Part shown: positions 1 to 27,941 of the stretch, piece after piece
How positions within the stretch are numbered: position 1 is the stretch's first letter
How the letters are laid out: every line of letters begins with the position of its first letter
Program-made: the position numbers and the translations under genes
The notes under the pieces: generated by a model
Told to the model about the DNA's origin: nothing
Databases searched by the model: none
What the model saw: only the letters and a program-made list of their open reading frames with translations
Source of the DNA: a bacterium
GTDB lineage: Bacteria; UBP6; JAFGXH01
Reading direction: 5' to 3'
Assembly (NCBI GenBank): GCA_027064085.1
Contig: JAMOQH010000174.1
Span: 1-27,941 of the forward strand
Length of the DNA stretch: 27,941 nt

Positions 1-39
1 TTTAGAAGAGTTTCAATTCCTCATAGGTAAAGTAAAAAG
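1..39 (-). CRISPR. Leader-proximal end of a CRISPR array (one repeat visible)
   Basis: One 30-nt repeat-like unit occupies 10-39. Read on the minus strand it ends in ATTGAAAC, the 3' end typical of type I-B repeats, and its middle is a CCTATGAGG-type core. Positions 1-9 would be the start of the first spacer. The cas operon runs on the same strand and ends about 330 nt away, so this should be the youngest, leader-adjacent repeat, with the array continuing left of the window. Only one copy is visible, so periodicity cannot be confirmed here. The call rests on repeat-end similarity, length and position beside cas2. Confidence 0.75.
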
Positions 40-371
40 ACCTATAACCTTAGGCCAAAGGTTTAAGTTGTGTATAATAACGACCCTTTACAAGAGCTAT
101 TGTTGTTATAATAGCTTAGTAATATGGTCTTGTCAAATACTTATTGAAAATTTTTTGATGAAAAACATTAAAAATTTCTGTCGTAGCCCTACTCTTTTTA
201 CTCTACTACATATAGACAGAATTTTTTAGGTTAAAAAAATATAAATTTAATTAAATTTATTATCTTTTATATGTTGAATTATAGCATATTTCATATAAAA
301 AAAGAAACAAGTTTTACTTGGTTACTTTTTTGCCTGAAAGATAAATTCGTTTAGCTGAAAGGCCATAAAAA
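40..371 (-). promoter_or_regulatory. CRISPR leader region
   Basis: This 332-nt, extremely A+T-rich, gene-free stretch lies between the cas2 stop and the first repeat. That is where the leader, array promoter and spacer-integration signals should be. It contains an imperfect inverted repeat with 12 of 13 matching positions: arms AAAAATTTCTGTC at 170-182 and GACAGAATTTTTT at 215-227. It also contains a weak terminator-like hairpin near 308-320. I see no open reading frame of interest in it. The leader role is inferred from position; no specific integration-factor site could be identified by eye. Confidence 0.6.
297..320 (-). terminator. Weak terminator-like hairpin after cas2
   Basis: On the minus strand a 5-bp hairpin (CAAGT, loop AAA, ACTTG) at 308-320 is followed by a T-rich run corresponding to the A-rich stretch 297-307. 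It lies about 50 nt beyond the cas2 stop and could end the cas transcript before the array leader. The stem is short and A+T-rich, so this is only a candidate. Confidence 0.3.
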
Positions 372-638
372 CTATAAAAACTGAAAATCTTCTTTTTTAT
401 CTATTCCATAAACATCTCTCTTTGAATAAAGTAAACTTCTAAAAGTATAAACAATTACACTATCTCCATCACTTTCATCTATTACAGAATTTATCTCATA
501 AACAAGCTTTTTATAGTCAGCTTTACTTATATCTCCTTCAAAAACAGAATTTTGAACCCATGTTAAATATTTTCTACACATTTTTAATAACTTATTACAC
601 CTTTTTGCATTTACATCGTAAATTAAAATTACAAACAT
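372..638 (-). CDS. cas2: CRISPR-associated endoribonuclease/integrase subunit Cas2
   Basis: This 88-aa protein has the usual Cas2 length and ferredoxin-like fold signature. It has an N-terminal strand FVILIYDVN with the conserved Asp (D8), and the motif VQNSVFEGDIS near residues 28-38. Cas2 bridges two Cas1 dimers in the spacer-integration complex. It starts 8 nt downstream of cas1 and is the last protein gene of the cas operon before the leader. No truncation or unusual residues are visible. Confidence 0.95.
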   Translation of the reverse strand: MFVILIYDVNAKRCNKLLKMCRKYLTWVQNSVFEGDISKADYKKLVYEINSVIDESDGDSVIVYTFRSLLYSKRDVYGIDKKEDFQFL

Positions 639-646
639 ATCAGCTC

Positions 647-1645
647 CTACCAGTCCATAACAAATGCTTTATACTCTTGCTCTTCCATTAAGTCTTTTTC
701 TAATTTATACAACTCCATTCTAATCAATCTCCTATAACTTACTTTCTTTTTTAGTGTAGAATGTTGAATTGTTTGCTTCATCTTTTCTTCCATGGCTTTT
801 AAAAACTTTTGTTTTGCAGTGGTTTTTAACAAAATACCATTTAACCCTTTTTCAAAACTCTTCTCTGTAATAACTCCTTTATTTAGGAGTGAAAATATAG
901 TTCTATCTCCAATTATTGGCTTAAAAATCTCTGCAACATCTAAATTCAAACTAAATCTTCTAAAATTAGTAGAATGTAAAAATGCTATTCGTGGATCTAA
1001 ATGAGTTTGATAAATTTCTCCAAGTACAGCATTATAAATCATAGAGTTTGCAAAACTAATAAGTGAATTTAAATAATCTTTTGGAGGCCTTCTAGTCCTC
1101 TTGGTAAATGTAAATTCATCGTCGTTTATAATTTCATTAAAACCATCGTAGTATATTTTTTTATTATCCCCTTCTATTGCCATAGATGTCTCAATTGTTG
1201 TTTTTGTTTTTAAATTTTCTAGATTTCTCTCAATTTTCTCTATTTGTCCTTCTAATTTTCGTCCTCTTCTATTATAATATTTTAATATTTTCAAACTGTT
1301 TTTTCCTGCTCCAATTATAAATTGCTTTGCTAAATTTAACCTCTTTTCGTAATTTTCATACGCAGAAGCCTGTTTTAATATCATAAACCCCGAATTATAA
1401 TGCTCTCTTGGGTAAAAACTCCCCATATACCAACCATAATAATTAAAATACGATAGAATAATTTCTTTTTGACTTAAAAATTCTAAAACTCTCTTATTTA
1501 AATCAACTTCACCAAAAATTAAAATTTCCTTTACCCTTTCGACAGGAATAAATCGTTTTTTCTCTTCTTCTCCTGCTAAAAATAACAGAGTATTATCTTT
1601 TCTTTTAAATTTTCCAGAGCTGAATATGTATACTGTTTCTTTCAT
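647..1645 (-). CDS. cas1: CRISPR integrase Cas1 (type I-B)
   Basis: This 332-aa protein is of standard length. It has an N-terminal beta-rich domain and a C-terminal helical catalytic domain. The metal-binding residues are visible as E158 (AIEG), H224 (PRIAFLHST) and E239 (LDVAEIFKP). Cas1 catalyses insertion of new spacers with Cas2, and Cas4 helps select PAM-containing ends. The start codon follows a TGAGG-type ribosome-binding site. Unlike a compact adaptation operon, cas1 is separated from cas4 by about 570 nt holding a decayed toxin/chaperone remnant, so it may rely on its own promoter or on read-through. Confidence 0.96.
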   Translation of the reverse strand: MKETVYIFSSGKFKRKDNTLLFLAGEEEKKRFIPVERVKEILIFGEVDLNKRVLEFLSQKEIILSYFNYYGWYMGSFYPREHYNSGFMILKQASAYENYEKRLNLAKQFIIGAGKNSLKILKYYNRRGRKLEGQIEKIERNLENLKTKTTIETSMAIEGDNKKIYYDGFNEIINDDEFTFTKRTRRPPKDYLNSLISFANSMIYNAVLGEIYQTHLDPRIAFLHSTNFRRFSLNLDVAEIFKPIIGDRTIFSLLNKGVITEKSFEKGLNGILLKTTAKQKFLKAMEEKMKQTIQHSTLKKKVSYRRLIRMELYKLEKDLMEEQEYKAFVMDW

Positions 1646-1777
1646 ATATACCTCAAAATAAATTTATACTCTTGATTTATATATCGGTCATTAAGCTTGA
1701 AATCTTAATTCCCAAATTTAAGCTAAATATCTTAAATTTTTCGTTCAACCACCCAAGAGGTGTTTTCACTCTTTTTA

Positions 1778-2159
1778 TTATTTATTATTTTCTATTGAAA
1801 AATTCAATGTGGGTAATATTATTGCAGGAATATTCATTTGAGATGTATAAGATGTCACTATTGCTCTTGCAAAAGGATATAAGATTGCAGGAGCATTTTG
1901 TTTATATAAGGTTTCAAATAGTTCATCTGGCATATTTTCATTGCCTTGCCCCCTTTAATTTGAAGAGAAAGACTAAAGGTTTTCTTTAGAGAAGCAACAT
2001 CAAGATTAAATACAACTTCTACAAATCTATTGTCTTCAGGAGTAAATCTATTTTCTATTCTCCTAGCCATTCTTTTTTACCAGATAAATTAAATTTTTTA
2101 TCAGCTTGGATACTTAAAGATGCCTCTTTAGATGTCCCATGATAACCAATAAACTTCAT
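1778..2159 (-). pseudogene. Decayed ART-like toxin N-terminus joined to a frameshifted SecB-like chaperone
   Basis: Two protein remnants lie back to back. From ATG 2159, after a strong purine-rich Shine-Dalgarno, 34 codons read MKFIGYHGTSKE...KKEWLGE and then stop at 2055-2057. The YHGTS...WLGE pattern resembles the start of ADP-ribosyltransferase-fold toxins. Immediately downstream, another frame reads RFTPEDNRFVEVVFNLDVA...SLSLQIKGG. After a one-base loss near 1950 a third frame continues ENMPDELFETLYKQNAPAIL...MNIPAIILPTLNF to the stop at 1778. That second part has the strand pattern and the 'NAPAIL.P..R..V...T' signature of the SecB family. The function is evidently lost. Toxin family assignment is moderately certain; SecB-like is more certain. 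Confidence 0.6.
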
Positions 2160-2188
2160 TTAACTCCCTCCCCTAAGACCTTATTTAT

Positions 2189-2216
2189 ATTATAAGCAAA
2201 TAAGGAAGAATGTAAA
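2189..2216 (-). promoter_or_regulatory. Sigma-70-type promoter of the toxin remnant
   Basis: On the minus strand a -35 TTTACA (2211-2216) and a perfect -10 TATAAT (2189-2194) are separated by 16 nt. They lie about 30 nt upstream of the remnant's start codon and just after the cas4 stop (2218). It may now serve to transcribe cas1-cas2. Confidence 0.5.
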
Positions 2217-2217
2217 A

Positions 2218-2709
2218 TTATGCCCAGCAAAACTCATTATAAGAACAAGTCTTACAATACTTAATTCGTTTACTTATTGGAGGCTTCTCTTTACTTAAAA
2301 CATCTTGAATTTCAGATATTAATTTCTCAAGTTCAGTTTTCTTTTCTTCTGTTAAAATAATGGGAACAATCTTTTTTTCTTCAGGAATTCTTATTTCTCC
2401 TATAATATTACTGTTTCTTAAGCTATAAATATAATATAAAAGCTGAAATTCAGAACTTTCTATAGCTTTTGATGATTTTTTGACTTCAACAAGTATAATT
2501 TTACCATTTTCAGGCCTTACTATATCTAATATATTATTCCCTACTCTCACTTCTTTTTTGGAGTTTTTATAAGTAGTTTCTGATATTAATCGTCCTATTG
2601 CCAGTGATTCATCTTGTTGATTTCCGACTAAGTTTCTGCTCATTAACCACGCTTGTCTAGGGCAAATTTTATATGCCTGAATTAATGAACCATAAATATT
2701 TATTTTCAT
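2218..2709 (-). CDS. cas4: CRISPR-associated exonuclease Cas4
   Basis: This 163-aa RecB-family (PD-(D/E)xK) nuclease has an iron-sulfur cluster. The four cluster cysteines are C16 (ICPRQ), C152, C155 and C161 (YCKTCSYNEFC). The nuclease core shows D62, the E75-V-K77 pair (LVEVKKS) and a Q89..Y93 motif. Cas4 trims prespacer ends and enforces PAM choice with Cas1/Cas2. Its start codon overlaps the stop of the preceding nuclease-like gene by 4 nt, so its translation is coupled to that accessory gene rather than to a cas gene. Length and motifs look intact. Confidence 0.95.
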   Translation of the reverse strand: MKINIYGSLIQAYKICPRQAWLMSRNLVGNQQDESLAIGRLISETTYKNSKKEVRVGNNILDIVRPENGKIILVEVKKSSKAIESSEFQLLYYIYSLRNSNIIGEIRIPEEKKIVPIILTEEKKTELEKLISEIQDVLSKEKPPISKRIKYCKTCSYNEFCWA

Positions 2710-3149
2710 AACTTTTCAATATCCTTTTCTAAAATTATATTCTTATTTTCATATTTAACTTGATATAGCTTCATAAAAATTTCTTTTGCTTTATTTATAT
2801 TATTTCTTGATTTAGGCATTGTTTTGGTTCCAATAGAATAAGCATAAACCTTGTTAAAACAAAGATATCTTAAGTTTTTAATTGAATTATTCAATTGTTT
2901 TATTGCATGATTTATATTTTTTCCATTAAGCTCAATAAAAATACTAACATTCTTATCATCAGAGTTTAGAATATAATCACACCTCTGAAGTAAATAGTCA
3001 TATTTATTACAATCATCTAACTTAATTACTCCGATATTATAATTATTTTTATTTATTAATCTAAAAGTTGATTTCTCTTCTTTTTTAGAAATAATCTTAT
3101 TGCTTTCAATTTTACAACAATAAAAGTTTTTACATAACAAATTACTCAT
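2706..3149 (-). CDS. Nuclease-like partner of ATPase-1 (possible PD-(D/E)xK fold)
   Basis: This 147-aa protein has no family I can name with certainty. A central stretch (about residues 40-92) has an acidic residue D58 in RCDYIL, followed by a strand FIELNGK (E73) and a helix with HAIKQLNNSI. That arrangement recalls the D...ExK core of restriction-like nucleases paired with ATPases. The usual Lys position is Asn75 here, with K77 two residues on, so catalytic competence is uncertain. The N-terminus carries several Cys (C6, C11, C12). It overlaps the ATPase-1 gene by 8 nt and cas4 by 4 nt, implying a coupled ATPase-1/nuclease/cas4 unit. A defence role is inference. Confidence 0.5.
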   Translation of the reverse strand: MSNLLCKNFYCCKIESNKIISKKEEKSTFRLINKNNYNIGVIKLDDCNKYDYLLQRCDYILNSDDKNVSIFIELNGKNINHAIKQLNNSIKNLRYLCFNKVYAYSIGTKTMPKSRNNINKAKEIFMKLYQVKYENKNIILEKDIEKL

Positions 3150-4335
3150 ACTTTATATCCAGTAATAAATCAAAATCGGAATCTAAAACTTCTGAAGTGG
3201 TATCAATATACTCTGCATTAATAAGTTTAATATCATCATCCACTATAGAATTAACATTTGAACCCTTTTTTACCTCATAAGCAGTAATATCATCAATATT
3301 TAACCATAAATATTTTGGTATTATTTTAGTAATTAATTCTTTTTTATCCTTTTTAAGCTTATAGGTATTATCAGCTTGAATTAAATTATTTAAAGATGTC
3401 AAAATATATGGACTATGAGTCGTAATCAGCAAAGAACTATTACTTTCTTTTGTTACTAAAATCAATAACTCTAATAATGCTTTTTGATCCTCAGGAAATA
3501 AACTTATTTCAGGTTCTTCAAATATTATCAATCTATTTGTTTTATTACCTATAGCCTTTAATAACTGAGATAAAACAATTATTGCAGGAAGTAATTGTTG
3601 CTGTCCCGAAGATAACTGTTTTAGAGTAATATAATGATCATTTATATAAAATCTTTCTTCATTATTTATAATTTCATAACGTCCTTTAATTACTTGATTA
3701 ATGTATTTTTTTACTCTAGCTTTAATTTCATCAAAATTATCACTATAAGAATTAGAATACTTTTTATACATTTTTCCAAACTCTTTCATTAAAATAGAGA
3801 TATTACTATCTCCTGAAATAACAGAATAAATCGTTTCATTTAATATCGTAAAAAAACTTCTTTCTGTAGGAAAATAAATAGGATTTAACTTGTTTTCAAA
3901 AACATTATTAGATAGTTTTTCATTAATATTCTCAAGGATTTCGAAATCAAGTGTATTTTCATAGTTTTCAGATAGTTTTTTATTCTTTTCATAAAAAGTT
4001 TCAATATCAATAGATAATTTTTCAGAAATTTTAGCATTCCATGAGTCTATTTTATCACTCTTTATGTTAATGTATTTATCTTCTGTATAATAAAAAATTA
4101 TTTCAAAATCAAAATAATTTTTACCAAATATAGAAATATAGTTTACAAGTAAACGATGAGCCATATCATTAGCGCCTCTAATTTTATACTTATCTCTATA
4201 AAACCCCAAAAACAAATAAACAAGTTTTGCAATTAACGATTTTCCTGTTGCAGACTTACCTATGAAAATATTAAAATCTTTTACTTCTATATTTGCATTC
4301 TCAATCGGCCCAAATTTTTTTATTATTATCTTCAT
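3142..4335 (-). CDS. ABC/OLD-like AAA ATPase (ATPase-1)
   Basis: This 397-aa protein has a complete ABC-type ATPase core split by a helical insert. It has Walker A GKSATGKS (26-33), signature LSSGQQQ (241-247), Walker B RLIIFEEPE (268-276) and an H-loop TTHSPY (305-310). It matches the AAA_15/AAA_21 OLD-like ATPases common in phage-defence pairs. No TOPRIM nuclease domain is attached. The roughly 75-residue C-terminal tail has no recognised domain. The nuclease-like gene downstream overlaps by 8 nt and is the likely effector partner. A promoter lies upstream in the short gap after cas6. Defence function is inferred from architecture and neighbourhood. Confidence 0.8.
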   Translation of the reverse strand: MKIIIKKFGPIENANIEVKDFNIFIGKSATGKSLIAKLVYLFLGFYRDKYKIRGANDMAHRLLVNYISIFGKNYFDFEIIFYYTEDKYINIKSDKIDSWNAKISEKLSIDIETFYEKNKKLSENYENTLDFEILENINEKLSNNVFENKLNPIYFPTERSFFTILNETIYSVISGDSNISILMKEFGKMYKKYSNSYSDNFDEIKARVKKYINQVIKGRYEIINNEERFYINDHYITLKQLSSGQQQLLPAIIVLSQLLKAIGNKTNRLIIFEEPEISLFPEDQKALLELLILVTKESNSSLLITTHSPYILTSLNNLIQADNTYKLKKDKKELITKIIPKYLWLNIDDITAYEVKKGSNVNSIVDDDIKLINAEYIDTTSEVLDSDFDLLLDIKYE

Positions 4336-4357
4336 AATCTACCTATAAAACCAATTT

Positions 4358-4386
4358 ATAATACAATATAAATTGATTTTTATCAA
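4358..4386 (-). promoter_or_regulatory. Promoter upstream of the ATPase-1 module
   Basis: On the minus strand TTGATA (4381-4386) and TATTAT (4358-4363) are 17 nt apart, in the 59-nt gap between the cas6 stop and the ATPase-1 start. The -35 lies inside a small inverted repeat, ATTGAT-AAAA-ATCAAT, which could be an operator. In such A+T-rich DNA chance matches are frequent. Confidence 0.45.
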
Positions 4387-4394
4387 TATTCCCT

Positions 4395-5150
4395 TTACCT
4401 AACAACCTCAATCATACCAAACCCTTGCGAATTTCTGCCTCCTAATCCAGTATCAAGAGCAAATTTTAATAACTTAGGATTATCACTTTCTATATTAAAA
4501 TATCCTTTCCAACCTTTAACCAAAGTTCTCTTTTCTCCTGTACCGAAATATACAATTTTTTCATTATTTTTATTTTTAAAAAGCGGTTTTATAGTAAATG
4601 ATGATTCAATTTCTTCTTTATAATATACACTCCATTTTTTTATTAAATTATCTCTAATCAAAATACTAAACTCTTCTTCAAAGGGTGAATAATAATGAGT
4701 AAAATTTTTACCATTTGCCTTTTTGAAAGTTGAGTGCATTTCTATAGGAGTAACTGCATTTATCTTTAAAATATTATTACGAGGAAGCATAGTATTTATC
4801 ACATTTACAGATGATACAAATAATTTATTATTTCCCAATCTTACTTCGTTGGCATTAATAAAAGTCCTTGCCATGTCTTCAAGAATATAATCAACAGGAG
4901 AAGAAATATAAAAACTAATACTTTGTGGAAACTTAAATTCTTTTTTTATTTTATCAAAGCTCCCTCTTTCTAAAATTGAAGAAAATGTAAAAAGTTTAAA
5001 CTTTCTTTTTTCATATAAAAAACCTTCATCATGAAGTTTTTCAGAAAGCTTATCTGATATATTATTATATATTAAGGCTTGTAACAAAGCGTTGTAGCCC
5101 GTTTTGAGGATTATGATTTGGTTTGATATTAATTCTATTTTTATTTTCAT
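4395..5150 (-). CDS. cas6: CRISPR RNA endoribonuclease Cas6
   Basis: This 251-aa protein has a typical two-RRM Cas6 length. The N-terminal half carries the LHDEGF motif, whose His40 is the probable general catalytic residue. The C-terminus ends in the glycine-rich RNA-binding loop GLGGRNSQGFGMIEV. Cas6 cuts pre-crRNA within each repeat and stays bound to the 3' hairpin in type I-B Cascade. A good ribosome-binding site (AAAGGA, 5 nt before ATG) fixes the start. The gene sits between the two ATPase-nuclease pairs, away from the effector genes, whereas in many I-B loci cas6 is at the operon end beside cas8b. Confidence 0.93.
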   Translation of the reverse strand: MKIKIELISNQIIILKTGYNALLQALIYNNISDKLSEKLHDEGFLYEKRKFKLFTFSSILERGSFDKIKKEFKFPQSISFYISSPVDYILEDMARTFINANEVRLGNNKLFVSSVNVINTMLPRNNILKINAVTPIEMHSTFKKANGKNFTHYYSPFEEEFSILIRDNLIKKWSVYYKEEIESSFTIKPLFKNKNNEKIVYFGTGEKRTLVKGWKGYFNIESDNPKLLKFALDTGLGGRNSQGFGMIEVVR

Positions 5151-5174
5151 GTGTGTCCTTTTATTAAAATAAAA

Positions 5175-5759
5175 TCAACAATTACAAATTGTAGGATTTG
5201 GTAAAACGGGTTTAATCATTGATATTTTATTTTTATATTTAAATAGTATAGTTCTACGGTAATATCTTAAATTATAACTTTTAAATAATTTTTCATATTC
5301 TTCTTGAGTGATGCTTTTATATCTCTTCTTGAGTTTTACTCCATAAGGATCACTAATAAAATAGCAATAAAAATTATTTATCTCAAAATCAAATAAATTC
5401 TTAAATCTATCTTTTAAAAAATCATCTATTGTTGTTTTAAATTTTTCCTCAATATCTTTTATTTTAAAACCTTGAGGAGATTTTATATTTTTTAATTCAA
5501 TTAAATATAAATTATAAATATCCTTTTTTATATTCTTTCTTTTTGGGATTTTACATTTTATTGGAATAAGACAATCTATAGATTTTGGAATTTGTTTTTT
5601 CTTAAAAGGATAATTATTATAATAATTATCTACTTTAACAACTAAATAATCATCATTACAAACTAATTTACTACAGATTTTAGCTTCAATGTTATTTTCA
5701 TTACATTTAGAAGATAAATATTTATTTAAATCTCTATTATTAATAATTTCATCAAACAT
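5175..5759 (-). CDS. Nuclease-like partner of ATPase-2 (D...ExK motif)
   Basis: This 194-aa protein is not one I can name, but it has a plausible PD-(D/E)xK core. D62 (KSIDCLIPI) leads into the strand YLIELKN with E88 and K90, followed by a helix with KFKTTIDDFL. Such a D-xn-ELK arrangement is typical of small nucleases encoded beside OLD-like or ABC-like ATPases. The tail ends in a Cys-containing ICNC. Its ATG overlaps the ATPase-2 stop (TAATG), so the two are translationally coupled. It differs in length and sequence from the 2706-3149 protein, so the two modules are not recent duplicates. Defence function is inferred. Confidence 0.55.
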   Translation of the reverse strand: MFDEIINNRDLNKYLSSKCNENNIEAKICSKLVCNDDYLVVKVDNYYNNYPFKKKQIPKSIDCLIPIKCKIPKRKNIKKDIYNLYLIELKNIKSPQGFKIKDIEEKFKTTIDDFLKDRFKNLFDFEINNFYCYFISDPYGVKLKKRYKSITQEEYEKLFKSYNLRYYRRTILFKYKNKISMIKPVLPNPTICNC

Positions 5760-7120
5760 TAATCCTCATATTTATTTAAATTATCAATAAAATTCAATTT
5801 CTCGTTATAAAGTTTTTCAGATGTATAAATAAAGTTTTCATCTTTAATTCCTAATTCACTTACATTAACATTAATAACTCTTGTTCCCTTTTCAGACTCC
5901 TTAAAGAACAAACAACTGGCCTTATTAATATTAACATCTTTTGATAAAATTAAGTTATTTAATTGATCAAGCATATAATCACTGTGAGTTGTTATTATAA
6001 TTTTAACATTAAGCTTTGATAATTCAATAAATTTTTTCAATAATTCAATTTGCACTTCTGGATGTAAGTGAGCTTCTGGTTCTTCTATCATTATTATATT
6101 ATTCTCATTATTATTTATAATATATTTCAAATATGCAACTATAAAAGTAATTTCTGAAACCATAGAAGATGTAAAAGCTAAATCTAAATTTAAATCAGTA
6201 CCATTTGGTAAAAATGTTAATTTTTTATTCTCTTTATTAAAAGAAACCTTTCCATTTAATATATTATTTTCTATTTCAGAAGCAATTTTTTCAATTTCTA
6301 AGTTTTTTTTATCACTATTTTCTTTGATACTCACAAGATTTATATAATAGTCACTTATGGGAACAGACATTGTTGGGATTTTTATATCATATGATATTTC
6401 AGTTCTTTTTTGAGATAATTCTGCAAAAATTTGTCCAAATGAATTCATTGATTGATAAATTCCAGAACGAGATGCAGGAAGGTAATAAATGTTTTTTAGA
6501 TCTTTTAATTCAGAAAATATTTCTTTTTGTAAATTATCTATAGAAGCTTTATAATTAAACTCTTCATTATCTTCATCATAATTATCTTTAGAAATTTGCT
6601 CAATACAAATTTCTCTAAACCTATCAGATGAATTTTCATATCCATTACCTATTACTTCAAAGTAAAAAATACCATTTTTAATTTTGATATGAAATATAAA
6701 AAAATATGTACTAATAATAATATTTAAATCATTATTATTATATTGGTTTTGTAAGTTTTCTATAGAATCAAAGCTATTCTTAAAAGAATTATTTAAATTT
6801 TTAATGAAAACTCCATTATTTAAGTCACCTTTTATATCTGAGTTATCTGATAAAGCCTCTATTGAGTCTTTATCTTCAGCTTTTAGAGCCTGTTTAAATT
6901 CTTCTTGCTCTAAAGGTGACTTTAATAGCGTTATATTTTTATGAATAAATTCAGAATTAAAATCCTCTATTAAATAAGGTAGATTTTTAATAATTAAATA
7001 AACAGCAGTCATTGCATAAGACTTACCTGTATTATTTGCTCCAATAATAAAAGTAAAATCATCATCAGTATCAAATTCAAATCTTTCTATTATTCCAAAA
7101 TTTTCTAAAATTATTTTCAT
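5759..7120 (-). CDS. ABC/AAA_15-type ATPase with degenerate signature (ATPase-2)
   Basis: This 453-aa ATPase begins with MKIILENFGIIERFEF, a usual opening for OLD/RecF-like ATPases. It has Walker A GANNTGKS (27-34), a conserved YYLPASRSG segment (212-220), Walker B IIMIEEPE (342-349) with AHLHPE, and an H-loop TTHS (377-380). Where ATPase-1 has LSSGQQQ, this protein has TSSMVSE (317-323), a variant signature seen in a separate group of defence-type ATPases. Residues 70-210 form an acidic, helical insert. A promoter lies between it and cas3, and the downstream nuclease-like gene overlaps its stop. It is probably the sensor/motor of a two-gene module. Confidence 0.78.
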   Translation of the reverse strand: MKIILENFGIIERFEFDTDDDFTFIIGANNTGKSYAMTAVYLIIKNLPYLIEDFNSEFIHKNITLLKSPLEQEEFKQALKAEDKDSIEALSDNSDIKGDLNNGVFIKNLNNSFKNSFDSIENLQNQYNNNDLNIIISTYFFIFHIKIKNGIFYFEVIGNGYENSSDRFREICIEQISKDNYDEDNEEFNYKASIDNLQKEIFSELKDLKNIYYLPASRSGIYQSMNSFGQIFAELSQKRTEISYDIKIPTMSVPISDYYINLVSIKENSDKKNLEIEKIASEIENNILNGKVSFNKENKKLTFLPNGTDLNLDLAFTSSMVSEITFIVAYLKYIINNNENNIIMIEEPEAHLHPEVQIELLKKFIELSKLNVKIIITTHSDYMLDQLNNLILSKDVNINKASCLFFKESEKGTRVINVNVSELGIKDENFIYTSEKLYNEKLNFIDNLNKYED

Positions 7121-7147
7121 TATTAAATCCCTAAATAAATACTATTT

Positions 7148-7176
7148 AATATACAGTTTAATCATGTATTTGGCAA
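7148..7176 (-). promoter_or_regulatory. Promoter upstream of the ATPase-2 module
   Basis: On the minus strand TTGCCA (7171-7176) and TATATT (7148-7153) are separated by 17 nt, in the 75-nt gap between the cas3 stop and ATPase-2. An AGGG ribosome-binding site then precedes the ATPase-2 ATG. This would allow the module to be expressed apart from the upstream cas genes. Confidence 0.45.
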
Positions 7177-7195
7177 ATAGTTAGATAAATATAAT

Positions 7196-9676
7196 TTACC
7201 AAAAATTACTTTTACATCTTTCCTGATACCCTTTTCTATTAAATTTTAAATCCTCTGTAATGAAATCTTCATAGTCTTCAATATAATAAATTCCTCCAAC
7301 TTCTTCAATCCAGCCACAAGGCTTATTATTTTCTCCATATTTTATAATATTAAATGTAAAAAACTGCATTAACGAATTAATTCTAGATTTTTCAATTTTC
7401 ATTTCGGTAAAACTTTCAATTTCTCTTAATCCTTTAAATTTATTCCAAACTTTTTTACCATCTAAAAAATTATTTGTTAATAAATTATTATCAATATTTT
7501 TAAATTCTTTGATATCATATTGATTTATATCTATTTTAAAAGGAAAATATAAAGTATAGTTCTGTGAATTTATTAATGTCATTGTTTTACTAATTTCAGA
7601 ATAATTTAATTTAGATATATGGGTATTAAAAGTATCAATATTTGTAGATATACCATTTTCAAACTTTAATCCATTTTTACTTATTTGACTTAATACTTTT
7701 TTATAAAAATCAGGGTAATTTTTATCCTTTAAAATTATTTGATTTTCTGTTTTCCTTAAATTAAACTCTAATCTATTATCGCCTTTATAAATACCTGTTT
7801 CATCATCTAAATAAAAAAAATAAACAACAGAATTACTTTTCTTACAAGATCTATTTACTCTTCCCATAAATTGCTCTTCACTATCAAGAGTCGAAATATC
7901 TTTGAAACCAATATCCATATCAATATCAATCCCAGCTTCAATAACCTGAGTAGCAACTATTATAATTTTAATATTATCTATCTTTGTTCTAGAAATAACA
8001 AAATCTCTATAAGCTTTATTATCATCTCCAGTTAACTCATATTTTTCAAAATTTTTATCAATTTTTTGTTTTAATATATCAAAAACTTCTCTAGCTGTAT
8101 CTTTTTTTATAAACTCAAAAAGTATTTTTTTATTGCTATTAAGTTCTTTACTAAAGATAGTTAACAAATTTTTAAGTCGCTTTTCTCTTAATTCATCATT
8201 TTTATTAAAATTTTCATTTTCTAATAATGAGAAATTAAGTTTTACCCTTTCCTTAAAAAGGCTATTTTTAAAATAGTAGTTTCTGTCCTTAATTAGACTA
8301 AAAAAGATATCTTTTTTATCATCTTTTAATAATAAATCAAGTTTAGGTAAAGTTGCACTCATTATTATTATCTTAATATTTAATAACTTCGCATATTTCT
8401 GAAAAAATTCAATAATATACCACCATAAATTATTATTATATGACTGAATTTCATCAATAATCACAACAGAGTTTGCAAGTTGCCATAAAGGATAATTATC
8501 TTCTTTTGATGTTCCAAATAAAATGTTAAATAAAGAAACATGGGTTGTTAAAATAATTGGGTTATGAAAGAATAATCTGTTCATATATGATTTATCATAT
8601 TCACTCTCTTCATCTTCCTGATTTTTATATTTTTTATCCACTTTAATAGGTGTAATAGAATTTATTACTTCAATATTAACAGTATTTGAAAATATTTCAT
8701 CAAATGTATTTTTAGTCTGCTCAACCAGTGTATTAAAAGGAAATATATAGAATAATTTATTTAAATTATTATCTTTCTCCAATAGTTTTAGTCCTAAATT
8801 TATAGAGGTAAGTGTTTTTCCACTACCTGTTGGAGCTTCAAGGTAAAAAATATTTTTATCTATATTATTTTGAATCCTTTTTTCAGCCTCAAGAAACATT
8901 TCACATCTTAATTTATTAATATCATTATCTCTAAATTTTAAATCTCCATTTTGAAATTCTCTTATACTTTGGATAACTTTATTTGATTCAAATTTTGTTA
9001 ATAGTAATTTTTTTTGAGTTTCTGATAGTACACCAAAATCATCTGTTTTTAAATCTGTCATATATTCAGCAGTAGCATAATAATCACTACTAACTAATAG
9101 AGAAAATAAAAGTTTGTTTAAGATATAAAATTCAAAATTAGGAATATTCAAATCTCGTTTTAGAAGATTTTGAAATTTTATATCATTTTTAAAGTTAAAA
9201 TCCTTAAATGAAGATAATCTTCCATGATGTTTTGATATTTGATATGCAAAACTATACAGAATATATAATAAACAATAATAATCACGGTCTTCTTTAATCT
9301 TTTCAATTTCTTTCATAAAAATATTAATATATTTTTTAGCAGATAATAAAGAGTGTTGTGATGATTCTGTTGTTATGTCAAAATGTTCATTATCCATTTT
9401 ATTTTTTTGAAATGATGGGTTAATTTTACCTAAATCATGTAAGTAAACAGCATTATAAAACATTTTTTTTAATAAATTATGATGAGGTCTTGATACAGAA
9501 AACAACAAACCATCTATTATTTTATTAAGTTTTTTTGTGCTTATCAAAAATTCTAAATATTCTTTAGTTAAATTTAAATGTTCCTCTAATGTTTCTTTTT
9601 TCTTATTTTTCTTTCTATGAGCAAAGATTATACTTAAGTTATCAACCAAATTTAATTCTTCTAAATTTAAATACAT
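7196..9676 (-). CDS. cas3: CRISPR nuclease-helicase Cas3 (HD domain fused to helicase)
   Basis: This 826-aa protein has an N-terminal HD nuclease (H33; H80-D81 in YLHDLGK; H108; H150-H151 in KHHGRL). A superfamily 2 helicase follows, with Walker A EAPTGSGKT (about 280-288), DEIQ (408-411), SAT (440-442) and a motif VI-like QFMGRVNRS. Cas3 is recruited by target-bound Cascade and degrades the foreign strand. All catalytic HD and helicase residues that I can check are present. The start follows AGGAAAAC-ATG. It ends at a gap carrying a promoter for the ATPase-2 module, which interrupts the cas order. Confidence 0.96.
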   Translation of the reverse strand: MYLNLEELNLVDNLSIIFAHRKKNKKKETLEEHLNLTKEYLEFLISTKKLNKIIDGLLFSVSRPHHNLLKKMFYNAVYLHDLGKINPSFQKNKMDNEHFDITTESSQHSLLSAKKYINIFMKEIEKIKEDRDYYCLLYILYSFAYQISKHHGRLSSFKDFNFKNDIKFQNLLKRDLNIPNFEFYILNKLLFSLLVSSDYYATAEYMTDLKTDDFGVLSETQKKLLLTKFESNKVIQSIREFQNGDLKFRDNDINKLRCEMFLEAEKRIQNNIDKNIFYLEAPTGSGKTLTSINLGLKLLEKDNNLNKLFYIFPFNTLVEQTKNTFDEIFSNTVNIEVINSITPIKVDKKYKNQEDEESEYDKSYMNRLFFHNPIILTTHVSLFNILFGTSKEDNYPLWQLANSVVIIDEIQSYNNNLWWYIIEFFQKYAKLLNIKIIIMSATLPKLDLLLKDDKKDIFFSLIKDRNYYFKNSLFKERVKLNFSLLENENFNKNDELREKRLKNLLTIFSKELNSNKKILFEFIKKDTAREVFDILKQKIDKNFEKYELTGDDNKAYRDFVISRTKIDNIKIIIVATQVIEAGIDIDMDIGFKDISTLDSEEQFMGRVNRSCKKSNSVVYFFYLDDETGIYKGDNRLEFNLRKTENQIILKDKNYPDFYKKVLSQISKNGLKFENGISTNIDTFNTHISKLNYSEISKTMTLINSQNYTLYFPFKIDINQYDIKEFKNIDNNLLTNNFLDGKKVWNKFKGLREIESFTEMKIEKSRINSLMQFFTFNIIKYGENNKPCGWIEEVGGIYYIEDYEDFITEDLKFNRKGYQERCKSNFW

Positions 9677-9691
9677 GTTTTCCTACTTTAT

Positions 9692-11859
<2,168 letters not shown>

Positions 11860-11863
<4 letters not shown>

Positions 11864-12237
11864 TCCTCTTTCTTCACATAAAAAATATTATCACTTAAAA
11901 CACCAATTAAAAAATTATCCATATTATGTGATAATTTATCTTCAGAAGAATAGGACATAACTAAACTAATTGCATTATTAAATTTAACATAATTTAAGCT
12001 AACCGCATGCTTATATTTAAAATATACAACTTCAATATTCTTTTTTATTTTCTGAGCATTATTAGCTCGTAAAAAAGGCTCTAACATATCTCCTTTTTTT
12101 TCAAAAGCTTCACTATGATTAAGTAAATATTTAACAACTTGCCCCGCAAGATAAAAAAATTCTTCTGCTGACAACTCTTTATAATCTGAATCAATTAATC
12201 TATTTAACATATTTGTTTGCATCTCTTTTATATTCAT
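11860..12237 (-). CDS. cas11: Internal in-frame Cas11b small subunit within cas8b
   Basis: At residue 433 of Cas8b an ATG (12235-12237) is preceded by AAGGAG (12246-12251) with 8 nt spacing, an ideal Shine-Dalgarno inside a coding region. Translation from it gives a 125-aa helical protein (MNIKEMQTNMLNRLIDSDYK...) in the same frame, ending at the cas8b stop. Production of Cas11 from an internal start in cas8 is established for types I-B, I-C and I-D. The size and helical content agree with a Cas11 that lines the Cascade belly. The separate translation here is inferred from the site. Confidence 0.72.
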
Positions 12238-13533
12238 AACTTTTTCTCCTTTATGAGCTAATAATGAAAGCTTCAAATTTAAACTTAACCCTGCTTTAAA
12301 AAGATTATCTCTTTTTAAATGTAAAATAACAAAATCACTACCATATTTTTTAATTACTTGGTAAAATGTTTTTTCATTATACTTTTTAAAGTAATTGACC
12401 ATTGAAGCCCTTGTAATATATATTAAATTTTGAAAAGATTTATCAAGTTTTTTATAAACTTCATTAAAATAGTTATTTTTTAATTGATTATTATAAAATA
12501 TTTCATGAACTATCTCTTCTAACTCATATAAATAATCAATTGTATCATCTTCTATAAGTTTTTTACCATTTTTAAGCATTAAGTGATTCTTAAAATATAT
12601 TGATTCTTTTAATTTATCTATCTGATTGGGAATGTAATCAAAATCATCTATAATAGCTTCATCATTTTTAGAATGTTTATTCATAAATAGATGTTCTTCA
12701 TTTTTATCTAAAGGATAATGCTCATTATAACCTTGAAACTTCAACCAATCAAAAAATTTCTTTATAATTAAAGCATTCTCATCAGTAATCATAAAGGGTA
12801 TTGTAAATTTTTTAGTCTTAGATTCTAAATATGGTTTCTTTGCATTTAATCCCATATTAGAATTTGATAAACCATAGATTGTTTCATCTAATACTTTACT
12901 ATACTTAATATCATTAAATATTTTTATTGCAAAATATATTTTACTTTCATCTTTGTACTTCTCTATATCTTCATCAAAAAAGATTTTAACATAATTTTTT
13001 ATCCCTTTTTCCTCTTTAATAGAGATGATCTCTTCAAAAATAGTTGATAATATTTTATATTTTATCGAAATATCTTTTTTTCTTTCATCATTTAAGATAT
13101 ATTGATTATAATTTTTAAGAATTTCTATCTCTTTAGGTTTATTAAAGCTTTTAAACCCTTTTAAACTTTTAAATAACTTCTCTTCTATATAATTAAGGTT
13201 TTCAGATTTGATATTATCTATTTTCATAAATAAAGTTAAATAATTATTATTATGAATCATCTTTTTAGGAGGATCAATTGCTTTATTTGAGTTTAAATAA
13301 TTACTATAATAATCTCTTTCTTTAAACCATTCAAACATTTCACTATCTAGACCACCATTAATATCCGTAAAGCTTAATTCTTTATTTTTTTTCTTTACAA
13401 TAAAGTAATTTATTGTTTCATCTTTATTAATTTTACAATAAAGTCCCTCTTTAAGAGAGTAATTACCTAATATTAATTTATCTCCCTCTTTTTTATAGGC
13501 ATCTTTAAAAACTTCCAATATATCATAAATCAT
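11860..13533 (-). CDS. cas8b: Cascade large subunit Cas8b (Csh1/TM1802-like)
   Basis: This 557-aa protein is the first gene of the cas operon, the usual place for the type I-B large subunit. The middle has YYSNYLNSNKAIDPPKKMIHNNNYLTLF, resembling Csh1/Cas8b1. The C-terminus (from about residue 433) is the helical small-subunit-like domain, with AEEFFYLAGQVVKYLL and FNNAISLVMSY. Cas8b recognises the PAM and triggers Cas3. The family diverges fast, so the call rests on length, position and the C-terminal helical bundle. A promoter with a perfect -35 TTGACA lies 55 nt upstream. An internal start for Cas11 is described separately. Confidence 0.88.
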
Positions 13534-13564
13534 TTAATCTTCCATATAATAAATACACTTACTT

Positions 13565-13594
13565 AATATATACTCCCTTACCTTAATGTGTCAA
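13565..13594 (-). promoter_or_regulatory. Main promoter of the cas operon
   Basis: On the minus strand a consensus -35 TTGACA (13589-13594) is followed by TATATT (13565-13570, 18-nt spacer) or the overlapping TATATA (16-nt spacer). It lies 32 nt upstream of the cas8b start codon. It is the best promoter match near the cas genes. Confidence 0.6.
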
Positions 13595-13677
13595 TTATTT
13601 AAAAACATTTTTTTCGCTGTAGCACAATTAGGAGTGCAAATACCATTATTATCATTAACTTGAGTACCAAAAATCCA

Positions 13678-13708
13678 AGTAGAGACAAGGCAATGCCTTG
13701 TCTCTACT
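13678..13708 (-). repeat. 31-bp palindromic (REP-like) element
   Basis: This is a perfect inverted repeat. Arms AGTAGAGACAAGGCA (13678-13692) and TGCCTTGTCTCTACT (13694-13708) flank one central base. It begins 2 nt after the stop codon of the acyltransferase gene. There is no run of T after it on the minus strand, so it is not a standard intrinsic terminator. Its right half (ATGCCTTGTCTCTAC) recurs with one change inside the metallophosphoesterase gene at 21083-21096, so it belongs to a dispersed repeat family. Confidence 0.75.
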
Positions 13709-13710
13709 AC

Positions 13711-14520
13711 TTACAGATTTTCTAAAACAATTTTATAAAATTCTTCTTCTTTCTCATTTTCAAAATCAAAATTATCTCCTTTAAGTCTTCTTAAAACTCT
13801 CGTTAAATAATAATGATATTTCACCGGCCTAGAATATGGCATAATATAACTGATATTTTTATTTTTTATTGCTTCTTTTACAGCCCCAATAATAAGTGCT
13901 TTACCTGCTGACATATTTTCACAATTAATATCAATTTTTAATAATTCAGTTCGTAATTCATCTGTTATTTCAGGATATTGCATCAATATATTAAAGCCTA
14001 AGCTAAACTTATCTTCAGGGCGTCCATTTGGAAATATCTTTACAACTTTTGCCCCTTTTATTATTCCTTTGTCTTTTTTATGAAAATTTATAACGGGATC
14101 CAAGCCCGAATTGATATAATTTTCTATATTTTTATTTATAAAATCTTTAGATAAGATTAATGTTTCATCATTGTTAATTTCTTCATTTGTAGAATTCGCC
14201 TTTGAACTAGTTATAGCCACACAACAAAGAGTGTCTCCTTTTTTATTAACATTATTAAATGTTCCATTATCCGTTACCCCATTCCAAGTATGATAATTCT
14301 CATTGTTTAAAATATCATTTTTATTAAGCAAAATACCACTTATTGTTCCTTTAAGTTCTCCGTTTTCAAAAAGAGCAACTAAATGACTGTTTTTAGCTCT
14401 AGCTATAAATTGATTTAGAGATGATTTTACATTCCATATTTTATTATTTATCTCCAAAGCTTGTTCTATTTCTTTGTAATTAGTCTCTTTATTTAATTTT
14501 TTACATTCTCTATAAATCAT
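13711..14520 (-). CDS. GNAT-family acyltransferase
   Basis: This 269-aa protein has an acetyltransferase fold. Residues 44-62 (NSHLVALFENGELKGTISGI) form the opening strand pair. INFHKKDKG.IKGAKVVKIFPNGRPEDKFSLGFNILMQY at about 145-186 matches the acceptor-side core of large GNAT proteins (compare 'DPVL.FH...GA.IV...P.YRPED...LGYGVL'). SAGKALIIGAVKEAIKNKNISYIMPYSRP is a helix-strand near the C-terminus. The substrate is unknown. Its start overlaps the sigma-54 regulator stop by 11 nt, placing it last in a three-gene operon. A palindromic element lies right after its stop. Confidence 0.65.
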   Translation of the reverse strand: MIYRECKKLNKETNYKEIEQALEINNKIWNVKSSLNQFIARAKNSHLVALFENGELKGTISGILLNKNDILNNENYHTWNGVTDNGTFNNVNKKGDTLCCVAITSSKANSTNEEINNDETLILSKDFINKNIENYINSGLDPVINFHKKDKGIIKGAKVVKIFPNGRPEDKFSLGFNILMQYPEITDELRTELLKIDINCENMSAGKALIIGAVKEAIKNKNISYIMPYSRPVKYHYYLTRVLRRLKGDNFDFENEKEEEFYKIVLENL

Positions 14521-15904
14521 ATTTTCTCATTAATTTCCTAAAATTAGACCTCTCAACACCGGCTAGGAGAGAAGCTTTAGTAATATTTTGATTTGTTTTT
14601 TTAAGTACGGATAAAATATAATTCTTCTCAAAACTAGAAATAAGTGCCTTTTTAGCCTCTTTTAATGTTAAATTTGAATAATTATTTGTATCAGCAACAT
14701 CTTTTGATGCTTTACTAAAATTTAAACTCAATAAATCAGTATTATTTAAAATATTTGGCTCAATATTTTCTAAATTTAAGCTATCACTTGTTTCAAGCAC
14801 GGCCATTCTTTCTATTGTATTTTCTAATTCTCTAATATTTCCAGGCCAAGAGTATTTTTTAAGAACAGTTAAAACTTTATCATCAATTTCTTTAATATTT
14901 TTATCTAGTATTTTATTAAATTTATTCAAAAAATAATAAGCTAAAAGAGGAATATCATCACTCCTTTCTCTTAATGGAGGTAAATCAATAGAAAATACAT
15001 TTAATCTATACCATAAATCACTTCTAAAGTTTTTATTTTTTATTTCTTCTTGAATATTTTTATTTGTAGCAGCTATAATTCTAACATCAATTTTAATTAT
15101 TTGATTTGAACCTATTGGTTTAATCTCTCTATTTTGTATTGCTCTTAAAACCTTAGCCTGAGTAAATAAAGGCATGTCTCCTATTTCATCTAAAAATAAG
15201 GTCCCGGTATTTGCTTCTTCAAACACCCCTTTTCTATCAGAAATTGCTCCAGTAAAAGCACCTTTTTTATAGCCAAATAGTTCTGATTCAATTAAAGTAT
15301 CAGGAATTGCAGAACAATTTACAGTAATATATGGTTTAGTTTTTCTTTTTGAATTTTCATGTATTGATTGAGCTGCAATATCTTTTCCTGTTCCACTTTC
15401 TCCGTATATAAAAACAGTTGATGGACTATATGAAATTTTATTAATTAAAGCTTTTATTTCTACAATTTTATTATTTTGCCCTATAAAATTCCTTTCATTT
15501 TGTGCTTTATAATCTTTTATTGATAAAGTATTCTTAGGTAAAACTTTATCAATATACTCATTTATTTTTTTTATATCTAAAATGGGTTTTTCTATAAAGC
15601 CTAATGCTCCATTTTTAATAGTATCAACAGCTACAGAAATAGTACCATAACCTGAAATAATCACAACTTTTGTAAATAAACCTAATTCATCAAGAGATTT
15701 TAGTAAATCCATACCTGAATATTGAGGCATAATATTATCTAAAAAAGCTAAATCGACATCTCCTCTTTGTAATATTTTAAAGGCTTCTAGACCATCACTA
15801 GCAGATAAAACTTTAAATCTATCATCTATTTTTTTTATATATTTGATTAAAAATTTTCTAAAAATTTCAGAATCATCAGCTATTAGTATAGTAAATTTTT
15901 TCAT
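14510..15904 (-). CDS. Sigma-54-dependent NtrC-family response regulator
   Basis: This 464-aa protein has the complete three-domain layout. The receiver (1-115) has acidic pocket D10/D11, phospho-acceptor D56 (LAFLDNIMP) and K107. The AAA+ domain (140-375) has Walker A GESGTGKD (168-175), the GAFTGA sigma-54 contact loop (215-220) and Walker B TLFLDE (235-240). A Fis-type helix-turn-helix is at the C-terminus (NITKASLLAGVERSNFRKLMRKYDL region). It activates promoters recognised by sigma-54 holoenzyme after phosphorylation. No histidine kinase lies in the window, so the partner is elsewhere. It abuts the lipid-kinase stop by 1 nt and overlaps the acyltransferase, so the three are co-transcribed. 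Confidence 0.95.
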   Translation of the reverse strand: MKKFTILIADDSEIFRKFLIKYIKKIDDRFKVLSASDGLEAFKILQRGDVDLAFLDNIMPQYSGMDLLKSLDELGLFTKVVIISGYGTISVAVDTIKNGALGFIEKPILDIKKINEYIDKVLPKNTLSIKDYKAQNERNFIGQNNKIVEIKALINKISYSPSTVFIYGESGTGKDIAAQSIHENSKRKTKPYITVNCSAIPDTLIESELFGYKKGAFTGAISDRKGVFEEANTGTLFLDEIGDMPLFTQAKVLRAIQNREIKPIGSNQIIKIDVRIIAATNKNIQEEIKNKNFRSDLWYRLNVFSIDLPPLRERSDDIPLLAYYFLNKFNKILDKNIKEIDDKVLTVLKKYSWPGNIRELENTIERMAVLETSDSLNLENIEPNILNNTDLLSLNFSKASKDVADTNNYSNLTLKEAKKALISSFEKNYILSVLKKTNQNITKASLLAGVERSNFRKLMRKYDL

Positions 15905-16839
15905 TATTTAATTATTAAGTTTAATCTTGGCCCAAGTTCTATAGTTACATTTTGAGTTGGACTATGCATATCTCCATCAATCGTATACGGAATAGGACCT
16001 TTTAAAGATTTAATTGTTAATTTATCCAAAACCTTTTCTTCAACAACAGATTTCAATAAACCATTTCTAAGCAAAAGCATATTAGGAAATGATTTAATGA
16101 TTCCTAATGTTCCTGTTTTAACAGCAAATACCTGAAATTTGTTAGGATCTTCTAAAGCTCTTGGTGCAGCAACAAATGTAAGACCAATTTCTCTTACTGT
16201 CATTGCAGCAACAGTTAAGAAATTATGATGCCTCCATATTATTTCACCTTCTTCTTCTATTTCTACAACAATTTTCTTAAACAATGCTGCTTTTTTATTT
16301 ATAAGCCCCTTAATAACTGATTTACCTAAAAGAGTTGCTGCGGTTATTGGACTTCTATCTTCATCTTTATAATAAATTTCTAAAAAATTATATATTACTC
16401 CGTTACCAAAAATAAAACCATATTTATCTTTATTAACTTTCAGTAAATTTCTATTGGTTATAATAAAAGGCTCTCCACTATTATATTTTTTTATAATATT
16501 TAATAAAATATCACTAGATCTTCCATAAATATTTAAAGAAGTGGCAACAGTGTTCATCGTACCAGCTCTTAGTATTGCAATTTTAGGTAAAGGTTTATTT
16601 CCATAAATATTAATAAAAGCAGTTAGAGTTACATGATTGGTACCATCTCCTCCATTTATGCATAAAATATCAATATCCTTTTCTTTAAATTCTTTTGCAA
16701 CTTCATAAAGCTCATCAATTGTTTTAGTTTCTCTAAAAAATCCATTATTACCCAAAATATATTTTAACTCATTAACTCTTTCAGGATTTCTTTTATTTTT
16801 TCTTGATTTACCATTTGAAACGACACCAATTCCAGACAT
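15904..16839 (-). CDS. Diacylglycerol/lipid kinase family protein
   Basis: This 311-aa protein contains the catalytic GGDGT motif (63-67) of the DAGK_cat fold and a second conserved loop, LRAGTMNTVA, near 90. The end is a beta-rich domain with YTIDGDMH. Family members phosphorylate diacylglycerol, sphingoid bases or related lipids. The exact substrate cannot be read from sequence. The start (ATGTCTGGA) follows GGAG with 6 nt spacing; a second ATG 5 nt upstream is out of frame. It leads an operon with a sigma-54 regulator and a GNAT acyltransferase, hinting at lipid or envelope signalling. Confidence 0.85.
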   Translation of the reverse strand: MSGIGVVSNGKSRKNKRNPERVNELKYILGNNGFFRETKTIDELYEVAKEFKEKDIDILCINGGDGTNHVTLTAFINIYGNKPLPKIAILRAGTMNTVATSLNIYGRSSDILLNIIKKYNSGEPFIITNRNLLKVNKDKYGFIFGNGVIYNFLEIYYKDEDRSPITAATLLGKSVIKGLINKKAALFKKIVVEIEEEGEIIWRHHNFLTVAAMTVREIGLTFVAAPRALEDPNKFQVFAVKTGTLGIIKSFPNMLLLRNGLLKSVVEEKVLDKLTIKSLKGPIPYTIDGDMHSPTQNVTIELGPRLNLIIK

Positions 16840-16865
16840 TCATAACTCCAAAAAACTTGAACAAT

Positions 16866-16894
16866 ATAATAAAATTTTGATTAAGAGATGTCAA
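16866..16894 (-). promoter_or_regulatory. Promoter of the lipid kinase / sigma-54 regulator operon
   Basis: On the minus strand a consensus -35 TTGACA (16889-16894) and -10 TATTAT (16866-16871) are spaced exactly 17 nt, 27 nt upstream of the start codon. This is one of the strongest promoter matches in the window and implies housekeeping-sigma control of the operon. Confidence 0.6.
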
Positions 16895-16922
16895 GAGATT
16901 AAAGCGACTTAAATATTTCCTA

Positions 16923-16951
16923 TTTACTTTAGTTATAAAATCTATTATAAA
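16923..16951 (+). promoter_or_regulatory. Promoter of the HAD phosphatase gene
   Basis: On the plus strand TTTACT (16923-16928) and TATAAA (16946-16951) are 17 nt apart, 27 nt before the start codon. It is divergent from the lipid-kinase promoter, with about 30 nt between the two -35 boxes. Confidence 0.5.
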
Positions 16952-16978
16952 CAGTTACTTTGTATATGAGGTTATAAA

Positions 16979-17626
16979 ATGTTAAATAAATATAATACAT
17001 TTATTTTTGACTTAGATGGTACACTAATTGATAGCTCTCCTGATATTATAGATGGCGTAAATTACACTCTAAATAAATTTAACTTGCCACCTAGATCAAA
17101 TCAAGAAATAATGAATAATGTAGGAAAAGGCTTAAAATATTTACTTCAGCAAGTTTTACCATCTGATTTTTCCCAAGAAGATATTTTAAAAGCCTATTAC
17201 ATACAAAAAGAATACTATGAAATTAAAAAGATATTGGCTAAGCCTTATAAAGGAGTTATTGAATTACTTGATACACTTGAAAAAAATACCAAAAATATAT
17301 TTTTGGTAACCAATAAACCACAAAAAGCAACTTTAGAAGTGCTAAAATCTCTCAATTTAACTAAATATTTTAAAAATATCTTTGGAGCCGATGCCCTAAA
17401 AGAGCATAAACCATCTCCCTACCCTATTCAATATATTGCCCAAAAATATAACCTAAAATATGATAAAATGCTTTTTATTGGCGACTCTATTACAGATTAC
17501 GAAACAGCCCAAAATGCTGAAATAGATTTTGTATTTGTAAAATATGGATATGAAAGTAAAAATATAACTGCAAAATACAAAGTAGATAATATTTTAGATT
17601 TACTATCTCTAAATCCTAATCTTTAA
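16979..17626 (+). CDS. gph: HAD-family phosphatase, phosphoglycolate phosphatase-like
   Basis: This 215-aa HAD hydrolase is the only confident plus-strand gene in the window. Motif I is FDLDGTLIDS with D11 (nucleophile) and D13. The helical cap contains NVGKGLKYLLQQVLP. Motif II is LVTNKP and motif III/IV is GDSITDYETAQNA. The pattern fits Gph/PGP-type phosphatases that clear 2-phosphoglycolate, but related HADs act on other phosphomonoesters, so the symbol is provisional. An ATGAGGT ribosome-binding site precedes ATG. Its last 11 nt overlap the convergent KTSC-like gene. Confidence 0.8.
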   Translation: MLNKYNTFIFDLDGTLIDSSPDIIDGVNYTLNKFNLPPRSNQEIMNNVGKGLKYLLQQVLPSDFSQEDILKAYYIQKEYYEIKKILAKPYKGVIELLDTLEKNTKNIFLVTNKPQKATLEVLKSLNLTKYFKNIFGADALKEHKPSPYPIQYIAQKYNLKYDKMLFIGDSITDYETAQNAEIDFVFVKYGYESKNITAKYKVDNILDLLSLNPNL

Positions 17627-17864
17627 CTCTTTTCTTAACATTAAACTTTTTTGCATGTTTCTTTTTAAGATTTTCTAGAATAAAGTGATAAAGTCCTTTT
17701 CCCTCTTTTGCTAAGCTTTTAAGAATTTCTATATTATTTTCGCCAGTATGATGAACATTATATAAATATCTAGTATTATCTTTAAATTTTATCAAAACAT
17801 AGTCAACATCTATATCATAAGCATCGACTAATGAATCCCCATTAAGGTTTTTATATTGTTTCAC
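17616..17864 (-). CDS. KTSC-domain-like small protein
   Basis: This 82-aa protein starts with GTG, preceded by AGGAG 6 nt away. Residues 14-66 (AYDIDVDYVLIKFKDNTRYLYNVHHTG...EILKSLAKEGKGLYHFILENL) have the strand-Y-Y-helix pattern of KTSC domains, small proteins of unclear function found near RNA-related genes. The C-terminus is Lys-rich (KKKHAKKFNVKKRVK), suggesting nucleic-acid contact. It lies 25 nt after rimO and is probably in its operon. It converges on the HAD gene with an 11-nt overlap. Confidence 0.55.
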   Translation of the reverse strand: MKQYKNLNGDSLVDAYDIDVDYVLIKFKDNTRYLYNVHHTGENNIEILKSLAKEGKGLYHFILENLKKKHAKKFNVKKRVKD

Positions 17865-17889
17865 ATTTTACTCCTACTAAAAAAAGCCA

Positions 17890-19221
17890 TTATTTTATAA
17901 TTTTACCAACAAGGTCATAATCTCCTGCCTGAGTAATGTAAACTTTGACTATATCACCTGATTTCACTCCTTCCATATTGTCGTTTATATAAACAACTCC
18001 ATCAATACCTATTGCTTGACCTCTATGGCGTCCTTCTAGCAAAAATTCAGTTTCATCACTTACCCCATGAACAAGTACTTCAACAGTAGTATCAACATAA
18101 CTTTCCATAATATCACCCGAGATAATATTTTGGAGTTTCATAATTTTATCTTTTCTATATTTTTTAGTTTCTACATCAAGTTGATTAGGCATATTTGCAG
18201 CCTCTGTGCCTTCTTCAGGAGAGTATTCAAAAACTCCTAAATGCTCAAATCGTACTTCTTTAATAAACTCATATAATTTATTAAAATCCTCTTCTGTTTC
18301 ACCAGGAAATCCTACAATAAAACTTGCTCTTAAATGAGCATCAGGTATTTTGCTCCGTATTTTTTTAATTAAATCCCTTATCAAGTTTTCACGCCCAGCC
18401 CTAAACATCTTTTTTAAAATATTGTTTGAAATATGTTGCAAAGGCATATCTATATAATTGACAATTTTATCATTATTTGCAATTAAATCAATCAATTTAT
18501 CACTAAATCCAGCAGGATAATTATAAAACAATCTTAACCACTTTAAATCCTCTATTTTAACAAGCTCAATAAGCAACTCATATAATTTTGGCTCTCCATA
18601 AAGCTCTTCTCCATAAGCAGTAAGCTCCTGAGAAACAAGATTTATTTCCTTAACCCCATTTGCAACTAATTTTTTAGCCTCTAAAACGATATCCTCTATT
18701 GTTCTTGATGTTTGTTTTCCTCTTATTTTAGGAATAATACAAAATGAACAACTATTACTACATCCTTCAGCAATTTTTAAATAAGCGGTGTAAAAAGGCA
18801 TTGAATTTACCCTTGGAGTATCAAAAGTTTGTAAATAATGCTCATCATTAACACTAACTCTTTCTGTTTTATCTAAAATTTCGGCTATATTCTGAAAAGT
18901 ACCTACTCCAACCAAATAATCAGCCTCATCAAGAGCTTCTTCAAGCTCTTTTGAATATCTTTGAGTTAAACATCCACTTACAACTAGCTTTTTATTAGGG
19001 TCATCTTCCTTGTATTGTGCAAGTTCCATTACAGTTGCCAAAGATTCTTCTTTTGCACTTTCTAAAAAACCACATGTATTTACAATTAGAGTATCAGCTT
19101 CTTCGGGATTTTCAGCAAGTTTATAGCCTTTTTCAATTAACTTTCCAAGCATTATTTCGCTATCAACCCTGTTTTTAGGACAACCAAGACTTACCATATA
19201 AAATTTTTTATTTTTTTTCAT
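17890..19221 (-). CDS. rimO: Ribosomal protein S12 methylthiotransferase RimO
   Basis: This 443-aa radical-SAM methylthiotransferase has three domains. The N-terminal UPF0004 domain has a [4Fe-4S] cluster at C14 (SLGCPKN), C50 (NTCGF) and the Cys of VVSGCLTQ. The radical-SAM motif is CSNSCSFC. A C-terminal TRAM domain ends near VGKIIK. RimO adds a methylthio group to an Asp of ribosomal protein S12. CGFLESAKEES and LGCPKNRVDSE mark RimO rather than MiaB. An upstream ATG at 19242 exists, but AAGGAG directly before the ATG at 19221 marks the true start. A 34-bp perfect palindrome lies just upstream. Confidence 0.95.
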   Translation of the reverse strand: MKKNKKFYMVSLGCPKNRVDSEIMLGKLIEKGYKLAENPEEADTLIVNTCGFLESAKEESLATVMELAQYKEDDPNKKLVVSGCLTQRYSKELEEALDEADYLVGVGTFQNIAEILDKTERVSVNDEHYLQTFDTPRVNSMPFYTAYLKIAEGCSNSCSFCIIPKIRGKQTSRTIEDIVLEAKKLVANGVKEINLVSQELTAYGEELYGEPKLYELLIELVKIEDLKWLRLFYNYPAGFSDKLIDLIANNDKIVNYIDMPLQHISNNILKKMFRAGRENLIRDLIKKIRSKIPDAHLRASFIVGFPGETEEDFNKLYEFIKEVRFEHLGVFEYSPEEGTEAANMPNQLDVETKKYRKDKIMKLQNIISGDIMESYVDTTVEVLVHGVSDETEFLLEGRHRGQAIGIDGVVYINDNMEGVKSGDIVKVYITQAGDYDLVGKIIK

Positions 19222-19245
19222 TTTACTCCTTAATGATAACAAATT

Positions 19246-19279
19246 CAGCTATAAATACATTGCAATGTATTTATAGCTG
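19246..19279. repeat. 34-bp perfect palindrome upstream of rimO
   Basis: CAGCTATAAATACATTG is followed directly by its exact reverse complement, with no loop. It ends 25 nt upstream of the rimO start codon. No T-run follows on the minus strand and the arms are A+T-rich, so it is not a good terminator. An operator or cruciform is more likely. Confidence 0.7.
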
Positions 19280-19438
19280 TGTTAAAAATATGTTTATATA
19301 TTTAATGTATAAATAAACACAGGGAGATAATAATAAATATAAGTAAATCTGTCAATAATATTAAATCATTTTATTTAAGTAAACTACCCATAAATTACAG
19401 AAAGCTATTCAAATCAGTTTTGAATTAAACTAAATAAT

Positions 19439-20155
19439 CTAATACTCAATACTATACTTTATTTGCATTAATTCATCAAAGCTTAACTCCTTAATTTTAC
19501 TCCATAAAAAATTAAAACTCTTATTGTATAATTCATCTATATCCTTGTTTAATTTATGCAGAGCTTCTATATAAATTGAATAATTTTCGTATTTTCCTAA
19601 AACGCTATCTCTTTCTTTAAAAATAGGATCTGAAGCATCGTTAATTCTGTCCATTTCTTCTAATAAGTCATCGCCAATCTTTTCGTAATTAGGTAAAAAA
19701 AATCTGTATGCTGGAGCAGCAAACATTGTTTCAATATTTTTGTGAAAAACTTTTTCATATTTATTCATGCAAGTCATCCATTTCTTATTATTTTTTTCAA
19801 TGAGATCTTCATAATGCCTTTCTAATTTTTCGTACTCTCTTTTATCCTCTTGATTTATCCAAGAAGACACAAGGATATCAAATTCTATATTTTCAATACT
19901 ACTTAGAGAAGATTTTATATTATTCAATTCAAAAACGGTTTTTATCATACTAATAATTTTTCTTTTTTGCTCATAAACAAAATAATTATACACTTTCGCA
20001 AGTTTTTCAAAATATTCTTTACCTTCTTTTCCTTTTCTAACCTCATGCTCCACAATATTCACATATTCCCTTTGCTTATAAAAAACATATTTTAATTCCT
20101 TCATAATATCAGATTTACTCAGAGAATTATTTTTAATTGCAATAAAATTATTCAT
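19439..20155 (-). CDS. Hypothetical helical coiled-coil protein
   Basis: This 238-aa protein has no recognised family. It is almost entirely charged and helical, with Lys/Glu-rich heptad-like stretches (for example EYEKLERHYEDLIEKNNKKW and MKELKYVFYKQREYVNIVEHE). No signal peptide or membrane segment is seen. It overlaps the upstream membrane-protein gene by 4 nt, so the two are probably made together and may interact at the inner membrane. I cannot propose a function. Confidence 0.7.
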   Translation of the reverse strand: MNNFIAIKNNSLSKSDIMKELKYVFYKQREYVNIVEHEVRKGKEGKEYFEKLAKVYNYFVYEQKRKIISMIKTVFELNNIKSSLSSIENIEFDILVSSWINQEDKREYEKLERHYEDLIEKNNKKWMTCMNKYEKVFHKNIETMFAAPAYRFFLPNYEKIGDDLLEEMDRINDASDPIFKERDSVLGKYENYSIYIEALHKLNKDIDELYNKSFNFLWSKIKELSFDELMQIKYSIEY

Positions 20156-20520
20156 TTTTCCTCCTTTTTTACAGAATTATTATCTATAATACTGATTTCA
20201 ATATCAAAAATAACTAAATAGGAATATATTCCAGTAATAATAATAGTTGTTACTAAGAAAGCATTATAAATCTGATTATCGGGTACTATTGAAAATAAAT
20301 ATTCTAAAAGCAGTTTATAAATTACTAAAAAAATAAATAAAAACAGTATGAAAAATCTCTCAATGTAAGCCTTAAACGCAATTTTTAATTTTATACGACA
20401 CGACATATAATTTATTTTCTTATTTTCATTATATTTAAGCAATCTAAAAACATCAAGCAGTACAAAAATAAAACCTGTAAATCCCATCAATAATATGAAT
20501 GAAATAGCTTTATAATTCAT
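20152..20520 (-). CDS. Small integral membrane protein
   Basis: This 122-aa protein has three likely membrane helices: residues 7-26 (SFILLMGFTGFIFVLLDVF), about 55-76 (FFILFLFIFLVIYKLLLEYL) and about 85-105 (FLVTTIIITGIYSYLVIF). A basic loop lies between the first two. No family is recognised. A promoter-like pair lies upstream and a 4-nt overlap joins it to the helical protein that follows. Confidence 0.7.
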   Translation of the reverse strand: MNYKAISFILLMGFTGFIFVLLDVFRLLKYNENKKINYMSCRIKLKIAFKAYIERFFILFLFIFLVIYKLLLEYLFSIVPDNQIYNAFLVTTIIITGIYSYLVIFDIEISIIDNNSVKKEEK

Positions 20521-20542
20521 AAAAACCCCCTATTATTACATA

Positions 20543-20571
20543 CAGTATAATCTTTATTTTATAAATTCACA
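20543..20571 (-). promoter_or_regulatory. Promoter of the membrane/coiled-coil gene pair
   Basis: On the minus strand TTGTGA (20566-20571) and TATACT (20543-20548) are spaced 17 nt, about 23 nt before the start codon, which also has an AGGGGG ribosome-binding site. Confidence 0.45.
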
Positions 20572-20680
20572 ATGAATAAATAAGGATGATTTTCGTTCAT
20601 ATTTCCATACTTATTTAAATATAACATATTAAATTAACTAAACTTTATTTTTTACAATTGTTCACAAATGGAGAAAGATA

Positions 20681-21853
20681 TTAATAAAAAACTTCTTTTC
20701 TTATAAATCCATTATCTTTTTCACTAATAATATGATACCCCTTATTAATTGTTGTTGATGGAGCTCCGAATATTTGCATCTTATCATTAATCGAAGAGTT
20801 CTTTTCATACGAAATATGCTTATGACCATGCAATAGCAAATTAATATTATTTTTTTTACAAAAACTACTCACTTCTTTGGCATTTTCAAGCTTCATAAAA
20901 TTATCAATAAAATCTTCAATTTCAGGACTAATTTTCCCTAAAATTCCATGCTCAATTTTCTCTAAATGATGATGCATTAAAAATATTTTTTTCTTATTAT
21001 TCTTCCGTACAGTCAGGGCACTGCCCTGACTCATATTACCAGAAGCACTGCCCTGACTCATATTTGCAATAAGACGAGTCAATGCCTCGTCTCTACGCAA
21101 ATCCACATACCCAACAGCATTATCCAAAATATTTTTATTAATCCCTGCATTGCTATTTGTACCCATTATTATCAAATTATCAAATTCAAATATAAAATTA
21201 TCAATATATTTTCGTTTTCCCATAATAATCCGTGCAAATTCTTTATAATCAGCAATTTTAAATCCACTAGCAAACACAGATGCCCCCAAAGGATTGAGGT
21301 CATGGTTGCCCGGAATTACAATCACCATACCTCTGTTTATAAAATACTTAAATGCTTTATAAAATTTCATATAACCAAGGCCATCATCTGTAATGTCGCC
21401 TGTTACAACAATTAAATCAGGATTTTCTCTTTTTAAAGATACTACTATTTTATCCAAGATATCATCATCTACAATATGCCCTTCTTTTGTTTGAAAACCA
21501 TTCCATAAAATATGTAAATCAGAAATATGAGCAATTTTATTTATTTTTCTATTTAAATCAACAAAACCATCTTTTTTACTGTATAATTCATATAATTCAT
21601 TAACTAAAAACTGTTCATCAAGCCCATATCCAATTAATTTTCTGCTTGGTAAATGAAGAAGTCTTTTTAATTTGGGGTAAAACCGGTGAATTTGAATCTC
21701 AAATTCCTTGTTTTCAATTTCATAATTCTTTTGCTTTTCCCAAAAAATATAAGCATTTAAAATTTTTTCTTTCTGCTCCCAGAATGGCCTAACCTTTGCT
21801 CGCTCAATATTACTATGAATAAAAATTTCTATTATTTCCCCAATATTTTTCAT
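20681..21853 (-). CDS. Calcineurin-like metallophosphoesterase
   Basis: This 390-aa protein carries all metallophosphoesterase motifs: DLH (D112, H114), GD (152-153), GNHD (182-185), HHH (294-296) and HGHKH (about 342-346). A helical region of roughly 100 residues precedes the catalytic core. Substrate is unknown; relatives hydrolyse cyclic nucleotides, UDP-sugars or nucleic acids. Residues about 253-283, just before the IFLMHHHL strand, are encoded by palindromic repeat DNA and contain two NMSQGSA copies nine residues apart. The frame remains open, so the repeat is translated. It follows the WYL gene by 22 nt, with GAGGAACG before ATG. Confidence 0.85.
   Translation of the reverse strand: MKNIGEIIEIFIHSNIERAKVRPFWEQKEKILNAYIFWEKQKNYEIENKEFEIQIHRFYPKLKRLLHLPSRKLIGYGLDEQFLVNELYELYSKKDGFVDLNRKINKIAHISDLHILWNGFQTKEGHIVDDDILDKIVVSLKRENPDLIVVTGDITDDGLGYMKFYKAFKYFINRGMVIVIPGNHDLNPLGASVFASGFKIADYKEFARIIMGKRKYIDNFIFEFDNLIIMGTNSNAGINKNILDNAVGYVDLRRDEALTRLIANMSQGSASGNMSQGSALTVRKNNKKKIFLMHHHLEKIEHGILGKISPEIEDFIDNFMKLENAKEVSSFCKKNNINLLLHGHKHISYEKNSSINDKMQIFGAPSTTINKGYHIISEKDNGFIRKEVFY
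21011..21100 (-). repeat. Palindromic repeats inserted in frame in the metallophosphoesterase gene
   Basis: Three units are visible. AGTCAGGGCA-C-TGCCCTGACT is a perfect inverted repeat at 21011-21031. A 19-bp segment beginning CACTGCCCTGACTCATATT occurs at 21019-21037 and again at 21046-21064, a 27-nt period equal to 9 codons. AGACGAG (21072-21078) and CTCGTCT (21086-21092) form a second inverted repeat, whose right half matches the 13678-13708 element. Both palindromes have the same layout, two arms around a single or short centre. Confidence 0.75.
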
Positions 21854-21875
21854 CGTTCCTCAAAATCAACTTACT

Positions 21876-22733
21876 CTATGAATAAATTTCATTCATTTTT
21901 GCAATTTTCTCCTTAAACCAATTCCTCATTTCAACAGGTTCAATAATTTCAACTTCATTCATAAACTGCGGAAAGAACAATTTTGCCTTTAAATCACTTG
22001 CCTCTACAATATAAATAATATTATCCGAATTTTTAACATTTTGCTTTTCAATAATTTTAGGAATAAAGGTAAACTGATTATACAATTTAACTCCCTTAGG
22101 TGTTAATTTTACTTTAACAAATTTATTAAATGATAAATAAGGGTCAAAATTTTTTATATATTCTTTTATTAAGCTTTCATCTCTATGTATTTGTTCTTTT
22201 AAAGAATCAATTACTTTTTCTATTTTATTTAATCTGTAATTTACAATTTTTTCATTTTTATAGCAATAACAACAAATATAATTAAATCTTTCTTCCTTTG
22301 TTGAAGAAATAAAAAATGGTTCAATTGTTCTAAACTGACCATAAAATTTTATTTTTATTTGTTTTTTATTTTCAATCGCTTTAATTACTCTATCATAGAC
22401 ATCATTATAAATAATTATTTCTCTTTTATCAGATGGATAATTTATATAAGTATAAAAAAGAGAACGAAATAAAAGCGACTGACTATCAATTTTTTCATTA
22501 AAAAATTCAGAATATGATTCCAAATAAATTTCTGCATTATCATTATTTAAATTAAATTGATAATTAACATTGTTTTTATCAGCTTTTTCATCAAAAATTT
22601 TATAATTATATTTAAGTTTTTCAAATATAATATTTGAGAGTTTATTTTTATTTATTCCAAATTTTTTAACATCACTTTCCACAATTTCATATATAAAAAA
22701 AGGTAGCGAAAATCTTATTTTATGAGGTGCCAT
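21876..22733 (-). CDS. Ribbon-helix-helix / WYL-domain regulator
   Basis: This 285-aa protein starts at the ATG at 22733, which has GGGAG 5 nt upstream; an in-frame GTG 21 nt earlier is less likely. Residues 3-38 (PHKIRFSLPFFIYEIVESDVKKFGINKNKLSNIIFEKL) look like a ribbon-helix-helix DNA-binding unit. Residues about 120-185 (IENKKQIKIKFYG.FRTIEPFFISSTKEERFNYICCYC..EKIVNYRLNKIEKV) match a WYL ligand-sensing domain. WYL proteins often regulate defence or DNA-damage genes. It sits between a small coiled-coil gene and the phosphoesterase in an apparent operon. Ligand and targets are unknown. Confidence 0.7.
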   Translation of the reverse strand: MAPHKIRFSLPFFIYEIVESDVKKFGINKNKLSNIIFEKLKYNYKIFDEKADKNNVNYQFNLNNDNAEIYLESYSEFFNEKIDSQSLLFRSLFYTYINYPSDKREIIIYNDVYDRVIKAIENKKQIKIKFYGQFRTIEPFFISSTKEERFNYICCYCYKNEKIVNYRLNKIEKVIDSLKEQIHRDESLIKEYIKNFDPYLSFNKFVKVKLTPKGVKLYNQFTFIPKIIEKQNVKNSDNIIYIVEASDLKAKLFFPQFMNEVEIIEPVEMRNWFKEKIAKMNEIYS

Positions 22734-22766
22734 ATATTCTCCCATAATTAACACAGTTTATTAACT

Positions 22767-23063
22767 CTACAATTTATTATTTTCTAAATCAAATATTTTA
22801 TTGCTAAGTGAAAATATTTTTTCGGTTAAATCTTCTATTTTTTTATTTATAATCTCCAAATCTGTTTTATTTACGGATTTAATTTGCTTAAAATATAATT
22901 CCCCTTGTTCATTTATCAAATCTTCAAGTTTTTTCTTTAATGTATCCATATTAATTCCATTTGAATAAGTAACCCGCCCTATTTTCATAGCAAGTTCAAT
23001 AGCCTTTTTACTCAATCCTCTTGAATTAGCTCTTTTTTTAGCATGTTCGGTTAATTTTTTCAT
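22767..23063 (-). CDS. Small protein: DUF4258-like N-terminus plus coiled coil
   Basis: This 98-aa protein starts at the ATG at 23063, chosen because GGAGG lies 4 nt upstream; an ATG 24 nt earlier lacks a site. Residues 1-32 (KLTEHAKKRANSRGLSKKAIELAMKIGRV) resemble the His-containing start of DUF4258/toxin-like proteins. The rest of that domain is absent, replaced by a heptad-rich coiled coil (INKKIEDLTEKIFSLSNKIFDLENNKL). It may be a truncated fusion or an independent coiled-coil partner of the RHH/WYL protein 33 nt downstream. Confidence 0.55.
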   Translation of the reverse strand: MKKLTEHAKKRANSRGLSKKAIELAMKIGRVTYSNGINMDTLKKKLEDLINEQGELYFKQIKSVNKTDLEIINKKIEDLTEKIFSLSNKIFDLENNKL

Positions 23064-23092
23064 GTTTCCTCCGAAAATCAAAATCATACTTA

Positions 23093-23120
23093 ATTATAAT
23101 TTATTTTTAAATAACCGCAA
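23093..23120 (-). promoter_or_regulatory. Promoter of the coiled-coil / WYL / phosphoesterase operon
   Basis: On the minus strand TTGCGG (23115-23120) and a perfect TATAAT (23093-23098) are 16 nt apart, 29 nt before the start codon. Confidence 0.5.
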
Positions 23121-23229
23121 TGAACAGTATCACCATGCTAATAGTTCACATTTTAGCAAACTATATTTTATAACTTATTAATTTTACTTATTTTTATTTT
23201 TTAAACTAGTTCATAATTTATTACAATAG

Positions 23230-24330
23230 TTAAATTATGTCCCAATCTTTGAATACTGGCTGAAATCCTTTTTCAAGAAGATAATCATGTACTTCTTTTA
23301 CACTTCTTTCATCACTTATTTCAAATTGCTCGGTATGTCCTTTATCTTCTGAATACCCCCCCACACTAGTTTTTACTCCTCCTGAAACTTTAGTTATTCC
23401 TAAAGGCAATAAATTCCCTCTAAATTCATCACTTTCTCTTGTTGAAAGAGTTATTCCAACTCTGGGTAAAAACAACCTCAAAGCCATCAAAATCTGAACA
23501 TATTCCCTATCATTAACAATATATTCATACTGATAACCTCCTTTTGTAGGCCTTAATCTTGGTAATGAAATTGCAAGTTCAACATCAGGAAAATATGTTC
23601 TTATATACTTTGCATGTTTTGCAAGATAGTAGGCATCTCTTTTAGTGTTGCTTAACCCCATTAAAAAGCCTATATTTAATCCAATAACACCAGCCTTTGC
23701 CCCTCTTTCTGGAGCCTCAAGCCTAAATTTAAAATCAGCTTTAGGCCCTTTTTTATGATATTTTTTATAATTTTCCTCATCATAGGTTTCTTGATAAATT
23801 GTTAAATAATTAACACCTGCTTTATTTGCCATTCTGTATTCAGCATCGCTCAAAGCTTTAATTTCAATGCCAATCATAGGAAAATATTTTTTTAGTACAT
23901 TTGCTGCATCAACAATATATGAAGTGGAAGCTTTTTTAGAATCCCCTGTAAGTAATAATACTTGTCTTATTCCCATATCGTAAATAGCTTTTGCTTCTTT
24001 ATCAATTTCATCTAATGATAATTGACGCCTTGTCATTCCACTATTTGCTCTATAACCACAATAAGTACAATCATTTTCACAATAATTTGAAATATATAAA
24101 GGGGTAAACATCTGTATAGCTTTGCCAAAATATTGCCTAGTTAATTTATTGGCTTTTTGTGCAATAGCCTCTAAAAACGCTTCTGCTCTAGGTGAAATCA
24201 AGGCCAAAAAGTCATCTTCTGTTATGAAATCCTTTTCTATTGCTCTCAATATTTGCACATCTGTTACATTATTTAATGTTTGCTCTATATCTATTTTTGA
24301 TATTTCTTTTAATTCATCATAAAAACTCAT
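23230..24330 (-). CDS. thiH: 2-iminoacetate synthase ThiH (thiamine biosynthesis)
   Basis: This 366-aa radical-SAM enzyme has the cluster motif C84-x3-C88-x2-C91 (YCENDCTYCGY). Further ThiH signatures are FTPLYISNYC, QVLLLTGDS, YQETYDEENYKKYHKKGPKADF, SLPRLRP and STRESDEFRGNLLPLGIT. It cleaves tyrosine to 2-iminoacetate for the thiazole ring of thiamine. Length matches the family. It stands alone here, without thiG, thiS or thiF, and I see no recognisable TPP riboswitch upstream. A palindrome overlapping its ribosome-binding site is listed separately. Confidence 0.95.
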   Translation of the reverse strand: MSFYDELKEISKIDIEQTLNNVTDVQILRAIEKDFITEDDFLALISPRAEAFLEAIAQKANKLTRQYFGKAIQMFTPLYISNYCENDCTYCGYRANSGMTRRQLSLDEIDKEAKAIYDMGIRQVLLLTGDSKKASTSYIVDAANVLKKYFPMIGIEIKALSDAEYRMANKAGVNYLTIYQETYDEENYKKYHKKGPKADFKFRLEAPERGAKAGVIGLNIGFLMGLSNTKRDAYYLAKHAKYIRTYFPDVELAISLPRLRPTKGGYQYEYIVNDREYVQILMALRLFLPRVGITLSTRESDEFRGNLLPLGITKVSGGVKTSVGGYSEDKGHTEQFEISDERSVKEVHDYLLEKGFQPVFKDWDII

Positions 24331-24333
24331 TTT

Positions 24334-24398
24334 ACCTCTTTTAAAAAGAGAATAATTTCTCTATAAATTTCTATACCAAATTAAAGTTCAAAAAGCAA
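24334..24398 (-). promoter_or_regulatory. thiH promoter and ribosome-binding-site hairpin
   Basis: On the minus strand TTGCTT (24393-24398) and TATAGA (24370-24375) are 17 nt apart. Downstream, CTCTTTT-T-AAAAGAG (24336-24350) is a perfect inverted repeat whose right arm overlaps the Shine-Dalgarno AGAGGT (24334-24339). If it folds, translation of thiH could be limited. The loop is very short, so this is tentative. Confidence 0.35.
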
Positions 24399-24460
24399 TG
24401 AGATAAAAATAATTTAATTTGATTTTAGTTTGAAATTAATTATTTTATTGTATAAAATTT

Positions 24461-24490
24461 GAGATTATTTGAGATTATTTGAGATTATTA
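24461..24490. repeat. Three tandem 10-bp repeats at the lipoprotein gene stop
   Basis: The unit GAGATTATTT occurs at 24461-24470 and 24471-24480 and, with a final base change, at 24481-24490. The third copy contains the stop codon of the minus-strand lipoprotein gene. A 10-bp period is not a multiple of three, so copy-number change here could alter the protein's end. Confidence 0.7.
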
Positions 24491-27454
24491 ATTACTTGTT
24501 GAACAAGTGATGTTATCCATGTAAATTTCCCAGTTTTCAGAAGTGTTACCTAACCAGAATAGGGTAAACTTTTTATCTCTGTCAACAATCATAGGATAAA
24601 CGTTAAGCTCTGAATTCTGTGAAACCTGCTCCACTTGCTGTGAAACATTGCCAAGCATATCAACTCTTGCAAGATAAATATTTGAAACAGCAGTATTACT
24701 TGTATCTGGAAGTCCGTGAAATGTTATTATATATTGATTACCTGTCCAAACCATAGAAGGTTGTCTATATACTCTTGAAGAAGCAACTGCAACATTAGTT
24801 ACATTTAGCTGTTCAAGTCTTTTATTAAACTTCCAAACTTTAATAGTATTATCAGTATTTTCTGTTGCTACAAAATAAACATTTTCACCATTTTCCTTTT
24901 GCTGATGAAATGAATAATGTGTTCTTCTATTTATACCACTAACAAAGGTTTTAGGATACCCTGAAATAATATCACCTGTATCTTTATTTATTTTATAGAA
25001 CTTTAAATTATAATCATGTTCAACAACATATATCAAATACTCTCCATCAAATGAAATTTGTGTATAATCAGAATAAGTATGTCCTAAGGCTGGATATTCT
25101 TTAGAAACTAAATTAGTTGTACTTGCAGTATCATTTGAAACAATTGCCAGTCTTGCATAACGATAATCAGAATTTTCACCACTATAATTATTTCTTAAAA
25201 ATGAAATAGCAAACTTATTATCAACCCATGTTACAGAAGGTTCCTGATCAATAAAATAAGAATTATTTCCTCTATCATATACGGTTACAGGCTGACTTAA
25301 TTTATTACCATATCTGTTTATAAACACTCTTTTTAAATATCTTCCTGATTCTCTCCATACAATAATATATTTCTCATCTGTTGAATCTGCAGCAATTGCA
25401 AATTTACCAATTGTTTTACCTGCAGTATTGCCAGAGGCAGTAATTTGATATTCTGTGCCACTTGTTTGATCTCCTGAAATATTATATCTAGCCATATAAA
25501 TCTGGTCACTTCCATCTCTTTGGTCAACCCAGATTGCAATAAACTCATTTTTGCTCCAAATTATAGAATAATTAGGCCTATCACATTGGTCTGTACCATA
25601 AGTATCACTTGCATCACAGCCACTATTACTATCACCATATGTTAATCTTTTATCTGTTCCATCACTATAAACAATCCCGTTATCAACGATATTGTCACAG
25701 TTATCATCAAGAAAATTACATGTTTCAGTAGTTCCAAAATTTATATTAGCATCATTATCATTACAATCAGTACCTGTAATACCATTAGGATCTTCACACG
25801 ATGCATCTGCAAAGTTATCATCATCCACATCAGGTAACTCATATTTACAACTGTCTGTTCCTTCGTCACAATATGCAGCAGCAAGACAAGCATAAGTATC
25901 ATCATCTTGATGGCAATCTATAGGAGTACCTGATTTGCAGAAATGGTCGGTACCACAAACTTCAGAACCATTACAGTACAAATCATCATCACAGTCTCTG
26001 TCACCAAAACAGGAACTATAACAATTTAAACCGTCAGCTTTATAATTTTCATCACATTCACATGAAGCAACACCATCAGTAACAACACATGTTCCATGAC
26101 CACTACAATCCTCACCATAACATTTATCTTCTATGCAATTTAGACCATCAACTAGATAACCTTCATCACAAGCACAAACAGGTTGTTCTTCAACAACGGC
26201 ACACGTTCCATGACCACTACAAGTAATATTTGCACATAAATTTTCCATTGCTAAACAAGTTTCAGGTGCATCATTTGGACGGTAGTAACCTTGGTTACAA
26301 GAACAAGTTGCTACACCATTGGCATCAAAGCAAATACCATGACTATCTTCTGTTACTCCATCAGTACAAGAAACACCTTCACAAACTGTGCTACCTTGGT
26401 TTTCTTTACATGTATGGTCAGATTCATCACAGTATTTATTACCTAAGCAATCGCCATTTGAGGAACAAAAGCCATCTTTTGCAACACAAGCTCCTTCTTT
26501 GCACTCTTCCCAAGTATTTTCACAAGATACATTTACACAAGGATCTATAACAATACAATGTATTTTATCATCAGTAATAGCATAACCATTTGAACATAAA
26601 CAGAGAGGTTCGCCATTACTCACAACACACTGCCCATGACTTAAATCAGTATTATTTCCATCATCACAAATAACTCCATCACATGGATTCGCAGGTAGTT
26701 TGCATGTATGGTCAGATTCGTCACAGTATTTATTACCTAAGCAATCGCCATTTGTTGAACAAAAGCCATCTTTTGCAACACAAGCTCCTTCTTTACATTC
26801 TTCCCAAGTATTTTCACAAACAACATCAGCACAAGGATCAGTATTATTTTCCACACATGTTGTACCAACAGCAGTATAACCAGGTTCACAAATACAAATT
26901 GCATTATCACCACTAGGAACACAACTTCCATGACCACTACAATCTATATTTTCACATGGATTAGTAGTATCATTTTCTACACATGTTGTACCAACAGCAG
27001 TATAACCAGGTTCACAAATACAAATTGCATTATCACCACTAGGAACACAGCTTCCATGACCACTACAATCTATATTTTCACATGGATTAACTACTTTATC
27101 TTTACACAAATGACTATTTAAATCACATACCTGCTCTGTACAATCATCATCAGATACACAAAAGCCTTCTTTGGTTTCACACTTATCTTCTTTACATTCC
27201 TGCCAAGTTTCACAAACAGTATCACCACATTTATTTTCTTCTTCCTGTAAAACACAACTCGGCACACCCGCAACATCAATATTTGAATATCCTGTTTCAC
27301 ACACACAAGCAGGCTTATTATTTAATGCCACACATTGTCCATGGTCTCCACATGTAATATTCTGACACGCACTGTTATCAGTTGACCCAGAAGGGCTGTC
27401 ACTACACCCCCAAAATATAAAAACTGTGAAAAACAAAAAAATGAATTTTTTCAT
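24488..27454 (-). CDS. Secreted EGF/MopE-like multidomain lipoprotein
   Basis: This 988-aa protein starts at 27454 (GGAGGT before ATG). A lipoprotein signal MKKFIFLFFTVFIFWGC ends with the lipobox Cys17. Residues about 25-475 are Cys-rich EGF-like modules, recurrently CxNIxCSGHGxCV...CxCxxGY, alternating with ENTWEECKEGACVAKDGFCS modules. Next comes a CFGDRDCDDDLYCNG segment and an Asp/Cys motif TDCNDNDANINFGTTETCNFLDDNCDN typical of MopE/Put_metal-binding repeats. The final 400 residues are repeated beta-strand units such as SIIWSKNEFIAIWVDQRDGSDQIYMARY, suggesting a propeller. It is probably surface-exposed and involved in adhesion or metal binding; the exact role is unknown. Confidence 0.88.
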   Translation of the reverse strand: MKKFIFLFFTVFIFWGCSDSPSGSTDNSACQNITCGDHGQCVALNNKPACVCETGYSNIDVAGVPSCVLQEEENKCGDTVCETWQECKEDKCETKEGFCVSDDDCTEQVCDLNSHLCKDKVVNPCENIDCSGHGSCVPSGDNAICICEPGYTAVGTTCVENDTTNPCENIDCSGHGSCVPSGDNAICICEPGYTAVGTTCVENNTDPCADVVCENTWEECKEGACVAKDGFCSTNGDCLGNKYCDESDHTCKLPANPCDGVICDDGNNTDLSHGQCVVSNGEPLCLCSNGYAITDDKIHCIVIDPCVNVSCENTWEECKEGACVAKDGFCSSNGDCLGNKYCDESDHTCKENQGSTVCEGVSCTDGVTEDSHGICFDANGVATCSCNQGYYRPNDAPETCLAMENLCANITCSGHGTCAVVEEQPVCACDEGYLVDGLNCIEDKCYGEDCSGHGTCVVTDGVASCECDENYKADGLNCYSSCFGDRDCDDDLYCNGSEVCGTDHFCKSGTPIDCHQDDDTYACLAAAYCDEGTDSCKYELPDVDDDNFADASCEDPNGITGTDCNDNDANINFGTTETCNFLDDNCDNIVDNGIVYSDGTDKRLTYGDSNSGCDASDTYGTDQCDRPNYSIIWSKNEFIAIWVDQRDGSDQIYMARYNISGDQTSGTEYQITASGNTAGKTIGKFAIAADSTDEKYIIVWRESGRYLKRVFINRYGNKLSQPVTVYDRGNNSYFIDQEPSVTWVDNKFAISFLRNNYSGENSDYRYARLAIVSNDTASTTNLVSKEYPALGHTYSDYTQISFDGEYLIYVVEHDYNLKFYKINKDTGDIISGYPKTFVSGINRRTHYSFHQQKENGENVYFVATENTDNTIKVWKFNKRLEQLNVTNVAVASSRVYRQPSMVWTGNQYIITFHGLPDTSNTAVSNIYLARVDMLGNVSQQVEQVSQNSELNVYPMIVDRDKKFTLFWLGNTSENWEIYMDNITCSTSN
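26404..26523. repeat. Copy 1 of the ENTWEECKEG module repeat
   Basis: This segment of roughly 120 bp recurs at about 26698-26819 with only a few base differences (for example TTTGAGG against TTTGTTG). Both encode CENTWEECKEGACVAKDGFC..NGDCLGNKYCDESDHTCK within the lipoprotein. The closeness at DNA level indicates recent duplication or gene conversion. Confidence 0.8.
26847..27089. repeat. Tandem 126-bp EGF-module duplication
   Basis: Copy A (26847-26963) and copy B (26973-27089) are 117 bp each. By my reading they differ at two positions, C/T near 26852 and A/G near 26928. The offset is 126 bp, exactly 42 codons. Each encodes CENIDCSGHGSCVPSGDNAI followed by CICEPGYTAVGTTCVEN. The near identity points to a very recent in-frame duplication. 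Confidence 0.85.
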
Positions 27455-27483
27455 AACACCTCCATAAAAGTCCATTAAAACTA

Positions 27484-27519
27484 AAATAAAAAATTTACAA
27501 CTTGGACAAAAGTTGTAAA
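27484..27519 (-). terminator. Intrinsic terminator between the two extracellular-protein genes
   Basis: On the minus strand a 10-bp perfect stem TTTACAACTT / AAGTTGTAAA (27494-27503 and 27510-27519) with a 6-nt loop is followed by TTTTTTATTTT. It lies about 70 nt after the stop at 27591 and about 30 nt before the lipoprotein ATG. It should end the upstream transcript, or attenuate transcription into the lipoprotein gene. Confidence 0.65.
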
Positions 27520-27590
27520 AATATACAATGTTAAATAAATAAAAATTATTTTAAAAACAAATTTATAAAAAACGGAGTAAATAACAAACA

Positions 27591-27941
27591 TCAATTATCC
27601 TCAATGGTACAATAATTTCCATGCCAAAGAATATTTGCAGGCTTCCACCACCTATTTGTACTAGTGCTAGTACTTCTAAGCCTATCTTTATAATATTCCT
27701 TTACAATAAATTCATCTTCAACCTGCGATTTACATAGTATTTTCAACTTAAGATTCTCTCCCGTTCCCTCAAAAGCATAAACTCCTACTCGATAAACATC
27801 TCCTGTTCTGTTTCTAGGTGAAGGAACATTAATATTTTCTGGTCTATTACATTCCAAGTTATCATTACCAGGACATCCAAAACCAACAGTATTATCCAAG
27901 TCAAGATATGGATTATCTAGATTATTTGAAGTATTCCATTC
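27591..27941 (-). CDS. C-terminal part of an extracellular protein, cut by the window edge
   Basis: The frame is open to the right edge of the window, so this is a 3' fragment of a longer gene; the visible part is 116 codons plus the stop. It reads NPYLDLDNTVGFGCPGNDN, then PENINVPSPRNRTGDVYRVGVYAFEGTGENLKLKILCKS, and ends GNYCTIEDN. The pattern 'LDLDDT.G.GPENI....P....YRVGVY.F.....A..K..I' recurs near the C-termini of deltaproteobacterial/Myxococcota secreted Cys-rich proteins, often with EGF or MopE modules. Its neighbour of similar style supports this. The N-terminus, signal peptide and full domain content are not visible. Confidence 0.7.
   Translation of the reverse strand, partial: EWNTSNNLDNPYLDLDNTVGFGCPGNDNLECNRPENINVPSPRNRTGDVYRVGVYAFEGTGENLKLKILCKSQVEDEFIVKEYYKDRLRSTSTSTNRWWKPANILWHGNYCTIEDN

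Follow-up and report, generated by a model that had tools for sequence, protein, structure and literature searches.

Two ATPase and nuclease-like gene pairs between core genes of a chimeric type I-B cas operon

Related two-gene systems and genes embedded in cas loci

PD-T4-4 is reportedly an anti-phage system of E. coli, attributed to Vassallo et al. 2022. It comes from an ICE-like element, and in it a small PD-(D/E)xK gene comes after the gene for an ABC-type ATPase. PDC-M29, a phage defence candidate in PADLOC, comprises the ATPase PDC-M29A and the nuclease family PDC-M29B. WonAB, from the WASA-1 prophage of Vibrio cholerae, is an ABC-ATPase and a PD-(D/E)xK protein encoded in one operon, and its mechanism has been tested; the K71A exchange in WonB abolishes both activity and toxicity (PMC12137116). 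WonAB is related to PD-T4-4 by organisation, and abortive infection of the WonAB type is growth arrest through translation shut-off after infection.

Embedding in other immune systems has been used to find candidate defences (Payne et al. 2024 preprint, as cited in PMC12988326). Toxin-antitoxin genes linked to cas were listed in 2006, as was a fusion of an AAA ATPase with a RecB-family nuclease (PMC1462988), and modules are known to be exchanged at cas6/adaptation 'attractor' genes (PMC6452270). An initial annotation of the DNA described here regarded the nesting of ATPase-nuclease pairs inside cas genes as undescribed. This is correct in part: embedding as such has precedents (PMC12988326, PMC1462988), but our literature search found no report of two such pairs within one operon, or of the Campylobacterota-wide pattern described below. 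The embedding of one defence in another is already described, and the clade-wide cargo habit, the chimeric operon, and the lost lysine appear to be new.

Organization of the operon

The window, which is the whole stretch of 27,941 nucleotides that was analysed, carries on its minus strand a complete type I-B cas operon identified by profile searches. The features are as follows.

10..38, plus strand, CRISPR repeat at the contig end, identical to 16 repeats on contig C39
372..638, minus strand, cas2 (TIGR01573, 4.5e-12)
647..1645, minus strand, cas1 (TIGR03641, 5.5e-129; Bacteroidota/Ignavibacteria-like)
1646..2217, minus strand, decayed insert between cas4 and cas1 (frame-broken translation; SecB-like fragment)
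2218..2709, minus strand, cas4 (Cas_Cas4, 8.6e-48; top scores to Bacteroidota loci)
2706..3149, minus strand, nuclease-like protein of pair B (147 aa; probably PDC-M29B family, from family alignment and profile matches of relatives; ExK changed to ExN, N75)
3142..4335, minus strand, pair B ATPase (397 aa; PDC-M29A-like, LSSGQQQ signature; AAA_15 2.1e-20; top PADLOC match PDC-M29A, 8e-26)
4395..5150, minus strand, cas6b, displaced to a spot between pairs A and B (Cas6b, 4.8e-67)
5175..5759, minus strand, pair A small partner (194 aa; orphan sequence, candidate PD-(D/E)xK nuclease by its D62/E88-L-K90 motif; 1-nt overlap with the ATPase gene)
5759..7120, minus strand, pair A ATPase (453 aa; OLD/ABC-type, PD-T4-4_A / PDC-M47A-like in PADLOC; Pfam AAA_15 3.6e-27)
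7196..9676, minus strand, cas3 (Cas3b, 1.4e-256; Campylobacterota-like)
9692..10675, minus strand, cas5b (327 aa; TIGR02592, 9.6e-43; Campylobacterota closest)
10665..11606, minus strand, cas7b (Cas_Cas7, 4.1e-37; 73% identity to a Campylobacterota locus)
11603..11863, minus strand, 86-aa ORF between cas8 and cas7, candidate Septu (PtuAB) scar (NCBIfam PtuB C-terminus, E 0.0011)
11860..13533, minus strand, cas8b (Cas8b, 1.8e-122)

Read 5' to 3' on the minus strand, the order is cas8b, the 86-aa ORF, cas7, cas5, cas3, the 453-aa ATPase, the 194-aa protein, cas6, the 397-aa ATPase, the 147-aa protein, cas4, about 570 bp of debris, cas1, and cas2. All the cas genes of a type I-B system are therefore present (cas8b, cas7, cas5, cas3, cas6, cas4, cas1, and cas2), together with an array with a matching repeat. 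The array extends onto contig C39, where the repeats separate unique spacers, mostly of 35-38 nt.

Pair A fills the cas3|cas6 junction (7120-5175) and pair B the cas6|cas4 junction (4335-2706). The gene order and the shared strand agree with the initial annotation, which had placed two ATPase-nuclease pairs at these junctions on the cas strand; the nuclease part of its description is supported by a motif in pair A, and by motif and family alignment in pair B. The genes overlap by 8 nt within pair B, whose nuclease gene in turn overlaps cas4 by 4 nt. The further claim that each pair has a promoter-like sequence is weak. Such sequences do occur at 7176-7148 and 4386-4358, with 10 of 12 positions matching in each and in the intergenic gaps where a promoter would be expected, but across the whole region there are 119 matches against 104 +/- 9 in shuffled sequence.

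Pair A

The pair A ATPase falls in the PD-T4-4_A family (PADLOC PD-T4-4_A 3.4e-31 over residues 1-394; PDC-M47A 6.8e-26). As in PD-T4-4, the ATPase gene is followed by a small gene, here for a candidate PD-(D/E)xK protein. Unlike PD-T4-4, pair A lies inside a cas operon, and its partner has no PD-T4-4_B match in PADLOC up to E 1; pair A is therefore described as PD-T4-4-like and is not filed as PD-T4-4. Relatives of the ATPase are found on plasmids, with small partners, or in genomes without surrounding cas genes. For example, an ATPase on an Annamia plasmid (36% identity over 107 aa) is accompanied by a small partner gene of its own, and a related pair in Escherichia marmotae clearly belongs to PD-T4-4 (A 1e-262, B 3e-108).

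Profile searches with the 194-aa partner gave no family match above curated cut-offs, and no credible homologue was detected. Two apparent homologues were dropped: in L167 (Campylobacterota, E 4.9e-4) the match lies inside an unrelated 557-aa protein, and in L168 the frame is broken. The single-sequence AlphaFold2 model has a mean pLDDT of 35. Because there is neither a homologue nor a usable structure model, the protein is called a candidate nuclease from its motif. An automatic alignment that places this motif wrongly was kept out of the claims. Pair A is probably functional.

Pair B and the lost lysine

Pair B resembles PDC-M29 in its ATPase, its gene order, and its coupling, and probably in its nuclease family. 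Ten relatives were aligned, eight from 395 Bacteroidota genomes and two from plasmids. In 10/10 an ATPase gene lies adjacent on the same strand, mostly with overlapping genes, so that the relatives and the window pair alike form a coupled two-gene operon; 8/10 of these ATPases are of the same type as the window's, with intact motifs. Unlike the window pair, none of the ten lies inside a cas operon. The PDC-M29B profile matches 5 of the 11 family members (best 3e-12), all five being among the ten aligned relatives. The window protein itself has no PDC-M29B match at 0.01 and on its own matches PDC-M47B only (1.1e-5). Its single-sequence AlphaFold2 model also has a mean pLDDT of 35, and its assignment as nuclease-like is supported by motif and family alignment.

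The motif residues named in the initial annotation exist in both small proteins, D62/E88-L-K90 in the 194-aa protein and D58/E73 in the 147-aa protein. In the latter, however, E73-L is followed by N75 (codon AAT) at the ExK position that is lysine in 10/10 relatives. As a result of this replacement, the pair B nuclease may be catalytically inactive.

Comparison of the two pairs

Both ATPases match AAA_15 and retain intact Walker A, Walker B, and H-loop motifs. Their signatures are TSSMVSE in pair A and LSSGQQQ in pair B, each typical of its subgroup (relatives have SSSAVRS and SSGxQ, respectively), and the two proteins share 24% identity. This rules out a recent duplication of one pair and bears out the view that the ATPases belong to distinct subgroups. 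Chance ORFs are ruled out by the family matches, the intact motifs, and the ten coupled relatives of pair B.

The initial annotation proposed a search against current defence profile sets; in PADLOC, both ATPases match defence families (PD-T4-4_A/PDC-M47A and PDC-M29A). The likeness of the window pairs to WonAB is drawn from their organisation. Neither ATPase had relatives on viral contigs, nor did the pair A partner or the pair B nuclease, and phage records held none of the pair A ATPase. PDC-M47B was absent from 16 I-B genomes, and no flanking repeats were seen around the insertions in the window.

Cargo in Campylobacterota-type operons

A survey of cas junctions in related I-B loci, also proposed in the initial annotation, revealed embedded genes, mostly toxin-antitoxin or defence genes, in 20 of 30 Campylobacterota loci as against none of 44 Bacillota relatives (Fisher p about 5e-11). 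The loci were picked by Cas3 similarity and some are closely related (24 Cas3 clusters at 80%). L140 and L141 were left out of the count, since what looks like an insert there occupies the position of cas8 and probably represents a divergent copy of that gene. The Campylobacterota-type I-B lineage thus repeatedly collects passenger genes, unlike its nearest sister lineage in Bacillota.

The same junctions hold a shifting set of unrelated toxin-antitoxin and defence genes; the cargo includes PtuAB, HepT-MNT, GNAT, ParE, Fic, PIN, PemK, RhuM-Fic, DRT UG13a, YhcG, SIR2-STAND, and HsdMS with an OLD-like ATPase. Septu (PtuAB) is embedded in four Campylobacterota loci, always at cas8|cas7. It is likewise an ATPase-nuclease pair between cas genes of this operon lineage, but it has an HNH instead of a PD-(D/E)xK nuclease and occupies another junction, and the window keeps only a probable scar of it. 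The contrast between the two lineages, one taking innate-immunity genes between its core genes and the other not, offers a natural system for asking if defences embedded in a cas operon are stabilised or expressed by it, or cooperate with it.

A chimeric operon

The effector genes cas8-7-5-3 are Campylobacterota-like and cas6-4-1 are Bacteroidota-like by sequence comparison, which makes the operon chimeric. Cas3 is 57% identical to Campylobacterales proteins and groups with Campylobacterota in its tree (support 99). Cas1 groups with 17 Bacteroidota-type sequences from Bacteroidota and Ignavibacteria (support 100/100); its branch is long (1.66) and its exact placement uncertain. Cas6 scores best with Bacteroidota/Ignavibacteria loci (58 bits, versus 23 for Campylobacterota), and the Cas5, Cas7, Cas4, and Cas6 scores agree with the split seen in the two trees. 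Both pairs sit at the effector/adaptation join, one on each side of cas6.

Possible origin and role of the pairs

It is likely that the pairs are abortive-infection modules of the WonAB/PD-T4-4 type that landed as cargo in a cargo-accumulating cas operon and work in parallel to Cascade. Each would be a two-gene innate-immunity module of the PD-T4-4, WonAB, and PDC-M29 kind, with an ABC-ATPase as sensor and a small nuclease as effector. By analogy to WonAB, the ATPase would dimerise, hold, and license the nuclease; upon an infection trigger the nuclease would attack nucleic acid (for WonAB, possibly tRNA or rRNA), and growth would stop ahead of phage assembly. The modules would have entered as cargo, the effector half belonging to a lineage that repeatedly acquires defence and toxin-antitoxin genes at the borders between its genes, and cas4, cas1, and cas6 would derive from a Bacteroidota-type lineage. 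The pairs are probably co-transcribed with the cas genes and would act beside Cascade, not through it. The operon also supplies two candidate anti-phage pairs for study and, in pair B, a catalytic lysine that was lost in nature.

The initial annotation had left a choice between a CRISPR-linked defence layer and a cas operon that serves as a landing site, and had named homologues outside cas loci as evidence against the former. Both pairs have such relatives, so a dedicated CRISPR-linked family is unsupported, while these relatives and the changing cargo of Campylobacterota junctions support the landing site well. Functional coupling to Cascade is likewise unsupported. Pairs expressed from the cas transcript could still be functional CRISPR accessories, serving as guards or as back-up killers once Cascade is inhibited or deleted: all genes share one strand, the pair B nuclease gene runs into cas4, the embedding habit is strongest in one I-B clade, and toxin-antitoxin-like cargo is common there. 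We regard this as quite improbable, since relatives of both pairs exist outside cas loci, the varying cargo conserves no specific partner, and about one third of the loci have no inserts. A broader proposal, which we also think unlikely, is that Campylobacterota-type I-B operons serve as dedicated platforms for exchange. Interchangeable innate modules (abortive-infection pairs, toxin-antitoxins) would be swapped at fixed borders and co-expressed with Cascade, so that a single locus would combine adaptive immunity with a rotating back-up, released or required upon CRISPR failure.

It is rather doubtful that the insertions are passive, decaying by-products of module shuffling. The location of the pairs at the effector/adaptation join, the N75 replacement, and the two other junctions with debris only (probable Septu scar, SecB debris) fit such decay; the four pair genes are nevertheless intact with overlapping starts, both ATPases retain their motifs, and pair A retains its D/ExK motif. 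The same motif bears on whether the pair A partner might instead be another kind of effector or an antitoxin. That it has no family match, and that its profile shows no significant similarity to those of the PDC-M47B and PDC-M29B groups, with at most a short ExK stretch in common, would suit a protein other than a nuclease. Yet D62 and IELK90 are spaced as in PD-(D/E)xK proteins, and the ATPases related to that of pair A have partners of this type; a partner of another kind is thus not what we expect.

Probable scar and debris

Outside the two abortive-infection module candidates, the operon carries probable remnants at two further junctions. The 86-aa ORF probably marks a Septu (PtuAB) insert that was lost by an in-frame deletion, which would have joined the PtuA N-terminus to the PtuB C-terminus. 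Its N-terminus has a YWHM match to embedded Septu ATPases (PtuA) that ranks 3 of 2001 against shuffles, its C-terminus ranks 45 of 2001, and the same junction carries intact PtuAB in four relatives. In the debris at cas4|cas1, one fragment matches SecB (PF02556, 2.1e-6).

Two ATPase pairs between cas genes

The cas operon of the window runs on the minus strand in the order cas8b, an 86-aa ORF, cas7, cas5, cas3, pair A, cas6, pair B, cas4, debris, cas1 and cas2. Each pair consists of an ATPase and a small partner protein:

7120-5759, minus strand: ATPase of pair A, between cas3 and cas6
5759-5175, minus strand: partner of pair A
4335-3142, minus strand: ATPase of pair B, between cas6 and cas4
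3149-2706, minus strand: partner of pair B

The genes overlap within each pair, and the second gene of pair B overlaps cas4 by 4 nt. The ATPases carry Walker A (GANNTGKS, GKSATGKS) and Walker B (IEEPE, FEEPE) motifs, and the H-loop TTHS is present in both. The initial annotation placed them in distinct subgroups, and this holds: TSSMVSE groups with SSSAVRS of pair A relatives, and LSSGQQQ with SSGxQ of pair B relatives. Among PADLOC profiles, the pair A ATPase matches PD-T4-4_A (3.4e-31) and PDC-M47A, and the best match of the pair B ATPase is PDC-M29A (8e-26).

Relatives of pair A include a clear PD-T4-4 pair on an Escherichia marmotae plasmid and PDC-M47-type pairs in Annamia and one Bacteroidota-group genome. 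Homology searches detected no homologue of the window's pair A partner. Its D62 and E88-L-K90 match the PD-(D/E)xK pattern, making it a candidate PD-(D/E)xK protein. The nearest tested model is the Vibrio cholerae prophage system WonA/WonB, in which an ATPase dimer binds and licenses a nuclease, infection is the trigger, and translation stops (PMC12137116). Pair A probably acts in a similar way. No sign that pair A or pair B requires Cascade was seen in this sequence analysis.

The small protein of pair B is found on two Bacteroidota plasmids and in 8 of 395 Bacteroidota genomes. All 10 relatives are immediately preceded by a same-strand ATPase gene; the two genes overlap on both plasmids and are separated by -19 to +3 in the eight genomic cases. 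At two loci, L162 and L163, this ATPase belongs to a more distant type. Type I-B queries recognised no cas genes beside the eight genomic relatives. The PDC-M29B profile matches 5 of the 11 family members. In one of the eight genomic cases, L160 (7741-13810), the PDC-M29 pair has a Cas13b gene (PADLOC 3.6e-255) about 1 kb away; a genome related to it holds a similar pair (L164), with no Cas13b recognised alongside.

In the family alignment C57, D58, E73, L74 and G76 are invariant or nearly so. Position 75 is K in 10/10 relatives and N (codon AAT) in the window. Because the nuclease-motif change K71A in WonB removes both protection and toxicity (PMC12137116), the pair B nuclease is probably inactive, barring an assembly error at that base or a substitute neighbouring lysine.

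Cargo in related operons

Gene order was compared in 96 related I-B loci, one genome per species, an insert being a same-strand ORF between cas genes that is 70 aa or longer and lies in a gap of at least 200 bp. Inserts occur in 20/30 Campylobacterota loci, a count that leaves out two probable cas8 genes, versus 0/44 Bacillota loci (Fisher p ~5e-11, uncorrected for kinship; 24 Cas3 clusters at 80%, >10 cargo types). They also occur in 11/22 Bacteroidota/Ignavibacteria loci, where the one tested is an IS200-like transposase. Possible reasons for the restriction of cargo by clade are operon architecture, ecology and selection for co-expression.

Cargo identified in these loci (L-numbers denote loci in other genomes)
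PtuAB, cas8/cas7 junction: L022 (Sulfuricurvum), L122 (Arcobacter cloacae plasmid), L126, L127
HepT-MNT (HepT assignment weak or visual, toxin/enzyme partner clear): L020
RHH-GNAT (RHH assignment weak or visual, toxin/enzyme partner clear): L021
ParE: L022
Bro-N, cas3/cas4 junction: L023, L028, L070, L125, L142
Fic, cas7/cas5 junction: L029, L127
RhuM-Fic: L132
HsdM/HsdS with OLD-like TOPRIM ATPase: L133
YhcG, DRT UG13a, Phd-PIN: L134
MBL and NERD/SEC-C proteins: L135
SIR2-STAND: L136
PemK: L138

Insert families at cas6/cas8 include proteins of 226-228 aa and a conserved protein of 171-192 aa (MITIQEAHWKSKGLF; L122 792-1307, L139 5585-6163, L142 4539-5057). The latter had no Pfam match (one member tested) and may be a new accessory gene. 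At L029 (4707-14796), one I-B operon holds two tandem effector gene sets and the embedded Fic gene.

Probable traces of earlier cargo

11603-11863, minus strand: 86-aa ORF, at the cas8/cas7 junction that holds PtuAB in relatives
1646-2217, minus strand: debris with broken reading frames at the cas4/cas1 junction, one piece of it SecB-like (PF02556, 2.1e-6)

The start of the 86-aa ORF resembles the MTYWHMQLHPN start of embedded Septu ATPases (3rd against 2000 shuffles), and towards the C-terminus it is similar to PtuB (NCBIfam E 0.0011; 45th against 2000 shuffles). The ORF is thus a probable deletion scar, the fused ends of a lost PtuA-PtuB pair. Since scar and debris add to pairs A and B, four junctions of this operon probably hold or once held cargo. 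The debris start, MKFIGYHGTSKEAS, looks like that of an ADP-ribosyltransferase and had no Pfam match.

Origin of the operon

In trees, the window's Cas3 groups with Campylobacterota (99; 53-57% identity) and its Cas1 with Bacteroidota/Ignavibacteria (100/100); the affinities of Cas5 and Cas7 follow Cas3, and those of Cas4 and Cas6 follow Cas1. By these affinities the operon is a chimera whose effector/adaptation join falls in the stretch of pair A, cas6 and pair B. That cas loci evolve by exchange near cas6 and the adaptation genes is established (PMC6452270). None of the other collected genomes of the window's phylum has a close Cas3 (4/28 give any match, the best other one at 26-29% identity), so acquisition of the locus is probable. 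Campylobacterota loci L138-L142 show the reverse chimera, with Bacteroidota-type effector genes and, where present, Campylobacterota-type cas4-cas1-cas2. At 327 aa, the window's Cas5 (9692-10675) exceeds most relatives by about 75 aa and has a coiled-coil-like insert at residues ~60-150.

The window makes up all of C174, a contig in a 3.65-Mb draft genome (MAG data). Its non-cas gene rimO speaks against misbinning, being 60-61% identical to that of the family's two other genomes. CRISPR repeats lie at contig ends:

10-38, plus strand: CRISPR repeat at the end of the window
59-1223 of C39, another contig of this genome (G000): 16 more exact copies at the contig end

As the C39 copies have unique spacers, mostly of 35-38 nt, the system has a real array. 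One 185-nt interval on C39 contains an altered repeat and unrelated sequence. Elsewhere in the window, 24488-27475 encodes a cysteine-rich protein of 995 aa; it has EGF-like repeats (EGF_2 2.2e-7) and tandem duplications within the chain, which is unusual for a bacterium.

Follow-up and report, generated by a model that had tools for sequence, protein, structure and literature searches.

A type I-B CRISPR-Cas operon of a bacterium of the lineage UBP6 (JAFGXH01) contains, between cas3 and cas6, two genes for an ABC ATPase and a small putative nuclease, and this arrangement raises the question whether the gene pair is a part of the CRISPR machinery or a defence system in its own right. The window, i.e. 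the complete stretch of 27,941 nucleotides that was analysed (contig JAMOQH010000174.1 of assembly GCA_027064085.1), had been annotated in a preliminary description, in which the pair was proposed to be an uncharacterised two-gene defence system and its location within a cas operon was overlooked. Both ORFs were found as claimed; they are intact, have full length, and overlap by one nucleotide (Table 1).

The operon extends from position 372 to position 13533 on the minus strand and comprises cas8b, cas7, cas5b, cas3, cas6, cas4, cas1, and cas2, and it is accompanied by an array. The I-B set-up was confirmed by profile and tblastn matches of the cas genes and by 17 repeats across the genome. 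One repeat is located at the edge of the contig, and a pattern search of the genome revealed 16 others, which lie at the end of contig C39; because of these copies, the array was probably split by the assembly. In the cas direction, the gene order is cas8b, orf86, cas7, cas5, cas3, ATPase-2, nuclease, cas6, ATPase-1, partner-1, cas4, cas1, and cas2. The genes mostly overlap or are joined by short distances, and longer gaps precede ATPase-2 (75 nt), cas6 (24 nt), and ATPase-1 (59 nt) or separate cas4 from cas1 (572 nt). A possible promoter precedes ATPase-2, but promoter matches in this AT-rich region were not above chance. Together with the 75-nt gap, such a promoter would speak against joint transcription of ATPase-2 with the cas genes. 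Just upstream of cas8b (13565-13708, minus strand), a strong stem-loop with a T-rich tail is followed by a TTGACA-18-TATATT match, and this site is a plausible start of the operon. Elsewhere in the window, a gene at 24488-27475 (minus strand) encodes a probable lipoprotein of 995 aa whose Cys-rich, EGF-like repeats are arranged in tandem (repeat length 124-141 nt, up to 98% alike).

Table 1. Features of the I-B operon in the window and the matches or characteristics by which they were assigned
Feature	Position	Strand	Match or characteristic
CRISPR repeat at contig edge	10..39	+	Rfam CRISPR-DR2, 38.9 bits
cas2	372..638	-	tblastn 39% to cas2 of Campylobacterota operons; position
cas1	647..1645	-	tblastn 44-45% to annotated cas1b genes
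cas4	2218..2709	-	Pfam Cas_Cas4, 8.6e-48
partner-1, PDC-M47B-like small protein	2706..3149	-	PADLOC PDC-M47B, 1.1e-5
ATPase-1, second ABC ATPase, cas6/cas4 slot	3142..4335	-	AAA_15, 2.1e-20; PDC-M29A, 8e-26
cas6	4395..5150	-	PADLOC Cas6b, 4.8e-67
partner nuclease, PD-(D/E)XK-like, 194 aa	5175..5759	-	D62/E88/K90; moderate fold model
ATPase-2, OLD-like ABC ATPase, 453 aa	5759..7120	-	Pfam AAA_15, 3.6e-27; PADLOC PD-T4-4_A, 3.4e-31
cas3	7196..9676	-	PADLOC Cas3b, 1.4e-256
cas5b	9692..10675	-	PADLOC Cas5b, 2.5e-43
cas7	10665..11606	-	Pfam Cas_Cas7, 4e-37
orf86, between cas8b and cas7	11603..11863	-	PtuA start joined to PtuB C-terminus
cas8b	11860..13533	-	PADLOC Cas8b, 1.8e-122

For ATPase-2, the best PADLOC model was PD-T4-4_A, which covered residues 1-394 and ranked above AriA, PDC-M47A (7e-26), and GajA/PtuA (5e-13 with the PtuA models). 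The protein contains a Walker A motif (GANNTGKS, residues 27-34), the segment PASRSG (215-220), a signature-like SSMV (318-321), the sequence EEPEAHLHP (346-354), and the H-loop residue H379. In all 14 homologues, the Walker A lysine K33, the PA-R-G residues, SSMV, EEPE (with E346 and E347), and H379 were invariant. The TSSMVSE signature and the conserved PASRSG segment, both of which had been pointed out before, are therefore well founded, the first by its SSMV core and the second by the four invariant residues P215, A216, R218, and G220. A large acidic insert had also been described; the acidic stretch exists, but it does not qualify as a signature because its region varies in length and sequence among the homologues. 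TOPRIM was not found in ATPase-2 by Pfam, PADLOC, and NCBIfam searches.

The partner protein had been described as a carrier of a D...ExK motif, and this motif is present as D62...E88-L-K90 and is invariant in 14 nuclease homologues. The CNC tail is equally real but no general trait of the family; it characterizes a subgroup, because only 5 of the 14 nucleases, namely the window protein and four Bacteroidota copies, have a cysteine as their final or penultimate residue. Nothing above chance was found for the nuclease in Pfam, PADLOC, or NCBIfam, including HNH, TOPRIM/AriB, PtuB, and helicase domains. At an E value of 0.1, PD-T4-4_B matched neither the window nuclease nor four relatives, and the comparison of the nuclease profile with PDC-M47B-like partners was not significant. 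The partner would thus represent a nuclease family that lacks a current profile and is missed by defence finders.

Structural modelling was used to characterize the fold. The AF2 model from the single sequence had a pLDDT of 36, and a model from nine sequences reached a pLDDT of 65 and a pTM of 0.68. In the AF2 model, D62 begins one strand and ExK is located at the end of the next strand. Most VIA-align matches were PD-(D/E)XK enzymes, with a best Z of 5.8. The top matches were the CRISPR ancillary nucleases Can2, Cdn1, and Card1, and the list further contained McrC, BsmI, BspD6I, FokI, and Holliday resolvases as well as some unrelated rows, e.g. acetyl-CoA carboxylase. With Foldseek, neither PDB nor the viral models contained a match at E 0.001. 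A PD-(D/E)XK fold is supported by the model but not proven, because the Z values do not exceed 5.8, some rows are unrelated, and Foldseek gave no significant match.

A nuclease-only search that covered 395 Bacteroidota genomes revealed four clear relatives (L054-L057), and a fifth (L067) was recovered when one class was searched with a profile. The gene before the nuclease was an ATPase-2 homologue at all of these loci (1e-49 to 1e-60 at L054-L057). A scan of viral contigs with the ATPase profile only yielded eight full-length relatives (L076-L083), each with a nuclease homologue as the next gene (1e-15 to 1e-30). In 13 out of 13 further loci, the ATPase gene was thus directly followed by the nuclease gene on the same strand, with a distance of -80 to +2 nt. 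The pairwise distances of ATPases and nucleases in the 14 pairs had a correlation of 0.93, which was above all 10,000 permutations. As judged from these sequences, ATPase-2 and the nuclease are one conserved unit, because searches with a single protein recovered both genes and the distances are correlated.

The contigs of the viral copies are viral by their IMG/VR label, and inspection by eye placed the gene pairs among tail, baseplate, integrase-like, or single-strand-binding genes. A further locus (L060) adjoins a pair resembling a DNA methylase and a restriction enzyme as well as mobilisation genes, also by eye. When viral contigs, phages, and plasmids were scanned with the single window nuclease or ATPase, no close relative was found, and the nuclease was not found in the other 27 genomes examined of its own phylum. 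Among 397 Campylobacterota genomes, there were just two marginal partial nuclease matches, and both were rejected: one contained internal stops, and the other (L052) was located inside a long unrelated ORF. The proposal of a two-gene defence-type module of ATPase and nuclease is well supported, as the pair is conserved at 13 other loci, several of which are phage-like.

Next, the pair was compared with known systems. WonAB reportedly belongs to a class named "OLD-ABC ATPase + novel REase" by Krishnan et al., and PD-T4-4 is said to stem from the work of Vassallo et al. in 2022. For WonAB of the WASA-1 prophage of V. cholerae, it has been shown that this class acts by abortive infection; its activation stops translation after phage replication has begun, which results in growth arrest, and WonB is toxic only together with WonA (PMC12137116). 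The authors suspected rRNA or tRNA as the target of WonB, and they found that K34, R182, E300, and H333 of WonA and K71 of WonB are each essential for defence (PMC12137116). The gene pair in the window has the same order of an ATPase and a PD-(D/E)XK-like nuclease, the fold of the latter being supported by a moderate model. In ATPase-2, the Walker A lysine (K33), a mid-protein arginine (R218), the Walker B glutamate (E346/E347), and the H-loop histidine (H379) follow one another as in WonA, and K90 of the nuclease resembles K71 of WonB, a likeness drawn from published residues and architecture. Several relatives of the pair reside in phage-like contigs, as WonAB does in a prophage. In contrast, the partner has 194 aa, whereas WonB has about 16 kDa, and the pair is located inside a cas operon instead of a prophage.

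ATPase-2 also matched PD-T4-4_A and PDC-M47A of the PADLOC candidate PDC-M47 over most of its length, but the nuclease matched neither PD-T4-4_B nor PDC-M47B. ATPase-2 falls outside the PDC-M47A family, because a true PDC-M47A such as the Annamia protein scores 1e-231. By profile matching, the pair is not a PD-T4-4 system in the strict sense, since its nuclease does not agree. Septu (PtuAB) likewise combines an AAA_15-type ATPase with a following nuclease and is found in operons of this type, at a junction close by; however, the partner has D...ExK and no HNH, and ATPase-2 matched PtuA far more weakly than PD-T4-4_A. Unlike Gabija, the pair has an ATPase of 453 aa without TOPRIM and a partner without a UvrD-like (GajB) helicase, and unlike PARIS, its partner has no TOPRIM or AriB match. 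The earlier exclusion of Gabija, Septu, and PARIS was therefore right, since TOPRIM, HNH, and a UvrD-like domain were all not found. The term "uncharacterised" was too strong, because the ATPase matches PD-T4-4_A and architecture and motifs match the WonAB class. A confident match of both genes to a described system had been named as a reason to abandon the proposal; the ATPase was matched, and the nuclease had no library match. Taken together, the pair resembles WonAB and PD-T4-4 in architecture and motifs, and since these represent a described class of abortive infection, the system is not entirely new.

The operon around the pair has two ancestries. The cas8, cas7, cas5, and cas3 genes of the window had 50-72% identity to Campylobacterota operons, and cas1, cas2, and cas4 only 31-44%. 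The window cas1 was nearest (about 46%) to lineages other than Campylobacterota, and cas6 had no match among the Campylobacterota operons; a 78-aa "Cas6" match in L039 was not reproduced by tblastn. ATPase-2 and the nuclease are placed exactly where the ancestry switches from the Campylobacterota-like cas8-7-5-3 to the unrelated cas6-4-1-2 set. As a whole, the region 372-13533 is a mosaic of Campylobacterota-like effector genes and cas6, cas4, cas1, and cas2 genes of different ancestry, and ATPase pairs are located where these parts meet.

The second pair, ATPase-1 and partner-1, was seen again at L005. In an alignment, partner-1 has IELNGKN where relatives have IELK or IEMK, i.e. ExN in place of ExK. 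As the nuclease lysine is replaced, partner-1 may be inactive, or it may use another lysine.

Between cas8b and cas7 lies orf86. Its residues 22-78 matched the C-termini of models for PtuB and related HNH proteins (best 1.9e-6), and its residues 3-13 matched the N-terminus of PtuA of Campylobacterota copies (z 4.4-6.9 versus shuffles). Intact PtuAB occupies the cas8/cas7 junction in five relatives (L021, L028, L035, L043, and L049). From these matches, orf86 is probably a deletion remnant of a Septu pair. Two of the PtuA copies (L021 14698-16209 and L028 1723-3186) are extended at the N-terminus, ahead of the ATPase domain, by a domain of about 150 residues that starts with MTYW-MQLHPND.

The survey of guest genes comprised Campylobacterota operons reached through cas3 and two plasmids. 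Guests were found at 22 of the 144 cas junctions of related Campylobacterota I-B operons, and all 30 guest genes were oriented in the cas direction, a count that alone proves no function because operon genes often need co-direction to survive. The guests included Septu, a HEPN-MNT-like pair (nucleotidyltransferase match), Bro-N, SEC-C, HipA, ParE-like proteins, GNAT with a small partner, the YhcG nuclease, Fic, a DUF4143 ATPase, and PD-T4-5/Abi-like proteins. Most guests were located at the cas8/cas7 and cas3/cas4 junctions and none at cas1/cas2 (13/43 versus 0/18, Fisher p 0.007, with junctions picked after the counts had been seen). The independent insertions are fewer than counted because some guest loci are close relatives; L021/L043, L036/L050, and L049/L051 may share one insertion each. 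At L051 (9284-14796), a second cas-like cassette lies between cas3 and cas4 of a I-B operon; it comprises a 559-aa gene and Cas7-like, Cas5-like, and Cas3-like genes, which were recognized by eye and from one blast match. Accessory genes are often included in cas operons (PMC6452270). In contrast to toxin and accessory genes of CRISPR-cas loci, the guests here are complete independent defence modules, which recur in one I-B operon lineage at several junctions that are fixed. In a search of open-access papers, no report of Septu or WonAB-like pairs within cas operons was found.

The pair is probably an anti-phage module of two genes that acts in the manner of WonAB and PD-T4-4 and was inserted into the cas operon, and the most likely reading of the comparisons is a predicted second line of defence that arrests growth and is expressed along with the CRISPR system. 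The OLD-type ABC ATPase would be the holding and sensing part and the PD-(D/E)XK-like nuclease the effector; both are carried in the cas direction and are probably produced along with the CRISPR system. We infer that the nuclease is held in check by an ATPase dimer as long as no phage-made signal is present, that the released nuclease cuts a nucleic acid such that growth stops, and that the pair serves as a fallback once CRISPR targeting fails. Growth arrest is chosen as the mechanism because WonAB stops translation and its nuclease is toxic only with the ATPase.

Related operons repeatedly contain genes of the toxin-antitoxin type in the same slots, and an ATPase-controlled nuclease could stabilise the cas operon as an addiction module, in which the nuclease would be set free and kill the cell once the ATPase is lost. 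However, WonB of the similar WonAB is not toxic without WonA (PMC12137116), and we regard addiction as unlikely. Slightly less credit is given to a dedicated ancillary factor of the I-B system, e.g. an extra effector nuclease or a factor for spacer acquisition. The position within the cas operon, the cas direction, and the best fold matches of the nuclease model to Can2, Cdn1, and Card1 would fit such a role, but these matches reflect just the common PD-(D/E)XK fold, a CARF domain was not seen, the pair occurs in none of the related I-B operons, and the surrounding DNA examined at all 13 relatives contained no homologue of the window Cas proteins. A passive, decaying passenger of recombination between two cas modules is very improbable, in spite of the location at the junction of two cas lineages next to a remnant (orf86) and a partner-1 without the ExK lysine, as both genes have full length, overlap, and retain every residue that is invariant in the relatives.

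The unusual feature of the putative anti-phage module is its location within a CRISPR operon lineage that repeatedly hosts complete modules of second-line defence, one of which has decayed. The recurring defence and toxin guests between the cas genes of relatives lead to the view that the CRISPR operon itself forms a small island of additional defences. A broader version, which we put forward tentatively and consider somewhat doubtful, is that cas junctions are landing slots for complete second-line modules expressed with CRISPR, such that adaptive immunity and abortive infection form one transferable unit and are perhaps mutually triggered. This raises the question whether guest modules respond to failed CRISPR targeting. 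If true, one CRISPR operon lineage would combine adaptive immunity with abortive-infection systems as a fallback, and guest modules would be exchanged at fixed slots, as with Septu, which is present, deleted, or replaced.
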